Below are positions 1 through 64,000 of a stretch of DNA of 64,000 nt, in pieces. The notes beneath the pieces were generated by a model that was not told the origin of the DNA, did not search any database, and was given only the letters and a program-made list of their open reading frames with translations. Made by a program: the position numbers and the translations under genes. The DNA is from Aequorivita aurantiaca (GTDB taxonomy: Bacteria; Bacteroidota; Bacteroidia; Flavobacteriales; Flavobacteriaceae): assembly GCF_030410135.1 (NCBI RefSeq), contig NZ_JAUGQQ010000008.1, forward strand, positions 1-64,000, given 5' to 3'. The stretch's first letter is position 1. Every line of letters starts with the position of its first letter.

Positions 1-144
1 AACCAATAACCAATAACCAATAACCAATAATCAATAATCAAATAACCAATAATCAAATACCCAATAACCAATACCCAATAACCAATAACCAATAATCAAA
101 TAACCAAATAACCAAATAACCCAACAACCAACAACCAACAACCA
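1..144 (+). repeat. AACCAAT-type heptanucleotide tandem array
   Basis: The stretch is an almost pure run of 7-nt units (AACCAAT) with some 8-nt variants (AATCAAAT), ending as CAACAAC/CAACCA units that run directly into the ATG at 145. The + strand has a TAA in nearly every unit. It continues beyond the left edge of the window. No gene and no promoter motif is visible in it. It belongs with the other 7-nt periodic arrays of this window, although here it stands in front of a start codon. Confidence 0.9.
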
Positions 145-1536
145 ATGCCCAAATCCAGCATCCATTTTGATATTTCCGAAAGAAAGATACTTCTTCGTAT
201 TTTGGACATAGTTTCGGTGTTATCATTGCTCTACATGGTGGGCATCGTCTTCAATTTTGATTATTTCAAAATCAACTCACAGCACTGGGTGTGGTCTATT
301 GTATTGGCTTTATATCTTACCATTTTTGCCACTATTTTCGAACTTTACAATCTCCAAAAAGCTAGCAAGTTTGATGTGGTCGTAAAAAATGTAATCATCA
401 CTTCTTCTGTAACGGTGCTATTCTATTTGCTCACGCCGTTTTACACCCCCATGCTGCCATCCAACCGTTTACAGATTGTCTATTTCTTCTTGGCCATAAA
501 TGTGGCCATGCTGGCTTGGCGGTATGCGTATATTGTGCTTGTTTCAGCCCCCCGATTTTATAAAAGGGTACTTCTGATTGCACACGGTTCCGATGTGGAA
601 GGCATTGTGGCTTCCCTTCAAAAATCGGATCCGAATTATCGGGTAATCGGATATTTCAACACAGGTCCTAATGACGGCACTATTATCAATACCCTGGAAA
701 TAGATGCCATATCAATCTCGGACATTGGCCTGCTTACTGAGGAAACCACAATTTCTGAAATTGTGGTAGGCACCCCTCTTTCCGAAGGAATGACGGTGGA
801 ATTGAACAATCAGCTCATCAAACTTTTGGAACAGGGCATTCCCATTAGGGAATACACCCAGGTTTATGAGGAGCTGACGCACCGGATTCCGGTGAAGCAC
901 GTAGAAAAGGATTTTTATAGATATTTCCCCTTTAGCCGAAGCAACCAAAACAAGCTCTATCTTTTTTTTAATAGAATTTTGGATCTTTTCTTTTCGGTGC
1001 TGGGTCTTGCTTTTGGGATGATGCTTGTGCCATTTCTTTTAATCGGGAATCTACTCGCGAACCGTGGCCCCTTCTTTTACAGCCAGACCAGGGTAGGGAA
1101 GAACGGGAAGTATTTCAGGATATACAAACTGCGAAGTATGGTAAGGAATGCCGAAAAGAATGGGGCGCAGTTTGCGGAAGCAAGGGACAGCCGCGTAACA
1201 AAATTTGGTCGCTTCCTGCGGAAATCCCGCTTTGATGAAATCCCGCAGTTTATCAATGTCTTAAAGGGCGAAATGAGCGTAATAGGGCCAAGGCCGGAAC
1301 GCCCTGAATTTGTGGAGGATTTAAAAGAAAAAATACCATTTTATGAAGTGCGGCACCTGGTGAAGCCAGGCGTCACCGGATGGGCACAGGTAAACGCCAA
1401 ATACGGCTCCAGTGATGAAGATTCCCTTGAAAAGCTTCAATATGACCTATATTACATCAAGCACAGAAGTCTTTTTCTCGACATAACAATAATAATAAAA
1501 ACACTAAGCACAATAATTTTCTTTAGAGGTCAGTGA
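145..1536 (+). CDS. Undecaprenyl-phosphate sugar phosphotransferase (polyprenyl glycosylphosphotransferase)
   Basis: A membrane enzyme expected to move a sugar-1-phosphate from a nucleotide sugar onto undecaprenyl phosphate, the first step of an exopolysaccharide or O-antigen repeat unit. The 463 residues match the WbaP/WcaJ-like layout: four N-terminal membrane helices (about residues 15-135), a nucleotide-binding-like middle region, a further hydrophobic helix near 275-305, and the C-terminal bacterial sugar transferase domain. Conserved family motifs are visible: YKLRSM, FDEIPQFINVLKGEMSVIGP with RPERPEF after it, and PGVTGWAQVN. The sugar cannot be predicted. The gene stands alone on the + strand, so the rest of its glycan cluster is probably left of the window; the glycan island at 15.7-26.8 kb is a separate locus. 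Confidence 0.93.
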   Translation: MPKSSIHFDISERKILLRILDIVSVLSLLYMVGIVFNFDYFKINSQHWVWSIVLALYLTIFATIFELYNLQKASKFDVVVKNVIITSSVTVLFYLLTPFYTPMLPSNRLQIVYFFLAINVAMLAWRYAYIVLVSAPRFYKRVLLIAHGSDVEGIVASLQKSDPNYRVIGYFNTGPNDGTIINTLEIDAISISDIGLLTEETTISEIVVGTPLSEGMTVELNNQLIKLLEQGIPIREYTQVYEELTHRIPVKHVEKDFYRYFPFSRSNQNKLYLFFNRILDLFFSVLGLAFGMMLVPFLLIGNLLANRGPFFYSQTRVGKNGKYFRIYKLRSMVRNAEKNGAQFAEARDSRVTKFGRFLRKSRFDEIPQFINVLKGEMSVIGPRPERPEFVEDLKEKIPFYEVRHLVKPGVTGWAQVNAKYGSSDEDSLEKLQYDLYYIKHRSLFLDITIIIKTLSTIIFFRGQ

Positions 1537-1685
1537 TTTAGAAATCCATCTGGATTAATAAATTGCAACGACAAACTTTTTCCCGTGCAATAATGCCGGT
1601 CATTAAGTACTAAATTCGGTAATTCAGAATTAGATTACCATTGTATAAAATCAAATTCTACTCTCCAAAAAAATAATAAAAAATA

Positions 1686-1722
1686 ACCCCCCTCCCTTAG
1701 AAGGGAGGGACAGGGGGAGGGA
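1686..1722. repeat. Solo hairpin repeat resembling the ends of the recG insertion
   Basis: A perfect 9-bp inverted repeat (CCCTCCCTT, loop AG, AAGGGAGGG; 1690-1709) is followed by ACA and then GGGGGAGGG. The same layout, a CCTCCC/GGGAGG hairpin, 2-3 spacer bases and a G-rich block, forms both ends of the element inside recG (47833-47861 and 48241-48269). It lies just after the stop codon of the DUF4105 gene and could also work as its transcription terminator, although no U-tract follows in that gene's sense direction. It contains no coding sequence. Confidence 0.65.
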
Positions 1723-1724
1723 TG

Positions 1725-2906
1725 TCATTCCGTCCTTCCAATAAATCCCATCAAGAAAACATACCGCACCCCCAAACCAACTAATAAAGGCAACAAAGCC
1801 AAAGCAAAAACCTGTACTCCCGTAATCCAATGTATGGTCAAAAGAATTAATAGAAGAAATAATAACAGCGAATAACGTTTCAGCTTGGGGGAAACATTCT
1901 TCTGCCCAATTGCCCAAAAAACGAGTATGGAAATAGGAAATGCCCACAATAGGTTGTAATTATTGGCCGTAGCGGTATGGTCGGTTGCGAACCAGAGCAA
2001 TAGCAGAAATATACCAATTAACCCAGTAGTAAATAATATGGCGGCATCGAGAAACCTACTTCGCGACCCTTTTTTATAATCGCGATAGGTTACAAATATT
2101 ACCGTCAATCCCAAAATCCCAAAAATAAAAAGCGGACTCAATAAAAAGTTTCCCGATGGGGGATGGGGGGTATTTTCATAGAGAACTTTTGTTTCCTTCA
2201 CCAATGGCACACTTTGGCTGTCTCTGTGAATTACTGCATTTGCAGCTCCCTTAAAAACATAGTCGGGCAGAAATTGATATTCAATTGGTTTCGCCTTCCG
2301 GTCTATAACTGCGCCAAGCGCCACATCTATTCCAAGGCTTCCCCAGCTATTGGCTACTAAATTTTTCTGTATAAGCTCACGGAATGTAAACTGTTCTTTT
2401 ATATGGTCTTCCTTGAATTCCAAATCTTTCCCCAAAACCTCCTGAATTACATCACGGATTTTGGTGGCACAATTGTCATAAAAGAAATCATACTTATATT
2501 TCTTGTTTTCGGGCTGGGCGTTATTCCACAGAAAATCTGAAACCGCATCCTTCTCCTCCTCGGTAAGATTCAGTGTTTGTTCCTTGATCCATCGATTTTG
2601 GGCAACATAGCTTTCAAAGAAAGGTTGGTAATAACTCACCCCTAATTGATAAAGTAGCTTTCCCTGTGCAAACTTAGTATAGAAATTTGGCGTGTTGAAG
2701 TCGTACACCCCATAATTAAAAACCACATCTACCCCGCTGAGCGAATCCTTAATACGAAAGGCGCTGTGCCCAAATTTGTCATAAAGCTCAGCCCCCGGAC
2801 CAATGGTCAAAATGCTTATTTCAGAATTTTCGGATAAAGAAACATATTGCGCTTTAACCGCAATAGTTATTAGCAAAAGAAAGAGAAGAATGTAATTTTT
2901 TTTCAC
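1725..2906 (-). CDS. DUF4105 family membrane-anchored papain-like protein
   Basis: A 393-residue exported protein. Residues 1-19 are a signal peptide ending in KAQ. The N-terminal half is a DUF4105 domain, a family thought to have a permuted NlpC/papain-like fold; a His in FGHSAF (about residue 46) and a Cys in FYDNCATKIRD (about residue 145) are the likely catalytic pair. After residue 255 come four or five hydrophobic helices, so the domain is anchored in the membrane and probably faces the periplasm. The substrate is unknown; amide or peptide cleavage is inferred from the fold. It is a single gene with a hairpin repeat directly after its stop. Confidence 0.85.
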   Translation of the reverse strand: MKKNYILLFLLLITIAVKAQYVSLSENSEISILTIGPGAELYDKFGHSAFRIKDSLSGVDVVFNYGVYDFNTPNFYTKFAQGKLLYQLGVSYYQPFFESYVAQNRWIKEQTLNLTEEEKDAVSDFLWNNAQPENKKYKYDFFYDNCATKIRDVIQEVLGKDLEFKEDHIKEQFTFRELIQKNLVANSWGSLGIDVALGAVIDRKAKPIEYQFLPDYVFKGAANAVIHRDSQSVPLVKETKVLYENTPHPPSGNFLLSPLFIFGILGLTVIFVTYRDYKKGSRSRFLDAAILFTTGLIGIFLLLLWFATDHTATANNYNLLWAFPISILVFWAIGQKNVSPKLKRYSLLLFLLLILLTIHWITGVQVFALALLPLLVGLGVRYVFLMGFIGRTE

Positions 2907-2966
2907 GGAAACTTAATTTTAATCTATTGAAATGTGTGCAGTGGGTTTGTGTGTATAATTCGGAAT

Positions 2967-3106
2967 TTAATTCTCAGTTCTCAGTTCTCAACTCTCTGTT
3001 CTCTATCTTCTATTCTTCCAGACCCCAACTTCAAACCTCATAACCAACAACCCGCAACTTGTAACCCGCAACCTGCATCGCGGAGCCTGCAACCAACGAC
3101 AGACTA
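2967..3106 (-). repeat. Degenerate heptanucleotide array anchored at a stop codon
   Basis: Read on the minus strand, the stop codon of the PorV-like gene (TAG, 3106-3104) is the first three bases of about twenty consecutive 7-nt units: TAGTCTG, TCGTTGG, TTGCAGG and so on through TTGCGGG, TTGTTGG, TTATGAG, GTTTGAA, AGATAGA, GAGTTGA, GAACTGA, GAACTGA, GAATTAA. The sequence drifts from T/G-rich to G/A-rich but the 7-nt phase is kept over about 140 bases. It fills most of the gap between the PorV-like and DUF4105 genes. Confidence 0.75.
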
Positions 3107-4198
3107 CCTAAAAATCTCCCAATCCAGCTTCAACGAAAACACATTGGAGTATAGCGCTGCACTTTGGTCGCCAATATCGGTAAGCGCATAATCCACTTGA
3201 ATTCCTTTATATCTAAACCCAACCCCAATGTTTGGTTGAAACCCTACGGCATCCGCGCCGTCCAATTGCTTTATGTTTTGAAAATTCCCCACGCCACCGC
3301 GTACATATACCATATCGATATAAGCAAATTCTAGTCCCAGGGAAGGGGTGATGCTGGCGAAGGAAGTTGAGATAATATCATTGGTTTGCGCAAATCTGAA
3401 ATTCAGATCTACCTCTGCCAGTAATGAAAAATCATAGCGATAAACAAATTTTCGCGCCATCCCCAGTTGTAATTTAGGTATGGTGATTTCGGTGGTCTCG
3501 GGCAGTTCCTGATTTTGCCCATCCACGGCGCCTTGAATTTCAGCAAACTTTTCTTCATCAATGCTCCACGCGTTGAAAGTAGTTGTTATGTCCCGCGCCA
3601 TAACGCCGAACATCCATTTGTCGGTTCTAAACTGGATTGCCGCATCCAACCCAAAACCCCAGGAGGAGGCAAAATCGCCAATAACACGACGGATTACCTT
3701 TGCGTTCACGCCATAGTTTAAGCCGTCCAGCGGAAGCCGACGGGCGTATGAAAAAGTAAAGCCATAATCTGCGGTTGAAAATTTACTGATCCTATCGTAA
3801 TAGATGTTGCCTTCGTCATCAATCAATTGGGTAGTGTTCAAAATATCATCCACCCCAAAGCGGATTACGGAAAGCCCAACAGCGCTCCGGTCGTCCAAGG
3901 GCATTGCGAAAGCCGCGTAATCATAATTGGCAATATTCGCAAAATAGGAAGCGTGCATCAGGGAAATCTGCTTGTCTTCAATATTTGCCAAACCTGCAGG
4001 ATTCCAATAGCCAGAATTCACATCGGCAGAAGAGGCTACCACGGCATTGCTCATCCCAAAAGCTGCGGCATCCACGCCTATGTTCATAAATTCGTTGGAA
4101 TATTTTCGAACGGTCTGTGCCCCCAATGTGGCTGAAAAAATAAGTAAAAGCAGGAGAAGTTTCTCTTTCAATCTTAAAAATTTGGACAAATATGACAC
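3104..4198 (-). CDS. PorV/PorQ family outer-membrane beta-barrel protein
   Basis: A 364-residue protein with an N-terminal signal peptide (hydrophobic run LLLLLLIFSATLGAQ, about residues 13-27). After it comes the hallmark of the PorV/PorQ (UPF0164-like) family: FMNIGVDAAAFGMSNAVVAS followed by the conserved NSGYWNPAGLA segment. The rest alternates polar and hydrophobic residues, as in FadL-type barrels, and ends on DWEIFR with an aromatic near the C-terminus. PorV shuttles type IX secretion substrates and PorQ-like members sit in the same outer-membrane system, but this paralogue's own role is unknown. It is a single gene; its stop codon opens the heptanucleotide array. Confidence 0.82.
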   Translation of the reverse strand: MSYLSKFLRLKEKLLLLLLIFSATLGAQTVRKYSNEFMNIGVDAAAFGMSNAVVASSADVNSGYWNPAGLANIEDKQISLMHASYFANIANYDYAAFAMPLDDRSAVGLSVIRFGVDDILNTTQLIDDEGNIYYDRISKFSTADYGFTFSYARRLPLDGLNYGVNAKVIRRVIGDFASSWGFGLDAAIQFRTDKWMFGVMARDITTTFNAWSIDEEKFAEIQGAVDGQNQELPETTEITIPKLQLGMARKFVYRYDFSLLAEVDLNFRFAQTNDIISTSFASITPSLGLEFAYIDMVYVRGGVGNFQNIKQLDGADAVGFQPNIGVGFRYKGIQVDYALTDIGDQSAALYSNVFSLKLDWEIFR

Positions 4199-4352
4199 TA
4201 TTTTACAAAATACTAAACTTTAAATTTATGCACATATTGTGTATTGATGGCATTGGACGAAAATACTTTCCTATTTTTACAGGAAAGTTTATTAATCAAC
4301 AAAATGGACAAGATTTTGACAAGTCCAGCGATGTCGAAACCACCTTTTTAAT

Positions 4353-5123
4353 ATGCAAAAACAAATTCCAAACATCATCACCTCCCTAAACATTCTTTGT
4401 GGGTGTGTGGCTGTGCTTTTCGCCGTTTCGGGCGACTTGATTACCGCGTCGTTCTTTGTTTTCCTCGGAATTTTCTTCGATTTTTTTGATGGCCTTGCTG
4501 CAAGATTGCTAAAAGCGCAGAGCGACGTGGGATTGCAGCTCGATTCCCTGGCCGATGTAATTACGAGTGGCGTAGCGCCGGGGGTGGTGATGTATCAAAT
4601 GTTCAATCTTTCCTATTTCCATCAACCGCAAACATTAACCGACACATTTTCCGTGGACGGGTGGAATGTGGGCCTGCAAAGCTATATGCCTTTATTCGGT
4701 TTGCTGATAGTAGTTGCCTCGGCTTATCGTTTGGCAAAATTCAACGTTGATACTCGGCAAACTTCGGGCTTCATCGGCTTACCCACACCCGCAAATGCCT
4801 TATTAATTTTAAGCTTACCGTTAATCTTACAATTTCAATTTTCGGAATTGGCCGAAACCATTATTTTAAACCAATGGTTTTTGATAAGTATAACCTTGCT
4901 AAGCTGTATTCTGCTAAATGCCGAAATCCCCCTTTTCGCCTTAAAGTTTAAAACATGGGATTTTAAGAGCAATGCCTTGCGTTACGTGTTTTTAATACTT
5001 TGCGTGGTGCTTTTAATACTGCTGAAGTTTTTGGCAATACCATTTATTATTTTGATATATATATTGCTGTCATCAATTTGGAAAAGGCCACAACAGAAGA
5101 AACCACGTCAAGCTCATAAATGA
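4353..5123 (+). CDS. pssA: CDP-diacylglycerol--serine O-phosphatidyltransferase
   Basis: Makes phosphatidylserine from CDP-diacylglycerol and serine in the inner membrane, the step before phosphatidylethanolamine. The 256-residue protein has the CDP-alcohol phosphatidyltransferase signature D-G-x2-A-R-x8-G-x3-D-x3-D, seen at about residues 46-68 (DGLAARLLK, then GLQLDSLAD). Six to eight hydrophobic helices cover the length, and the C-terminus is basic (KRPQQKKPRQAHK). The start at ATG 4353 gives the usual MQKQIPNIITSLNILCG beginning. Transcribed divergently from the PorV-like gene. Other CDP-alcohol transferases (PgsA) are less likely, given the N-terminal NILCG motif typical of PssA. Confidence 0.92.
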   Translation: MQKQIPNIITSLNILCGCVAVLFAVSGDLITASFFVFLGIFFDFFDGLAARLLKAQSDVGLQLDSLADVITSGVAPGVVMYQMFNLSYFHQPQTLTDTFSVDGWNVGLQSYMPLFGLLIVVASAYRLAKFNVDTRQTSGFIGLPTPANALLILSLPLILQFQFSELAETIILNQWFLISITLLSCILLNAEIPLFALKFKTWDFKSNALRYVFLILCVVLLILLKFLAIPFIILIYILLSSIWKRPQQKKPRQAHK

Positions 5124-5159
5124 TTTCGGAAGAAAACATTTGTAAAGGGGTTAAAATAA

Positions 5160-5900
5160 TTAAAATTCCAACTTCTTCTTTCGAAGTTCAAAATTCTGCC
5201 CCAGATAAACTTTTCTTACCATTTCATCCGCAGCAAGTTCTTCAGGAATTCCGTGTTTTAAGATGCTGCCTTCGAACATTAAGTAGGTTCTGTCAGTAAT
5301 TGCCAGGGTTTCCTGAACATTATGGTCGGTAATAAGAATCCCGATGTTTTTATTTTTAAGTTGTGCCACGATGCGCTGAATATCTTCCACGGCAACGGGA
5401 TCAACCCCTGCGAAGGGCTCGTCCAAAAGAATGAAATGAGGATCGGTGGCCAGGGCACGGGCTATTTCGGTTCGTCTTCTTTCCCCGCCGCTCAAAAGGT
5501 CGCCTCTGTTTTTGCGGATATGCCCCAAACCGAATTCCTCAATAAGGGATTCCATTTTTGTCCGTTGTTCTTTTTTTGAAAGCTTTGTGAGCTGCAAAAC
5601 GCTTAAAATATTGTCTTCCACGCTCAATTTCCTAAAAACGGAAGCTTCCTGCGCCAAATAGCCGATACCGTTTTGCGCCCGTTTATACATTGGGTATTTT
5701 GTGATTTCCGTTCCTTCCAAAAAAATCTGACCCCCGTTGGGTTTTATAAGACCAACAATCATATAGAAGGAAGTGGTTTTTCCCGCCCCGTTGGGACCCA
5801 AAAGTCCAACAATTTCACCTTGGTTCACTTCCACGGAAATACCTTTTACAACCTTTCGGCCTTTATAGGATTTCATTAAATTTTCGGCTTTTAGCTTCAT
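5160..5900 (-). CDS. lptB: LPS export ABC transporter ATPase LptB
   Basis: The cytoplasmic ATPase that drives lipopolysaccharide from the inner membrane through the Lpt bridge. The 246 residues match the usual LptB length. Walker A is GPNGAGKTT (about 35-43), the Q-loop lies in [14 protein letters not shown], the ABC signature is [16 protein letters not shown], Walker B is [13 protein letters not shown] and the switch His is in ITDHN. The [10 protein letters not shown] form of the signature and GVDP after Walker B are LptB-specific. It ends a leftward series kdsD-tatC-AhpD-like-lptB, and kdsD (Kdo synthesis) also serves LPS. The OstA-like protein at 38214 is another Lpt-type protein in the window. 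Confidence 0.95.
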
Positions 5901-5999
5901 TTATTTGTTTTTCGGCAACACATGCTTACTACGAATATATTCATTTTATCGATTATAGGTTTCGGAACTAAAGGATCAAGTTTCAAATTGTAATCGCCA

Positions 6000-6034
6000 A
6001 GAATCACCATCCATCAACCACGAGCCCTCAACCA
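6000..6034 (-). repeat. Heptanucleotide array over the stop of the AhpD-like gene
   Basis: On the minus strand the units read TGGTTGA, GGGCTCG, TGGTTGA, TGGATGG, TGATTCT. The TGA of the first unit is the stop codon of the AhpD-like gene. The array is short and degenerate but uses the same TGGTTGA unit as the array at tatC and ruvX. Confidence 0.6.
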
Positions 6035-6378
6035 TTAACCTCCAAAGCTTCCCAATATTCAAAGGCCCTGCGCAAATGTGGAATAACAATGGTGCCCCCA
6101 ATTAGTAAGGAAATGCTCATTCCTTCAACAACTTCCTCTTTGGTCAGGCCCAGTTTGTGGCATTCCTCCAAATGGTAGCGCACGCAATCATCACATCGCA
6201 GCACCAATGAATTGCCAAGGCCCAAAAGTTCCTTCGTTTTCTTCGGGAGCACGCCTTCCATATAGGCATTGGTGTCCAGATTGAATATACGCTTTATGAT
6301 CTTGTTATTGTCATCCAGCATTTTCTCGTTCATCTTCTCGCGATAGGCATTAAATTCCGAAACTATGTTGTTTTCCAT
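6028..6378 (-). CDS. Carboxymuconolactone decarboxylase (AhpD-like) family protein
   Basis: A 116-residue all-helical protein of the CMD/AhpD fold. The motif LRCDDCVRYHLEECHKLG (about residues 60-77) carries the redox CxxC pair and the downstream His of AhpD-type alkylhydroperoxidases, so a thiol-peroxidase-like or redox role is likely. The substrate is not known, and no AhpC-like peroxidase partner is in the window. It follows tatC on the same strand after 58 bases and is probably co-transcribed with kdsD-tatC. Its stop codon lies in a heptanucleotide array. Confidence 0.88.
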   Translation of the reverse strand: MENNIVSEFNAYREKMNEKMLDDNNKIIKRIFNLDTNAYMEGVLPKKTKELLGLGNSLVLRCDDCVRYHLEECHKLGLTKEEVVEGMSISLLIGGTIVIPHLRRAFEYWEALEVNG

Positions 6379-6404
6379 TTTTATAATATATTATTTTTGA
6401 GAAA

Positions 6405-6439
6405 TAAACCTTCAACCTTCAACCATCAACCATCAACTA
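6405..6439 (-). repeat. Heptanucleotide array beginning with the tatC stop codon
   Basis: On the minus strand: TAGTTGA, TGGTTGA, TGGTTGA, AGGTTGA, AGGTTTA. The TAG that stops tatC is the first triplet of the first unit. Nearly every unit carries TGA, so with a period of 7 all three frames are closed within 21 bases. Confidence 0.8.
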
Positions 6440-7261
6440 TTTAAGGCTTTCTGCTTTCTTCTGATTTTTGACCACAATTTTTGATATATAAATACTTACT
6501 TCATAAAGAATAAGTATGGGAACGGCCACGATAATCTGGCTCACAATATCCGGAGGCGTAATTATTGCGGAAAGGATTAGAATTATAATCAACGCAAATT
6601 TTCGATATTTCCGAAGACTTTCCGGAGTTACCACCCCTATTTTTGTGAGAATGTACATTAATATTGGCAGTTCAAAAACAATACCACAAGCCAGCACGGA
6701 GGTTCTCACCAAGGAAATATAGCTATCCAAGTCAAAGTCGTTGAATACCTCCTTGCTCACTTGATAATTCCCCAAAAAGTTGATGGATAGTGGCGTAATA
6801 AGATAATATCCGAAAAGCACACCCAAGAAAAATAGAATGGATGCAATTAAAATAAAACCGCGGCTGGAGCTGCGCTCATTCTCCTTCAGGCCTGGACTGA
6901 TAAATTTCCAAAATTCGTAAAGGATATATGGAAAGGCTACAATAATCCCGGCATATATTGAAGTCCACATATGGGCCGAGAACTGTCCGGCCATAGTTCT
7001 ACTTTGAATTCTAAAGGGCATCTCCTGAAAACAAAAGGTGTCCATTCCTAAGGAACGGGAAATGTCACAAAACATTCTATAGGTAGGAAAATTGGATCGT
7101 TTGGGACCGAAAATAAGCGTATCAAAAATGAAATCCTTGAATATAAAGGCAACAACGCCTAAAATTAATACTGCCAGTGTGGAGCGGATAAGGTGCCAGC
7201 GCAGCTCTTCCAAATGGTCCAAAAAGGACATTTCTTTTTCGGGGGAAGCTTTTTTCTTCAT
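6437..7261 (-). CDS. tatC: Sec-independent protein translocase TatC
   Basis: The core receptor and membrane scaffold of the twin-arginine system, which exports folded proteins. The 274-residue protein has the family's N-terminal motif FLDHLEELRWHL (about 13-24), which binds the twin-arginine signal, six membrane helices and the ITPPD motif near residue 235. A loop of about 30 residues after the first helix (PKRSNFPTYRMFCDISRSLG) is typical of Bacteroidota TatC. No tatA/tatB is in the window. Its ATG shares one base with the kdsD stop (TAATG), so the two are translationally coupled. Confidence 0.95.
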   Translation of the reverse strand: MKKKASPEKEMSFLDHLEELRWHLIRSTLAVLILGVVAFIFKDFIFDTLIFGPKRSNFPTYRMFCDISRSLGMDTFCFQEMPFRIQSRTMAGQFSAHMWTSIYAGIIVAFPYILYEFWKFISPGLKENERSSSRGFILIASILFFLGVLFGYYLITPLSINFLGNYQVSKEVFNDFDLDSYISLVRTSVLACGIVFELPILMYILTKIGVVTPESLRKYRKFALIIILILSAIITPPDIVSQIIVAVPILILYEVSIYISKIVVKNQKKAESLK

Positions 7262-8226
7262 TAAATTATGCCTTCTTTGGTAAGGTTATGGATATGCACC
7301 ACGCCAGAATATTTTCCTTTTTCTTCGGCAAGGATTTGGGTTATCCCGAAGTTGTCCATCATTTCCATAGCCTCAACAGCCATGGCATTGTTGGCTATTC
7401 TCTTTGGGTTGCGAGTCATAATGTCCTTGGCCGTTAGTCCTGCAAAACTATCCGTTCTGGTCAACATCCGTCGTAAATCGCCATCGGTTATGATCCCTAC
7501 AATTTTATCATCTTCAACAACGGCGGTAACGCCAAGCATTTTTTCAGAAATTTCCACTATCACCTTCTTAACGTCAGTGTCTGGGCTAACTTGTGGTTTT
7601 TCATTAAGGGAAGTAAGATTGCTCACCCTCAAATATAGTTTTTTTCCCAAGGAACCGCCCGGATGGAATTTCGCAAAATCCTTGCTACTAAATCCGCGTA
7701 GGTCCAGCAGGCACATTGCCAAGGCATCGCCAATAACCAATTGGGCAGTGGTACTGGTAGTGGGCGCCAGATTGTTGGGGCACGCTTCTTTTTCAACATA
7801 GGCGTTTAAAACAAAATCTGCCTGTTGCCCCAAAAAGGAATCGCGGGTGCCGGTAATGGCAATCAATTTGTTATCAACCGCTTTTATCAAGGGAACCAAA
7901 ACCTTAATTTCTGGAGTGTTGCCGCTTTTTGAAATGCAGATAACAGTATCGTTTTGTTGGATGGTCCCCAAATCCCCATGAATGGCATCGGCGGCATGCA
8001 TAAATATTGCGGGGGTGCCGGTGGAGTTTAATGTTGCCACGATTTTGGTGGCAATGTTGGCACTTTTGCCAATTCCCGTCACGATCACCCTTCCTTTGGA
8101 ATGGTAAATATAGTCAACCGCACCTGCAAATTCCTCATCTACCAAATGTGCCAAGTTCGCAATGGCTTTGCTCTCAGTTTCTATAGTATTTTTCGCTACG
8201 GAAATAATTCTTTCTGGCTTGTTCAA
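7261..8226 (-). CDS. kdsD: Arabinose-5-phosphate isomerase, KpsF/GutQ family
   Basis: Interconverts ribulose 5-phosphate and arabinose 5-phosphate, the first step towards Kdo for the LPS inner core. The 321 residues contain an N-terminal SIS sugar-isomerase domain (about 35-170; VTGIGKSANIATKIVATLNS, CISKSGNTPE, and a GDALA helix) and two C-terminal CBS domains (about 200-320). This is the full KdsD/KpsF layout. It is the first gene of the leftward unit kdsD-tatC and has a good promoter upstream. With lptB three genes on, the unit is partly devoted to LPS. Confidence 0.93.
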   Translation of the reverse strand: MNKPERIISVAKNTIETESKAIANLAHLVDEEFAGAVDYIYHSKGRVIVTGIGKSANIATKIVATLNSTGTPAIFMHAADAIHGDLGTIQQNDTVICISKSGNTPEIKVLVPLIKAVDNKLIAITGTRDSFLGQQADFVLNAYVEKEACPNNLAPTTSTTAQLVIGDALAMCLLDLRGFSSKDFAKFHPGGSLGKKLYLRVSNLTSLNEKPQVSPDTDVKKVIVEISEKMLGVTAVVEDDKIVGIITDGDLRRMLTRTDSFAGLTAKDIMTRNPKRIANNAMAVEAMEMMDNFGITQILAEEKGKYSGVVHIHNLTKEGII

Positions 8227-8354
8227 AATTTTAATGCTTTTGAATGTTTGTAACTGTATCAGAAATTAGTATATTTAGAATAGAATTAAATAAATTCAGA
8301 AATCTTAAATTTTGATACTTTTTCCTTTAAGATGCAGTTAGCTTTCTACGGTTG

Positions 8355-8385
8355 CAAAATTACAATTGTTAATCTGTAAAACAAT
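8355..8385 (-). promoter_or_regulatory. Bacteroidota-type promoter for kdsD-tatC
   Basis: On the minus strand TTG (8384-8382) is followed after 19 bases by TAATTTTG (8362-8355), an exact match to the -7 element TAnnTTTG at the usual spacing from the -33 element. It lies about 130 bases upstream of the kdsD start. Confidence 0.6.
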
Positions 8386-8429
8386 GTATTGTTGGCTAAA
8401 ACTGAATTACCTATTAAAATTAAAGAAGC

Positions 8430-10622
8430 GTGGCAGATATTGACATTTATGCAGCTCTAAAGAAATATTTTGGATTTACCCGTTTCAAGGGTCTGCAGGA
8501 GGAAGTGGTAAAAAGCATCCTCAACGGTAACAACACGTTCGTGGTAATGCCCACGGGCGGCGGAAAGTCCCTATGTTACCAGCTTCCGGCACTAATGCAG
8601 GAAGGAACGGCAATAGTGGTTTCTCCTCTTATCGCACTAATGAAAAATCAAGTGGACGCCCTTCGGGCCCTTTCTTCCGAAGAAGGAATTGCACACGTCC
8701 TGAATTCCTCCCTCAACAAAACTGAAGTTAAACGCGTGAAGATGGATATTGCCAATGGAGTAACAAAATTGCTCTATGTTGCACCGGAATCCCTTACCAA
8801 GGAAGAGTACGTTAACTTTCTCCAATCACAAAAAATCTCATTTATGGCCATAGATGAGGCCCATTGCATAAGCGAGTGGGGGCACGATTTTAGGCCCGAA
8901 TACCGTAATTTAAAAAGCATTATTCAACGCATCGGGAACGACATTCCAATAATTGGGCTCACCGCAACCGCCACCCCCAAGGTGCAGGAGGATATTCTGA
9001 AAAACCTCAATATGCAGCAGGCCAAAACCTTTAAGGCCTCCTTTAACCGCCCCAATCTTTATTATGAAATTAGGCCGAAAACCAAAAATGTGGATTCGGA
9101 TATCATCCGTTTCGTAAAGCAGAATGAAGGCAAAAGTGGCATCATCTATTGCCTTAGCCGCAAAAGGGTGGAAGAGCTCGCCCAGGCATTACAAGTAAAC
9201 GGTATAAAAGCAGTGCCATACCACGCCGGGTTGGACAGTAAGACCCGGGTAAAACACCAGGACATGTTTCTTATGGAGGATGTTGATGTGGTGGTAGCCA
9301 CCATCGCCTTTGGGATGGGAATAGACAAACCGGACGTGCGTTTTGTGATCCATAATGACATTCCAAAGAGCATTGAAAGTTATTACCAAGAGACCGGCCG
9401 TGCCGGAAGGGATGGCGGTGAAGGTCATTGTTTGGCTTTTTACAGCTATAAGGATGTTGAAAAACTTGAGAAATTTATGAGCGGCAAGCCCGTGGCTGAA
9501 CAGGAAATTGGCCATGCTCTTTTGCAGGAAGTGGTTGCCTTTGCCGAAACATCAATTTCCCGCAGAAAATTCATCCTCCATTATTTTGGGGAGGAATTTG
9601 ATAACGAAACAGGTGAGGGCGGAATGATGGACGACAATATGAGGCATCCAAAAAAGAAACATGAGGCGAAGGACGATGCCAAGTTATTATTGGAGGTAGT
9701 TTTAAGAACCCACCAGCAATACAAAAGCAAGGAAATTGTAAACGTACTTATCGGTAAGGTGAATGCGCTCATAAAATCCCACCGAACCGATGACCAGGAA
9801 TATTTCGGTTCTGGCGAGAATAACGATGCTGCTTATTGGATGGCTCTTTTGCGCCAATTGTTGGTGGCCGGCTATTTAAAAAAAGATATCGAAACCTATG
9901 GCGTAATCCATTTAACGCAGGCGGGTAAGGACTTTATCCAATCACCCACCTCTTTTATGATGACTGAGGACCACTCCTTTAAGGATGCCAATGATGATCT
10001 TATTGTGGGCGCGGCAAAAGGTGGCGAAGCGGCAGATGAAAACCTATTTAAGCTTTTAAAGGCTGAACTAAAAAAGGTGGCGCACGATTTGGATCTGCCT
10101 CCCTTTGTAATTTTTCAGGAACCTTCCCTGGAGGACATGGCCCTTAAATATCCGGTAACTATTGATGAACTTGCCAATGTACACGGAGTGGGTGAGGGAA
10201 AGGCAAAGAAATATGGGAAACCATTTTTGGAACTCATCCAAAATTATGTTGAAGAAAACGATATAATTCGCCCGGATGATTTTATTGTGAAATCCACGGG
10301 AAGCAATAGCGCCCTCAAATTATATATTATCCAAAATGTTGATAGGAAGTTGGCCCTTCCTGATATTGCAAATGCCAAGGGGCTTGAAATGCCCGATTTT
10401 ATAAAGGAAATGGAAGCTATAGTTTATAGTGGCACCAAGCTTAATATAAATTATTGGATAGATGAGGTGCTGGACGAAGACCAACAGGAAGAAATACACG
10501 ACTATTTCCTGGAAGCCAAAACCGATAAAATAGAAGAGGCAATGGAAGAGTTTGACGGCGATTATGACGAAGAGGAATTGCGCCTATACCGAATTAAATT
10601 CATCAGCGAGGTTGGAAATTAA
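8430..10622 (+). CDS. recQ: ATP-dependent DNA helicase RecQ (zinc-site-less flavobacterial type)
   Basis: A 3'-5' DNA helicase for recombination and replication-fork repair. The 730 residues hold the superfamily 2 helicase core: motif I MPTGGGKSLCYQLPAL (about 40-55), motif II DEAHCISEWGHDFRPEY, motif III TATATPKVQ and motif VI QETGRAGRDGG, then RQC, a winged helix and an HRDC-like C-terminal part. The region that normally carries the four zinc cysteines has none: SISRRKFILHYFGEEFD replaces the usual Cys-RRK block, and an acidic GGMMDDN loop replaces the Cys cluster. Translation starts at GTG; no in-frame ATG gives a complete N-terminus. Transcribed divergently from kdsD. Confidence 0.95.
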   Translation: MADIDIYAALKKYFGFTRFKGLQEEVVKSILNGNNTFVVMPTGGGKSLCYQLPALMQEGTAIVVSPLIALMKNQVDALRALSSEEGIAHVLNSSLNKTEVKRVKMDIANGVTKLLYVAPESLTKEEYVNFLQSQKISFMAIDEAHCISEWGHDFRPEYRNLKSIIQRIGNDIPIIGLTATATPKVQEDILKNLNMQQAKTFKASFNRPNLYYEIRPKTKNVDSDIIRFVKQNEGKSGIIYCLSRKRVEELAQALQVNGIKAVPYHAGLDSKTRVKHQDMFLMEDVDVVVATIAFGMGIDKPDVRFVIHNDIPKSIESYYQETGRAGRDGGEGHCLAFYSYKDVEKLEKFMSGKPVAEQEIGHALLQEVVAFAETSISRRKFILHYFGEEFDNETGEGGMMDDNMRHPKKKHEAKDDAKLLLEVVLRTHQQYKSKEIVNVLIGKVNALIKSHRTDDQEYFGSGENNDAAYWMALLRQLLVAGYLKKDIETYGVIHLTQAGKDFIQSPTSFMMTEDHSFKDANDDLIVGAAKGGEAADENLFKLLKAELKKVAHDLDLPPFVIFQEPSLEDMALKYPVTIDELANVHGVGEGKAKKYGKPFLELIQNYVEENDIIRPDDFIVKSTGSNSALKLYIIQNVDRKLALPDIANAKGLEMPDFIKEMEAIVYSGTKLNINYWIDEVLDEDQQEEIHDYFLEAKTDKIEEAMEEFDGDYDEEELRLYRIKFISEVGN

Positions 10623-10643
10623 TGATCAGTAATCAGTAATTAT
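10620..10643 (+). repeat. Short heptanucleotide array at the recQ stop
   Basis: The stop TAA is followed by TGATCAG, TAATCAG, TAATTAT: three 7-nt units, each opening with a stop triplet. Short enough that chance cannot be excluded alone, but it matches the pattern at tatC, ruvX and the PorV-like gene. Confidence 0.5.
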
Positions 10644-10675
10644 TAAAATTGCCATCCGTCGCTGAACAGGGCCAG

Positions 10676-11734
10676 TTAACTTTTCTGTTCCTTATTGAAA
10701 TAGACCAAATAATAGTACATCTGCTTTTCCTCATCCCAACCTTTTTCGACAAATTTTTCTGCACTTTCCGGATTGATGAAGTCCAATTTAATTTGAATAT
10801 TCGTATCCAAGTTAATTACATTCTTGATTTTCTTGCGGGCAGCGGTCACTGCAGTATTTGCTATGGGAAAAGTGGTTAAATCCTCAATGCTGTATTTGGG
10901 TGCCTTTTCACTTTTGTAATGGCGGAATTCCGGCAATAAATCCGGATTGTCGATTACTTCGTTCATAAAAGCAGTTTCCTCAAAATTGTCGTTTTTGGCA
11001 AAATGGTTCACCGCACGGTTCATAAACATTACCTCCTGTTTTTTGTCTTCCGCAGGCAGTACCACATCCTTCGCAAAATCCTGGCAGAACTTTAAATATT
11101 TTTTTGTGTAGAAATTGTCATCGGCTAGCGCTTCAACCCCTAAAAAACTTTCCAACCAATACCTGGCGTCATAGCGGTTGCTGTCCACCGAAAGAATTTT
11201 ATAACCCTCATCCTTCTGCGAATTGAAAATCAGGCAACCCTTGTCCAATTTGTTCAAACTAACCCCGTGCTGCAACAAGGCTTCCAACTGATTTCCTTCT
11301 TCGGCAAATTGGAGAAAATCTTGCTTTAGTTCACTTTTAAAAATCCCAATGGCATCCATCTTTACGTTGTCCAACTGTACATTTTCAAGGTAACCAATAT
11401 ACACCTCGCCGCTTTTTATATGGGGGTGCTCGGACTGGTTGTATAGATAGGAAGCAATTTTCCGGCTTTCGTCATGGATCTGCTGTGGGTTGTCAAAAAT
11501 CTTAGAGCTTGCATTGAAAAGCTCGTGAAACTCCAAATCGGCCTCGTGTGAAAAGTGAAAATAATTCTCTTCTTTCTCCCTGAAAGGTTTCAAAAAGAAT
11601 TCTTTCAACAATGGCGTTATTTCGTCGTCCATTTTATAAGGTTCCGCAGAAAGAAAAATAGCTTCGTTGCGGCTTTTATTGCCCACGCGGTGAATGGAAA
11701 GGGATGCTATGTGGGCACTGAAAAGATTGATCAT
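10676..11734 (-). CDS. 37-kDa nucleoid-associated protein (NdpA/YejK family)
   Basis: A 352-residue cytoplasmic protein of the nucleoid-associated NA37 family, whose E. coli member YejK binds the nucleoid and topoisomerases. The family start is clear (MINLFSAHIASLSIHRVGNK), followed by the conserved VQLDNVKMDAIGIFKSE-like segment near residue 150 and a central FNSQKDEGYKILSVDSNRYDARYWLESFLG block. The precise role in Bacteroidota is unknown. It converges with recQ, leaving 53 bases between the two stops. Confidence 0.85.
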   Translation of the reverse strand: MINLFSAHIASLSIHRVGNKSRNEAIFLSAEPYKMDDEITPLLKEFFLKPFREKEENYFHFSHEADLEFHELFNASSKIFDNPQQIHDESRKIASYLYNQSEHPHIKSGEVYIGYLENVQLDNVKMDAIGIFKSELKQDFLQFAEEGNQLEALLQHGVSLNKLDKGCLIFNSQKDEGYKILSVDSNRYDARYWLESFLGVEALADDNFYTKKYLKFCQDFAKDVVLPAEDKKQEVMFMNRAVNHFAKNDNFEETAFMNEVIDNPDLLPEFRHYKSEKAPKYSIEDLTTFPIANTAVTAARKKIKNVINLDTNIQIKLDFINPESAEKFVEKGWDEEKQMYYYLVYFNKEQKS

Positions 11735-11836
11735 AAAATATGTTATGAGTTAATGTGGTGGATATGTTTTTTCGGATGTAGGTTCTGGGTTGGGGTATGA
11801 GGCTTGTTAAGGTTTTAGGATGAAGCGACTCGGGAT

Positions 11837-11892
11837 TATGAGCGATAAGCTTTAAACTTTGGCCTAAAACCTAAAAACCAAAATCTATTTTA
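11837..11892 (-). repeat. Degenerate heptanucleotide array at the stop of the pRiA4b ORF-3-like gene
   Basis: On the minus strand, starting at the TAA stop: TAAAATA, GATTTTG, GTTTTTA, GGTTTTA, GGCCAAA, GTTTAAA, GCTTATC. The 7-nt phase is visible although the units differ strongly; it fades beyond the eighth unit. Confidence 0.45.
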
Positions 11893-12405
11893 ATTCCAGT
11901 TTTCGTCAAAATCAAGACTGTCATAATCCTCTGGGTCAAGATCAAAATCCTCATCAAAATCCTCTTCTCCTTCAATGGGTTCTGAGGTAAATTCTTTTTC
12001 GGGTGCTTCGTCGGGAATTTGTCCGTGGGAATACATCAAATTTGGATAAAGCATTCCGGCCTGGGCCTCTGCTATATCGGCAAGTTCAACCATAAATGTC
12101 CACATATTTAAAAAATCGTACACGTACAATAGGCGGGTATTTTCTATATCCACAACGTCTTCTATGTTGGTTTCCGCCATATTTCGGGCGCCGTCCATTC
12201 CGTCGCTTATGTCAAAAAGAGAAATTTCCTCATCTTCTTCCCACAGTTCATTTGTAGTATAAAAGGAAGCCATATCCTGCCCATCGAAACCGAAGGCTTG
12301 GGTTATGGCGTTGTGAAAATCCTCCAAAGTAGCCGAAGGCTCAATTTCTATATCGCGGAAAACATCTTCGTAGGTATCAAGAATTATTCTGAAACGGTAA
12401 ATCAT
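11890..12405 (-). CDS. Plasmid pRiA4b ORF-3-like family protein
   Basis: A 171-residue protein starting MIYRFRIILDTYEDVFRDIEI, the signature of the pRiA4b ORF-3 (IS1096 TnpR-like) family, followed by LEDFHNAITQAFGFDGQDMASFY. Despite the family name, members are common chromosomal proteins of unknown function and nothing here points to a transposon. The last 40 residues are strongly acidic (about half D/E). It stands between the nucleoid-associated protein gene and ctaA, same strand, 74 bases after ctaA. Confidence 0.82.
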   Translation of the reverse strand: MIYRFRIILDTYEDVFRDIEIEPSATLEDFHNAITQAFGFDGQDMASFYTTNELWEEDEEISLFDISDGMDGARNMAETNIEDVVDIENTRLLYVYDFLNMWTFMVELADIAEAQAGMLYPNLMYSHGQIPDEAPEKEFTSEPIEGEEDFDEDFDLDPEDYDSLDFDENWN

Positions 12406-12479
12406 TTTGTTGAATTAAGTATGCAAAGTTATTGAAAAGTAAATAGTATTTGGTTACGGATGGCAGTTTTGGTTATAAC

Positions 12480-13499
12480 TTATCTTGAAAACCGATGCAA
12501 AACGTATGTCAAGGAAGCCAAAAGAAAAAAGGCAGTTACTTGGTGTAAAACACCTAAAACCACCGGCACCTGGAAGAGCAGTGTGAAAACACCAAGAATA
12601 AATTGGGCCAAAACCAAAACCAGGAGCAGATTGATCCCGTTCTTTTGCGGGGCAGTGAGCTGCAGGTTTCGGGTCTTGTACCAAATAAAGAATATAATTC
12701 CTACCACCGCATAGGCCATATATCTATGGATGAATTGTACTCCACTTTTGCCTTCCACAAAGTTTTTCCACATGGGAACCTGTTCGGTATATACAGTTTC
12801 GTGCATCAATTTACCTTCGTTCATAAATGGCCAATTGTTGTGGATCCAACCCGCATCAAGGCCCGCAACAAATGCGCCCCACACAATTTGGATGAGCAGC
12901 ACCGCCATTGCCACACGAATGATGTTTCGGATATATTTGTTGATTTCTTTTTTGACGGGATACCACAAATCCAGCGCTACCCAAAAAGTATAGGCAAAAG
13001 TTATAAAGGCCGTGGTCAAGTGCATGGCTAGCCGATAGTGGCTTACGCTTGGCCTATCAATCAAGCCGCTTTTCACCATATACCAACCTAAAAATCCCTG
13101 GAAACCGCCAAGAAAAAGCAGTATTATCGCCTTTTTTATTGTTGGTTTGCTCAGTTGTTTTTTAAGAAGAAAATAAAAAAACGGAATGATGAAAACAATT
13201 CCCAACAACCGGCCCAGCACCCTGTGGATGTATTCCCAAAAATAAATATCCTTAAAATCCTCCAGATCAAAATGATTGTGCAGCTTTTGATATTCCGGAA
13301 ACTGTTTATAATGCTCAAATTCGGCAATCCATTCCGCTTCATTAAGGGGTGGGATGGTTCCGGAAATCAATTTATAGCTGGAAATGGATAGTCCCGAATG
13401 GGTTAGGCGGGTAATCCCACCAACTACAACCATAATAAAAATAAGGAAACAGCCCGTTAAGAGCCAGTAAATTACGTTTTTATTGTCCTTGTTTGCCAC
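12480..13499 (-). CDS. ctaA: Heme A synthase (CtaA/COX15)
   Basis: Oxidises the C8 methyl of heme O to a formyl group, giving heme A for aa3-type cytochrome oxidase. The 339-residue membrane protein has eight predicted helices in two four-helix repeats. VVVGGITRLTHSGLSIS near the N-terminus is the COX15 signature, and His residues in EYIHRVLGRLLG, HLTTAF and FIHRYMAY are candidate heme ligands. The long loop between helices 1 and 2 (about 45-90) is typical of the COX15-like class. Implies an aerobic respiratory chain. No other oxidase gene is in the window. Confidence 0.93.
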   Translation of the reverse strand: MANKDNKNVIYWLLTGCFLIFIMVVVGGITRLTHSGLSISSYKLISGTIPPLNEAEWIAEFEHYKQFPEYQKLHNHFDLEDFKDIYFWEYIHRVLGRLLGIVFIIPFFYFLLKKQLSKPTIKKAIILLFLGGFQGFLGWYMVKSGLIDRPSVSHYRLAMHLTTAFITFAYTFWVALDLWYPVKKEINKYIRNIIRVAMAVLLIQIVWGAFVAGLDAGWIHNNWPFMNEGKLMHETVYTEQVPMWKNFVEGKSGVQFIHRYMAYAVVGIIFFIWYKTRNLQLTAPQKNGINLLLVLVLAQFILGVFTLLFQVPVVLGVLHQVTAFFLLASLTYVLHRFSR

Positions 13500-13629
13500 G
13501 GATAATTCGGTTTTTTATAGGCGAATTTGCAGTCCTTTTTTGACTTCGAGCTCGCAAAATTATTTAATGTTAAAATTGCTTTTTTCCATCCTTTTTCACT
13601 AAAAACAACCCTTCACGCTGTAGCTATTT

Positions 13630-15057
13630 TTATTTCTTTTCAGCCTTCAAGCCGATAGCTGCTCCTTTCTGAAGCATAAATTTGTGCGCGGCTTCATATT
13701 CATTGGGAATTTCCCCTTCAAGAATAGCTTCCTTTATTGCGTCCTTGATAATCCCGATTTCACGCGAGGGTTTTAAGTTGAAGGTTTCCATAATTTCCTC
13801 ACCGCTCACGGGGGGCTGAAAGTTTCTGACATGGTCGCGCTCCTCAACCTCCACAATTTTGTCACGCACCAGTTGAAAATTGGCGTGGTATTTATTAAAT
13901 TTTTTCGGATTCTTTGTTGTGATATCCGCTTCGCAGAGGGTCATTAATGCTTCCACATGTTCGCCGGCGTCAAAAATTAATCGCCGTACTGCACTGTCCG
14001 TTACCTCACTTGCCAAAACAATTGGGCGCGAACTCATCAATACCATTTTTTGCACGAATTTCATCTTGTCGTTTAATGGCAATTTTAACCTTTTGAAAAG
14101 TTTAAATACCATTTTCGAGCCCACAAATTCGTGTGCATGAAACGTCCACCCCAACTTTTTATCGAAGCGCTTTGTGGGTGCCTTGCCAATATCGTGAAGT
14201 AACGCTGCCCACCGCAACCAAAGGTCGTCCGTGGTTCGTGATATGTTGTCCACCACTTCCAAGGTGTGCCAAAAATTATCTTTGTGGGTTTGGCCTTCCT
14301 TTTCATCTATGCCTTGTAAGGCAACCAATTCGGGCAAAATGAAGGGCAATAAACCGGTTTTGTGCAATAGGGAAAATCCCATCGAGGGAACTTCGGAGAG
14401 GAGTATTTTATTCAGCTCGTCCACCACGCGTTCATTGGTAATTATTTTTATTCGCTGAGCGTTTCTTTCAATTGCCTCAAGGGATTTTTTTTCAATATTG
14501 AAATTCAATTGGGTTGCGAAGCGAATGGCGCGTAACATCCGTAGGGGGTCATCGCTAAAGGTAATGTTTGGATCTAATGGCGTGCGGATTATCTTTTTTT
14601 GCAAATCCTCAATTCCATTGAATGGATCCAGCATAGTTCCGAAGTTTTCTTCGTTTAGGCTCAGTGCCAAGGCATTTATGGTGAAATCCCTGCGGTTTTG
14701 GTCATCCTCCAAAGTGCCGTTTTCCACTGCCGGATTTCGGCTTTCTTCAGAATAGGATTCCTTACGTGCTCCTACAAATTCGAGCTCAATACCGCCGCTT
14801 TTTAGCATTGCGGTTCCGTAGGTTTTAAAGATGCTCACTTTAGGTTTGCCGGGCAATAACCGAGATACTTCCTCGGCTAGATCAATGCCACTTCCAACGG
14901 CAACTATGTCAATATCCTTTGCTTCGCCGCGGTCCAATATAAAATCGCGGACGTAGCCGCCAATCACATAGCATTCAAGCTTAAGATTTGAAGAAGCCTT
15001 GGAAATTGTTCTGAAAACGGGATTTTTAAGAGCTGATATGTAGGTTTGTTTCGTCAT
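13630..15057 (-). CDS. cca: tRNA nucleotidyltransferase / CCA-adding enzyme with HD domain
   Basis: Builds or repairs the 3'-CCA end of tRNAs. The 475 residues start with the class II nucleotidyltransferase core: YVIGGYVRDFILDR (about 30-43), KDIDIV carrying two metal-binding Asp, RRDFTINALAL (about 122-132) and DDPLRMLRAIRFA (about 165-177), then an HD domain (ALLHDIGKAPT, about 280) of the bacterial CCA/PcnB group. Poly(A) polymerase is the main alternative, but in phyla with a single such enzyme the CCA role is expected. Single gene, between ctaA and tsaC on the same strand. Confidence 0.9.
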   Translation of the reverse strand: MTKQTYISALKNPVFRTISKASSNLKLECYVIGGYVRDFILDRGEAKDIDIVAVGSGIDLAEEVSRLLPGKPKVSIFKTYGTAMLKSGGIELEFVGARKESYSEESRNPAVENGTLEDDQNRRDFTINALALSLNEENFGTMLDPFNGIEDLQKKIIRTPLDPNITFSDDPLRMLRAIRFATQLNFNIEKKSLEAIERNAQRIKIITNERVVDELNKILLSEVPSMGFSLLHKTGLLPFILPELVALQGIDEKEGQTHKDNFWHTLEVVDNISRTTDDLWLRWAALLHDIGKAPTKRFDKKLGWTFHAHEFVGSKMVFKLFKRLKLPLNDKMKFVQKMVLMSSRPIVLASEVTDSAVRRLIFDAGEHVEALMTLCEADITTKNPKKFNKYHANFQLVRDKIVEVEERDHVRNFQPPVSGEEIMETFNLKPSREIGIIKDAIKEAILEGEIPNEYEAAHKFMLQKGAAIGLKAEKK

Positions 15058-15103
15058 TAATTTTTTTCAACTCGAACAGTCAAAAACATTGAATCAATTT
15101 GTT

Positions 15104-15145
15104 TTTGCAAATAGCCAATAACTTAAGGCTAAATGCCAAATCTTA
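15104..15145 (-). repeat. Heptanucleotide array at the tsaC stop
   Basis: On the minus strand, from the TAA stop: TAAGATT, TGGCATT, TAGCCTT, AAGTTAT, TGGCTAT, TTGCAAA. The units are degenerate but stay in 7-nt phase from the stop codon. Confidence 0.5.
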
Positions 15146-15703
15146 TTGCCTAATCACCTTCACCGATCCATCGTTTTTCAACTTAATAATGGACGAAGGT
15201 TTGCCCGATTTTTTGTCGCGCTGCAAATTTACAATATAGTCCACGCCTTCCAAAATTAAAGGGTCTATTTCGGTAAAGCTTTTTGGGGTTTGTTCCCCGG
15301 AAATATTTGCGGAAGTGGAAACCAGCGGCCTGCGGAATTTCTGCAATAGTTTTTTGCAGAATTCATCCTTTGTTACTCGAATGGCTAATGAATTGTCCTC
15401 GGCAATGATGTTTTCGGCAACGCGAATGGGATCATCATAAATAATTGTGGTCGGTTTTTTGGCATATTTCAATATATCATAAGCCACTTCCGGCACGTTT
15501 TCAACATATTCATTTAACATTTTGAAATCACTCACCAAACAAATCATGGATTTCGTATCGCTTCGTTTTTTTAAGTTATAAACTTTGTCCACAGCTTCAG
15601 GATTGGTGGCGTCGCAACCTATACCCCAAACGGTATCAGTGGGATAAAGTATTGTGCCACCTCTTTTTAAAACTGCATATGCATTCTCTATTTCTTCTTT
15701 CAT
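15143..15703 (-). CDS. tsaC: Threonylcarbamoyl-AMP synthase (YrdC/Sua5 domain)
   Basis: Makes threonylcarbamoyl-AMP for the t6A37 modification of ANN-decoding tRNAs. The 186 residues are a single YrdC domain: GGTILYPTDTVWGIGCDA (about 15-32), KKRSDTKSM, and PLVSTSANISGE (about 130-141) are the conserved substrate-binding motifs. A second YrdC protein is at 60759. The start codon shares one base with the stop of the GT4 gene (TAATG), giving translational coupling to a gene with no related function. Confidence 0.92.
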   Translation of the reverse strand: MKEEIENAYAVLKRGGTILYPTDTVWGIGCDATNPEAVDKVYNLKKRSDTKSMICLVSDFKMLNEYVENVPEVAYDILKYAKKPTTIIYDDPIRVAENIIAEDNSLAIRVTKDEFCKKLLQKFRRPLVSTSANISGEQTPKSFTEIDPLILEGVDYIVNLQRDKKSGKPSSIIKLKNDGSVKVIRQ

Positions 15704-16689
15704 TATGATAACATTTTAATATTATTTTCCGCCGGTAGGAAGGTTGGTTTTTGGGAATGAAGATTTTCGCCGGCGATTACCTTTTCATATATTTTAAGAT
15801 ATTCAAAAGTCATTTTTTTTGCATTGAATTGATCCCTTGCATACTCATGGCATTTTGTTGGGTTGTACCTAAAATTGCGAATGGCCGCGGCCAGTTCTTC
15901 GGAATCGTTGGATGCCAGCCCCACTTCCGGAATCAAAAGTTCTGGCAGCGATCCATTCGTAGTGCAAAAAACCGAGCAGCCCGCATACAGGCTTTCAATA
16001 ATCACTAAGCCAAACGGCTCATGCCATTCCACGGGAAAAACCAAGGCCTTGGATTTCTCCATAATTTTCATTTTTTCGGCATCGTCCAACATTCCCAAAA
16101 ACATTATTTTCGGATTAAAAATATAGCGCCAACCGCGGGTAATATTCCGAAATGTCCATCGGTCGCCGCCCATTATCAGCAGTTTTCCATTGGCTTTGGA
16201 AACAATTCTTGCTGCGCCAAAAACATTTTTTACCCGGCGAGAAACCTTCCCTAAAAAGTGAAAATAGCGCCGGTCATTTTCCAAATTCGGCTGGCCGTAA
16301 TCATCCCAATACAGGCCGTTGTGCACAAAAACATTGGAATTATAACGGGCTGCTTGGTTTCTCGAAATGAATACGGTGTTTTTATCGATCTCTTCGTCCG
16401 GTTTCGGATTGCCGTGCATGGTAATAATATAGGGTTTGTTGATGGGTTGCCGTGGCGGATAATTGAAATGCACAAGGTCCACATAATCTGGTATCTGACT
16501 GTTCAAATCCTTGGTTTGGTCCAAAGGGATGCTTTTGGCAAAATCGCCGGTAAAACCGTCGGGCACTAAAAACGTAACGCTATGGCCAAGCTCGTAAAGA
16601 TATTTTCCGAGACCCCAAATTACGCGTTCCGTGCCTCCATATTTGAGGGCTGGAATGGGGCCGGACCAATCAACAATTAAAATGTGCAT
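15703..16689 (-). CDS. Glycosyltransferase family 4 protein
   Basis: A 328-residue GT-B enzyme. The N-terminus MHILIVDWSGPIPALKYGGTERVIWGLGKYL is the usual GT4 beginning with a Gly-rich acceptor loop. The C-terminal donor-binding motif is seen at EWHEPFGLVIIESLYAGC (E-x7-E form), preceded by LIMGGDRW. Retaining transfer from a nucleotide sugar is expected; donor and acceptor are unknown. It marks the left edge of the glycan island and is co-transcribed with tsaC. Confidence 0.88.
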   Translation of the reverse strand: MHILIVDWSGPIPALKYGGTERVIWGLGKYLYELGHSVTFLVPDGFTGDFAKSIPLDQTKDLNSQIPDYVDLVHFNYPPRQPINKPYIITMHGNPKPDEEIDKNTVFISRNQAARYNSNVFVHNGLYWDDYGQPNLENDRRYFHFLGKVSRRVKNVFGAARIVSKANGKLLIMGGDRWTFRNITRGWRYIFNPKIMFLGMLDDAEKMKIMEKSKALVFPVEWHEPFGLVIIESLYAGCSVFCTTNGSLPELLIPEVGLASNDSEELAAAIRNFRYNPTKCHEYARDQFNAKKMTFEYLKIYEKVIAGENLHSQKPTFLPAENNIKMLS

Positions 16690-16890
16690 AGTTGTTTTTA
16701 AAGAGGACTCGACGTTCCCCGATGCTTATTTAACTTTAAAATTAGTTTATTTTTAGCACTAAAAAAGGCAAAGGTAGGTTCAAAAAATTCCAGTTGCGCT
16801 ATATAAAGCCTGATTTCTCATTGGACAACCTGCCTAGAATCTGTCCAAACCTTATGATCAGTTTTGTAGCTTTACCAACAAATTTAACGG

Positions 16891-18111
16891 ATGTATAAAA
16901 ATCTTAAGCATTATATCAGAAAACGAAAGCTCCTAAAGAAATTGCGTAAGGATGCCATTTATTTTGATTTCTCCAATTTCGATAAGACAAAAAAGGGCGT
17001 TCTCATTATAGATTCAATTATTCCTGAATATGACCGGGATTCTGGTTCACGGCGTTTGTTTCTTATTATTGAAATTATGCTCAAGCGCGGTTTCAATGTT
17101 TTTTTGTTGGCTGATACAAAAGAATATCGGTTTAAATATGAATACGTCGAAACCTACCGAACAATGGGTGCGGTGGTGTATCAGCCCGTTTTGGATTCCA
17201 ATAATAATTTGATTGACAGGGAAAGGTTTATCCAATTAATCGGGCCTTATATTCAATTTGCGTGGCTCCACAGGCCAGATATTTTTCACAAGTATTATAG
17301 CTTGGTAACAAAATATTCCAAAGCAAAATTGATTTTCGATATGGTGGATTTTCATTATCTACGGTTTAAAAGGGAATGGCAACAAAACGGAGATCCAAAA
17401 ACGAAAGAGGCAATGAGCCGATACTTAAAAATGGAACTTCAAAATGCTGAAAGGGCCAACGTGGTAGTGCCCATAACCGAGGAGGACAAAAAGGAACTGC
17501 AGCCTTTACTTAAAAGCAAAACCGAAATGCAGGTGGTGGGCAATGTTCATCAATTTAAAGTAAATAATCCTGGTTTTAAGAATTTCCAACAGCGCCAGAA
17601 CCTTTTGTTTATCGGCAGTTTTATACATACTCCCAATTTGGATGCGGTACAATATCTTTACCATAAAATACTTCCCATTCTTCGGGAGAAGTTGCCATTG
17701 CTGAAAATGGAAATAATTGGAAGTTATGCTCCCCGGGAAATTTTGGACCTTAATTCAGAAAATTTTAGGGTACACGGTTTCGTGGATGATATATCCGAAT
17801 ATTTTAACAGTGCAAAACTATTTGTCGCTCCCTTGGCCTTCGGGGCTGGTATAAAGGGAAAAATAGGACAGAGTCTGGAGTTTGGGCTTCCATTGGTAAC
17901 CACTGAAATTGGTGCCGAAGGTTTCAACTTTTCCCCATTTAAAAATTCAATGGTTGCGCCAATGGCCGATCCGCAGGCTTTTGCCGAAAAAATTATCGCG
18001 CTCTATACCAATGAGGTTTTGTGGACTGAGGTAAGCGGAAATTCTGAAAAAGTGCTGGAACCCTTTTCCATAAGCAACATTGAGGCGAACATACTAAAAA
18101 TCCTTAGCTAG
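16891..18111 (+). CDS. GT4-type glycosyltransferase
   Basis: A 406-residue GT-B protein. The N-terminal half has IIDSIIPEYDRDSGSRRLF, found in a subgroup of GT4 enzymes (also seen attached to large glycosyltransferases), and a block near residue 150 (KLIFDMVDFHYLRFKREW). The C-terminal half has LLFIGSFIHTPNLDAVQYL, the donor site region LFVAPLAFGAGIKGKIGQSL and GLPLVTTEIGAEGF. Cytoplasmic, membrane-associated at most; sugar unknown. Divergent from the GT4 gene at 15703. A weak -7 element (TAGCTTTA, 16867-16874) precedes the ATG. Confidence 0.85.
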   Translation: MYKNLKHYIRKRKLLKKLRKDAIYFDFSNFDKTKKGVLIIDSIIPEYDRDSGSRRLFLIIEIMLKRGFNVFLLADTKEYRFKYEYVETYRTMGAVVYQPVLDSNNNLIDRERFIQLIGPYIQFAWLHRPDIFHKYYSLVTKYSKAKLIFDMVDFHYLRFKREWQQNGDPKTKEAMSRYLKMELQNAERANVVVPITEEDKKELQPLLKSKTEMQVVGNVHQFKVNNPGFKNFQQRQNLLFIGSFIHTPNLDAVQYLYHKILPILREKLPLLKMEIIGSYAPREILDLNSENFRVHGFVDDISEYFNSAKLFVAPLAFGAGIKGKIGQSLEFGLPLVTTEIGAEGFNFSPFKNSMVAPMADPQAFAEKIIALYTNEVLWTEVSGNSEKVLEPFSISNIEANILKILS

Positions 18112-18113
18112 TT

Positions 18114-19073
18114 TTACTGGATTCTAAAAACCTGTTCCACCCAACCTTCCAATGTATATTTGCGATAAATTTCCTGCGGAATTGGAACATATGGTGATTC
18201 AAAAAAACTAGTTGGAATCTCCGGTTTCTCTGGATTTATGACTAAAATATTCTCAGGATTGTAAAAGTCGAATTCCTTCACGTATTCATTTGAAGTTATA
18301 ATTTTTTTCTGAAAGCCCATTGCTTCAAAAATTCGAAAACTTAAGCCCGCTTGATCATCCCGCAGCAAATCCAAAACGGCTATTGATTTTTTTATATTTT
18401 CATGCACCTGTTCCTGATTTTGCCTTTCCTCTGTAAAAATTATATCGGGATGAATGCCGGCCGGTTCGTTTTTGCCAACAACTATAAAGTGGGAATTCAA
18501 TTGCTTCCCCTTTAAAATTGCCGCAATCCTATTCATAGTTTCCAACCTTTCATCCAAATAGCTTATAGTGAAACAATCATATTCCGTTTCTCCCATTGGG
18601 GTCAATGGATGCTTGTGAAAATAAATATAGTTGGTTAGCGGTTTTAGGTTATAGGTTTCAACATCCTCGGGATCAAAAGAAAAAACGGTGTCAAAAATGT
18701 TTGCTTCCAATAAATGTGCAATCGGACGGCGTTTACTGCTATCATACAAATAGGCAATATAGCTATTGGTGAAGTTTTTAATTTTTTTATGGGTGGCGAT
18801 TGTAATTATTTCCGGATTGATAATTAGAATTCGATCCTGTTGGCCCAAAACAGCCAGCTCCTTTAAAATATAATCCTCACGCTTGGTTTTTTTGGCATTT
18901 TTATTAAAAAGAAGCTTCCCAAAAAAATTGCCAATTCTGTGAAAAATGGAGGGGTAATGATGCCTATAATGCCGCAGGTTGATGTGGTGTGCCTTAATTC
19001 CCTTTTTTTGGAGCGCATTGACAATGTGGTGGTCATAATTCCAGAAATCAAAACTTATTAGGCAAATTTTCAT
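18114..19073 (-). CDS. CgeB-like glycosyltransferase
   Basis: A 319-residue protein with the layout of CgeB/GT-B-like transferases: KICLISFDFWNYDHHIVNAL at the start, an ILIINPEIIT strand and YDSSKRRPIAHL in the middle, and a C-terminal donor region DDQAGLSFRIFEAMGFQKKIITSN (about 240-263), where the Glu and Gly fit the conserved GT-B donor helix. Function within the glycan island is inferred from location. Its stop is two bases from the stop of the convergent GT4 gene. Confidence 0.65.
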   Translation of the reverse strand: MKICLISFDFWNYDHHIVNALQKKGIKAHHINLRHYRHHYPSIFHRIGNFFGKLLFNKNAKKTKREDYILKELAVLGQQDRILIINPEIITIATHKKIKNFTNSYIAYLYDSSKRRPIAHLLEANIFDTVFSFDPEDVETYNLKPLTNYIYFHKHPLTPMGETEYDCFTISYLDERLETMNRIAAILKGKQLNSHFIVVGKNEPAGIHPDIIFTEERQNQEQVHENIKKSIAVLDLLRDDQAGLSFRIFEAMGFQKKIITSNEYVKEFDFYNPENILVINPEKPEIPTSFFESPYVPIPQEIYRKYTLEGWVEQVFRIQ

Positions 19074-19124
19074 AAGCGTTATTTCGGTAAAAATAGATAA
19101 TTTAAACAGTTATTGCTGAAACCG

Positions 19125-19132
19125 TATATTTG
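19125..19132 (+). promoter_or_regulatory. -7 element for the GT pair at 19149
   Basis: TATATTTG is an exact TAnnTTTG match ending 16 bases before the ATG at 19149; the -33 position only offers TTTA. The leader would be about ten nucleotides. Confidence 0.45.
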
Positions 19133-19148
19133 AAAAAAAATTCTTGGA

Positions 19149-20015
19149 ATGAAAAAAATTCATGTCGGTTTTTTGCTTTCGTATGATTATGAAAATCTGA
19201 AAAAGGCAATTCCTCCGGTTTATAAGGACGCGGATGCCATTTTTATAGCGGAAGATCTGGAATATCGAACTTGGTCCGGCGAAAAATTTGAGGTTTCACC
19301 GTCATTTTATGATTGGTTGCACAAATTCGATACTGAAAAGAAAATCCAGATTTATAAGGATGATTTCTATATTCCCGAACTTTCCGCTATTGAAAACGAT
19401 ACCCGTGAACGCACTATGCTTTCAGAAAAAATGGGGATTGGCAATTGGCTCGTGCAGGTGGATGCCGATGAATATTTTATCGATTTCAAAGGGTTTGTAA
19501 AAACCCTACGGAAATACGACGGGTTTCTAAAAAAACCCGAAAAAACACCGGTCCAAATTGCCGGATTCCTTATAAATATGTATAAGTACACCGAGGATGG
19601 CCTGCTTTACGTGGACAACCCAACCAAAGTTTTGTTGGCCACCAATTATCCGAAGTACACTTTCGCACGCCAAAACCGAAAACGGATTATCTATACGGAT
19701 ACCCTTTTGATGCACGAATGCATCTCGCGGAGCGAATCAGATTTGATGACAAAGCTCACCAATTGGGGCCATTCCAAAGATTTTGATATTGAAGAATATG
19801 TCGCAAAATGGCGTTCCGTAAATAAGGAAAACTATAAGGAAATGCAGGATTTTTTCTATTTGCAGCCCGAAGGTTGGAAAACTTTGGATTTTATTGAATC
19901 AAAAAATATGGATGAAATAAAGAAGAAGTTAAATGCAAAACCAGAATTGCATCCTTCGTCATTTTTTCTATTCAAAAAAAATATTGGACAATTTTTTAAA
20001 CATCTTTTTAAATGA
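19149..20015 (+). CDS. Putative GT-A fold glycosyltransferase
   Basis: A 288-residue protein I cannot place in a named family. It has a GT-A-like look: a HVGFLLSYDYENLKKAIPPVY start, then WLVQVDADEYFIDF (about 98-111) with a DxD-type metal site, and a LLMHECISRSESDLMTKLTNWGHS block near 190 that would cover the catalytic and acceptor part. Its 3' end overlaps the GT2 gene by 4 bases (ATGA), so both act in one operon, probably adding neighbouring sugars. Confidence 0.6.
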   Translation: MKKIHVGFLLSYDYENLKKAIPPVYKDADAIFIAEDLEYRTWSGEKFEVSPSFYDWLHKFDTEKKIQIYKDDFYIPELSAIENDTRERTMLSEKMGIGNWLVQVDADEYFIDFKGFVKTLRKYDGFLKKPEKTPVQIAGFLINMYKYTEDGLLYVDNPTKVLLATNYPKYTFARQNRKRIIYTDTLLMHECISRSESDLMTKLTNWGHSKDFDIEEYVAKWRSVNKENYKEMQDFFYLQPEGWKTLDFIESKNMDEIKKKLNAKPELHPSSFFLFKKNIGQFFKHLFK

Positions 20016-20800
20016 AAACTTCGTTGTTGATCTCAACATACAATTGGGTGGAAGCCTTGGAATTGGTGCTTTTGAGTGTGCAGAATCAAACCGTACAGCC
20101 TGAAGAAATCTTAATTGCGGATGATGGCTCTACGGTTGAAACAAGAGAACTAATCAATGATTTTCAAAAAAAATTAGTGGTTCCCATTCGGCATTTTTGG
20201 CACGAGGACAAAGGTTTCCGAAAGGCAATTATTTTAAACAAAGCCATTGCCGCCGCGAAGGGCGATTATATAATTCAAGTGGACGGAGATTGCATTATGC
20301 ACAAGGATTTTGTGCGGGACCACAAAGCGCTGGCGCTGCCAAACGTATATCTTTTTGGGAGCCGGGTGAATATTCAGGAGGAATTTCTTCCGAAATTGTT
20401 TTCCGCACAAAAAATAACATTCGGATTTTTTGATAGAGGCATTAAAAAACGAACTCGAAATCTGCGCGTTCCCGTTTTGGGGAACCTATATAAAACCACG
20501 TCGGCAGTTTCCGAAAAAATGCGCGGTTGTAACGTTTCTTTTTGGAAGAAAGATGTGATCGCCGTAAATGGTTACAATGAAGAATTTGAAGGCTGGGGCC
20601 GCGAAGATTCAGAATTGATAATACGGATGATGCATAACGGAGTTTTGGGCAGAAGACTGCGATACCGGGGAATTATTTACCACATTTGGCACAAAGTGAA
20701 GGACCAAAGTAGGTTCAAAATCAACGATACCCTGCAAGAAAAAGTGGTCGTGGAAAAGAGCAAATGGTGCGAAAACGGAATTGATAAATATTTGGCTTAG
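20012..20800 (+). CDS. Glycosyltransferase family 2 with GT7C-like C-terminus
   Basis: A 262-residue inverting GT-A enzyme. LLISTYNWVEALELVLLSV opens the nucleotide-binding domain; ILIADDGST and the metal-binding IIQVDGDCIMHKDF follow, then NVSFWKKDVIAVNGYNEEFEGWGREDSELIIRM spread over about 165-205, where W-G-x-E-D matches the GT7C-like catalytic motif. The layout is the same as each half of the tandem enzyme at 23209, so these three domains share recent ancestry. Translationally coupled to the gene upstream. Confidence 0.88.
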   Translation: MKTSLLISTYNWVEALELVLLSVQNQTVQPEEILIADDGSTVETRELINDFQKKLVVPIRHFWHEDKGFRKAIILNKAIAAAKGDYIIQVDGDCIMHKDFVRDHKALALPNVYLFGSRVNIQEEFLPKLFSAQKITFGFFDRGIKKRTRNLRVPVLGNLYKTTSAVSEKMRGCNVSFWKKDVIAVNGYNEEFEGWGREDSELIIRMMHNGVLGRRLRYRGIIYHIWHKVKDQSRFKINDTLQEKVVVEKSKWCENGIDKYLA

Positions 20801-20811
20801 TTCAATTTGAA

Positions 20812-21573
20812 CTATTCTATTTTTCGATATAAAAGCCATAGATTCACATATCTCTTGAATACGGAAAAGGCGCTTACATAAGCCAGAATAAAACCTTCTT
20901 TTCCATCCAAAAAACCCAAGCGGAAAACGAACTGATTCAAAAAGCGGTAAAATGGCCGGAAAAGGAAGTGGTAATAATTTGGTTTCTCTCCTTTTTTGTA
21001 GCGCATTTCGGCCTGCAGGGCGCTATATTGATGTGCCTTTGCGGTATATGCGTCAAAGGATTTATAGGTGTGATGCGGCAGGGAATTCTTTAAATTTTCA
21101 CTCCTGCCGTTTACTTCCAGCGTTTCGTGCACCAAGTTTTCATTGTACCGGCAATGATTTTTATTGAAAAAACGAACCACGTAATCATTCTGCAGACCAC
21201 TATAGCGAATACGTTTACCCATAAAATAGAAATCCCGTTTCACAAAAAAGGCAACCGCGGTTGAGTTTTTGCTTTTTTCCACAATTTCTTCGGCCAGTTG
21301 GGGCGTTATGGTTTCATCCAAGTCAAAAAAGGTGACCCAAGTATTTTTGGCTTGCGCAATCGCGAAATTCTTTTGCGATGAAAAATTGTCGAAACTGCGT
21401 TGCAAAACCCGAACCTTGGGCTGTTTTGAAGCTAAAACGACGGTGTCATCGCTACTGAAGGAATCAACTATAACAATTTCATCGGCAAACCAAAGACTCT
21501 CAATATAAGCCTCAATATTCTGCGCTTCGTTCAGCGTAATGGCTATAGCGGTGATTTTTGCGGGGTTTTCCAA
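20812..21573 (-). CDS. Glycosyltransferase family 2 (WaaE/KdtX-like)
   Basis: A 253-residue GT2 enzyme. AITLNEAQNIEAYIESLWFADEI is the characteristic start of the WaaE/KdtX-like group (LPS core beta-glucosyltransferases), followed by VDSFSSDDTV, TFFDLDETITPQLAEEI with the DxD, and NENLVHETLEVNG (ExxxHE). The C-terminus (FRPFYRFLNQFVFRLGFLDGKEGF) also fits that group. A paralogue of the gene at 22372. It supports an LPS-core role for the island. Confidence 0.87.
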   Translation of the reverse strand: MENPAKITAIAITLNEAQNIEAYIESLWFADEIVIVDSFSSDDTVVLASKQPKVRVLQRSFDNFSSQKNFAIAQAKNTWVTFFDLDETITPQLAEEIVEKSKNSTAVAFFVKRDFYFMGKRIRYSGLQNDYVVRFFNKNHCRYNENLVHETLEVNGRSENLKNSLPHHTYKSFDAYTAKAHQYSALQAEMRYKKGEKPNYYHFLFRPFYRFLNQFVFRLGFLDGKEGFILAYVSAFSVFKRYVNLWLLYRKIE

Positions 21574-21615
21574 AAATGGGCGGTAGTTTGCGTAAAAGTA
21601 ATAATTTTACATGTA

Positions 21616-21623
21616 TAAATTTG
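21616..21623 (+). promoter_or_regulatory. -7 element upstream of the deacetylase gene
   Basis: TAAATTTG matches TAnnTTTG exactly and ends 9 bases before ATG 21633. It lies inside the longer possible reading frame, so it argues for the shorter start. The -33 element is poor. Confidence 0.4.
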
Positions 21624-21632
21624 AAATGCGCT

Positions 21633-22337
21633 ATGACGAAGCTCCCGATTTTAATGTACCATCACATTACCGAGCACGCCGGAAAAGGCCTGACTATTTC
21701 CGTGGAAAAACTTGAAAAACAGTTTAAATATTTGGCCGAGAGTGGTTATAAAACCTTTCATTTTAAGGAATTGCTGCAGCTAAAAGAGTTGCCCAAGGGC
21801 AAAAATATTGTAATTACTTTTGACGATGGCTATGTGAGCCAATTGAATTTGGCCATGCCATTGCTTAAAAAATACAAATTGAAGGCAACCTTTTTTGTGC
21901 CCTTAAATTTTTTGGGAAAAACGGATAGTTGGAATACAACTTCCTTGGAAATAATGAGAATTGAACAATTAAAATCCTTAGATCCGCAATTGTTCGAACT
22001 TGGTTTTCATTCCTATTATCACAAAAAATATACGGAACTTTCCAATGCCGAAATTGAAGCTGATACACGACGATGCATGGAATTTGTTTCAGAAATGGAA
22101 TTGAATTTTGCGCCCGTTTTGGCCTATCCCTTCGGTAAATTTCCGAAGGAGAAAACCCGAAACGGCATTTTCAAAAATCTGCTTTCCCAAAATAAAATTG
22201 AATATGGCCTTCGAATAGGGAATAGAATCAATAATTTTCCCTTCAAAAAACCTTACGAAATTGAAAGAATTGACGTGAAAGGAGAATTTTCATTGTTAAC
22301 GTTTAGACAGAAAATTAAATTTGGGAAACTTTTCTAG
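21633..22337 (+). CDS. Polysaccharide deacetylase family protein (NodB domain)
   Basis: A 234-residue carbohydrate esterase 4 type protein expected to remove N- or O-acetyl groups from a sugar. LPILMYHHITEH opens it, VITFDDGYVSQLNLAMPLL (about 62-80) has the metal-binding Asp pair, and LGFHSYYHKKYTELS (about 125-139) gives the two metal His as H-x-x-x-H. AYPFGKF is motif 3. No signal peptide is seen, so it may act in the cytoplasm on a lipid-linked sugar. I use the ATG at 21633: the frame is open for 25 codons upstream, but that stretch does not look like the family and contains the -7 element. Members of this type accompany core-LPS glycosyltransferases. Confidence 0.88.
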   Translation: MTKLPILMYHHITEHAGKGLTISVEKLEKQFKYLAESGYKTFHFKELLQLKELPKGKNIVITFDDGYVSQLNLAMPLLKKYKLKATFFVPLNFLGKTDSWNTTSLEIMRIEQLKSLDPQLFELGFHSYYHKKYTELSNAEIEADTRRCMEFVSEMELNFAPVLAYPFGKFPKEKTRNGIFKNLLSQNKIEYGLRIGNRINNFPFKKPYEIERIDVKGEFSLLTFRQKIKFGKLF

Positions 22338-22371
22338 TTTTCTTTTTAATTAAGCTTTCGCTATATTTTAA

Positions 22372-23109
22372 TCACTTCATTCCTCGATGAAGAAGCATCA
22401 ACTTCACGTACCGTTCAAAAACACCATAAGCATTTACGGCAGCAACGGTCATTCCCGGCACCCCATCCCGAAATCCGCCTTTTAGAATGAAGGATCGGAA
22501 AAACCTATAGGTAGGTTTAAAAATTAGGTGGAGCCATGTGGCCTTTTTGCCTTTGTCAAATAATTGTTGCGCCTGAAACCAAGCATAACTTTCCTTTTTG
22601 GAAATATAGCTATCCAATCCTTTATAAGTAAAATGCAGCATTTTATTTTTCAGTTTCCCAATACTGCCAACGCATTGCAGCTTTTCGTGGACCGCACCGG
22701 AAAAATGTGCACCATCTCGTTTCACCAACCGTAGCACGTCATCACTGTGATTGTATAGAAACCGATTCATATAAAAATGTGGAAAATTTATTTTGTAGCC
22801 ACCGTGCCGTGGTTTTTGCAGCGTTTCCTTTATTTCGTTTTCCAAGGAATGCGTAACGCGTTCGTCCGCATCAACAAACAGCACCCAATCGCCCGTGGCT
22901 TCCGCTAATGCGAAGTTTTTTTGGTTGGAAAAATTATCGAACTCACGTTGTAGAAATTTTGTTGCATATTTTTTTGCTATTTCCGATGTTCTGTCTGTGC
23001 TGAAAGAATCTACCACAATAACTTCATCTGCAAAACGGACGGAAAAAAGCGCGTCCTCAATAAATGCTTCTTCGTTGAAGGTGGGTATAATTACGGTTAG
23101 TTTCGGCAT
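22372..23109 (-). CDS. Glycosyltransferase family 2 (WaaE/KdtX-like)
   Basis: A 245-residue GT2 enzyme, paralogue of the one at 20812. LTVIIPTFNEEAFIEDALFSVRFADEVIVVDSFS covers the start, LFVDADERV carries the DxD, and GAVHEKLQCVG the ExxH-like acceptor region. The C-terminal FKPTYRFFRSFILKGGFRDG segment is typical of the group. Two such copies in 2 kb suggest two successive similar linkages in one oligosaccharide. Confidence 0.88.
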   Translation of the reverse strand: MPKLTVIIPTFNEEAFIEDALFSVRFADEVIVVDSFSTDRTSEIAKKYATKFLQREFDNFSNQKNFALAEATGDWVLFVDADERVTHSLENEIKETLQKPRHGGYKINFPHFYMNRFLYNHSDDVLRLVKRDGAHFSGAVHEKLQCVGSIGKLKNKMLHFTYKGLDSYISKKESYAWFQAQQLFDKGKKATWLHLIFKPTYRFFRSFILKGGFRDGVPGMTVAAVNAYGVFERYVKLMLLHRGMK

Positions 23110-23171
23110 TTTAATTTAGCTTGAACAAAAGGAAAATTGTTATTCATTTCGAAATTACAACTTTTTGTTTC

Positions 23172-23203
23172 TTGAGCCAACTCCGCAAATAACTATATCT
23201 TTG
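23172..23203 (+). promoter_or_regulatory. Promoter of the tandem GT2 gene, almost leaderless
   Basis: TTG (23172-23174) and TATCTTTG (23196-23203) with 21 bases between fit the Bacteroidota consensus. The -7 element ends only 5 bases before the ATG at 23209, so transcription would start at or beside the start codon. Confidence 0.6.
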
Positions 23204-23208
23204 CACAG

Positions 23209-24894
23209 ATGAAGCAACTGGACACTTCCATAATTATTAGTACCTACAATTCCGCTGAATGGCTGGAAAAAGTTCTTTACGGTTACAACAACCAAACCTA
23301 TAGACAATTTGAGGTGATAATCGCCGATGATGGTTCCACAGATGAAACGCGGCAGTTGCTCAAAAGGATGCAAGAAGAGGTTTTTTATTCCATTGTTCAC
23401 GTGTGGCATGAGGATAAAGGTTTTCAGAAATCTCAGATTCTTAACAAGGCTATTCAACAATGCGGTACCGAATATATTATTATGAGTGATGGCGACTGCA
23501 TTCCGCGGAAGGATTTTGTAGAGCAGCACGTAAAATACAGGGAGGAAGGGTTTTTTCTATCAGGCGGCTATTTTATGTTGCCGATGGACATTTCCAAAGA
23601 AATTAGCAAGGAAGATATTTATTCGGAAAAATGTTTCAATGTGAAATGGTTGAAGGAACACGGCCTGAAATATTCCTTCAAAAATAATAAGCTACGGTCG
23701 GGCCAGCTAAAGGCTTCGCTTTTGAATGCCTTTACAACCACAAATGCCAGTTGGAATGGCCATAACGCATCCGGCTGGAAGAAGGATATAATTGCCATAA
23801 ATGGATTTGATGAGCGCATGCAATACGGTGGGCAGGACCGCGAACTTGGTGAAAGATTGATAAATTTGGGAATTCAAAGCAAGCAAATTCGCTACAATGC
23901 GGTGGTGCTGCATCTGGACCATCCACGAGGTTACAAAAATCAACAATCCATTGAAAAAAATTTAGCAATTCGGAAACAAACGCGAAACCAAAAAAAGAAA
24001 TGGACTCCCTTTGGAATCGTGAAAAATGCCATAAATGTACCTTTCGTTTCCGTAATTGTGAGTACTTATAATCAGCCCGAGTGGCTACAAAAAGCACTTT
24101 GGGGTTTTGAGCAGCAACTTGAAAAGAATTTTGAAATAATCATTGCCGATGACGGCTCTACCATAGAAACGAAAGAGCTCATAGATTATTTTAAGGAAAA
24201 ATCGTCATTGAAAATAACCCACGTTTGGCAGGAAGACCATGGGTTTCAAAAAACGAAAATCCTCAACAAGGCCATTGTTGCTTCCAAAGGGGAATATCTG
24301 ATTTTCACCGATGGCGATTGCATCCCTCGGAATGATTTGGTCTCTACACATTTGGGCCTTAGCCGCCCCGGCTGTTTTTTGTCCGCAGGATATTTTAAAC
24401 TTTCTATGAAAATTTCCAAACAGATAACTAAGGATGATATTGAAACCCAGCGCTGTTTCAATGCGAAATGGCTCTTAAAACACGGACTGAAAAAAACTTT
24501 TAAGATCAACAAATTGACATCGTATGGGTTTAAGGAAGATTTTTTGAATACTTTCACCCCAACAAGCGCCACTTGGGACGGAAACAATGCTTCGGGCTGG
24601 CGCAAGGACGTTCTGGCCGTAAACGGTTTTGACGAGCGCATGCAATATGGCGGCGAGGATCGTGAAATGGGGGAGCGGTTGATGAACTACGGCATTAAGC
24701 CACAACAAATAAGATATAGCACCGTAACCCTGCACTTAGATCACGAACGCGGTTATGTGACGAAGCAAATGTTTGTAAAAAACAAGGCCATCCGAAAAGT
24801 CACGAAACAGGAAAGACGTGTTTGGACCGAATTTGGAATTGTAAAATCGAAAAATCCGTTGCCGGTTGCAAGTGATGAAAATGTGAATATTTAA
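23209..24894 (+). CDS. Tandem two-domain GT2 glycosyltransferase
   Basis: A 561-residue protein made of two similar GT2 units, about residues 1-270 and 277-550. Both carry the same series of motifs: STYN near the start, IIADDGST, then SDGDCIPRKDF in the first and TDGDCIPRNDL in the second, then NASWNGHNASGWKKD / SATWDGNNASGWRKD, and GGQDRELGERL / GGEDREMGERL. Both halves keep the DxD and the catalytic acidic residues, so both are probably active. Each unit resembles the single-domain enzyme at 20012. Two-domain GT2 proteins such as chondroitin or hyaluronan synthases make alternating polymers; here the close similarity suggests an internal gene duplication and addition of two alike sugars. 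Confidence 0.88.
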   Translation: MKQLDTSIIISTYNSAEWLEKVLYGYNNQTYRQFEVIIADDGSTDETRQLLKRMQEEVFYSIVHVWHEDKGFQKSQILNKAIQQCGTEYIIMSDGDCIPRKDFVEQHVKYREEGFFLSGGYFMLPMDISKEISKEDIYSEKCFNVKWLKEHGLKYSFKNNKLRSGQLKASLLNAFTTTNASWNGHNASGWKKDIIAINGFDERMQYGGQDRELGERLINLGIQSKQIRYNAVVLHLDHPRGYKNQQSIEKNLAIRKQTRNQKKKWTPFGIVKNAINVPFVSVIVSTYNQPEWLQKALWGFEQQLEKNFEIIIADDGSTIETKELIDYFKEKSSLKITHVWQEDHGFQKTKILNKAIVASKGEYLIFTDGDCIPRNDLVSTHLGLSRPGCFLSAGYFKLSMKISKQITKDDIETQRCFNAKWLLKHGLKKTFKINKLTSYGFKEDFLNTFTPTSATWDGNNASGWRKDVLAVNGFDERMQYGGEDREMGERLMNYGIKPQQIRYSTVTLHLDHERGYVTKQMFVKNKAIRKVTKQERRVWTEFGIVKSKNPLPVASDENVNI

Positions 24895-24900
24895 AAGAAA

Positions 24901-25962
24901 TTACCCCAAATGATGCGCTAAGAACGGCTTGAGTTTTGAAAGAATCATTTCGGGTGTCAGTTGGTTGTAAAGCGAATTGGGATCTTCTTCAATATTTCTT
25001 CTTTCCTCCAAAGTAAAACTGCTGAAAAGATTGGGTTTTTCCTCCAATAAATGTATGGAATCGTGCTGATCGCCATCCTCAAAACTGCACCAATGTTCTT
25101 TGTTTACATATGGTGAATAAATGGTGAAAGTTGGTTTGTTCAAAGCTTTGGCTATATGAACGCTTCCCCCTTCATTGGAAACCAACAGCTCGCATTTGTT
25201 CATCAATTTTATAAACCCGCGAATGGAATCTTCATACAGGTCAATGTTAATTTGGTCTTTGTTTTCGCACATTTCAAAAACCATTTCTGCTTCAGCCTTT
25301 TGATTTGGCGCATAATTGAAAAGCACTGTGCATCGATAGTTTTGGGTAATGTAATTTATTATTTGAACCATGTATTCGTGAGGCATGGACTTTTGCGGCG
25401 TGCTGCCCAAAATGCCTAACATTATTACCGGTTTTTGTAGGGAATCAGTTCTGCCATATTGTTTTTCTTCGGCTGTAAGAAATATTTTTGGAGCATATTC
25501 CGGTTCCTTCAGTTCAAAAACGGAGGCTATCATATTAATTCTATCTTCTATAGCTTTTCCGCAATTTTTGGTGCGAAGTTCCAAATGGCTGATGGGATGG
25601 GTGTAAAATGGAAGTTTTAAATCCTTATGGGCGCGTTTTAAACCGATTCGATATTCTGCACCGGAAAAAAGGCAGATTAGCCTACTTTGCAATTTGGAAT
25701 ATGGATCGAAAATTATATCATATTCCTCCTTTTTTATTCTGGAAATAGTTTGGAAAAGCTTGGTATAACTCTTCAGTTCCTTTTCGCGGACAGCTATAAT
25801 CCGATCTATATTCGGGTTGTTTTCCAAGACTCCCGCAGTGTATTCATAAACAAAATAGGTGACTTGGCTCTGCGGAAAAACTTTTTTTATATTGTTGGCA
25901 ATGACAGAACTTATTAGCACGTCGCCAATTCTTTTGTTTTGTATTACAAGAATTTTCTTCAT
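24901..25962 (-). CDS. Glycosyltransferase family 9 (ADP-heptosyltransferase-like)
   Basis: A 353-residue GT-B enzyme of family GT9, the LPS heptosyltransferase family. KILVIQNKRIGDVLISSVIANNI is the standard N-terminus with the GD motif; the C-terminal domain has IMLGILGSTPQKSMP, then LLVSNEGGSVHIAKALNKPT (about 260-279), the donor-binding D/N-x-G-x-x-H motif of the family (N-E-G-G-S-V-H here). Heptose as donor is inferred from the family. Divergent from the kinase gene at 26011; together they point to the LPS inner core. Confidence 0.88.
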   Translation of the reverse strand: MKKILVIQNKRIGDVLISSVIANNIKKVFPQSQVTYFVYEYTAGVLENNPNIDRIIAVREKELKSYTKLFQTISRIKKEEYDIIFDPYSKLQSRLICLFSGAEYRIGLKRAHKDLKLPFYTHPISHLELRTKNCGKAIEDRINMIASVFELKEPEYAPKIFLTAEEKQYGRTDSLQKPVIMLGILGSTPQKSMPHEYMVQIINYITQNYRCTVLFNYAPNQKAEAEMVFEMCENKDQINIDLYEDSIRGFIKLMNKCELLVSNEGGSVHIAKALNKPTFTIYSPYVNKEHWCSFEDGDQHDSIHLLEEKPNLFSSFTLEERRNIEEDPNSLYNQLTPEMILSKLKPFLAHHLG

Positions 25963-26010
25963 AAAGATTACCTTCGCAAAATACCTTTTTTAAAAGAATC
26001 TTTTTTAAAA

Positions 26011-26757
26011 ATGCGCGAGAATTTTGTTATTGCTCCAAAATATTCCCACTTGGCCGAAACGTTAAAGGGGGTCCTCCATAATTTTTCCGAAAAAGGAAAT
26101 TATGTAGCCCAGGGCGAGCGCAACATTATAAAAATGGTGCAGTTAAAAGGTACTTCCTTCAATATAAAAGCATTTAAGCAGCCCAATTTGTTTCAAGCAT
26201 TGGTGTACCAATTCATCCGAAAAAGTAAGGCGAAGCGCTCCTTTGAATATGCCTCAAAACTTATTGGCCTGGGTGTTAAGACACCTTTTCCAGTAGCATA
26301 TTTGGAAGTTTTTTCGTTTGGTTTGCGGCAAAGTTTTTACATAAGCGAGCATATAAATTATGATTTTGATTTTCGCGAACTAATCCATAATCCACAATTT
26401 CAAAAGCGAACAGAAATATTGAGGCAGTTTACGCAATTCACGTTTAAACTTCACGAGAACGGAATAAACTTTTTGGATCATTCGCCGGGAAACACTTTAA
26501 TTGTGGAAGAGGAAAATGATAAATACGATTTCTTTTTAATAGACCTGAACCGTATGCGATTTGAATGTTTAGATTTTGAACAGCGCATGCACAATTTCCG
26601 CAGGTTGTGGCCCTCAAAAACAATGGTTAAAATCATGGCGCACGAATATGCCCAGCTTTATGGTAAAAGTTTCGAGGAAACCTATTCGCTTATGTTGAAG
26701 CACAGTCGCGCTTTTCAGAAAAAAATTAATAGTAAGAAATTGCGAAGGCGAAAGTAA
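26011..26757 (+). CDS. KdkA/InaA-like sugar kinase
   Basis: A 248-residue protein-kinase-like fold enzyme of the lipopolysaccharide kinase family, expected to phosphorylate Kdo or a core sugar. KGTSFNIKAFKQP (about 45-57) holds the ATP-binding Lys, HENGINFLDHSPGNTLI (about 150-166) the catalytic loop (D-x4-N) and FFLIDLNRMRF the metal-binding Asp. I choose ATG 26011 (MRENFVIAPKY); an upstream ATG at 25939 would overlap the divergent GT9 gene and adds a basic stretch foreign to the family. It closes the glycan island on the right. Confidence 0.8.
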   Translation: MRENFVIAPKYSHLAETLKGVLHNFSEKGNYVAQGERNIIKMVQLKGTSFNIKAFKQPNLFQALVYQFIRKSKAKRSFEYASKLIGLGVKTPFPVAYLEVFSFGLRQSFYISEHINYDFDFRELIHNPQFQKRTEILRQFTQFTFKLHENGINFLDHSPGNTLIVEEENDKYDFFLIDLNRMRFECLDFEQRMHNFRRLWPSKTMVKIMAHEYAQLYGKSFEETYSLMLKHSRAFQKKINSKKLRRRK

Positions 26758-26861
26758 CGCTAGTTAAAAATAAGATAGAGAATCCACAAAATTCTTCCTC
26801 GCCTCTTAATTCCCCATAAATTTTTTTAATGGCCGCTGCCGGAATAAATATTTTCCGCAGT

Positions 26862-27677
26862 CTAAACCGCAACACCATACTCGCGCAAGGCGTCATTTAA
26901 GGATGTTTTTAAATTGGTGCTTTCTTTCCGTTTTCCGATAATTAAGGCGCAGGGCACTTGATATTCGCCAGCTGGGAATTTCTTCGTATAACTTCCTGGA
27001 ATTACGACGGAACGTTCGGGAACGTAACCTTTTATTTCCAAAGGATTTTCCCCCGTTACGTCAATTATTTTAGTGGAAGCGGTAAGCACCACATTTGCGC
27101 CAAGGACGGCCTCTTTTCCAACGCGAACGCCTTCCACGACAATACATCGGGATCCGATAAAAGCGCTGTTTTCAATAATTACCGGGGCGGCCTGCAAAGG
27201 TTCCAAAACTCCGCCAATGCCCACGCCACCGCTAAGGTGAACGTTTTTGCCAATTTGTGCACAACTGCCCACTGTAGCCCAAGTGTCCACCATTGTACCT
27301 TCATCCACATAGGCACCGATGTTTACATAACTTGGCATCAAAATTACGCCCTTGGAAATATAAGCTCCATGACGCGCCACCGCATGCGGAACAACGCGAA
27401 TACCTTTGGCTTCATAGCCCGATTTCAGAGGAATTTTATCGTGATATTCAAATATTCCAGCCTCCAAAGTGCGCATTTTTTGAATTGGAAAATAGAGCAC
27501 AATAGCTTTTTTAACCCATTCGTTAACTTTCCATCCATCGGAGGTCGGTTCGGCGCAGCGCAGTTTTCCCTCATCACACAAATTAACAACCTCTCGAATG
27601 GCGACAATTGTATCTGTTTCGGTTAATAGGGAGCGATTTTCCCAGGCCTGTTCTATAGTTTTTTGAAGATCTGTCAT
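26862..27677 (-). CDS. dapD: 2,3,4,5-tetrahydropyridine-2,6-dicarboxylate N-succinyltransferase
   Basis: Succinylates tetrahydrodipicolinate in the lysine/diaminopimelate pathway, feeding peptidoglycan and lysine. The 271 residues are a complete DapD: an N-terminal helical domain, then a left-handed beta-helix of hexapeptide repeats (about 105-235), with the conserved GGVGIGGVLEPLQAAPVIIE (about 150-169) and FIGSRCIVVEGVRVG. The C-terminal PCALIIGKRKEST is typical. Single gene, divergent from ruvX. Confidence 0.96.
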   Translation of the reverse strand: MTDLQKTIEQAWENRSLLTETDTIVAIREVVNLCDEGKLRCAEPTSDGWKVNEWVKKAIVLYFPIQKMRTLEAGIFEYHDKIPLKSGYEAKGIRVVPHAVARHGAYISKGVILMPSYVNIGAYVDEGTMVDTWATVGSCAQIGKNVHLSGGVGIGGVLEPLQAAPVIIENSAFIGSRCIVVEGVRVGKEAVLGANVVLTASTKIIDVTGENPLEIKGYVPERSVVIPGSYTKKFPAGEYQVPCALIIGKRKESTNLKTSLNDALREYGVAV

Positions 27678-27728
27678 TTTTTTTGAAGTTGGCTAAATTC
27701 ATTATTTTTTAAAGCGTGCAGCTTGCCA

Positions 27729-27736
27729 CAAATATA
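27729..27736 (-). promoter_or_regulatory. -7 element for dapD
   Basis: TATATTTG on the minus strand (27736-27729) is an exact TAnnTTTG about 50 bases before the dapD ATG. No good -33 element is seen at the expected spacing. Confidence 0.35.
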
Positions 27737-27789
27737 AAACCTCAATCTCAATTAACTTACCATTTTTAGCATACTATTTCCGAAACCCT

Positions 27790-27797
27790 TATTTTTG
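27790..27797 (+). promoter_or_regulatory. -7 element for ruvX, short leader
   Basis: TATTTTTG matches TAnnTTTG and ends 8 bases before the ruvX ATG, so the leader would be only a few bases. The -33 region has only TTTTTAG. Confidence 0.45.
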
Positions 27798-27805
27798 CCG
27801 TCGAT

Positions 27806-28216
27806 ATGGGAAGAATTTTGGCATTGGATTACGGGAGCAAGCGCACAGGTATCGCCATTACGGACGAGCTGCAAATTATTGCTTCGGGTTTAACAACCGT
27901 TTCCACTTCAGAATTGATGGATTTCCTGAAGAAATATATTGCTTCGGAAAATGTGGAACTGGTTTTAGTTGGCGAGCCAAAACAAAAGGATGGCACACAT
28001 TCCGGCATTGAAGAAGAAATTCAAACATTTTTAAAGAAATTTTCTGAAATATTTCCGGCAATGAAAATACTGCGCATTGATGAACGTTATACCAGCAAAA
28101 TGGCCTTCCAAACAATGATAGACAGCGGCCTAAAAAAGAAGCAGCGCCAAAACAAGGCTTTGGTTGATGAAATTAGCGCAACGATAATTCTGCAACAATA
28201 TCTTTACAATAGTTGA
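27806..28216 (+). CDS. ruvX: Putative pre-16S rRNA nuclease / Holliday junction resolvase-like (YqgF)
   Basis: A 136-residue RNase H-fold protein. MGRILALDYGSKRTGIAITD is the family start with the first catalytic Asp, VELVLVGEPKQKDGT the middle motif, and ILRIDERYTSK (about 91-101) carries the conserved D-E-R. The C-terminal ALVDEISATIILQQYL gives the last catalytic Asp. E. coli YqgF processes the 5' end of 16S rRNA; the resolvase role is by homology. Heads a rightward series with def, DUF5606 and mazG, though spacing suggests separate promoters. Confidence 0.94.
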   Translation: MGRILALDYGSKRTGIAITDELQIIASGLTTVSTSELMDFLKKYIASENVELVLVGEPKQKDGTHSGIEEEIQTFLKKFSEIFPAMKILRIDERYTSKMAFQTMIDSGLKKKQRQNKALVDEISATIILQQYLYNS

Positions 28217-28237
28217 TGGTTGATAGTTGAAGATAGA
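28210..28237 (+). repeat. Heptanucleotide array over the ruvX stop
   Basis: Units TAGTTGA, TGGTTGA, TAGTTGA, AGATAGA. The TGA in the first unit is the ruvX stop codon. The first two units are identical to those at the tatC stop, 22 kb away. Confidence 0.75.
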
Positions 28238-28321
28238 AAGATTACATTTTAGAATCTGCAGCATCAAAAATCTATTATCTTATCGACTTAAAATAATTAG
28301 AAATATTAATAAAAAATAAAA

Positions 28322-28912
28322 ATGGTTCTCCCAATAGTAGCCTACGGCGACCCGGTTTTAAGAAAGGAAACCGAAACGATAACAAAAGATTTTCCCAGAC
28401 TGGATGAGCTTATTGAAAATATGTTCGAAACCATGTACGACGCCCGAGGCATTGGCCTTGCCGCGCCGCAAATAGGGGAACCCATCCGTCTTTTCGTGGT
28501 GGATGCCACGCCTTTTGAGGATGATGACGATCTTTCGGAAGCGGAACAGAAATTTGTGGCTGATTTTAAAAGAGTTTTTATTAATCCGCGCATGCTAGAG
28601 GAAACGGGAGATGAATGGGCGTTTAACGAAGGCTGCCTCAGCATTCCCGAAGTGCGTGAGGATGTTTTCCGACAGCGCAATATTGTGCTCGAATATGAGG
28701 ACGAAAATTTCAAAAAACATAAGGAATCCTTCAACGGAATTGTAGCGCGAATCATTCAGCATGAATATGACCATATTGAGGGAATACTCTTTACTGATAA
28801 GCTTTCACCGCTGAAAAAAAGGTTAATTAAAGGCAAACTGGCCAATATTTCAAAAGGAAACATTAGCGTGGATTACCGAATGAAATTCCCAAACGCAAAA
28901 AAGAAACGTTAA
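28322..28912 (+). CDS. def: Peptide deformylase
   Basis: Removes the formyl group from the N-terminal methionine of new proteins. The 196 residues show all three metal-site motifs: GIGLAAPQIG (about 41-50), EGCLSIP (about 103-109) and QHEYDHIEG (about 142-150), giving the Cys and two His ligands plus the catalytic Glu. The insertion between the first two motifs (DATPFEDDDDLSEAEQK) is usual in Bacteroidota deformylases. Confidence 0.96.
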   Translation: MVLPIVAYGDPVLRKETETITKDFPRLDELIENMFETMYDARGIGLAAPQIGEPIRLFVVDATPFEDDDDLSEAEQKFVADFKRVFINPRMLEETGDEWAFNEGCLSIPEVREDVFRQRNIVLEYEDENFKKHKESFNGIVARIIQHEYDHIEGILFTDKLSPLKKRLIKGKLANISKGNISVDYRMKFPNAKKKR

Positions 28913-28917
28913 CTCGC

Positions 28918-28948
28918 TTGTATATATAAATCAAACCAAAGATATTTG
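28918..28948 (+). promoter_or_regulatory. Probable promoter of the DUF5606 gene
   Basis: TTG (28918-28920), 20 bases, then GATATTTG (28941-28948), one mismatch from TAnnTTTG. It lies just after the def stop and 29 bases before the next ATG. Confidence 0.45.
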
Positions 28949-28977
28949 CATCCAATAAATCATTTTAAAGGTATTTT

Positions 28978-29523
28978 ATGAGTTTAGAAAAAGTGCTTTC
29001 CATTTCAGGGAAACCTGGGTTATATAAATTGAAAACCCAAACGCGAACCGGTTTTTTGGCAGAATCGCTTTTGGATGGCAAAACAATAAATGTAAGTGGC
29101 CGCCAGAACGTGAGTCTTCTTTCGGAAATTGCGGTTTATACCCTTAAGGAAGAAGTGCCACTTCGAGAGGTTTTTCAGAAAATTTCTGAAAAGGAAGATG
29201 GAAAGGAAACCCTTAGCCATAAGGCTTCAAAGGAAGAGCTGGAGGAATTTTTCTTCGAAGTGATGCCAGATTATGATGAAGATCGGGTTTACGCCAGTGA
29301 TATCAAAAAGATGGTGCAATGGTATAACTTACTTGTGAAAAACGGCCTTTCCGATTTTTCTACACCGAAAGAGGCGCCAAAGGAAGAGGAAAAGGAGGCA
29401 AAAGTTGCCACTACCAAAAAAGCCGCTGGCCCAAAAACAGCAGCTGCCAAAACCGCCAATCCAAAAGCTTCCTCAACCAAAAAAGGAGGAGCTACCAAAA
29501 ACGCCGCATCACGCAAAACCTAG
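28978..29523 (+). CDS. DUF5606 family protein with a basic Ala/Lys-rich tail
   Basis: A 181-residue cytoplasmic protein of a Bacteroidota family of unknown function, recognised by MSLEKVLSISGKPGLYKLKTQTRTGFLAESLLDGK spread over residues 1-35 and FFEVMPDYDEDRVYASDIKKMVQWYN near 85-112. The last 50 residues are a Lys/Ala/Thr/Pro-rich tail (KKAAGPKTAAAKTANPKASS), like histone-H1-type nucleic-acid-binding tails; binding is an inference. Located between def and mazG, with its own terminator. Confidence 0.85.
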   Translation: MSLEKVLSISGKPGLYKLKTQTRTGFLAESLLDGKTINVSGRQNVSLLSEIAVYTLKEEVPLREVFQKISEKEDGKETLSHKASKEELEEFFFEVMPDYDEDRVYASDIKKMVQWYNLLVKNGLSDFSTPKEAPKEEEKEAKVATTKKAAGPKTAAAKTANPKASSTKKGGATKNAASRKT

Positions 29524-29547
29524 AATTGAACAATTATTTTATAAGTT

Positions 29548-29583
29548 AAATCCCGAAAGCTGTTGGCTTACGGGATTTTTTTG
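29548..29583 (+). terminator. Rho-independent terminator after the DUF5606 gene
   Basis: The inverted repeat AAATCCCG / CGGGATTT with a 15-base loop is followed by a run of T. It starts 25 bases after the stop. Confidence 0.8.
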
Positions 29584-29646
29584 TTACTTAATAAGAAATT
29601 TTAAAGTCCTTAATCTGCTACCTGCAACTAAAAGTCCAAAACAACT

Positions 29647-30420
29647 ATGAATTCCCGCAAAGAACAGCTACAAGCCTTCAACAGATTGTTGACCATTATG
29701 GACGAGCTACGCGAAAAATGTCCGTGGGACAAGAAACAAACTATGGAAACACTGCGGCCATTGACCATTGAGGAAACCTATGAGTTGGGCGATGCCATTC
29801 TGGAGCAGGATTTACAGGAGGTGAAAAAGGAACTGGGCGATGTATTGTTGCATATCGTTTTTTACTCGAAAATTGGAAGTGAGACCAATGATTTTGACAT
29901 TGCGGATGTGTGCAATGATATTTGTGAAAAATTGATATCCCGACATCCCCATATATATGGCGATGTGAAAGTTGCTGATGAAGAGGAAGTTAAAAGGAAT
30001 TGGGAGAATTTAAAATTAAAAGAAGGAAAAAAAAGCGTCTTGGAAGGCGTCCCGAAATCATTGCCAGCCTTGGTAAAAGCGAGTAGAATTCAAGAGAAGG
30101 TCGCCGGAGTGGGGTTTGATTGGGAAGAGCCACAACAGGTTTTTGAAAAGTTGCAGGAAGAATTGGGCGAGCTTCAGCACGAATTAAACGAAAACAACAA
30201 AGAAAAGATAGAAGCCGAATTTGGCGATGTTCTTTTTTCAATGATAAATTATGCCAGATTTTTAAAGGTGAATCCTGAAAACGCTCTCGAGCGGACTAAC
30301 AAAAAATTCATAAAACGCTTTCAATATTTGGAAGGCAAAGCCAAGGAAATGAACAAATCATTAAAGGATATGACCTTGGCTGAAATGGATATTTTTTGGA
30401 ACGAAGCTAAAAAAGAGTAG
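29647..30420 (+). CDS. mazG: Nucleoside triphosphate pyrophosphohydrolase MazG
   Basis: Hydrolyses (d)NTPs to monophosphates and pyrophosphate, cleaning damaged nucleotides and, in E. coli, lowering ppGpp. The 257 residues hold two MazG folds: the N-terminal CPWDKKQTMETLRPLTIEET (about 20-39) with KELGDVLLHIVFY, and the C-terminal EELGELQHEL with EAEFGDVLFSMINYAR, each with the ExxE-type metal helices. Length agrees with E. coli MazG (263). Ends at a bidirectional terminator. Confidence 0.94.
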   Translation: MNSRKEQLQAFNRLLTIMDELREKCPWDKKQTMETLRPLTIEETYELGDAILEQDLQEVKKELGDVLLHIVFYSKIGSETNDFDIADVCNDICEKLISRHPHIYGDVKVADEEEVKRNWENLKLKEGKKSVLEGVPKSLPALVKASRIQEKVAGVGFDWEEPQQVFEKLQEELGELQHELNENNKEKIEAEFGDVLFSMINYARFLKVNPENALERTNKKFIKRFQYLEGKAKEMNKSLKDMTLAEMDIFWNEAKKE

Positions 30421-30450
30421 TTAGTATTCAGCGGGAGTTTATTGTAATAA

Positions 30451-30478
30451 AAAATGCCAGATTCACGTCTGGCATTTT
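30451..30478. terminator. Bidirectional terminator between mazG and the DUF349 gene
   Basis: A perfect 11-bp stem (AAAATGCCAGA / TCTGGCATTTT) with loop TTCACG, flanked by A on the left and T on the right, stands between the two convergent stop codons. Confidence 0.88.
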
Positions 30479-30482
30479 ATAA

Positions 30483-32573
30483 TTAATCTTCCCGAACTTC
30501 CTTAATTTTTGAAAGCTTCGCCTTCCAAACCTCGAGCTGTTCCTTGTGGCGCTCAATGTTTTTGTGAACTTCTTTCACCAAAGGATTATTCTCATCTACG
30601 TGATGGAAAAAGCCGAGATTATTTTCCAATTGGCGGATTTCATCCTTGGTTTCATCAATCTTTTTTGAAATAAAGAAATGTTCGTTCTGCAATTTTCTGT
30701 CGTCGTCGCGATTGACAAGTGTATTTAATTTATTGTCAAATTTTATTAGCTCCGTTTCCTTTTTCCCTAAATCTAATTTTCCGAACAGCGCATCCAATGT
30801 TTTGTTGAATTTCTGTTCAATATTTCGCTTGTTATATGGAACGCGACCAACTTCTTTCCATGCGGTTATAAATTCTTTTATCGATTTTAGGTCCTCTTTA
30901 TGGTCACCGCTCATTTCAAAGGCAGAAAGTTTTTCAAGCATTTGCTGTTTGGATTCAAAATTTGCCAATTCCTCCTTGCCCGCTTCATTTTTCTGTGCAT
31001 GTAACCTGTCAAAATAATGGTTGCAAGCTTTCTTAAAGCGTTTCCAGATTTTGTCACTATCCTTTCGTGGCACGTGGCCGATACTTTTCCACTCCTCTTG
31101 AATTTTTTTCATCAAAGCGGTTGTTGCTTCAAAATCCTCACTGTCCTTATTTTCCTCAGCAATTTTAATTAGTTCGCGCTTCTGCTCAAGATTGGTAAAT
31201 TGGTCCTTTTTTTGGTTTTTATAAAAACTGTTTTTTTGACGGTTAAAGTCGCTAGTAGCATCTTTAAAGGCTTTCCAAATTTCTTTGTTATTTTCCCTTG
31301 GCACGCGCCCGGTATTGAAAAAGGAATCGCGCAGTTCCTGAACTTTCTTAATTGCGTTTTGCCAACCTTGGTGGCTCGGTTTTGCTTCTTCGGTGGCCTG
31401 TATTATTTCTTCAACTATTTGTTTTTTCTTTTCATAATTGGCTTCGAAATCCTTTTCCATATCGGCCAATTGCTCTTGGCGTTTGTCGTGGATAACTTTG
31501 GTCGCCTCGCTAAATTTATCCCAAACTTCATCTCGATATTCTTTAGCAACTGGCCCAATTTCTTCCTTCCACATTTTGTGTAGCATTTGCAGTTCCCGGA
31601 AAGCTTTGTTTATGTCGCTTTCCTGTGCAAGTTCCTCGGCGCGGGTGATAAGTTTTAATTTTGAGTCGAGATTATGCTTGAAATCCATATCGCGGAACTC
31701 ACGATTCAAATGAAGAAAATCGTAGAAATTTTCAACGTGGTGATGATAGGTATTCCAGACAGTGTTGTATTTATCACGCGGAATTGCGCCGGCCAAATGC
31801 CATTTTTCCTGAATTTCCTTAAAATGTTTGTAGGTGGTGTTGATATTTTCTTCGGCGCTCAAAAGACTTTTCAGTTCCTCTATTAGCTCCCAGCGCTTGT
31901 CTAAATTTGCTTGAAGGTCCTTCTTAAGATTTTTATAGTGATTGTTTCGTTTCTCTTTATAATCAAAATAAAGGGAATTGAACTCTTTTTTTAATGGGGT
32001 GGTGTAATGAAAATCAATAATATTGCCGCCTTCAGCCAAAAATTCTTCCTTTTTTTGCTCCAGTTGGTCGTTGAATTTGTTATTGAATTCCGAACGAATT
32101 TCTTCCACATCGTGCTTAATATGTTGAATTTTCTTCGTTTTCAGCAGTGTGTCCAATGCTGCAACCAATTCACTTTCCGAAAGTGTGCTATAGTCCTTTT
32201 GTGCTTTTTCCTCGTGATCGTCATCCGCTTCTTCATCTTCGGAGGAGGCTACTTCTTCTTCATCATCTCCCTCCTCGGTAGCGTCTACCTTTTCGTTTGC
32301 AGGATTCTCAACCGATTTTTTTTCCTCAATCATTGCATCTGCAACCATATTCTCTTCTGCAATATCTTCAGAGTCTATGTTGTCGGTTTCCTCATTCACT
32401 GCTTCGGATTTTTCTATTTCCGCAGTAGTTTCATTTACATTAGATTCAACGTTTTCGGAATCAGCATTAGTTTCTTCCGTTGATTCGGTAAATGGTTTTT
32501 TCTTTTCGTTTTCCTGATTATTTAGCGAAGCCGAAGTATCCTGTGGCAATTTTTCGTCGGACATTTGTTTCAA
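30483..32573 (-). CDS. DUF349 repeat protein
   Basis: A 696-residue cytoplasmic protein. Residues 1-130 are low-complexity and very acidic (many E, D, N, S). After that come five DUF349 repeats of about 70 residues, each a helical hairpin with the signature W-x-x-x-G-x-x-P-R: EKWHLAGAIPRDK, MWKEEIGPVAKEY, LRDSFFNTGRVPREN, EEWKSIGHVPRKD and TAWKEVGRVPYNK. A further coiled-coil helix lies at the C-terminus. The function of DUF349 proteins is not established. It ends a long leftward run of genes and has its own promoter-like sequence. Confidence 0.9.
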   Translation of the reverse strand: MKQMSDEKLPQDTSASLNNQENEKKKPFTESTEETNADSENVESNVNETTAEIEKSEAVNEETDNIDSEDIAEENMVADAMIEEKKSVENPANEKVDATEEGDDEEEVASSEDEEADDDHEEKAQKDYSTLSESELVAALDTLLKTKKIQHIKHDVEEIRSEFNNKFNDQLEQKKEEFLAEGGNIIDFHYTTPLKKEFNSLYFDYKEKRNNHYKNLKKDLQANLDKRWELIEELKSLLSAEENINTTYKHFKEIQEKWHLAGAIPRDKYNTVWNTYHHHVENFYDFLHLNREFRDMDFKHNLDSKLKLITRAEELAQESDINKAFRELQMLHKMWKEEIGPVAKEYRDEVWDKFSEATKVIHDKRQEQLADMEKDFEANYEKKKQIVEEIIQATEEAKPSHQGWQNAIKKVQELRDSFFNTGRVPRENNKEIWKAFKDATSDFNRQKNSFYKNQKKDQFTNLEQKRELIKIAEENKDSEDFEATTALMKKIQEEWKSIGHVPRKDSDKIWKRFKKACNHYFDRLHAQKNEAGKEELANFESKQQMLEKLSAFEMSGDHKEDLKSIKEFITAWKEVGRVPYNKRNIEQKFNKTLDALFGKLDLGKKETELIKFDNKLNTLVNRDDDRKLQNEHFFISKKIDETKDEIRQLENNLGFFHHVDENNPLVKEVHKNIERHKEQLEVWKAKLSKIKEVRED

Positions 32574-32599
32574 TGTTAAAGTTCCTATTTCTTAATGGG

Positions 32600-32630
32600 T
32601 CAAGATACTAACAACTGCGCAACTGGCAAA
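32600..32630 (-). promoter_or_regulatory. Possible promoter of the DUF349 gene
   Basis: On the minus strand TTTG (32630-32627) is followed after 19 bases by TATCTTGA (32607-32600). The -33 element is exact, while the -7 element keeps TA and TT only. Confidence 0.35.
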
Positions 32631-32666
32631 GAACGGGGCGTTTTTTTGGGGATATTTTGGTAAAAT

Positions 32667-33398
32667 TTATGAATTCCAAATTTCCCAAGATTTTTCAGCT
32701 TGCAACTCTAACATTGATAGACCGTTGCTGGTTTTTGCGCCCCTGATTTTTCCTTGTTTAAGAAATTCGGTTTCGGAAGGATTGTAAATTAAATCGAATA
32801 ATAGATGGTCTGGGGTCAAAAAGTTATATGGAATTGCGGGATATTCGTGAATATTGGGGAAGGTGCCCAGCGGCGTGCAATTAATAATAAGAAAATGATT
32901 TTCAATTGCCGATTTGTTCAGCGATTCGTATTTAATGGAATGCATATTTTCGGTTCGACTCACAAAACTAAAACTAAAGTCTAGTTTCTCCAAAACATAG
33001 GCCACCGCTTTTGAAGCGCCCCCTGTGCCTAAAATTAATGCAGTTTTTTTCGGAAGCGGAAAAAATTTTTCAAGGGATTTTTGAAATCCGTAATGGTCGG
33101 TATTAAAGCCAATAAGTTTATTTTCTTCAGAAATTTTAATAGTGTTCACGGCGCCAATTTTTTGGGCAGTTTCGTCCATGGCATCCAATAATGGAATTAC
33201 TTCTTCCTTGTAAGGAATAGTAACATTTAAACCCTTTAAGGAAGGCGTTTCCGAAATAATTTTTGGTAAAAGCGCAATAGAGTGTAAGTCAAAGTTCTGA
33301 TAGGAATGGGGCAGGTTTTCGCTATTAAATTTTTCGGAAAAGAATTTTTTCGAAAAAGAATAGTCAATGTTTTTTCCTATCAATCCAAATTTAGACAT
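32667..33398 (-). CDS. aroE: Shikimate dehydrogenase
   Basis: Reduces 3-dehydroshikimate to shikimate with NADPH in aromatic amino acid synthesis. The 243 residues fit a short Bacteroidota AroE: FGLIGKNIDYSFSKKFF at the N-terminus (shikimate-binding S-x-S), GLNVTIPYKEEVI (about 58-70) with the catalytic Lys, GAVNTIK, GFNTDHYGF with the Asp partner, and the nucleotide loop LGTGGASKA (about 124-132). I start at ATG 33398, which overlaps the DUF368 gene by 8 bases and gives the usual MSKFGLIG start; the frame is open 8 codons further. Confidence 0.94.
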   Translation of the reverse strand: MSKFGLIGKNIDYSFSKKFFSEKFNSENLPHSYQNFDLHSIALLPKIISETPSLKGLNVTIPYKEEVIPLLDAMDETAQKIGAVNTIKISEENKLIGFNTDHYGFQKSLEKFFPLPKKTALILGTGGASKAVAYVLEKLDFSFSFVSRTENMHSIKYESLNKSAIENHFLIINCTPLGTFPNIHEYPAIPYNFLTPDHLLFDLIYNPSETEFLKQGKIRGAKTSNGLSMLELQAEKSWEIWNS

Positions 33399-34413
33399 GT
33401 TGGTTTTTTTTATAGATGCCATACCACTCCAGCCCGAGTACTATCAGCACTCCGAAAAGAACAAAGAGAATGGCAAAAATAGTTTCGCTCCCGAAGTCGG
33501 ATGGAAAAAAACGGTCATAGCCAATAATTATCTCCCTTCCCTTGGCGTCCAACATATGGTTTCCCGTGGCGTCGAGTTCATATTTTGTTTCCTTCCAGGG
33601 CCAAACAACGCCCAATGACCCGGCGATGAAGCCAATAATAACGGCGTAAGTCGCTTTTTTATATCGCTTCAAAACATACGCTAGCAAGTGCGAAAGCGAA
33701 ACCAACCCTACTAAGGAACCCAGGGAGAAAACGGCCAAAACCTTCAGAAGTTCAATTCTTTCGGGATTATAAAACCAGCTAAAATCCCATTGAAAAATAT
33801 TGGCAATGGTATCAAAAAGGGCGTTAACGGAATCCACCAAAAGCAGTACATAGTTACCTAAAAGAATTAAAATGAAGGATCCCGAAAGGCCGGGCAATGT
33901 CATTCCCGACACGCTTATAATGCCACAGAAAAAAACAAAAATTAGATTGCTATTTTCCTTTGCCGGCTCTAAAAAACTTATAGCCACACCCACTGCGATG
34001 CCACAAAGTAAATACGCTAAATACTTGCGATGCCACGCGCCAAAGTCCTTGGCAATATAGTAAATGGATGCCAAAATCATCCCGAAAAACCAGCTCCAGA
34101 CGTACAGTTCATAGTGTTTTATTAGAAAGTCCAGAATTTTTGAAACACTGAAATAGCTAATTACCATTCCCAAAATCAGAAGGCCTAAAAATTGGCCGTT
34201 CACATATTTATGAAAAGTTCTAAAACGACCGCCCCAAATAAGTTTAAAGGCTTTCTTGTTTATCTTTTGAAGTGAATAAATAAATTCCTCATAAAACCCT
34301 GCCACAAATGCAAACATACCGCCCGAAACGCCGGGAACTTTATTGGCTGCTCCCATAATGATGCCTTTTAGAACAAGCCAAGCTTTATCGGAAAGTGAGC
34401 GGTTTTCGTACAT
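33391..34413 (-). CDS. DUF368 / PopT-type undecaprenyl phosphate carrier (copy 1)
   Basis: A 340-residue inner-membrane protein with about nine to ten helices. The DUF368 signature is GIIMGAANKVPGVSGGMFAF (about 13-32), with a second related motif MTLPGLSGSFILILLGNY near 170. DUF368 proteins (PopT) have been shown in other bacteria to recycle the C55-P lipid carrier across the membrane, so a role in cell-wall and glycan carrier recycling is likely here. It follows a paralogue of the same length directly upstream and overlaps aroE. Confidence 0.87.
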   Translation of the reverse strand: MYENRSLSDKAWLVLKGIIMGAANKVPGVSGGMFAFVAGFYEEFIYSLQKINKKAFKLIWGGRFRTFHKYVNGQFLGLLILGMVISYFSVSKILDFLIKHYELYVWSWFFGMILASIYYIAKDFGAWHRKYLAYLLCGIAVGVAISFLEPAKENSNLIFVFFCGIISVSGMTLPGLSGSFILILLGNYVLLLVDSVNALFDTIANIFQWDFSWFYNPERIELLKVLAVFSLGSLVGLVSLSHLLAYVLKRYKKATYAVIIGFIAGSLGVVWPWKETKYELDATGNHMLDAKGREIIIGYDRFFPSDFGSETIFAILFVLFGVLIVLGLEWYGIYKKNQHV

Positions 34414-34447
34414 TTGATTGTTGCCGATTTATTTTTATTTCACAAAT

Positions 34448-35449
34448 TCAAAGTTTTTGCGGAGGGTCATTTTCAAGGGTAATGGTTCCCTTTTTTACAG
34501 CAATTCGCTCCAATAAAAAGATAGTGAAAAAACCAATTGCCACAAATAAAAGAGCATAGAGCACTTGTGGATTTCCATCATAATTTTGAGGAAGTACACT
34601 GCGCTCAATAAATGGAACCTTTTCGCCGGTATGATTCATTCTATACTGTAAGACTTCCTTCCACGGCCATATTTTGTTCAGTGCGCCAACCATAAAACCA
34701 GTGAGTACCGCCAATGTAATATTTTTATGGTGCTTAAACATCCAATTTAAAATCCGTGAAAACATTTTTAGGCCCACAATTGCACCCGTTCCGAAAATTA
34801 TAAGTTTTGTGAGCGCACTTAAAAAGAGGGTTCCGTTAAAGGTTGTAATACCATCGCCCAATTGGGTGACAATGCCAATAACCGTAGTGTAAGCGCCTAA
34901 CAATAGGAGTATAAAGGCGCCGGAAATTCCTGGAAGAATCATGGCTATAATGGCAACGAACCCAGCTAAAAACAAAAACCAGTTGCTATCTGGGGAGCCG
35001 ACCGGATCTGCGATAGTTATAAAATAGGAGAAGATTGATGCAACAATAAGGGCAATGACTATCCCTATACTCCAGTTTTTTATTTGTTGGCCCACATACA
35101 CAATACTTGCAATCACAAGCCCGAAGAAAAAAGACCAAACAAGAATGGGATAAACCTCCAAAAGCCAAGTGATTAATTTAGCAAGTGAAATAATACTGAT
35201 AAAAACCCCGGCGAAAAGAGCCACTAAAAATGACAGATTATACTGTTTCCATGCTGTGGAAAAGCCATTTTTTTTCCAACTCCGGAAGAAACCAAGATCT
35301 ATATTGTGGATGGTTTCTATTAATTCTTCATAAATGCCGGAAATGAAGGCGATAGTACCTCCAGATACGCCGGGAACAACATCGGCAGCGCCCATTGCTA
35401 GGCCCTTGGCAGTTACTGTTAAATATTGGAGAAAATTTCTTTGAGGCAT
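34448..35449 (-). CDS. DUF368 / PopT-type undecaprenyl phosphate carrier (copy 2)
   Basis: A 333-residue paralogue of the next gene, 34 bases apart. The signature is GLAMGAADVVPGVSGGTIAF (about 16-35) and the second motif is MILPGISGAFILLLLGAY. About nine membrane helices. This copy keeps the canonical AADVVPGVSGGT, whereas copy 1 has AANKVPGVSGGM, so their specificities may differ. ATG 35449 (MPQRNFLQYLTVTAKG) fits the family better than the ATG eight codons upstream. Likely co-transcribed with the TPR gene upstream. Confidence 0.88.
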   Translation of the reverse strand: MPQRNFLQYLTVTAKGLAMGAADVVPGVSGGTIAFISGIYEELIETIHNIDLGFFRSWKKNGFSTAWKQYNLSFLVALFAGVFISIISLAKLITWLLEVYPILVWSFFFGLVIASIVYVGQQIKNWSIGIVIALIVASIFSYFITIADPVGSPDSNWFLFLAGFVAIIAMILPGISGAFILLLLGAYTTVIGIVTQLGDGITTFNGTLFLSALTKLIIFGTGAIVGLKMFSRILNWMFKHHKNITLAVLTGFMVGALNKIWPWKEVLQYRMNHTGEKVPFIERSVLPQNYDGNPQVLYALLFVAIGFFTIFLLERIAVKKGTITLENDPPQKL

Positions 35450-35484
35450 AATGTTTTTTTCAAATAGCCTCAAAAATACACAAA

Positions 35485-36885
35485 TTAAAGCGAAGGATTT
35501 TTGTGCTGCCTTATTATTTCCTTTACCGTTTTCATTTGATACACCGAAGGGAACAGTTCCTCAATTATCAACAAGAATTCAGGCTCAGCCTTTAGGGCAT
35601 TTTTTAAGTGGAAGGCTCCTTTATCGTTTTCATTTAGGGAATAATAAATTCCGGAAAGGCGGTATTCAACTTCGGGGTGTTCGGGATAAAATTCCAAAGC
35701 TTGATTGAAATTATTTACGGCAGTTTCAAACTCTCCCAAATTGATTAAAATGTCGCCACGGGTCAACCAGGATTCCAGTTCGTAATTGCCCAGTTCCAAA
35801 GCTTTTCGATACCCAACTTCAGCTTCTTCAAAAAGGTTTAGCTTATTATTTATTTTAGCGTAGCGTTTCCAATAATTTACATTCTCACTATCAATATTTA
35901 TTGCCTTTTCAATAAAATAAAGTGCCTTTTGATATTGTTTATTCTTAAAATAAAAATCGGTAATCGCTATCCAGCCTTTGTCCAGCAAGGAATCTTCTTC
36001 CACGCACTTATTGTAGAACTGAAGAGCCATTTCAGTATTTCCTAGCTTTTCGTAACATTTCCCAATCCGCAATAGTGCGTAGGAGGTAGGATCGTCCAGG
36101 CTTAAGGTGACCGAGTAACTTTCTATTGCATCCGCATATTTCTTCATCCTTTCGAGCACCCTTCCTTTTTCCAAATATGCGCCTATAAAGCTGTCATCAC
36201 TGATTATGGCAAAATCGAATGCTGCCAGTGCTTTTTTATAATCCTTAAGATCGTAATATTGCTTGCCCACTTGGTGCCAAGCCACTTCGCAATAGGGATT
36301 TTTATTTAGATAATCATTTAAATAGTCAATAGCCGCCTCATTTTCATCTAAATATTCAAAACAATAAATAATGTTGTAGAGGGCCGAATAATCTTCCTCA
36401 TCTGCCTCCAAACATTTCATAAAATAATATTTGGCGTTTTCGTAATCCTCCATAAAAAGATATTCCATTCCGAGCAATGACAAAACATCCGCTTCGTCAT
36501 CGGTTATTTCAAGCGCTTGTTCTAAAAGGCTAATGGCCTCTTTATGTTTGTCCCGCCTTGACAAAATGTTGGCCTTTTGAATGTAAATTTCCTCATTGCT
36601 TTGTTCCAATTGGTAAAGCGCATCCAAAAGCTCCTCCGCAATTTCCAATTGATTTTCGAAAATGTACATTTCAATTTGGAAAAGCTTCAGATTTGTGGAT
36701 GATGGATGCTGCTCCAACCCCAATTTGGTGGCCTTTTTGGCAAGTGCAATTTTTCCGTTTTCAAGGTAGTGATGCACTATTTCCTCAAATTCCTCGGAGT
36801 CGAAGAAAAGTACGCTGTTGGTTTTCAGCATAGATTCGAATCTTTCCAGCGAGAAGTTGTTATGCTCGTTTGAACTTAATTGCAT
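35485..36885 (-). CDS. Tetratricopeptide repeat protein
   Basis: A 466-residue protein built of about eleven TPR units of 34 residues from residue 25 to near the end, for example ADVLSLLGMEYLFMEDYENAK, PYCEVAWHQVGKQYYDLKDY and YALLRIGKCYEKLGNTEMAL. No signal peptide or membrane helix, so it is a cytoplasmic scaffold for protein contacts; partner unknown. It is the first gene of a leftward set with the DUF368 pair and aroE. I use ATG 36885; a GTG two codons upstream is possible. A promoter lies 28-58 bases upstream. Confidence 0.88.
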   Translation of the reverse strand: MQLSSNEHNNFSLERFESMLKTNSVLFFDSEEFEEIVHHYLENGKIALAKKATKLGLEQHPSSTNLKLFQIEMYIFENQLEIAEELLDALYQLEQSNEEIYIQKANILSRRDKHKEAISLLEQALEITDDEADVLSLLGMEYLFMEDYENAKYYFMKCLEADEEDYSALYNIIYCFEYLDENEAAIDYLNDYLNKNPYCEVAWHQVGKQYYDLKDYKKALAAFDFAIISDDSFIGAYLEKGRVLERMKKYADAIESYSVTLSLDDPTSYALLRIGKCYEKLGNTEMALQFYNKCVEEDSLLDKGWIAITDFYFKNKQYQKALYFIEKAINIDSENVNYWKRYAKINNKLNLFEEAEVGYRKALELGNYELESWLTRGDILINLGEFETAVNNFNQALEFYPEHPEVEYRLSGIYYSLNENDKGAFHLKNALKAEPEFLLIIEELFPSVYQMKTVKEIIRQHKNPSL

Positions 36886-36913
36886 ACGCACGGTTTAACG
36901 GTTTCTTCTATTT

Positions 36914-36943
36914 TAAAGATAATAATGTATAAATAAGTTCAAT
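36914..36943 (-). promoter_or_regulatory. Promoter of the TPR-DUF368-aroE set
   Basis: On the minus strand ATTG (36943-36940) is followed after 18 bases by TATCTTTA (36921-36914), one mismatch from TAnnTTTG. It sits in the 140-bp gap before the TPR gene. Confidence 0.5.
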
Positions 36944-37025
36944 AGTTATGCCGTGTTTGTTGTTAACGAACTTATCAACAGAAAAGTAATCCATAAATTC
37001 CTATTATTAAAAGAATTGCACCCGA

Positions 37026-38210
37026 TTAATCGGTTTTGAGACGATTTAATACGTTTTGCAACAATCTGCAACCTTCCGCAATCTCCTCATCGCTAATAGT
37101 AAGTGGCGGAGTAATGCGCAGGGCGCGGCCTTCAAAGAGAAGCCAAAAAAGTATGAGACCTTCTTCTTTACAGGCAAGAATTACTTCGGAAGCAATTTCG
37201 GGTGTTTCCATCATTGCAGCAAGCATCAGGCCTCTGCCGCGAACCTCCTTTATTAATGGATGCTTCAGCAGTTTTCTGAATAATTTTTCCTTTTCAAGAG
37301 TTTGCTGTACAATTTGCGTCTCTGTCAGCTCTCGTAAGGTTGCCAAAGCGGCAGCCGCTATCAATGGGTTTCCGCCAAATGTGGTGATGTGTCCCAATTT
37401 TGGGTTATCCTTTAAAAACGCCATAACCTGGTGAGATGCGGTAAAAGCGCCAATGGGCAGACCGCCGCCCATGCCTTTTCCCATTACCAAAATATCGGGC
37501 TCGGCATCAAAATGTTCAAAAGCGAAAAGCTTACCGGTTCTGCCAAAACCGGGCTGAATTTCATCCAAAATCAAAAGTGTTCCGGTTTCATCACATCGTT
37601 TACGCACTTTTTTCAAATAGCCATTTTCCGGCTGTATAAATCCCGCGCCTCCTTGAATGGTTTCCAAAATAATTGCGGCCGTTTCAGAAGTTATTTTTTG
37701 GATATCGGCTTCATCATTAAAAGTAATGGGGAAACAATTCGGCACCAATGGCTTGAAAGCATTTTTGCGTTCCTCAAAACCCATCACGCTCATTGCGCCC
37801 ATAGTATTTCCGTGATAGGCATTATATGCATACAGAATTTGGGTTCGACCGGTAGCGCGGCGGGCAAGTTTCAACGCACCTTCTATCGCTTCCGTGCCAC
37901 TGTTTACTAAGTAAGTAGTATTTAAATTTTTAGGAAGATTCGCCGAAAGCAATTTTGTCAATTCAACGGCCGGTTGTTGAATATATTCGCCATAAACCAT
38001 TACGTGCAAATATTTTTCTGATTGGTTTTTTATCGCGGATACAACACGTGGATGGCAGTGACCCAAAGTACAGGCAGATACACCTGCCACAAAATCCAGG
38101 TGTTTCTTGCCCGATGTATCATAAATATAGCTTCCTTCAGCGTGTGAAATTTCTAACGCCAAGGGATGCGGTGTGGTTTGTGCTTGATATTTGTAGAAAT
38201 CCTCTTTCAT
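37026..38210 (-). CDS. Class III PLP-dependent aminotransferase (ArgD/ornithine-like)
   Basis: A 394-residue aminotransferase of the acetylornithine/ornithine/GABA family. SGTEAIEGALKLAR (about 103-116) binds the PLP phosphate, LILDEIQPGFGRTG (about 213-226) has the PLP-ring Asp, and LVMGKGMGGGLPIGAF (about 241-256) the Schiff-base Lys. The substrate is not determined by these motifs; annotators often call this type an aspartate aminotransferase family protein. No arginine gene is adjacent. It follows the OstA-like gene by 3 bases, so they are co-transcribed. Confidence 0.88.
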   Translation of the reverse strand: MKEDFYKYQAQTTPHPLALEISHAEGSYIYDTSGKKHLDFVAGVSACTLGHCHPRVVSAIKNQSEKYLHVMVYGEYIQQPAVELTKLLSANLPKNLNTTYLVNSGTEAIEGALKLARRATGRTQILYAYNAYHGNTMGAMSVMGFEERKNAFKPLVPNCFPITFNDEADIQKITSETAAIILETIQGGAGFIQPENGYLKKVRKRCDETGTLLILDEIQPGFGRTGKLFAFEHFDAEPDILVMGKGMGGGLPIGAFTASHQVMAFLKDNPKLGHITTFGGNPLIAAAALATLRELTETQIVQQTLEKEKLFRKLLKHPLIKEVRGRGLMLAAMMETPEIASEVILACKEEGLILFWLLFEGRALRITPPLTISDEEIAEGCRLLQNVLNRLKTD

Positions 38211-38213
38211 TTC

Positions 38214-39944
38214 TTAAGGCCCGTCGGTAGGGTTGGGGGCAGTTTCCGCTTTTGGATCATCGGGTCTGTTTTGCAAATCCTTCGGAGTTAATTTGGATTC
38301 GGCCGGAAGTTGAATTTTATCTTCGGGAATGTCTTCAAAAAACTGGCCTTCATCCTTTGGTAGTGGAATTCCCGTTATTTTTGGAAGCACGGGGGCGGGT
38401 TTTCCTTTAAATAAATCTTCAACTGAAAACAATCTTTCGTCGCCGCGCCATTGAAAACCGGGTAAAATTCGTGCGTTTTCGGGCAGCATTGATGGCGGAT
38501 AAACCTTTCCATCGGCTTTTTTTATAAAACGGATTCCAGTTATTTGCTGTTCTTCCAAATACATTTGAATAGAGCTGGAAACGGTTATATTGATACCCAC
38601 CAAATCGTCATTATCATTGCGGGAATAATAAATTACTTGGGCATTTTTGTTGATGTTTACAGTGTCCAATTCATTATTGGTGAACAGACCGATTAGCCGT
38701 TCCCCCTTCACCTGATTATAGCCCATGCTGTCTTTCTGCACCAAAAAGGCGTTGTTGAAAACTTTTAAGGTGTCTAATTTATCCGTAATTGTATCGGAAA
38801 GAATATGGATGGTATCGCCAATCATTTGATTTTCGCCACTCCACAAAACCGGATTTCGCAGCAGTTTTGTTATTCCGCGTTTTTCGCTAACATAAATGGA
38901 GTCACATTTTCCACTGGTTGGGTCGTCGCCCATTTTTCCAGGTTTGTATAACCTTGCCCGATAATATCCTTTTACAATTCTATTGTCTGGCTTGCCCGTT
39001 ACACGTAGCGTATCTGCATGGACGTATATAGAATCGCCATCACGAACGGTAATGGCGACCGCTCTTTTTGTTATAAAAACCGAATCTTTTTCTCTAAAAA
39101 CTTCGGCATAATGACCGCGTATCACGCTTTTGTTTATAGTGTCCAAAACCCGAATATTGTTTGTTGCCGAAGCAAAACTCTTGTTTCTGTCGAAATAGAT
39201 ACTGTCTCCGAAAAGTGTTCGGTTTTCATAATCTACTTTTGAATTCTTGACGAAATAACCAGTGTCGCCCCGCGTGTCGTAATACCCGCGTTCGCAATAA
39301 ACAGTACTGGTTTCACTCACAATAGTTGATGGACCGTACAGATAGGCATCACCGGTGTCGGAATAAAAATCGAGTTGATTGCTATTCACCGTGTACTTTG
39401 GGTTTACAATCTTTACATTTTGAAGAAATTGATATTTTTTGCTTTCCGCGAAATATCTTCCCGAGCGACTTGTCAAAACGCTTGCGGTATCGCGAACGGT
39501 GCCGCCGGTGCGGTAATAGGCTTGTTGTTTTATTCTGTCAAAATAGAGTGTATCGGTAGTTAGTGTGGTTTTTGGTTCGGTTAAAACCACATCGCCACTT
39601 GCGAAGGCAAACTGTGTGTTACCATTGTATTCGGCATATTTGCTCGCCATTGAAACTGTGTCGCCTTGGGTAATGCGTACATCTCCGTAAGCTTTTACGA
39701 AGTTGCTTTTTAGGTAAACAAACGCTTGATCGCACCACATTTCTACACCTTCGTGGATGATGTATACCTGCCCCGTCTCATCCTTGGTATAAATTGCGGC
39801 ATCAGGAAATTCCGGCCGCAGTTCCAAATAACCGGATTGAATATCAACCTTCTGTTTTTCCTGTGCGGAAAGTGAAATGCCACAGAAAATGAGAAACACG
39901 GAAAAGGTGAGATGTGATATCTTCAAGGAGAATTTATTTTTCAT
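38214..39944 (-). CDS. OstA-like (LptA/LptD N-domain) protein
   Basis: A 576-residue exported protein. MKNKFSLKISHLTFSVFLIF begins a signal peptide ending at SLSAQ. The body is a long series of short beta strands with the OstA/LptA beta-jellyroll pattern, for instance YLKSNFVKAYGDVRITQGDT and FASGDVVLTEPKTTL. This fold binds lipopolysaccharide in the periplasmic Lpt bridge, so an LPS transport role with LptB is plausible but not shown. The C-terminus is Pro-rich (about 520-576). I use ATG 39944; an ATG seven codons upstream would lengthen the signal peptide. It lies 29 bases after purA. Confidence 0.83.
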   Translation of the reverse strand: MKNKFSLKISHLTFSVFLIFCGISLSAQEKQKVDIQSGYLELRPEFPDAAIYTKDETGQVYIIHEGVEMWCDQAFVYLKSNFVKAYGDVRITQGDTVSMASKYAEYNGNTQFAFASGDVVLTEPKTTLTTDTLYFDRIKQQAYYRTGGTVRDTASVLTSRSGRYFAESKKYQFLQNVKIVNPKYTVNSNQLDFYSDTGDAYLYGPSTIVSETSTVYCERGYYDTRGDTGYFVKNSKVDYENRTLFGDSIYFDRNKSFASATNNIRVLDTINKSVIRGHYAEVFREKDSVFITKRAVAITVRDGDSIYVHADTLRVTGKPDNRIVKGYYRARLYKPGKMGDDPTSGKCDSIYVSEKRGITKLLRNPVLWSGENQMIGDTIHILSDTITDKLDTLKVFNNAFLVQKDSMGYNQVKGERLIGLFTNNELDTVNINKNAQVIYYSRNDNDDLVGINITVSSSIQMYLEEQQITGIRFIKKADGKVYPPSMLPENARILPGFQWRGDERLFSVEDLFKGKPAPVLPKITGIPLPKDEGQFFEDIPEDKIQLPAESKLTPKDLQNRPDDPKAETAPNPTDGP

Positions 39945-39973
39945 TGGGAACGAAAATATCAACAAAATATTGG

Positions 39974-41245
39974 TTACCGGTGAATGGTCTGCTTTCTATC
40001 CGGCCCTACAGAAACTATTTTGATGGGTACTTCCAGTTCTTTTTCAAGAAAACTTATATAGTCATTCAACGCGTCTGGCAATTGGGTAGCTTCGCCCATT
40101 TTGGTTAAATCTGCCTTCCAGCCTTTCATTTCGGTATAGATGGGAGTTACATTTTCGGCTTCTATATTATAGGGTAAATGATGGATTATTTCACCTTTAT
40201 AGTTATAGGCTGTGCAAACCTTTAATTTTTCAAAACCACTTAACACATCGGCCTTCATCATTATAAGTTGGGTAACGCCGTTTACTTGAACTGCGTAACG
40301 AAGTGCTACCAAATCCAACCATCCGCAACGACGGGGGCGACCAGTAACGGCACCAAATTCGTTTCCTATTTTTGCCATTCGCTCCCCGGCTTCGTCAAAA
40401 AGTTCGGTAGGGAAGGGGCCACTGCCAACGCGGGTTGTATATGCTTTAAAAATTCCGAATACATCTTGCACTTTGTTTGGCGGAACTCCCAAACCGGTGC
40501 AGGCTCCAGCCGCAGTAGTGTTTGAGGATGTTACGAAAGGATAGGTTCCAAAGTCAATATCGAGCAGGGAGCCTTGAGCGCCTTCCGCCAAAATGGTTTT
40601 TCCATCTTTTTGGGCTTGGTGCAGATATTCTTCACTGTCAATAAACCTGAGGTTTTTTAGCGTTTCAACGGAAGCAAAAAATTCGGCTTCGAGATCGGCT
40701 AAATCATATTGCACATCCACATTATAAAAGGCTATCATTGCCTCGTGCTTATCGGCCAAGGCGCGGTATTTATCTTGCCAATTCTCAAGTTCCAAATCAC
40801 CAATGCGAATACCGTTTCTTCCGGTTTTGTCCATATAGGTTGGACCAATTCCTTTAAGGGTTGAGCCTATTTTCGCCTTTCCCTTTGATGCTTCCGAGGC
40901 TGCGTCGAGCAAGCGATGCGTTGGCAAAATGATATGGGCTTTTCGAGAAACTATCAAATTCTTTTTATAGTCCACATCGTATTTATCAAGGGCTTCCAAT
41001 TCCTTTACAAACACTACGGGATCTATCACAACGCCATTTCCGATGAGGTTCACGGAATTTTTATGGAAAATTCCTGATGGTATTGTTCGCAACACGTGCT
41101 TTATTCCGTCGAATTCCAACGTATGCCCTGCATTTGGACCACCTTGGAATCGCGCGATTATATCATAGTTTTTTGTTAGGACGTCGACAATTTTTCCTTT
41201 GCCTTCATCGCCCCATTGCAATCCAAGTAGTAAATCTACTGCCAT
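39974..41245 (-). CDS. purA: Adenylosuccinate synthase
   Basis: Condenses IMP and aspartate with GTP, the first committed step to AMP. The complete 423-residue enzyme has LLGLQWGDEGKGKIVD (about 6-21) with catalytic Asp and the GTP loop, GPNAGHT (about 36-42) with the catalytic His, GIGPTYMDK and a C-terminal VSVGPDRKQT. Its start follows the fur stop by 3 bases, so fur and purA are co-transcribed. Confidence 0.97.
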   Translation of the reverse strand: MAVDLLLGLQWGDEGKGKIVDVLTKNYDIIARFQGGPNAGHTLEFDGIKHVLRTIPSGIFHKNSVNLIGNGVVIDPVVFVKELEALDKYDVDYKKNLIVSRKAHIILPTHRLLDAASEASKGKAKIGSTLKGIGPTYMDKTGRNGIRIGDLELENWQDKYRALADKHEAMIAFYNVDVQYDLADLEAEFFASVETLKNLRFIDSEEYLHQAQKDGKTILAEGAQGSLLDIDFGTYPFVTSSNTTAAGACTGLGVPPNKVQDVFGIFKAYTTRVGSGPFPTELFDEAGERMAKIGNEFGAVTGRPRRCGWLDLVALRYAVQVNGVTQLIMMKADVLSGFEKLKVCTAYNYKGEIIHHLPYNIEAENVTPIYTEMKGWKADLTKMGEATQLPDALNDYISFLEKELEVPIKIVSVGPDRKQTIHR

Positions 41246-41248
41246 AAT

Positions 41249-41722
41249 TTATTGTGAATTGTCCGCTTCCTGCTCGTTCGCGGATTTTTTATTTCCGTAG
41301 AAATAAAGTGAATGGTTTGTTATTTCAATATTGAAAACCTCTTCAATGGTTTTTTTTATGCTGTGAATCCGTGGATCGCAAAATTCAATTACTTCGCCAT
41401 CTTGTAGGATGATGTGATCGTGGTTACGATCAAAATAGGATTTTTCGTAATGCGACTGATTTTGGCCAAACTGATGCTTACGCACCAACCCGCACTCCAA
41501 AAGAAGCTCAATGGTATTGTAAAGTGTGGCCCGACTAACGCGGTAGTTTTTATTCTTCATATTTATGTACAACGATTCAATGTCAAAATGATCGTCGTGG
41601 TCATAAATTTCCTGCAGAATGGCATAGCGTTCGGGTGTTTTTCGGTGTCCTTTTTTCTCAAGAAAACCCGTGAAAACGTTCTTTACTATTTCTTGATTGT
41701 TTATGTCTGTTTTTGAACTCAT
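41249..41722 (-). CDS. Fur family transcriptional regulator without the structural CxxC zinc site
   Basis: A 157-residue metal-dependent repressor. The N-terminal winged helix ([26 protein letters not shown], residues about 22-47, then [17 protein letters not shown]) is typical, and the dimerisation domain shows [20 protein letters not shown] (about 94-113). The usual CxxC pair at HDHxxCxxCG is replaced by IILQDG, so the structural zinc site is missing while the regulatory His/Asp/Glu ligands are kept. Which metal or peroxide it senses is open (Fur, Zur or PerR). Upstream is relA/spoT, downstream purA. Confidence 0.88.
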
Positions 41723-41733
41723 AACTAAGCTTG

Positions 41734-41741
41734 CAAAGTTA
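41734..41741 (-). promoter_or_regulatory. -7 element for fur-purA
   Basis: TAACTTTG on the minus strand (41741-41734), an exact TAnnTTTG, lies in the 27-bp gap between relA/spoT and fur. It would let fur-purA be transcribed on their own. No good -33 element is found. Confidence 0.45.
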
Positions 41742-41749
41742 CTTAAATT

Positions 41750-43954
41750 TTACACTCTGGTAACTTTATCAATTCCGTTTATTTTTTTGATGTTTTCCAC
41801 GAGGTTTGTAAGTATGGTTTTGTTTTTTACTACTACAACAATTTTACCCGTAAAAACCCCGTCATTACTATCAAAATGCACGCTTTTCATATCTATGTGC
41901 AGGTTGTTGGAAATTACTTTCGTTACTTCATTTACAAGCCCAATGGTATCAATGCCGGAAATTTCCAAAATCGCCTTGAATTCTCTTTGGGTACTATCAA
42001 TCCACTTGGCTGGCATAATGCGGTAACTGTAATTGCTTTGAAGCTGTAACGCATTTGGACAGTTTGTTTTATGCACTTTGATGCCTTCATTCACGGTTAC
42101 AAATCCGAAAACATCATCGCCGGGAATGGGGTTGCAACAATTGGCCATTTTATAATCCAGTTTGTCCTCACTCTTTCCGAAAACTAGTTGGTCAAACTTT
42201 TCGGTAATTTCTTCCTTGTGGACATCTTCGGGCTTGTCTGGCTTTCTTATTCGGTTTTTGAAGAAACTAATAAAGGCATTGCTTCGCGAAGCCGCGAAAT
42301 CTTTCAGCTTTTGGTTGTCAATTATTCCCGCCCCCACGCGATAATACAAATCCAGACTTGTTTTCACTTTAAAGAAAACCACAAGCTGGTTGAGCGTGCT
42401 TTCATCTAAATTAATTTTCAGGGATTTTAATTTTCTGGCCAGAATCACCTTTCCTTCTTCGGCAAGTTGTTTCTTTTCGTCCTTTAGTGATGATTTTATT
42501 TTGGATCGGGCTCTTCCCGTTGTTGCATAGTTCAGCCAGTTGGTTGTGGGTTTTGCGTTTTCCGAAGTGATAACTTCCACTTGGTCGCCACTTTTTAACT
42601 CGTGGCTTAATGGAACAAGTTTTCCATTCACCTTTGTGCCGCGGGTGTGCATGCCGATTTCCGTGTGGATGTGGAATGCGAAATCCAAAGCCGTTGCACC
42701 TTTCGGGAGTGAATACAGATCGCCTTTGGGCGTAAATACGAAAATTTCCTTGGCGTAAAGATTCAATTTGAATTCTTCCACAAAATCCACCGCGCTTATT
42801 TCTGAATTTTCAAGGGTATCCTGTAGTTTGTTTAGCCAGTTTTCAAGGCCACCATCGTCTTTTTCCTTGTTTTTGTATTTATAGTGTGCGGCAAATCCTT
42901 TTTCAGCTATTTCATTCATCCGTTCACTTCTAATCTGCACTTCCACCCAACGGCCCTTGGGCCCCATAACGGTGATGTGCAATGCTTCATAACCCGTTGA
43001 TTTTGGTGAGGAAATCCAGTCGCGAAGGCGAATTGGGTTCGGGCGGAAATGATCGGTAACGATTGAATATATTTTCCACGCGAAGAATTTTTCGTTCTCG
43101 GGCGCGCTTTTGTATATAATTCGCACGGCAAATTTGTCATATACCTCATCAAAACTCACATTCTGCACCAGCATTTTTCTGCGGATGGAAAAAATGGATT
43201 TTGGACGGCCCTTTATTTCATAATCTAGATTTTCGGAATCGAGGGAGTCCTTTATTACTTGGTTAAAGGCTTCAATATAGGCATCCTGTTCCTCCTTGCT
43301 TTCTTTGATTCTTCCCAAAATATCTGCATAAACCTCGGGCTCGGTGAATTTAAGGCCCATATCCTCAAGCTCGGTTTTTATATTGTAAAGGCCAATCCGG
43401 TGGGCGAGGGGGGCATAAATGTAAAGCGTTTCAGAAGCAATTTTACGCTGTTTGTCCGGCGGCATACTTTCCATGGTTTGCATATTGTGCAGCCTGTCCG
43501 CAATTTTGATGATGATAACTCGAATGTCTTCGTTGAGGGTAAGCAACATTTTCCGAAAGTTTTCGGCTTGCATCGATACGTCTTCGGACATATTGATGTG
43601 GGAAATTTTTGTGAGGCCATCCACAATCCGAGCAACCGCCGTCCCGAACATTTCCTCAATATCTTCCAAGGAATAGGCCGTATCTTCCACAACATCATGA
43701 AGTAACGCTGCTGCTATGCTCGTGGCGTCAAGTCCAATTTCGGAAGCAACTAGTTTTGCAACCGCGATAGGGTGAAAAATATAAGCCTCGCCACTTTTTC
43801 GACGTTGGTCTTTATGGGCGTCCACGGCCAAATCAAAAGCGCTGCGAATCAGTTTTTTATCTTCTTTGGAAAGGGTGCGATAACTAATTTTTAGCAGCTG
43901 TTTGTAGTGCTTGGCAATCTCCTTTTTCTCTTCTTCTAATGCGGCTTCTGTCAT
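41750..43954 (-). CDS. Bifunctional (p)ppGpp synthetase/hydrolase (RelA/SpoT)
   Basis: Makes and degrades the stringent-response alarmone. The 734 residues hold the HD hydrolase domain (IFHPIAVAKLVASEIG and AALLHDVVEDT, about 60-90, then DRLHNMQT), the synthetase domain (about 230-350), a TGS domain (IFVFTPKGDLYSLPKGATAL, about 410-429) and a C-terminal ACT domain (about 665-734). Retention of the HDxxED-type hydrolase motif means degradation activity is kept. It is the first gene of the leftward run and divergent from the M16 pair. Confidence 0.95.
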   Translation of the reverse strand: MTEAALEEEKKEIAKHYKQLLKISYRTLSKEDKKLIRSAFDLAVDAHKDQRRKSGEAYIFHPIAVAKLVASEIGLDATSIAAALLHDVVEDTAYSLEDIEEMFGTAVARIVDGLTKISHINMSEDVSMQAENFRKMLLTLNEDIRVIIIKIADRLHNMQTMESMPPDKQRKIASETLYIYAPLAHRIGLYNIKTELEDMGLKFTEPEVYADILGRIKESKEEQDAYIEAFNQVIKDSLDSENLDYEIKGRPKSIFSIRRKMLVQNVSFDEVYDKFAVRIIYKSAPENEKFFAWKIYSIVTDHFRPNPIRLRDWISSPKSTGYEALHITVMGPKGRWVEVQIRSERMNEIAEKGFAAHYKYKNKEKDDGGLENWLNKLQDTLENSEISAVDFVEEFKLNLYAKEIFVFTPKGDLYSLPKGATALDFAFHIHTEIGMHTRGTKVNGKLVPLSHELKSGDQVEVITSENAKPTTNWLNYATTGRARSKIKSSLKDEKKQLAEEGKVILARKLKSLKINLDESTLNQLVVFFKVKTSLDLYYRVGAGIIDNQKLKDFAASRSNAFISFFKNRIRKPDKPEDVHKEEITEKFDQLVFGKSEDKLDYKMANCCNPIPGDDVFGFVTVNEGIKVHKTNCPNALQLQSNYSYRIMPAKWIDSTQREFKAILEISGIDTIGLVNEVTKVISNNLHIDMKSVHFDSNDGVFTGKIVVVVKNKTILTNLVENIKKINGIDKVTRV

Positions 43955-44109
43955 AAACTAAAAATACAGATTAGTATTGAAATGGACAACTAAATTAATA
44001 CAATGGACTGGGTAATATTTATTTCTTGGCTATCAAATATTTAAGAAATACTGTAACAATTTATTTAACTTAATGTCTATTATTTATAAACCATTCCAAA
44101 AATATCCAT

Positions 44110-45498
44110 ATGAAAAATAGAATACTGATGTGTTTCTTTTTAGCAAGCTGCGTACTAAGTTTTGCCCAAAATAAAGATGCACAAAACAAGCAAACCGCCC
44201 AATTCAATGTTCCGGTGGAATATTACAAACTGGACAATGGCCTTAAGGTAATTTTATCGCCGGACAAGTCCTCTCCAACCGTTGTGGTGGCGGTTTATTA
44301 CAACATCGGGTTTAGAATCGAACCGAAGGATCGCACCGGGTTTGCGCACTTGTTTGAACATATGATGTTCCAAGGCTCAGAGAATTTGGGCAAAATGGAA
44401 TTCATAAAATTAGTGCAGCAAAATGGGGGCATTTTAAACGGCTCTACGCGTTTTGACTTCACCAATTATTTTGAAATAGTCCCGTCCAACAAACTGGAAA
44501 CCATGCTTTGGGCCGAAGCCGACCGAATGAAAGGCCTTGATATTACACAGGAAAATCTTACCAACCAACAAGGCGTTGTTAAAAACGAAGTGAAGGTAAA
44601 TGTTTTGAACCAACCGTACGGCGGCTTTCCTTGGCTGGACATGCCGCAATACGCAAATACAAACTGGTACAACGCCCACAATTTTTACGGAGATTTGAAA
44701 GATCTCGATGCCGCAAATCTCGAAGATGTTGAAAGTTTTTTCAAAACCTATTACGCTCCGAATAATGCCGCTATTTCAATAGTTGGGGATTTTGAAATTA
44801 GCGAGGCAAAAGCTTGGATTGACCAATATTTCAGCGGAATTCCTTCCGCGCAGATTCCCGCAATGCCGGACATTTCAGAACCTAAACAGGAAAAGGAAAA
44901 GCAATTCACCAAAAATGATTCCTTGGCAAACAAACCGGCACTGGCGGTGGCATACCATATGCCAGTGCGCAATACTCCGGAATATTATGCTATGGGACTT
45001 TTAGATCAAATTTTAATCCAAGGCGATAATGCCTTGCTTCAGAAAAAATTGGTGGATGAAAAAGGGTACACTTCCTACGTAAGTGGGGGTATAAATTATT
45101 TGGGGAATATGTTCAATTATAATGGCCCAATGCAAATAATGTTCGATGTAACCTATGACAATGAAACCTCAAAACAGCAAGTTATGGACGCCGTTGATGA
45201 AGTTATAGACGGACTTTCAACAAAAATAAACCAGGAAATGTTGGACAATGCAATGGTGAAAATACGCTCAAAATTATACGATGAATTGAGTGGCACATTT
45301 GGGTTTGGCCGTGCGGATTTGCTATGCAGCTTTGCTCTTTTTGACGACAACCCCGCGCGAATAAATACCTTGGAAGAGGAATTTAAAAAGGTCACCCCCG
45401 AAATTGTGAAAAAGACAATTTCAGAATATTTAAGAAAAACGAATCGAACCATTTTGGTGGTAAATCCACTTTTGGCAAACAACGAAAAAACAAACTAA
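44110..45498 (+). CDS. M16 family zinc metallopeptidase, catalytic partner
   Basis: A 462-residue exported peptidase. Signal peptide MKNRILMCFFLASCVLSFAQ. The inverted zinc motif H-x-x-E-H is present in GFAHLFEHMMFQGSEN (about 78-93) with the third Glu about 75 residues further in a QQGVVKNEVK helix. As in other bacterial M16 pairs, this is the catalytic subunit and the next gene the non-catalytic one. It acts in the periplasm on small peptides or unfolded segments. Its stop is directly followed by the next ATG. Confidence 0.93.
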   Translation: MKNRILMCFFLASCVLSFAQNKDAQNKQTAQFNVPVEYYKLDNGLKVILSPDKSSPTVVVAVYYNIGFRIEPKDRTGFAHLFEHMMFQGSENLGKMEFIKLVQQNGGILNGSTRFDFTNYFEIVPSNKLETMLWAEADRMKGLDITQENLTNQQGVVKNEVKVNVLNQPYGGFPWLDMPQYANTNWYNAHNFYGDLKDLDAANLEDVESFFKTYYAPNNAAISIVGDFEISEAKAWIDQYFSGIPSAQIPAMPDISEPKQEKEKQFTKNDSLANKPALAVAYHMPVRNTPEYYAMGLLDQILIQGDNALLQKKLVDEKGYTSYVSGGINYLGNMFNYNGPMQIMFDVTYDNETSKQQVMDAVDEVIDGLSTKINQEMLDNAMVKIRSKLYDELSGTFGFGRADLLCSFALFDDNPARINTLEEEFKKVTPEIVKKTISEYLRKTNRTILVVNPLLANNEKTN

Positions 45499-46884
45499 AT
45501 GAAAACTTCAATTTATACATTTTTTATAGCCTTGTTTATCGCCGTGCCAGGCATAGCGCAGAAACAAACCCCACCAAAAGGCGCGGAACCAAAAGATTTT
45601 TCGCTTCCGAAGAAAGAAGTTATAAGTCTGGACAACGGCCTACAATTGGTAATGGTGCCCTACGGAAGTATCCCGAAAGCCACCATAAGTATTACAGTAA
45701 ATACAGGCAATATAAACGAAACCAAAGACCAAGTGTGGCTGGCCGACTTGCTGGGCGATTTGATGAAGGAAGGCAGTACGGCCGATTATTCCGTAAAGGA
45801 CAAGCTTGCGGGAATGGGCGGAAATCTAAATATTGGCGTGGGCGCGCACAATACATCCCTAAGCACTGATGTGCTGTCGGAATTTGCCCCCGATGCCTTA
45901 AAAATTCTTGCCGACGTTTTGGAAAATCCAAAATTGCCTCAAAGTGAAATGGATAGGCTTAAAAATAATATGAAAAGAAATTTAACTGTTGCGCTATCAA
46001 CTCCCGGGGCGCAGGCAAGAAAGGATTTCTTTGCGGAAATGTATCCGAACCATCCCTACGGAAGATTATATCCCACTTCCGAACAAGTCGATTCCTATAC
46101 TTTGAATGATGTAAAATCTTTTTACGATGCAAATTTCGGTGCACAGCGTACCACAATTTATGTTGTTGGAAATTTTAATTCGGAAGAAATTAAAGCAGTG
46201 GTGAAATCTACACTGGCCGACTGGCAGAAGGGTCCGAAGGAAAATTATCCTGTCGCCCAAGCTCAGTCCAACGGGAAAGTAAAAATAATTGACCGTCCGG
46301 GCGCGCCCCAATCTACTATTTATTATGGGCTTCCAGTGCCCGATCCGTCAAACAAGGATTATGTGGCGCTGGATGTTATGAATACGCTTTTGGGCGGTTC
46401 CTTTGGCTCGCGAATTACCAGCAACATCCGCGAGGATAAAGGCTATACCTATTCCCCAAGCAGTGCTTTGGTGGCAAATTACAAAAGCGGACTTTGGTAC
46501 GAAAGTGCAGATGTTACCACTGAATTTACCGGCGCTTCCGTGGATGAAATTAAAAAGGAAATTGTTCGCCTGCAAAATGAAGCTCCCGCAAAAGCTGAAT
46601 TGGATGGGATGAAGAATTACAAATCGGGCATTTATGTGCTTCAAAATTCAACACCCTATGGAATTATTGGGCAGTTGAATTTCCTCGATGTGCACAATTT
46701 GGATGAATCGTTTTTGGTAAATCAAGTGAAAAACATAAATGCAGTTACCCCACAGCAAGTGCAAGAAATGGCAAAAAAATATATTCAGCCGGATAAAATG
46801 ACGCTAATTGTGGTTGGCGACAAAGAAAAAATAAAGGAACAAGTAAAAGAAACCATTGCGCAACCCGCGAAAAAAGAACAGTAA
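45499..46884 (+). CDS. M16 family peptidase-like subunit, zinc motif lost
   Basis: A 461-residue exported protein with signal peptide MKTSIYTFFIALFIAVPGIAQ and the M16 fold. Where the partner has HLFEH, this protein reads QVWLADLLGDLMKEGS (about 78-93), so both His and the Glu are gone and it should be inactive by itself. The C-terminal half keeps the substrate-binding R/Y pair motif (GSRITSNIREDKGYTYSPSS). It probably forms a heterodimer with the preceding peptidase; no base separates the two genes. A strong terminator follows. Confidence 0.93.
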   Translation: MKTSIYTFFIALFIAVPGIAQKQTPPKGAEPKDFSLPKKEVISLDNGLQLVMVPYGSIPKATISITVNTGNINETKDQVWLADLLGDLMKEGSTADYSVKDKLAGMGGNLNIGVGAHNTSLSTDVLSEFAPDALKILADVLENPKLPQSEMDRLKNNMKRNLTVALSTPGAQARKDFFAEMYPNHPYGRLYPTSEQVDSYTLNDVKSFYDANFGAQRTTIYVVGNFNSEEIKAVVKSTLADWQKGPKENYPVAQAQSNGKVKIIDRPGAPQSTIYYGLPVPDPSNKDYVALDVMNTLLGGSFGSRITSNIREDKGYTYSPSSALVANYKSGLWYESADVTTEFTGASVDEIKKEIVRLQNEAPAKAELDGMKNYKSGIYVLQNSTPYGIIGQLNFLDVHNLDESFLVNQVKNINAVTPQQVQEMAKKYIQPDKMTLIVVGDKEKIKEQVKETIAQPAKKEQ

Positions 46885-46906
46885 TTGTTGAAGTTTGAGT
46901 TAGTTG

Positions 46907-46939
46907 AAAAAAAGCCCGGCGATAGTTGGGCTTTTTTTT
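46907..46939 (+). terminator. Terminator after the M16 pair
   Basis: AAAAAAAGCCC / GGGCTTTTTTTT with a 10-base loop. Between the stop and the hairpin the bases TAATTGT, TGAAGTT, TGAGTTA, GTTGAAA follow a 7-nt phase, like the stop-codon arrays elsewhere. Confidence 0.85.
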
Positions 46940-46978
46940 CTACATCCTAGTTAATGTTTGCCTTTAAATATCGAGGAA

Positions 46979-49516
46979 TTATGAAATATAATTCCAAATA
47001 TTCCGATATTTCACAAGTTGAGCGTAGGTATTTTTAATAGGAATATTTTCTTCCGAAGAAAGGTTTGGGTCAGTTTTTAACGTTTGCGAAGCATAGCTTC
47101 GGGCAATCTTTAATATTTCGGAATCCTTCACTATATCTGCAATTCGAAGGTTTAAAACGCCGCTTTGTTGCGTTCCCATCAAATCGCCGGGACCGCGCAG
47201 TTTTAGATCTACTTCAGCAATTTCAAATCCGTCGCTGGTTCTAACCATGGTTTCCAAACGGATTTTTGCATCCGCGGAAAGTTTGTGGCTAGTCATTAAT
47301 ATGCAATAACTCTGATCCGCACCTCGGCCAACTCTTCCGCGCAATTGGTGCAGTTGTGAAAGCCCGAAACGTTCCGCACTTTCAATAATCATCACGCTGG
47401 CGTTTGGCACATTTACGCCAACTTCAATAACCGTTGTGGCTACCATAATTTGTGTTTCTCCTTTAATGAAGCGGTTCATCTCATATTCTTTATCGGCAGA
47501 TTTCATTTGCCCGTGAACTATGGAAACTTGGTAATTCGGTTGCGGAAATTCACGCACAATACTCTCGTATCCATCCATCAAATCCTTATAATCCATCTTC
47601 TCACTTTCCTGTATCAAAGGGTACACAATATACACCTGCCGACCCTTCGAAATTTCGTCCTTAATAAAGCGAAAAACTTTCAGCCTATTTGCATCAAATC
47701 GATGCACGGTTTTGATGTCTTTTCTGCCTGGCGGAAGCTCGTCAATTACGCTAATATCGAGGTCGCCATAAATGCTCATGGCCAGGGTGCGGGGGATGGG
47801 GGTGGCGGTCATAATTAGCACGTGTGGGGGAATAGCCCCTCCAACCTCCCCCAAGGGGAGGCTTTTTAAAGTTGTCTCAATTGTTTTTATTGAAGTATCA
47901 ATGTTGCCTATTATTTCTTCGTTGGTGAAACGTAGTATTTTAAACCCGAGTTCTATTAAAATCTGTGTCCTTAACTCATCAACCTCTTTTTGTTGCGGAT
48001 GGTTGTGATAGCCACCATCTACTTCAACCACAAGCTTCTTTTCGAGACAGACAAAATCTACGATAAATTCATCAATTATATGTTGTCTTCTAAATTTAAA
48101 ATCAAGCTTTTTAGTCCTTAAACATTCCCATAAAATGGCTTCGGCTTGGGTGGGTTGTTTTTTGTTTTTTTGCTGAAGCTCTTTCAGTAATTTATAAGTA
48201 GACGGTCTAGCCGTCATATATTTTTTGCGCACTTCGGCTTCCTCCCTTTGGGAGGATTGAGGTGGGCTACCTTTATGCCAAAGTTTACTTCTTTGCTCCA
48301 CTCCAAAACGGTGCTGTTCGTCCACAATTGCAAGCCCTAAATTTTTAAATTTTACCTTATCCTCGAGCAGCGCGTGAGTACCAATTAGGATGTTTAATTC
48401 ACCATTTTCCAATTTTTCATGGATTTCTTTTCTTTTTGAAGTTTTGGTTGAGCCCGTTAGTATTTCAATACTGGTGTTCAGTTTGTTACACATTTCAACC
48501 AAACCGTTATAATGCTGTACTGACAAAATTTCAGTTGGCGCCATTAAACAGGCTTGAAAACCGTTGTCAAGTGCTATTAACATTGACATTAGCGCCACAA
48601 TGGTTTTCCCAGAACCCACATCGCCTTGCAAAAGCCGATTCATTTGTGCGTTACTTCCCAAATCGTTGCGGATTTCTTTCAGTACACGCTTCTGTGCTTC
48701 GGTCAATTCAAAGGGTAAATGTTCCGAAAAAAAGGTGTTGAAATTATGCCCTATTTTGTCAAAAGTATAGCCCTTAATTTTTGATTTATGGAGGAGGTTT
48801 TTCCGAATTAATTGCAGTTGAATGTAGAACAATTCCTCAAATTTTAATCGGTATTGCGCCCGTGCTAAATGCGTCTGACTTTTGGGAAAATGTATGTTGA
48901 AAAGTGCCTCCGTTTTTGAGGCCAATTTTAGCTGATCCAAAAGTGGTTTTGAGAGGGTTTCGGAGAAGGCATTTTTGGTCTCCAAAAACAACTGTTGCAT
49001 CAGTGAATTTATCACCCGATTTGTGATGCCGCTATTCGCTAATTTTTCAGTGGAAGGATATACGGGTTGCATTGCCGAACGAATACTTTTTTCGTGGGCA
49101 TCGAGCAATTCCATTTCGGGGTGTGGCATAGAAAAACTGCCATTGAAAAAATTCGTTCTTCCGAAAATCACATACGGCACATTCAACTTCAAATTCTCGC
49201 GAATCCATTTTTGTCCGCGGAACCAAACCAATTCCATCGTGCCCGTTTCGTCAATGAAAGTGGCGACCAACCGTTTTCCTTTTTTCTGCTCAACCGTTTT
49301 AATATGGGTAATTTTCCCAATAATCTGAACTTCAGCATTAGTCTGCTGAAGTTGGCCAATTTTGTAGTATTGCGTTCTATCGAGATAACGATTCGGAAAG
49401 AGATTCAGCAAATCCTGAAACGTGTGGATGCCCAGCTCTTTTTTCAGCAAATCCGCACGGTTTGGGCCGACGCCTTTTAGATAATCTATGGGAGTTTGCA
49501 GGAAATTTGCGTTCAT
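46979..49516 (-). CDS. recG: ATP-dependent DNA helicase RecG carrying an in-frame DUF559 insertion
   Basis: RecG remodels stalled forks and Holliday junctions. The 845-residue protein is about 145 longer than usual. The host part is complete: N-terminal wedge/OB domain (about 1-250), Walker A LLQGDVGSGKTIVALMS (about 295-311), motif II DEQHRFG (399-405), motif III TATPIPR (570-576), motif VI QLRGRVGRG and the C-terminal DLKLRGPGDLMGTQQSG. Residues 417-561 are an insertion with a DUF559 nuclease domain; without them the flanks join as KLWHKG-IPPHVLIMTATP, which reads as ordinary RecG. Whether the helicase still works is unknown; the surface loop between motifs II and III may tolerate it. Convergent with the M16 pair and divergent from the M1 peptidase. 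Confidence 0.93.
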   Translation of the reverse strand: MNANFLQTPIDYLKGVGPNRADLLKKELGIHTFQDLLNLFPNRYLDRTQYYKIGQLQQTNAEVQIIGKITHIKTVEQKKGKRLVATFIDETGTMELVWFRGQKWIRENLKLNVPYVIFGRTNFFNGSFSMPHPEMELLDAHEKSIRSAMQPVYPSTEKLANSGITNRVINSLMQQLFLETKNAFSETLSKPLLDQLKLASKTEALFNIHFPKSQTHLARAQYRLKFEELFYIQLQLIRKNLLHKSKIKGYTFDKIGHNFNTFFSEHLPFELTEAQKRVLKEIRNDLGSNAQMNRLLQGDVGSGKTIVALMSMLIALDNGFQACLMAPTEILSVQHYNGLVEMCNKLNTSIEILTGSTKTSKRKEIHEKLENGELNILIGTHALLEDKVKFKNLGLAIVDEQHRFGVEQRSKLWHKGSPPQSSQREEAEVRKKYMTARPSTYKLLKELQQKNKKQPTQAEAILWECLRTKKLDFKFRRQHIIDEFIVDFVCLEKKLVVEVDGGYHNHPQQKEVDELRTQILIELGFKILRFTNEEIIGNIDTSIKTIETTLKSLPLGEVGGAIPPHVLIMTATPIPRTLAMSIYGDLDISVIDELPPGRKDIKTVHRFDANRLKVFRFIKDEISKGRQVYIVYPLIQESEKMDYKDLMDGYESIVREFPQPNYQVSIVHGQMKSADKEYEMNRFIKGETQIMVATTVIEVGVNVPNASVMIIESAERFGLSQLHQLRGRVGRGADQSYCILMTSHKLSADAKIRLETMVRTSDGFEIAEVDLKLRGPGDLMGTQQSGVLNLRIADIVKDSEILKIARSYASQTLKTDPNLSSEENIPIKNTYAQLVKYRNIWNYIS
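47833..47861. repeat. Terminal inverted repeat, left end of the recG element
   Basis: Begins TAGCCCCTCC and ends in the hairpin CTCCCCCAAGGGGAG. About 20 of 29 positions match the reverse complement of the right end without gaps. It is translated as LPLGEVGGA in RecG. Confidence 0.75.
48241..48269. repeat. Terminal inverted repeat, right end of the recG element
   Basis: Hairpin CCTCCC TTT GGGAGG followed outward by ATTGAGGTGGGCTA. Translated as SPPQSSQREEA in RecG. It is the mirror of the left end and of the same design as the solo repeat at 1686-1722. Confidence 0.75.
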
Positions 49517-49606
49517 AAAACGAAAATACTAATTCCCGCCAAGTCGTGAATCCCATTGATTGAAAATTTGTAATTTGCTTACTCATAAAATTTTTCCCTT
49601 CTTAAA

Positions 49607-51661
49607 ATGAACAAATTTCTTATAACGTTTCTTTTTTCAAGTTTTACAGTATTTGCGCAACAAACTGATGTTGTGGATTTTTTGAAGATTGAGGCTTTGA
49701 TTAAGCCGGATGCTGCTGAAAAAAAAATAGCAGGTCGATTTGTAGCTACTTTTAAACTGTTGAAAGAAACGGATTCCGTTTTTATGGATGCTGTTAATAT
49801 TCAAATAAATGATGTTGAAACTAAAAATTTCAAAATATCTTCTGATGAAAAGAAGGTTTGGTTTGTGGGAAACTTTGAAAAAGGAAAAACTTATACGGCA
49901 GATTTATGGTACAGTATGAATCCAAAACAAACACTTTATTTTTTCGAGGATCAAATCTGGACGCAGGGCCAAGGAAAGTACACATCACATTGGTTGCCGA
50001 GCATCGACGATGTAAATGATAAAATTGAATTTGATTTAAAAATACTCGCTCCGGTCAATAAAACTGTAATCGCGAATGGAAAATTGACTGAAATTGAAAA
50101 TGATTCGCTTGGGCAGATGTATAATTTCGATATGAAAGAACCAATGTCCAGCTATTTGGTAGCCTTCGCAATCGGTGATTTTGATAAAAAAGAACTCGTT
50201 TCAAATTCTGGAATTCCCATTGAATTGTATTACAAACCATCGGATTCCTTAAAGGTTGAACCAACGTATCGCCACAGCAAACAGATTTTTGATTTTTTGG
50301 AAACTGAAATCGGCATTGCGTATCCGTGGCAGAATTATAAGCAAGTTCCCGTTCGCGATTTTCTGTATGCTGGGATGGAAAACACCACCGCAACCTTCTT
50401 TTCCGAAGCGTTTGTGGTTGATTCCATTGGCTTCGACGATAGAAATTATATAAATGTAAACGCCCACGAACTCGCCCACCAATGGTTTGGGAATTTGATA
50501 ACAGCTACGGCAGACACACATCACTGGCTGCAGGAAGGGTTTGCAACATATTATGCTTTGCTTGCGGAAAAAGATGTATTCGGAGAAGATTATTTTTCCT
50601 GGCAATTATACCGAACCGCTGAGCAATTAAAGGCATTGAGCGACGAAGGCAAAGGGGAATCGCTATTGAACCCTAAAGCAAGTTCGCTTACATTTTACCA
50701 AAAAGGAGCGTGGGCGCTTCATATTTTGCGGGAGAAAATAGGGGATGAGGCTTTTAAAACTGCTGTCAAAAACTATTTGGAAAAATACAAATTCAACAAT
50801 GTTTCCACGGATGATTTTTTGAATGAAGTGAAATCAGTTTCACAAATAGATATTACCGATTTTGAAAATAATTGGCTGAAACAAAGCGCTTTTCAAAGTG
50901 AGGAAGCGTATCAATCCCTAATGAAATCTTCGTTTATCAAAAAATATTTCGAAGTTTCCGCGCTTCGTGCAGTTCCTTTTTCCAATAAAAAAAATCAATT
51001 AAAAACGGCGCTCACTTTTCCGAATGATTTTATTGGGCAGGAAGCGGTTTTTCAATTGGTGGACGAGCCAATTGCTGAAACACTTCCGCTATACAAAACG
51101 GCATTTGAAAGCAATAATCTGTATGTCCGTCAGGCCGTGGCGCTTTCTTTGCAAACCATTCCGAAGGAACTTCAAACGGAATATGAAAGTTTGTTGAATG
51201 ACGATTCCTATGTAACAATTGAAACTGCCCTTTATCAACTTTGGATGCAATTTCCCGAAAAGCGATTTGAATATCTCAATAAAATCATGGGCATGGAAGG
51301 TTTTCAAAATAAAAATATTCGGCAGCTTTGGCTGGCTTTGGCAATTATCACCGACGGATACGAAAACCCCAAAAGGGAAAAATATATAAGCGAATTAAAA
51401 AATTATACTTCAACGGATTTTAGTTTCGAAATCCGCGAAAAAGCATTTGAATTTGTAAACGAGCTTCAAATCTGGGACACGCAAACGCTGAAAAATTTGG
51501 TGGAAGCCTGCGTGCATCCCACTTGGCGCTTCGCAAAAATTTCAAAAGCACTTTTGAATAATTTACTTCAAAGTAAAAAATACTATGAACAGGTTAAGAT
51601 TTTGGGCAGACAGGTTTCTGAAATTGGAGCGAGTTATTTAAATTCCATTTTAAAGGAATGA
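49607..51661 (+). CDS. M1 family aminopeptidase
   Basis: A 684-residue exported zinc aminopeptidase. Signal peptide MNKFLITFLFSSFTVFAQ. The N-terminal beta domain precedes the substrate-anchoring motif YAGMENTTATFF (GAMEN equivalent, about 260), the zinc motif HELAHQ with HWLQEGFATYYA 18 residues on (about 287-315), giving H-H-E, and a catalytic Tyr near 380. The C-terminal part is alpha-helical HEAT-like. It trims N-terminal residues from peptides in the periplasm. A single gene. Confidence 0.94.
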   Translation: MNKFLITFLFSSFTVFAQQTDVVDFLKIEALIKPDAAEKKIAGRFVATFKLLKETDSVFMDAVNIQINDVETKNFKISSDEKKVWFVGNFEKGKTYTADLWYSMNPKQTLYFFEDQIWTQGQGKYTSHWLPSIDDVNDKIEFDLKILAPVNKTVIANGKLTEIENDSLGQMYNFDMKEPMSSYLVAFAIGDFDKKELVSNSGIPIELYYKPSDSLKVEPTYRHSKQIFDFLETEIGIAYPWQNYKQVPVRDFLYAGMENTTATFFSEAFVVDSIGFDDRNYINVNAHELAHQWFGNLITATADTHHWLQEGFATYYALLAEKDVFGEDYFSWQLYRTAEQLKALSDEGKGESLLNPKASSLTFYQKGAWALHILREKIGDEAFKTAVKNYLEKYKFNNVSTDDFLNEVKSVSQIDITDFENNWLKQSAFQSEEAYQSLMKSSFIKKYFEVSALRAVPFSNKKNQLKTALTFPNDFIGQEAVFQLVDEPIAETLPLYKTAFESNNLYVRQAVALSLQTIPKELQTEYESLLNDDSYVTIETALYQLWMQFPEKRFEYLNKIMGMEGFQNKNIRQLWLALAIITDGYENPKREKYISELKNYTSTDFSFEIREKAFEFVNELQIWDTQTLKNLVEACVHPTWRFAKISKALLNNLLQSKKYYEQVKILGRQVSEIGASYLNSILKE

Positions 51662-51979
51662 ACGCACAGCTTTTGCATAGATAATCCTAATTGTCGCGAC
51701 CGTACGCATATTGTTTTCATTCTGGCTCGTAATTACTAAAGTTTATAACCATTAGTTGTCTGAAAGACCACACACAACGTTGAAAAAATTCTTCGAATTT
51801 AACTTAGGGGGAAATCCCCCTTTTTTTCAGGTTTTTCCCTGTTTTTTATGTCAAAACATTATTTAAGGTGTTGATTATCAATAAGAAAATTGTATTTTCA
51901 TTCGAAGTTGAAAAACACCCTCTTTCAAACTAATTAATTTGTAATTACATTTATGCCACAACCAAAAAATTTTTCTATT
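51662..51979. other. 318-bp gap between the M1 peptidase and the lipoprotein gene
   Basis: No coding sequence is supportable. It contains a terminator-like hairpin (51806-51827) and, just before the lipoprotein start, a -7-like TTAATTTG (one mismatch from TAnnTTTG) with TTG 23 bases upstream. The first 140 bases show no recognisable structure. Confidence 0.6.
51806..51827 (+). terminator. Terminator-like hairpin
   Basis: AGGGGG, loop AAAT, CCCCCT followed by seven T. It is 145 bases after the M1 stop, in the right orientation for it, but it may also control the downstream genes as an attenuator. Confidence 0.65.
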
Positions 51980-52663
51980 ATGAAAACAAAATTTTCCTTC
52001 CGATTTCTGCTTATGCTTTTTACCATTTTTATGTTTATTGGCTGCCAAGATCCGTCTTCACATCCGCCGTATGAAGGGCCACCAAAGGATCATATTATTT
52101 CCGTTGCCCAAGCTCAAGAAATGTACAATGCCTATTCCGAGCGGCGCATTCCTATTATTCAGGAATATGAAGACAGTTTATTATCAGATGGTTCCAAGTT
52201 TGAGCCCACACGTTACGCAGAATATGATCTCGAAACAATAAAACAGTATATTGCTTTTATAGAGCACGAAGCAAAACGTGCCAATGTTAGCATTAATACA
52301 CTTCGCTTCTACCTTTCAAATTACCCCAATAGTACCAAATTCTTAAATGGCGATCCGGTTAAATATACTAGAAGAAATAGCATTTTCGTTGTTCCAACAA
52401 CTGAATTGGGAGGGGAGAACGTGGGGTTCTCTGTTGAAGAAATAAACGGTAATTTTTCTGCGGTTCCAATAAATAGAGAAATTTCCAATCCTAGGGAAAA
52501 CCGCGGCAAAACCAATGCAAATTCAACATTGCAAACAAACGAAGCAGGATTTTTTATGTCCAATAATGCAGCTGCCCAAGGTGGCGGAACAACCAGTTTG
52601 ATTTTGAACGATGGCCAATTGGCACCGCCCCCGCCCACTATTGATTTCGGCCATAACCATTAG
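51980..52663 (+). CDS. Lipoprotein of unknown function
   Basis: A 227-residue protein with a clear lipoprotein signal: MKTKFSFRFLLMLFTIFM followed by FIGCQD, with the lipid-bearing Cys at about 22. I choose ATG 51980; the frame is open nine codons upstream, but that start would put polar residues before the signal. The mature part has no family I recognise: an IPIIQEYEDSLLSDGSKFEP region and a YIAFIEHEAKRANVSIN helix, then a Pro/Gly/Asn-rich C-terminus ending HNH. It is 24 bases before the seven-helix protein gene and may be co-transcribed with the histidine kinase, perhaps as a surface sensor or an output of the system. Confidence 0.75.
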   Translation: MKTKFSFRFLLMLFTIFMFIGCQDPSSHPPYEGPPKDHIISVAQAQEMYNAYSERRIPIIQEYEDSLLSDGSKFEPTRYAEYDLETIKQYIAFIEHEAKRANVSINTLRFYLSNYPNSTKFLNGDPVKYTRRNSIFVVPTTELGGENVGFSVEEINGNFSAVPINREISNPRENRGKTNANSTLQTNEAGFFMSNNAAAQGGGTTSLILNDGQLAPPPPTIDFGHNH

Positions 52664-52687
52664 GGTCGTCAGTCCAACCAGATTGTC

Positions 52688-53335
52688 GTGGAAGCAGTTT
52701 TAAAAATACTTGAGAATTCCTTTATGGCATTATATGTCATTGTGTTTATTATAGCGCTTTTTAAATTACCCTTATATAAACATACTCCGCTCAAGTTTTT
52801 GCCGGTCATTCTTTTTATCACTATTGCCACGGAATATGTGGGATATTTCATTAAATATGATTTTCTGCGCATAAATTATTTCGTTTTCAACCTATATTAT
52901 TTAATTCATTTTTCATTTTTCTTTTACGTTTTTATGGCAATAATTGACGATGGGAGGTTCAAACAATATATTAGAATTGGGATGGGAATATTTTTGCTTT
53001 TTTTCTTAAGCGATTTATTTTTCACTGGTATTGGTACCGATTCCTTTGCCAAAACATATATTGCCGGGGCCGGGATTTTGGTTTTCTGTATAATTCTTTA
53101 TTACATAAATATTCTACAATCCTACTTAGTTCTGGTGGTGAAGAATGATCTTTTGTTTTGGATTAGCGTGGGTCTTTTTCTTTTTTATATTGGTTATATT
53201 CCCATTAAAATCATAAAAACCTGGTTTTATAAACCCGATAGTTTTTTTGAGTTTTTACTGGTAATTCAGTTTTCGCTAATAATCATAATGTATTTGTTCT
53301 TTTTGACGGGATTTTTATGGATGAAAAAGAGATAA
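52688..53335 (+). CDS. Seven-helix membrane protein next to a histidine kinase
   Basis: A 215-residue protein with seven predicted membrane helices, from LYVIVFIIALFKLPLY to FSLIIIMYLFFLTGFLW, and almost no soluble domain. No family is recognised; the arrangement recalls the 7TM part of 7TMR-type receptors, here as a separate protein. The frame opens at GTG 52688; ATG 52724, just before the first helix, is an alternative. It overlaps the histidine kinase gene by 19 bases, so the two are translated together and probably form one receptor, the kinase having only a single helix itself. Confidence 0.72.
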   Translation: MEAVLKILENSFMALYVIVFIIALFKLPLYKHTPLKFLPVILFITIATEYVGYFIKYDFLRINYFVFNLYYLIHFSFFFYVFMAIIDDGRFKQYIRIGMGIFLLFFLSDLFFTGIGTDSFAKTYIAGAGILVFCIILYYINILQSYLVLVVKNDLLFWISVGLFLFYIGYIPIKIIKTWFYKPDSFFEFLLVIQFSLIIIMYLFFLTGFLWMKKR

Positions 53336-54069
53336 TAGTAATTGCTGCCATAGCCATCCCTATATCACTAGTGATTATAGTTATAGTATTGTTCAGTGTT
53401 TTTGCGCGAAGAAAGAACAGGCTCCTGCAAGAACAGGAAGCGGCGAAGAAGGAATTTGAACGTGAACTGGCAGAATCGCAAATAGAAATTAGGGAAGAAA
53501 CGCTGCGAAACATAAGTTGGGAACTGCATGATAATATAGGACAATTGATGACCCTCGCCAAAATCCAGGCCCAAATGTCCCTGGAAAAGCCCGAGATGAT
53601 GGTAGAGGTTTCGGAAACCATCGGAACGGGAATTGATGAGCTCCGCGCACTTTCAAAGTTGATAAATCCCGAAGCATTAAAAAGTCTTAGTTTGAAGGAA
53701 GCAGTAGGTATGGAGATTGACCGATTTAACCGATTAAAATTTATAGCCGCGAAATTGACGGTGGAAGGAATCGTAACCCCTATTGAGGCAAACACACAAA
53801 TTATACTTTTTAGGATTTTACAGGAATTTTTTTCAAACACCATTAAACATTCAAGAGCATCCGAGTTAAGTGTGGTGTTGGATTATACGGACAATAAATT
53901 GGCAATAACAGCCGCTGATAATGGCATCGGTTTCGAAAAGAATGATGATTTTATGGGTATAGGCTTGAAAAATATGACAACACGAGCAAAGCTTATCAAT
54001 TCCACCCTAAGAATTAATTCTGAAAAAGGGAAAGGAACAGCCTTGTATTTGGAGTGTATATTTAATTGA
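53317..54069 (+). CDS. Sensor histidine kinase, HisKA_3 (NarX-type) family
   Basis: A 250-residue membrane kinase. One helix (about 6-28) is followed by a coiled coil, the phospho-acceptor H-box RNISWELHDNIGQLM (about 64-78, His 72), an N-box ILQEFFSNTIKHSRA (about 166-180) and ATP-binding DNGIGF with GIGLKNMTTRAKLINS. It has no periplasmic sensor domain, so its input must come from the seven-helix protein or the cytoplasm. It signals to the NarL-type regulator 36 bases downstream. Confidence 0.93.
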   Translation: MDEKEIIVIAAIAIPISLVIIVIVLFSVFARRKNRLLQEQEAAKKEFERELAESQIEIREETLRNISWELHDNIGQLMTLAKIQAQMSLEKPEMMVEVSETIGTGIDELRALSKLINPEALKSLSLKEAVGMEIDRFNRLKFIAAKLTVEGIVTPIEANTQIILFRILQEFFSNTIKHSRASELSVVLDYTDNKLAITAADNGIGFEKNDDFMGIGLKNMTTRAKLINSTLRINSEKGKGTALYLECIFN

Positions 54070-54105
54070 CATTAGGTAAGGATACTTTCAAAAAAAAAAA
54101 TAGAA

Positions 54106-54738
54106 ATGAATTATTCCGTAGTAGTAGTTGATGACCATTATTTGCTATCACAAGCCATTGGAGGACTTGTGAATGAATTTGAAAATTTTAAAGTGCTATA
54201 TCTTTGTAAAAACGGGCAAGAACTGTTGGATAAATTTAATGATCCACGGAAAATTCCAGATTTGGTGCTGATGGATATTAAAATGCCAATTCTAAATGGC
54301 ATAGAAACCACCGAAAGACTTCACAAGCAATTTCCCCAGGTTAATGTGCTGGCACTCTCCATTGAAGAAGACGAATACACGATTTTGAAGATGCTACGTG
54401 CCGGCGCAAAGGGATATTTAATGAAGGACACAAAAAAAGGAATTCTTGAAAAAGCGTTGTTGGAAGTAATGCAAAAAGGTCATTACTTTTCCAATTCAAT
54501 ATCGAAATTAATAATAGATTCGGCCGAAAAAAAAATTGACACTGAAATTAAGGATAAGGAGCTGGAATTTATAAAACTAGCTTGCACGGAAATGAGCTAT
54601 AAGGAAATTGCCGATGCCATGTGCTGTAGTTATAAAACCATTGAGGGTTATCGGGATTCCCTTTATAGAAAACTCGGTTTGAAAAATAGGATCGGGCTTA
54701 TCCTTTTCGCCATCCAGCACAATATTTTTATTCCGTAG
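54106..54738 (+). CDS. NarL/FixJ family response regulator
   Basis: A 210-residue two-domain regulator. The receiver domain (about 1-120) has VVVDDHYLLSQA with the acidic pocket, the phospho-acceptor Asp in LVLMDIKMPILNG (about 57) and the Lys in LMKDTKKG (about 106). The C-terminal LuxR-type helix-turn-helix is at about 145-205 (FIKLACTEMSYKEIADAM and KTIEGYRDSLYRKLGLKNR). Partner of the kinase upstream; targets unknown. Confidence 0.95.
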   Translation: MNYSVVVVDDHYLLSQAIGGLVNEFENFKVLYLCKNGQELLDKFNDPRKIPDLVLMDIKMPILNGIETTERLHKQFPQVNVLALSIEEDEYTILKMLRAGAKGYLMKDTKKGILEKALLEVMQKGHYFSNSISKLIIDSAEKKIDTEIKDKELEFIKLACTEMSYKEIADAMCCSYKTIEGYRDSLYRKLGLKNRIGLILFAIQHNIFIP

Positions 54739-54752
54739 AAAATATTAAGCAT

Positions 54753-55277
54753 TTAAAAAAGTTCGCTTACTTCTTTTTTGATGTATGCCAACGCTTTTTG
54801 TGAAGGAGTAATTTCTTCCATAAAATGTTGCAAAAGCCACTCCCGCATCTTATCTACATTTCCGTCCTTTTGGTGCATCGCACCCTGTCTAATAACGTGT
54901 ATTGTGGCATTCTTGGCAGCATTTATAAGATTCCAACATTCAGGGGAAACATAAATTTGTTGCGTTAGGTTATGCTCATATTCCTGTTCAATATTTTTAA
55001 CAAGCAGGTTTTCATAATCGTCCTTTGAATCGGAAAATGGTTTTATACGAACCAACAGCTTGTTCGGATCAATTCTTTCAAGAAAAAGGGTTAGCCGCTC
55101 ATAAGCCTGCAGCCGCAAGGGCAAAACTTGCTTTTGCGCCTCTTTTTGAACTAAATATCTTCTTCGTCCTTCCTCATTGGCGGTGTGTCCCTTAAAGAAA
55201 AAATAAGCTATGATTCCCACAACAATGGCAGGCAACAAGTAAGCTACATAACTAATGATTTGAGTGGTCTGTTCCAT
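54753..55277 (-). CDS. Conserved flavobacterial membrane-anchored protein
   Basis: A 174-residue protein with one N-terminal helix (ISYVAYLLPAIVVGIIAYFF, about 8-27), a basic linker and a helical cytoplasmic domain with LPLRLQAYERLTLFLERIDPNKLLVRI (about 52-78). I recognise it as a type found widely in Flavobacteriaceae but know no function; it may belong to the DUF7935 family. Converges with the response regulator, 14 bases between the stops. Confidence 0.7.
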   Translation of the reverse strand: MEQTTQIISYVAYLLPAIVVGIIAYFFFKGHTANEEGRRRYLVQKEAQKQVLPLRLQAYERLTLFLERIDPNKLLVRIKPFSDSKDDYENLLVKNIEQEYEHNLTQQIYVSPECWNLINAAKNATIHVIRQGAMHQKDGNVDKMREWLLQHFMEEITPSQKALAYIKKEVSELF

Positions 55278-55424
55278 AATTTTTTAAAGTGGACAAACTT
55301 AATATGTTTTCGGCAACTGCACAACTATTGGAAAATGTACCAAACCTACGGTGCCTTCAGAATAAAATTTTCAAATGGATTTTAAATTAAAAAAAATGTT
55401 TCTGCATTGTATTGTAAACCTAAA

Positions 55425-57041
55425 CTAATACCGAACTTTATTTGTTTTACGCATTTCCTTAACTTCCTTCTTGGCCTCTTTTTCATGATAATTTCCGCCC
55501 AAATGTGGACAATCCGACAGGGCCTTTACACTTTCAAAAGGCACTGTGCACTTATGATACATAAAGGATTGTGCCAATGTTTTGATGAGGTTTTTATCTC
55601 CAACAGTCATATCAACATCATCCATTGTGAATTGGCACGGGTGCTCATAGCCACAGGCGTGGGTCATTTCAATCAATTCCTTTCGAAAGTTTTTGAAATA
55701 GAAATGCGCCCGAACCGATTTATCCTCAACGTTGATACCGCGCTCCAACCATTTATTTTGTGTGGCAACCCCACTGGGGCATTTGTTGGTGTGGCACTGT
55801 TGTGCTTGAATGCAGCCAATACTCATCATGGCCTCGCGCGCCACGTTTACCAAATCGGCGCCCATGGAAAATGCCATTACTGCCTTTGCCGGAAATCCCA
55901 ATTTTCCACTTCCAATAAAAACAACTCGGTCACAGATATCATGCTTTTTGAAAATCTTATAAACTTCAGCAAAACCGAATAGCCAAGGAAGGGAAACGTG
56001 ATCGGCAAAACTCGGTGGCGAGGCTCCAGTTCCGCCCTCACCTCCGTCAATGGTAATAAAATCAGGACCTTTTCCTGTTTCCTTCATTAATTTTGCCAGT
56101 TTTTCCCACTCGCCCAAACGACCGACAGCAGATTTAATACCTACTGGCAAACCAGTGGCCTCGGCAATGTCTTCAATAAATTCAATCAATCCTTCCACAC
56201 CCTCGAAAGCCGAGTGTTCCGGCGGTGATAGTACGTCCTTGCCCAAGGGCACATGCCGTATTTCTGCAATTTCCTTTGTTATTTTTGAACCTGGCAAAAC
56301 CCCTCCTTTTCCAGGTTTTGCTCCTTGTGATAATTTCACTTCAATGGCTCTTACCTGCGGATTGTCATTTACGAGTTTTACAATCTTTTCCATGGAAAAT
56401 TTTCCGTCATCATCCCTCACACCGAAATATCCCGTCCCAAAGTGAAAAACCACATCGGCTCCTGTTTTGTGATAAGGAGAAAGCCCTCCCTCGCCGGTAT
56501 TGTGATAGCAATAGGCCATCGCACAACCCTTGTTTAGCGATTCCACAGCGCGGGCCGAAAGCGAACCGAAGCTCATAGCGGATACATTAATCACCGATGC
56601 CGGACGATACGGTCTGCGGCGTTTGTGATAACCGCCCATCAATTTTGCGCAGGGAACGAAATAAGGATTTTTATAATTCGGGTTGTCCTTGGTAACCTTA
56701 AATGGCAAAAGTGAATTGTTTATGAAAATGTAATTCGGTTCATAAATATCCCGATCCGTTCCGAAACCTTCATAATTATTTTCATTTTTCGCCGAGGCAT
56801 AAATCCATCCGCGCTCAATTCTATTGAAGGGAAGCTCCTCACGGTTGTTTGCCACAATATATTGCCGAAGCTCTGGGCCAATGGTTTCCAACATATAGCG
56901 CAAGTGCCCAAGCACGGGAAAATTATGGCTGATAGTATGTCTTTTGTTGAAAAAAATATCCCGAACGGCAACAATCAATAAAAAGAAAAGAATCCAACCC
57001 CACCAAGGGATGTCGCCTAAAAAAGATAAAATAGCATCCAT
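55425..57041 (-). CDS. FMN-binding glutamate synthase family protein
   Basis: A 538-residue protein resembling the FMN-binding central domain of the glutamate synthase large subunit as a single membrane-tethered protein. One N-terminal helix (WGWILFFLLIVAVRDIFF) precedes the (beta/alpha)8 barrel with NVSAMSFGSLSARAVESLN, EVKLSQGAKPGKGGVLPGSK, TIDGGEGGTGASPPSFADH and the C-rich segment CIQAQQCHTNKCPSGVATQ, which in GltB holds the 3Fe-4S cysteines. There is no amidotransferase domain, so the real substrate is uncertain. ATG 57041 (MDAILSFLGDIPWW) fits the family; the frame extends 27 codons upstream to a GTG. Divergent from the helicase gene. Confidence 0.86.
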   Translation of the reverse strand: MDAILSFLGDIPWWGWILFFLLIVAVRDIFFNKRHTISHNFPVLGHLRYMLETIGPELRQYIVANNREELPFNRIERGWIYASAKNENNYEGFGTDRDIYEPNYIFINNSLLPFKVTKDNPNYKNPYFVPCAKLMGGYHKRRRPYRPASVINVSAMSFGSLSARAVESLNKGCAMAYCYHNTGEGGLSPYHKTGADVVFHFGTGYFGVRDDDGKFSMEKIVKLVNDNPQVRAIEVKLSQGAKPGKGGVLPGSKITKEIAEIRHVPLGKDVLSPPEHSAFEGVEGLIEFIEDIAEATGLPVGIKSAVGRLGEWEKLAKLMKETGKGPDFITIDGGEGGTGASPPSFADHVSLPWLFGFAEVYKIFKKHDICDRVVFIGSGKLGFPAKAVMAFSMGADLVNVAREAMMSIGCIQAQQCHTNKCPSGVATQNKWLERGINVEDKSVRAHFYFKNFRKELIEMTHACGYEHPCQFTMDDVDMTVGDKNLIKTLAQSFMYHKCTVPFESVKALSDCPHLGGNYHEKEAKKEVKEMRKTNKVRY

Positions 57042-57202
57042 ATCAAGTTTTTTATAAAGATATTTAAAATAATATAGTTTCTGAAGAATGCCCCCCGTTA
57101 AAAGAATGTGAAGTTCCATCACTTTTGTTTATAATTTACCACAATTCAATTCCCAAAAAAGATTGATAATGGTTATTTTCACAACCTGAAGAAAATGAAG
57201 TT

Positions 57203-59524
57203 TTGGAACAATATTTAGAACAACTTAACGACGCCCAGCGCGCGCCAGTGTTGCAAAAGGACGGCGCAATGATCGTGATTGCCGGCGCTGGCTCCGGGAA
57301 AACGCGCGTGCTAACTTTTCGCATTGCATATTTGATGAGTCAGGGCGTGGACCCTTTCAATATTTTAGCGCTTACTTTTACAAACAAAGCGGCGCGCGAG
57401 ATGAAAAACCGTATCTCAAAAATCGTTGGCGCTAGCGAAGCCAAAAATCTGTGGATGGGAACCTTCCACAGTATTTTTGCGAAAATACTTCGATTCGAGG
57501 CTGATAAATTAGGTTATCCATCCAACTTTACCATTTACGATACGCAAGATTCGCAAAGCGTAATTCGTGCAGTGATTAAGGAAATGAACCTTGATAAAGA
57601 CGTATATAAATACAAGCAGGTTTATTCGCGAATTTCTTCCTATAAAAATAGCCTCATTACCGTAAAAGCATATTTCAACAACCCGGAATTGATGGAAACC
57701 GACGCAATGGCGAAGATGCCGCGTTTAGGAGATATTTACAAAGCCTATTGCGACAAATGTTTTAAGGCCGGCGCAATGGATTTTGACGATTTGTTGCTAA
57801 AAACGAACGAATTATTGACCCGATTCCCAGAAGTTTTGGCGAAATATCAAAACCGTTTCCGCTACATTTTGGTGGATGAGTACCAGGATACAAACCACAG
57901 CCAGTATTTGATTGTGCGCGCGCTTTCCGATAGATTTCAGAATATATGCGTGGTTGGCGATGATGCGCAGAGTATTTATGCCTTCCGCGGCGCGAATATT
58001 AATAATATTCTGAATTTTCAAAAGGATTACGATGAAGTGAAAGTGTTCCGTTTGGAACAGAATTACCGTTCCACAAAAAACATCGTTAACGCCGCGAATA
58101 ACATTATTGAAAAGAATAAAACCAGGCTCGAAAAAGTAGTTTGGACGGCCAATGACGAAGGCACTAAAATCCTCGTAAACCGAACAATGACTGATGGTGA
58201 CGAGGGGCGTTTTGTTGCAAGTTCTATTTTTGAAAATAAAATGAACCATCAATTGAACGATGGCGATTTTGCCGTTTTATACCGAACGAATGCTCAAAGT
58301 AGGGCGATTGAGGATGCACTTCGAAAGAAAGATATTCCGTATCGGATTTATGGTGGGCTCAGTTTTTATCAACGAAAAGAGATAAAAGATGTGTTGGCGT
58401 ATTTGCGTTTGGTTTTGAATCCGAAAGACGAGGAGGCACTGAAACGAGTTATAAATTATCCTGCCCGCGGAATTGGCGAAACCACAATTGAACGTTTAAT
58501 CGTTGCCGCAAATCATTACAAACGCTCGGTGTTTGAGGTGATGAAAAACATCGAAAAAATTGATTTGAAAATAAATTCGGGCACAAAAAATAAGTTGTTG
58601 GATTTTGTGACAATGATAGAAAGTTTTCAGGTTTTGAATGAAGGTTACGATGCTTTCCAAATTTCGGAACACGTTGCGAAAAAAACAGGATTGATACAAG
58701 AATTGAAAAAAGACGGCACTCCGGAAGGAATTGCCAGAATTGAAAATATTGAGGAATTGCTGAACGGTATGCGCGATTTTGTGGAAGAGCAAAAGGAAAT
58801 TGCAGATGCCACCGGTTCGCTTTCCGAATTTATGGAAGATGTTGCCCTCGCAACCGATTTGGACAACGATAAAGGCGATGGCGACCGAGTGGCGCTAATG
58901 ACGGTGCATTTGGCCAAAGGTTTGGAATTTCCATACGTTTACATTGTGGGAATGGAAGAAGACCTTTTTCCCAGTGGAATGAGTATGAACACGCGAAGTG
59001 AGTTGGAGGAGGAGCGAAGGTTGTTTTATGTTGCTTTAACACGGGCCGAAAAACAGGCGTATTTGACGTATACTCAATCCCGATACCGCTGGGGAAAATT
59101 AATTGACGCCGAACCCAGCCGTTTTATTGAGGAAATTGATCAAAGTTTTTTGGAATACTTAACGCCAATAACTGAAAACAGATACAAGCCACTTTTGGAC
59201 TCAGATATTTTTGATGAGGTGGACCACAGCAAATTGCGCTTGCGAAAACCAGTTGCGAGCAATGCTCCAAAAGGACCAACAGAGGATCAACTGCGCAAGT
59301 TACGCCGCCTGAAACCCGTTGCAAGCGATACCGATAAAAACTTCAACGCAAAAGATGCAAATCTGGATGTGGGAACAATAGTTGAGCACGTTCGCTTCGG
59401 AAAGGGAAAAATCCTCAAAATTGAAGGTGTGGGCGCAGACACAAAAGCCGAGATTTATTTCGAAAATGGCGGACTTAAAAAACTCTTGCTTCGCTTTGCG
59501 AAATTAAAAGTTTTGGACAGCTAA
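57203..59524 (+). CDS. UvrD/PcrA-type DNA helicase
   Basis: A 773-residue superfamily 1A helicase for repair and replication conflicts. Motif I is AGAGSGKTRVLTFRIAYL (about 28-45), motif II FRYILVDEYQDTNHSQY (about 216-232), motif III GDDAQSIYAFRGA, motif IV NYRSTKNIV and motif VI VALTRAEKQAYLTYT; the C-terminal DVGTIVEHVRFGKGKIL is a Tudor-like RNA polymerase-interacting part of PcrA. No ATG opens the frame after the last in-frame stop, so the TTG at 57203 is the most likely start, giving the family-typical EQYLEQLNDAQRAPV. Confidence 0.95.
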   Translation: MEQYLEQLNDAQRAPVLQKDGAMIVIAGAGSGKTRVLTFRIAYLMSQGVDPFNILALTFTNKAAREMKNRISKIVGASEAKNLWMGTFHSIFAKILRFEADKLGYPSNFTIYDTQDSQSVIRAVIKEMNLDKDVYKYKQVYSRISSYKNSLITVKAYFNNPELMETDAMAKMPRLGDIYKAYCDKCFKAGAMDFDDLLLKTNELLTRFPEVLAKYQNRFRYILVDEYQDTNHSQYLIVRALSDRFQNICVVGDDAQSIYAFRGANINNILNFQKDYDEVKVFRLEQNYRSTKNIVNAANNIIEKNKTRLEKVVWTANDEGTKILVNRTMTDGDEGRFVASSIFENKMNHQLNDGDFAVLYRTNAQSRAIEDALRKKDIPYRIYGGLSFYQRKEIKDVLAYLRLVLNPKDEEALKRVINYPARGIGETTIERLIVAANHYKRSVFEVMKNIEKIDLKINSGTKNKLLDFVTMIESFQVLNEGYDAFQISEHVAKKTGLIQELKKDGTPEGIARIENIEELLNGMRDFVEEQKEIADATGSLSEFMEDVALATDLDNDKGDGDRVALMTVHLAKGLEFPYVYIVGMEEDLFPSGMSMNTRSELEEERRLFYVALTRAEKQAYLTYTQSRYRWGKLIDAEPSRFIEEIDQSFLEYLTPITENRYKPLLDSDIFDEVDHSKLRLRKPVASNAPKGPTEDQLRKLRRLKPVASDTDKNFNAKDANLDVGTIVEHVRFGKGKILKIEGVGADTKAEIYFENGGLKKLLLRFAKLKVLDS

Positions 59525-59533
59525 AACTCAAGG

Positions 59534-60418
59534 TTAATCGGGATTTTCTACTGCAAGATAAGTGTTGATGTAAGTGGTTATTTGATTTTGCAAATCAGTA
59601 TAATCTGCTTGACTCCAATTGTCGCCGTGGCCACCTTCATAAACCGAAAAATTATGATCAATTCCAGCATTATTCAGCGCAATATTTAGCCGATCCCCAT
59701 TCGTAAGCGGCACCAAAGGGTCTGCATTTCCGTAGAATAATAAAGTAGGACTCGTGGTACCTGAAATTTGAAGTACGGGACTTACGGCTACTGCGTAATC
59801 GGTGCCCGAGGGATAAGCACTTTCGTCCACTAAGGCGCTTAACAAATAATCGAAATTAGGATTATTTGCATAAAAAGGATCGGTAAAATCCGTTGGTCCA
59901 ACAATGTTTGCCACCATTTTCACTTGGTCGCCCGCATCGTACACAGCGTCGTACATTAAGGAAATGTGAGCTCCCGCGCTTGCACCAATAAGCGCAAATT
60001 CTGGTTGTATTTGAAGGTCGTTTTTTTCATCAGTAATTTTATCGATTACCCTTTCAACGTCCATAAATTGGTTTGGAAATGCGGGGGTTTGCAGATCGGC
60101 CAAAACGTAATTCATATTTACGATTGCGTGGTTCGGGTGATTTAATTTCAAGGTTGGAATGATGTAATCCATATCAATCTTGTCGCCGCCTGTCCATCCG
60201 CCACCGTGTATTAACACAATAACTTTGGTCTTTTCTTCGGAACGGGCCGCAGGCAAATAAAGATCATATTTTTGCTTTGGATTGCTTCCGTATGCCACGT
60301 TCAGTCTAGTTTCTTCCACCAAAGGTTTGTTGTTGGTATTGTTGTCATTTTCGGAAGAGCAGGAAGTATTCAGAAATAAAATTCCGAAGGAAATATAAAT
60401 AAGAAGCATTTGTTTCAT
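59534..60418 (-). CDS. Alpha/beta hydrolase lipoprotein (carboxylesterase-like)
   Basis: A 294-residue esterase-type enzyme anchored as a lipoprotein (MKQMLLIYISFGILFLNTSC, with the lipid Cys at 20). The oxyanion motif is LIHGGGWTGGD (about 69-79), the nucleophile is in GASAGAH (about 143-149), the acid in NADPLVPL and the His in GGHGDNW (about 265). The BD-FAE-like N-terminus (QKYDLYLPA) places it with feruloyl or acetyl-xylan type esterases, but the substrate cannot be read from the sequence. Convergent with the helicase gene, 9 bases between the stops. Confidence 0.9.
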   Translation of the reverse strand: MKQMLLIYISFGILFLNTSCSSENDNNTNNKPLVEETRLNVAYGSNPKQKYDLYLPAARSEEKTKVIVLIHGGGWTGGDKIDMDYIIPTLKLNHPNHAIVNMNYVLADLQTPAFPNQFMDVERVIDKITDEKNDLQIQPEFALIGASAGAHISLMYDAVYDAGDQVKMVANIVGPTDFTDPFYANNPNFDYLLSALVDESAYPSGTDYAVAVSPVLQISGTTSPTLLFYGNADPLVPLTNGDRLNIALNNAGIDHNFSVYEGGHGDNWSQADYTDLQNQITTYINTYLAVENPD

Positions 60419-60534
60419 AAACGGTTTTTGAATGCATGTAACGCAGAAAAATCCATTTTATGTTAAGGATTAGTTATCTGCCTATATTTTTTGAAAAATT
60501 CAATTAACTTTAAAAGGAATATATTTATTTTTCA

Positions 60535-60750
60535 ATGATACGCAAAGGATCCAAGGTTAGCTGGAACTGGGGCTCGGGAACTGCGCAGGGCAAGGTAATC
60601 AAAACCTATACCGAAGAAATTTCAAAAACTATAAAGGGCAGTAAAATCACCAGAAAAGGTGAACCGGGAAATCGGGCGCTATTTATTGAACAAGAGGATG
60701 GTAACAGGGTTTTGAAGCTTGAAAGTGAGGTAAAACATTTTAAGAATTAA
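60535..60750 (+). CDS. DUF2945 (hypervirulence-associated TUDOR-like) protein
   Basis: A 71-residue protein of the DUF2945 family, recognised by the IRKGSKVSWNWGSGTAQGKV start and the TRKGEPGNRALFIEQEDGN part near 45-62. It is a small SH3/Tudor-like barrel of unknown role. Eight bases before the YrdC gene and probably co-transcribed with it. Confidence 0.85.
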   Translation: MIRKGSKVSWNWGSGTAQGKVIKTYTEEISKTIKGSKITRKGEPGNRALFIEQEDGNRVLKLESEVKHFKN

Positions 60751-60758
60751 TTTGAGAG

Positions 60759-61376
60759 ATGGCAGAGTTTATTAGAATTTATGAAGAAAATCCGAATCCA
60801 AAAGAGATAAAAAAAGTTGTTAAAATTCTTCGAAATGGTGGTGTTATTATATATCCCAGTGATACTGTTTACGCATTGGGTTGTGACATAAATAATAATC
60901 GCGCATTGGAAAGAGTTGCGCAATTGCGTGGTGTGAAACTTGAAAAGGCGAATTTTTCATTTGTATGCGAAGATCTCAGTAATCTCAGCGATTATGTGAA
61001 GCAGATAGACACGCCAACTTTCAAATTGCTGAAACGAAATCTTCCGGGACCATACACCTTTATTCTTCCTGGAAATAATAATCTTCCTACGGTTTTTAAA
61101 AAGAAAAAGGAAGTGGGTATTCGAGTGCCGGACAATTCCATTACCCGCGCCATTGTGCAGGAATTGGGTAATCCGATAATTTCAACCTCCATAAAGGATG
61201 AGGATGAGGTGATTGAATATACCACCGACCCTGAATTGATTCTTGAAAAATGGGACAATTTGGTTGACGCCGTTATTGATGGTGGTTATGGGGGAAATAT
61301 TCCTTCAACGGTAATTGATCTAACCGGGCCGGAACCTGTGGTGCTTCGGGAAGGGAAAGGGAGTTTGGAGCTATAA
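60759..61376 (+). CDS. YrdC/Sua5/YciO-type threonylcarbamoyl-AMP synthase-like protein (second copy)
   Basis: A 205-residue single YrdC domain: GGVIIYPSDTVYALGCDI (about 27-44), then NFSFVCEDLSNLSDYV, ISTSIKDEDE near 145 where true TsaC has STSAN, and GGNIPSTVIDL near 180. The STSIK instead of STSAN and the PSDTVYALGCD form place it closer to YciO than to TsaC. YciO acts on tRNA-related adenylates weakly, so t6A synthesis is more likely done by the copy at 15143. Downstream of DUF2945. Confidence 0.86.
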   Translation: MAEFIRIYEENPNPKEIKKVVKILRNGGVIIYPSDTVYALGCDINNNRALERVAQLRGVKLEKANFSFVCEDLSNLSDYVKQIDTPTFKLLKRNLPGPYTFILPGNNNLPTVFKKKKEVGIRVPDNSITRAIVQELGNPIISTSIKDEDEVIEYTTDPELILEKWDNLVDAVIDGGYGGNIPSTVIDLTGPEPVVLREGKGSLEL

Positions 61377-61420
61377 TTTATTAACTATTTCAGAATACTT
61401 TATTGCCTGCACCATTTTCT

Positions 61421-61762
61421 TTATTCTTTTTTAAGTAAGTGTTTCAAACCTCTATATAGGTTTTGCTCTAAAATGTCCATTTCACCGTCAATCAAAAATA
61501 ATTTTTTGATGCTGTGGAATGCTTCGTCTATTTCCTGTTTAGAATATTCAAACCTTTCAATGGCTGCATTTATTTTTTGGATTTGCTGATAATCATTATC
61601 CTCTTCAAACTCTTTGCGAATTTTTAGATACTTTTCTTCTCCCACTCGAGATTTAATATATTCCTTTTCTTCTTTGGAAACATTAAAATCTGCGTGGGCA
61701 CAATATAATAAGATATAGGCTTTTAGTTCTTCGTGGTTCCAAGTGGTAGTGAAATCTTCCAT
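61421..61762 (-). CDS. TerB-like helical protein
   Basis: A 113-residue all-helical soluble protein. YILLYCAHADFNVSKEEKEYI (about 16-36) and IKKLFLIDGEMDILEQNLYR (about 86-105) match the two acidic metal-binding helices of TerB-like domains (D-x-x-x-x-x-E-x-x-x). Function unknown; TerB-type domains often scaffold membrane stress proteins. The similarity is by eye only. Confidence 0.6.
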   Translation of the reverse strand: MEDFTTTWNHEELKAYILLYCAHADFNVSKEEKEYIKSRVGEEKYLKIRKEFEEDNDYQQIQKINAAIERFEYSKQEIDEAFHSIKKLFLIDGEMDILEQNLYRGLKHLLKKE

Positions 61763-61842
61763 TATTGTTACAGTATTGGTTTTTGATGAATCTGATATAC
61801 AAGATACAAAAGGTTAAGAAATATTTTATTAAATGCTTGCAC

Positions 61843-61873
61843 AAAAAAACCCGACCTTTTGGGGGTCGGGTTC
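61843..61873 (-). terminator. Terminator after the OmpA-family gene
   Basis: The 9-bp stem AACCCGACC / GGTCGGGTT with a short loop is followed on the minus strand by seven T. It starts 22 bases after the stop. Confidence 0.85.
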
Positions 61874-61895
61874 TATTTAATTTATATTTCAGAAA

Positions 61896-62759
61896 TTATT
61901 TTCCTTCTGCCTCAAGGTTTTTCATTTCCTTTTCAATCATATCATAAAACTGATCGATTTTTGGAAGTACCAAAATACGAGTACGTCTGTTGGTTGATCT
62001 GTTTTCAGCAGTGGTATTTGGAACCAATGGAACGTATTCCGAACGTCCCGCAGCAACTAATCTTGATGGCGCAACGCCAAGGTTTTGAAGCTCTCTTACG
62101 ATTGCTGTAGCTCTTTTAACACTAAGATCCCAATTGTCAAGAAGTTCACCTCTTTTACCGAAAGGCACGTTATCTGTATGACCTTCAACCATTGCTTCAA
62201 AGTCTGGCTTTCCGTTAATCACTTTGGCAACTTTTCCTAAAATTTCAGTTGCTCTGCCGGAAATCTGGTAGCTACCACTCTTGAATATAACCTTATCAGA
62301 AAGTGAAATATAAACAACCCCTTTTTCAACATTTACTTCAATGTCCGGATCGTTTACGCCCACTTCTCTTTTTAAGCTGGTAACCAACGCAAGCGTAACA
62401 CTGTCCTTTTTGTTAAGGGCATCCTGCAAACGTGTAATTTTCAAATCTTTCTCCTTAAGACTCTCTAAGGATTTTTCAAGATTGGTTGCTCCTTTTGAAG
62501 TTAGCATGGTAAGATCTTTTGAACTTTGGATAAGATCTTGATTGGTTTTTCTCATATCTGCCAAGCGCTCTTCCAGTTCTTTTGCTCGTGCGGAAGCCGC
62601 GGCTCTTTCTGTAAGGCAATCGTTAAGTTTTACCGTTGCCGTATTCAGCAAGTCTTGGGTGTTTTTCTGTTTTGCTTCAAGCTCAGCATATTTCTTATTC
62701 GATACGCAAGAAGTAAAGGCCAAACTAGAGCATACTGCTAGAATCAATAATTTCTTCAT
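61896..62759 (-). CDS. OmpA family outer-membrane lipoprotein
   Basis: A 287-residue protein with a lipoprotein signal (KLLILAVCSSLAFTSC, lipid Cys at about 18), a coiled-coil region (about 25-115; AELEAKQKNTQDLLNTATVK and similar) and a C-terminal OmpA domain (about 145-270) with MVEGHTDNVPFG and NWDLSVKRATAIVREL, which bind diaminopimelate in peptidoglycan. It thus ties the outer membrane to the wall across the periplasm. The promoter upstream is strong-looking and a clear terminator follows, so it is a single-gene, probably abundant transcript. Confidence 0.93.
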   Translation of the reverse strand: MKKLLILAVCSSLAFTSCVSNKKYAELEAKQKNTQDLLNTATVKLNDCLTERAAASARAKELEERLADMRKTNQDLIQSSKDLTMLTSKGATNLEKSLESLKEKDLKITRLQDALNKKDSVTLALVTSLKREVGVNDPDIEVNVEKGVVYISLSDKVIFKSGSYQISGRATEILGKVAKVINGKPDFEAMVEGHTDNVPFGKRGELLDNWDLSVKRATAIVRELQNLGVAPSRLVAAGRSEYVPLVPNTTAENRSTNRRTRILVLPKIDQFYDMIEKEMKNLEAEGK

Positions 62760-62805
62760 AATTAGTAAGTGTTATATTTAGATTGTTTGATTTAAATAAT
62801 CACTT

Positions 62806-62834
62806 CAAAATTATTAAAATACACTACAGACAAA
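62806..62834 (-). promoter_or_regulatory. Promoter of the OmpA-family gene
   Basis: On the minus strand TTTG (62834-62831), 17 bases, then TAATTTTG (62813-62806), both exact matches. The leader is about 40 bases. Confidence 0.65.
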
Positions 62835-62856
62835 AAACGATTAACAATACTTTAAG

Positions 62857-63849
62857 TTATAGCTGTTCAAAATGCTTTTTCCCAAGTATAAAATGTTGAA
62901 AAACAATTGATTTGGTTTTGAAATATTTAAGTGATGAAGCGTTATTTTTTCTCTTCAAAAGAAATTTGGAAGCCAATCCATAAAAACTTAAATGAGCTTT
63001 TGCAACGGCGAGGAAATGTCTTGGTTTTCCGTCAATTAAAAACTGAAATGCGGCTATTCCATCCAGCAACATCCTTACAAAAATGGAAGTGAACGCTTTT
63101 GTTCCGCTTGCATTTTTTAGAAGATTTAAAAGCGAATTGCGAAAATTATAAAATGTTTTTTGGGAATTTGCGGAAGCCAAAGTCGCTCCACCCACGTGAT
63201 AAACCTTTGAGGTGCCTACATATAAAATTTTCCCTCCCTTTGCTTGCAACCGCCAACAAAGATCTATCTCCTCTTGATGGGCAAAATAAGCCTCATCCAG
63301 TCCGCCAGCTTCCCAAAAGTTTTTTGATTTCACAAACAAACAAGCGCCCGAGGCCCAAAATATATTGGAAATATCATCATATTGTCCCACGTCTTTTTCC
63401 AAAGTATTAAAAATGCGTCCGCGGCAAAATGGGTAGCCATATTTATCTAAAAACCCGCCCGCCGCACCGGCGTATTCGAAGTATTCCTTGTTTTTGTAAT
63501 CCAGAATTTTCGGCTGTGCCGCAACTACGGAAGTGTCTTTTTCAAATTCTGAAAGTACGGGTTTTAGCCAATTTTCCACCACTTCCACATCGCTATTTAA
63601 AAGCACGAAAATATCTTCCGAAAGATTTTGTAAGGCATCGTTGTAACCTTTTGCATACCCGCCATTTACTTTATTTCGAATAATTTTCACAGAGGGAAAA
63701 TATTCTGATACGTATGCAACCGAATCATCCGTAGAGGCATTGTCCGCGAGATAAACATTCGCTTCGGTAGAAAATTTTACTACGGAAGGTAGGAATTTTT
63801 CCAATAAATCTCTTCCGTTCCAATTCAATATTACTACAGCTACTTTCAC
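62857..63849 (-). CDS. Glycosyltransferase family 2 (rhamnosyltransferase-like)
   Basis: A 330-residue GT2 enzyme. VAVVILNWNGRDLLEKFLPSV opens it, VYLADNASTDDSVAYV follows, LLNSDVEVVENWLKP has the DxD site (NSDVE), and GLDEAYFAHQEEIDLCWRLQ (about 200-219) is the acceptor/catalytic ED motif of the RfbF/WbbL-like group. One hydrophobic segment near the C-terminus may bring it to the membrane. Twenty-nine bases after an HsdR_N-type gene, an order I associate with flavobacterial housekeeping loci rather than with a glycan island. Confidence 0.88.
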   Translation of the reverse strand: MKVAVVILNWNGRDLLEKFLPSVVKFSTEANVYLADNASTDDSVAYVSEYFPSVKIIRNKVNGGYAKGYNDALQNLSEDIFVLLNSDVEVVENWLKPVLSEFEKDTSVVAAQPKILDYKNKEYFEYAGAAGGFLDKYGYPFCRGRIFNTLEKDVGQYDDISNIFWASGACLFVKSKNFWEAGGLDEAYFAHQEEIDLCWRLQAKGGKILYVGTSKVYHVGGATLASANSQKTFYNFRNSLLNLLKNASGTKAFTSIFVRMLLDGIAAFQFLIDGKPRHFLAVAKAHLSFYGLASKFLLKRKNNASSLKYFKTKSIVFQHFILGKKHFEQL

Positions 63850-63878
63850 TCGGTAAAGATAGATTTTTGACGTGTTTT

Positions 63879-64000
63879 TTATTTATAATCGGGAATTTCT
63901 TCCAAAAATATGTAGCACTCGTTTTCAAAATCCATTTGGCAGAAATAATGTTCCAAACCATTAGTAACCATTAAATATTCCGAATTTAATGAAAGGTTAT
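63879..64000 (-). CDS. C-terminal end of an HsdR N-terminal-domain type protein (partial)
   Basis: The last 40 codons of a leftward gene that continues past the right edge: the reading frame encodes NLSLNSEYLMVTNGLEHYFC and QMDFENECYIFLEEIPDYK before TAA (63881-63879). The HYFCQMDFE... ending is typical of small flavobacterial proteins with a type I restriction HsdR_N-like nuclease fold that stand beside a GT2 gene. The call rests on a short C-terminal fragment. Confidence 0.6.
   Translation of the reverse strand, partial: NLSLNSEYLMVTNGLEHYFCQMDFENECYIFLEEIPDYK

Follow-up and report, generated by a model that had tools for sequence, protein, structure and literature searches.

In the marine bacterium Aequorivita aurantiaca, the gene of the DNA-repair helicase RecG was found to contain, in frame, a DUF559 nuclease coding unit that has no stop of its own and lies between two inverted REP-like ends, leaving host and nuclease readable as one protein. 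With a probability of about 0.6, we regard this cassette as a selfish element of homing-like character, flanked by REP-like ends, that resides within proteins and is never removed by splicing. The window analysed is the whole 64,000-nucleotide stretch at positions 1 to 64,000 of contig NZ_JAUGQQ010000008.1, and the features that matter here are as follows.

46979 to 49516, minus strand: recG, the cassette-bearing host gene, 845 codons (open reading frame, Pfam and NCBIfam).
47835 to 48267, minus strand: cassette, from GCCC to GGGC, in frame in recG, 433 bp (sequence and comparison of empty with filled relatives).
47867 to 48178, minus strand: DUF559 (PD-(D/E)xK, EDxHD/Vsr-like) nuclease domain, RecG residues 447-550 (Pfam PF04480, E 1e-30).
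47835 to 47861, no strand given: cassette 3' end relative to recG, made up of the hairpin at 47845-47861 and the outer run GCCCCTCC.
48240 to 48267, no strand given: cassette 5' end relative to recG, made up of the hairpin at 48240-48256 and the outer run GAGGTGGGC.

The exact termini, 47835 and 48267, were inferred from the outer GGGC common to both ends. A single open frame of 845 amino acids covers the whole of the filled recG, and both Pfam and NCBIfam recognise two RecG parts with DUF559 in between; the insert scored 106.3 bits against PF04480, for which the curated cut-off is 20.6, and thus belongs to DUF559. As the original prediction had stated, the insert lies between helicase motif II (DEQH, 399-402) and motif III (TAT, 570-572), a placement borne out by the open reading frame, Pfam and alignment, and the active-site residues D487, E498 and D500, which it had called intact, are present along with E459, H504 and D513 (RecG numbering). 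In 23 aligned RecG sequences (16 filled, this one included, and 7 empty), the helicase motifs, including DEQH and TAT, are all found without variation, and the host enzyme therefore looks intact. The predicted figure of 145 extra residues needs adjusting: the insert is indeed in frame, but the net gain over the 701-residue RecG of the empty sister species is 144, with three residues (NEY or NDY) replaced. The TA duplication that had been assumed can be read in A. aurantiaca alone, where TA stands on both flanks of the cassette; the remaining filled recG genes of Aequorivita do not show it.

The unit had been described as lacking a transposase; consistent with this, no transposase domain was detected in the cassette by Pfam and no Y1 transposase match was found in the A. 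aurantiaca genome. Pfam likewise gave no Hint-type splicing domain in RecG or the cassette at E ≤ 0.01, and there was no Rfam match at E ≤ 1 within 47300-48800, and on these grounds an intein or intron was rejected. The cassette's setting differs in this respect from that of the usual EDxHD homing endonuclease, which resides in a self-splicing intron or intein. When a 151-residue piece was modelled with AlphaFold2 (mean pLDDT 80.0), the nuclease core was confident and the ends (residues 1-19 and 144-151) were not; because confidence is low there, the translated ends are read as predicted disordered segments that would act as linkers. The AlphaFold2 model of the entire RecG was not interpretable (pLDDT 64.6, pTM 0.39). 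Early in the core there is a YMT motif whose Met is replaced by Leu or Glu in other copies. A start within the cassette is thus not a conserved feature, and production of the nuclease probably depends on translation of the host protein as a whole.

The search for RecG covered 28 Aequorivita genomes, and the insertion site was readable in 27 of them (G017 gave no recG locus): 6 were filled, 16 were empty (KNEY or KNDY) and 5 had a short insert. At L024, L025, L029 and L041 the edges of the cassette are kept and the middle is gone, in frame, marking them as deletion remnants; the short insert of L042 is doubtful as a remnant. Filled and empty species are interspersed in the recG tree. A. aurantiaca itself (L018) pairs with the empty L031 (support 94/89) and L022 with the empty L034 (99/93), whereas A. 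todarodis (L066) and L020 pair with the remnants L025 (100/97) and L024 (82/84), respectively. That the cassette in recG is an insertion is supported because 16 of the 27 readable congeners are empty and because filled and empty forms occur in sister species. A single fixed domain passed on by vertical descent without loss was ruled out by the empty sisters and the remnants. The Aequorivita inserts in recG form one clade, and a long residence of the cassette in the genus is likely. Across the family, a RecG match was obtained in 58 of 60 sampled genomes and ran unbroken across the site in 56; it was split in the remaining 2, A. aurantiaca and G033. Of 30 family recG loci fetched, 28 were readable, and these showed the short loop KNxxPPH (26) or a somewhat longer one (2). 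A filled recG from a metagenome bin labelled Limnohabitans (L074) groups with Flavobacterium and probably comes from a misbinned contig.

Going beyond the original prediction, similar cassettes were found in many other host proteins. Within Aequorivita, an in-frame DUF559 occurs in leuS in 8 of 28 genomes and in metH in at least 2. In the family, 111 of 299 genomes have a relative (E ≤ 1e-10), and in at least 31 of the 299 it sits in an open frame of at least 800 amino acids, at least 9 of these being recG. In the phylum, the figures are 160 of 395 genomes (E ≤ 1e-15) and at least 45 of 395 with a relative in a frame of at least 300 amino acids, not every such frame being identified. One early set of loci consisted of the best 80 of 577, chosen in seeking embedded copies, and the embedded share in it is no prevalence. 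By NCBIfam or by sequence, the hosts include the synthetases LeuRS (two sites), IleRS (two sites), ValRS and MetRS and, besides RecG, UvrA, RecJ and a RecB-like helicase. Further hosts are MetH (three sites), HutU, MazG, a LegC-type aminotransferase, a WbcJ-like reductase, WecB, an ABC-F protein, IcmF and a PglX-like methyltransferase; matches for the LegC-type, WbcJ, RecB-like, PglX-like and IcmF hosts and for a cut-off ValRS fall below the NCBIfam curated cut-off. Terminal fusions were also seen, with DUF559 at the C end of HisD and at the N end of a HemD-like protein. The second LeuRS and IleRS sites and the HemD host are presumptive, being taken from our own reading of the sequences.

Several observations on fused and repeat-bearing frames were made alongside. 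One metH frame (L159) carries two DUF559 copies at two sites. The N-end DUF559 that shares a frame with what we take to be a HemD-like protein (L300-L307 and L309) is found in eight or nine Flavobacteriaceae genomes, and the translated linkers of these fusions look palindrome-like. At L294 and L295, an N-end Y1 (TnpAREP-like) domain is in one frame with an apparent coproporphyrinogen oxidase, presumably HemF; comparable long Y1 frames are among the matches listed for G005 and G008. In congeners without the cassette (L184-L205), short repeats of a different nature, belonging to at least three types, are translated within the CP1 loop of leuS, so the loop looks like a hotspot for several repeat families.

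The two ends of the cassette are inverted, imperfect copies of one REP-like module. Read outward, a pyrimidine arm leads through a loop into a purine arm, and a few bases further on comes a second G-rich run, which ends in GGGC. As 37-nt single-stranded DNA, the ends fold better than shuffled sequences (z -2.1 and -2.9). The inverted, translated hairpin ends of the original prediction were located at 47845-47861 and 48240-48256, and ends of this kind do occur at other copies. Of the two outcomes that were to refute the original prediction, neither was seen, as relatives with an empty site exist as well. In a survey of 158 distinct copies (175 matches less 15 duplicates and 2 short ones), a strong hairpin, defined as a perfect hairpin with a score of at least 17 in the 150-nt window beside the copy, was present on at least one side of 100 of 137 embedded copies (frames of at least 300 amino acids) and 18 of 21 others, and on both sides of 65 of 137 and 8 of 21, respectively. 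Control windows from the same loci contained such a hairpin in 6.8% of cases (n 5129), so that chance alone would place one on one side or the other of about 13% of copies; 37 of the 137 embedded copies fell short of the threshold on both sides. The arm recurred beyond the hairpin, forming the outer G run, at 62 of 92 right and 63 of 89 left ends compared with 59 of 760 control hairpins, counts in which duplicate copies are still included.

Codon usage also sets the ends apart. Between genera, identical amino acids are encoded by the same codon at a rate of 0.71 in the left and 0.735 in the right end of recG cassettes, compared with 0.525 in the DUF559 core and 0.480 in recG, and the conservation of the right end was matched by 0 of 168 host windows of 8 codons; within genera, the contrast was weaker (0.77, 0.90, 0.74 and 0.68). 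Because same-codon use is higher in the ends than in core or host, the DNA of the ends seems to be held beyond what the protein needs. Across 24 recG copies, pairing in the right hairpin exceeded that in 1000 of 1000 shuffles, but double changes were equalled in 219 of 1000, and covariation is therefore not leaned on.

Repeats of related appearance were noted elsewhere in the genome and beyond. A lone intergenic repeat of similar build, with a CCCTCCC hairpin and loop followed by a second G run, lies at 1686-1726 of the window, and its hairpin occurs nine times at about 13-15 kb of contig C3 of the same genome, mostly with a spacing of about 131 bp, beside a stand-alone DUF559 gene. At L063, a tandem pair of near-identical DUF559 units has repeats around it.

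The active-site residues E, D, E, D, G, H and D are invariant in all 124 cores compared (107 embedded and 17 solo; L103 and L166 were left out for want of an anchor, and L310 was not included). The leuS copy L310 has lost active-site residues while its frame is still intact, so decay does occur. Sequence searches of the PDB gave two relatives, a Neisseria DUF559 protein and the catalytic domain of the homing endonuclease I-Bth0305I (3r3p), which were also the top fold matches in Foldseek. For I-Bth0305I, the profile E value was 3e-7 and the Foldseek E value 5e-4, the single-sequence match being weak (E 0.024); Vsr of Escherichia coli was a weaker structural match, at rank 14. A phage origin was considered and rejected; viral contigs gave 19 pattern matches, of which 4 were confirmed as relatives.

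A tree of the 124 cores showed 21 changes of host-site label compared with 72.2 after shuffling, indicating grouping by site over organism. The tree came from a quick search with 10 of 121 inner branches well supported, and trees were built without L021 (taken as the same genome as L066) and several duplicates. The recG copies make up one group (25 rows, support 89), and the site grouping is clear for recG and metH (2 changes), mostly so for leuS (5 changes) and weak for ileS (8 changes for 15 rows) and valS (4 for 6). The recG motif II-III loop, metH and most of leuS thus have largely their own nuclease lineage, common to distant genera and patchy among close ones, and the recG, leuS and metH copies of Aequorivita sit apart, each beside same-site copies from other genera. 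Such a pattern is that of homing or of old insertion, as judged from these sequences, and not of frequent transposition within a genome. The original prediction of a mobile element is upheld as regards insertion, given the 16 empty sites among 27, but not as regards frequent transposition, because copies tend to keep to their host site across genera.

Pairs whose inserts are more alike than their hosts were looked for as a sign of recent transfer from one genus to another, and no clear case emerged: the largest excess, 0.947 over 0.921, was found within Aequorivita, and for pairs from different genera the excess did not go beyond about 0.02. Fill state was linked to flanking sequence mainly in the first 60 bp toward motif III (net 0.036, 0 of 200 permutations) and also in one window 300-360 bp away on the opposite side (net 0.010, 0 of 200); on the right, windows further out than about 180 bp were set aside because an indel had put them out of register. 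By these values the co-conversion signal at the recG flanks is slight, which counts against the homing reading.

Homing by cutting of the empty allele is the reading that we prefer, with domestication as its main rival. The nuclease, expressed as a domain of the host protein, would cut or nick the empty allele or, alternatively, the folded hairpins at the cassette's own ends, and recombination repair would then copy the cassette and its ends into the gap. New sites would arise rarely. In-frame residence in a conserved gene would ensure that the cassette is expressed and that every relative offers it a target, and with the ends serving as flexible linkers the host would pay little. We are more tentative, at slightly worse than even odds, about the wider claim that this is a new class of selfish element, namely a spliceless, in-protein homing cassette copied into loops of essential proteins and persisting as a tolerated domain, with ends that are at once DNA signals and flexible linkers.

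Under domestication, an old insertion would have been kept for the benefit of the host protein or cell, in repair, defence or regulation, and the patchiness would reflect retention. Among the six filled Aequorivita recG genes, the DUF559 core is under purifying selection (dN/dS 0.074, compared with 0.044 in recG) and has diverged about in step with its host (dS 0.64 for the insert and 0.77 for recG), and the inserts form a single clade there, as noted above. In the 24 recG copies, insert and host agree at the level of genera, sharing 7 of 21 splits (0.2 by shuffling) with an identity correlation of 0.79, although the tree of either one is rejected by the data of the other (AU 2.3e-5 and 1.2e-5). 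Insert and host have thus mostly diverged together, which keeps domestication in contention; we nevertheless consider it unlikely, at somewhat better than one chance in five, in view of the empty sisters and in-frame remnants, the occurrence of a similar domain in enzymes as unrelated as LeuRS, MetH and HutU, and ends that are conserved as DNA.

Less likely again, at around one chance in eight, is that the cassette is a REP-type element moved in trans by another enzyme, for example a Y1 (RAYT) transposase, with DUF559 as a passenger. The ends are REP-like, in-frame REPs in repair and synthetase genes are known (PMC3733652), and when 40 DUF559-positive family genomes were compared with 40 DUF559-negative ones, Y1 genes were commoner in the former (26 of 40 and 11 of 40). 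However, Y1 is absent not only from A. aurantiaca but from 9 of 28 genus genomes (the other 19 having matches), among them the filled G000 and G010, and the 14 of 40 DUF559-positive genomes without Y1 have the same median palindrome excess, 3.0. Strong hairpins stand beside only 9 of 26 Y1 loci, those displayed being mostly of other sequence, and the active site of DUF559 is conserved. In the same comparison, the excess of palindromes over a reversed control averaged 5.6 with DUF559 and 1.8 without (p 0.006); the idea that DUF559 is the sole source of palindromes was dropped, this association being weak (p 0.04 without Y1) and confounded with Y1 genes. It is also conceivable, though improbable, that palindromic repeats enter tolerant loops alone and that recombination has repeatedly caught a nuclease gene between two of them. 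The other short repeat families in the same leuS loop of congeners without the cassette and the lone repeat at 1686-1726 would fit this, but the outer module shared by the two inverted ends, site-specific lineages common to distant genera and an invariant active site speak against it. A chance fusion of DUF559 with recG or an assembly artefact, with accidental inverted repeats, can practically be dismissed, as the same site is filled in six congeners and in further genera from independent genomes, and the hairpin and codon-conservation tests point the same way.

Set beside known systems, the cassette resembles the EDxHD homing endonucleases such as I-Bth0305I, which are found in introns and inteins: its catalytic domain is related, it is patchy at fixed sites in conserved genes, and its lineages are site-specific and common to distant hosts, a likeness to homing that is drawn from sequence. 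Unlike them, it has no intron or intein, stays in the protein and possesses REP-like ends. PMC3943268 and PMC9403480 describe the EDxHD family, the latter filing a DUF559 gene under it. With REPtrons and REPINs (RAYT/TnpAREP Y1), the cassette shares the arrangement of a nuclease gene between two inverted hairpin repeats, but it has DUF559 rather than a Y1 HuH nuclease, differs in terminal sequence and lies in frame within genes. The term REPtron and the in-frame REPs of repair and tRNA synthetase genes are given in PMC3733652, and TnpAREP classes in PMC6006769. Like the Rickettsia palindromic elements and in-frame REPs, the cassette adds palindromic sequence to conserved genes and is translated with them, the hosts including genes for repair and tRNA-related functions (PMC3733652); unlike those short repeats, it has a nuclease domain between two palindromes. 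Neisseria NGO0050 and Caulobacter VsrA, the latter with a DUF559 domain according to PMC12907096, belong to the same domain family but are separate genes. The original prediction knew of no prior description, and among the titles and abstract openings listed by searches of open-licence PMC full texts, none describes a DUF559 that lies between palindromes or is embedded in frame in a host gene; because most subscription papers lie outside that search, the novelty of the element is provisional.

If our preferred reading of the cassette as a homing element is correct, parasites of conserved genes would need no splicing, a tolerant loop and linker-coding ends being enough, and introns and inteins would be joined by a further way of inhabiting a conserved gene that leaves the gene alive. 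For DUF559, a large family whose role is unclear, this would mean a part in mobile elements, and the REP-like repeats of Bacteroidota would gain a nuclease partner other than RAYT. The finding would also account for domains that tRNA synthetases, MetH and repair enzymes carry in excess and that are otherwise taken as host features, and it would point out sites in loops that tolerate the insertion of a domain.
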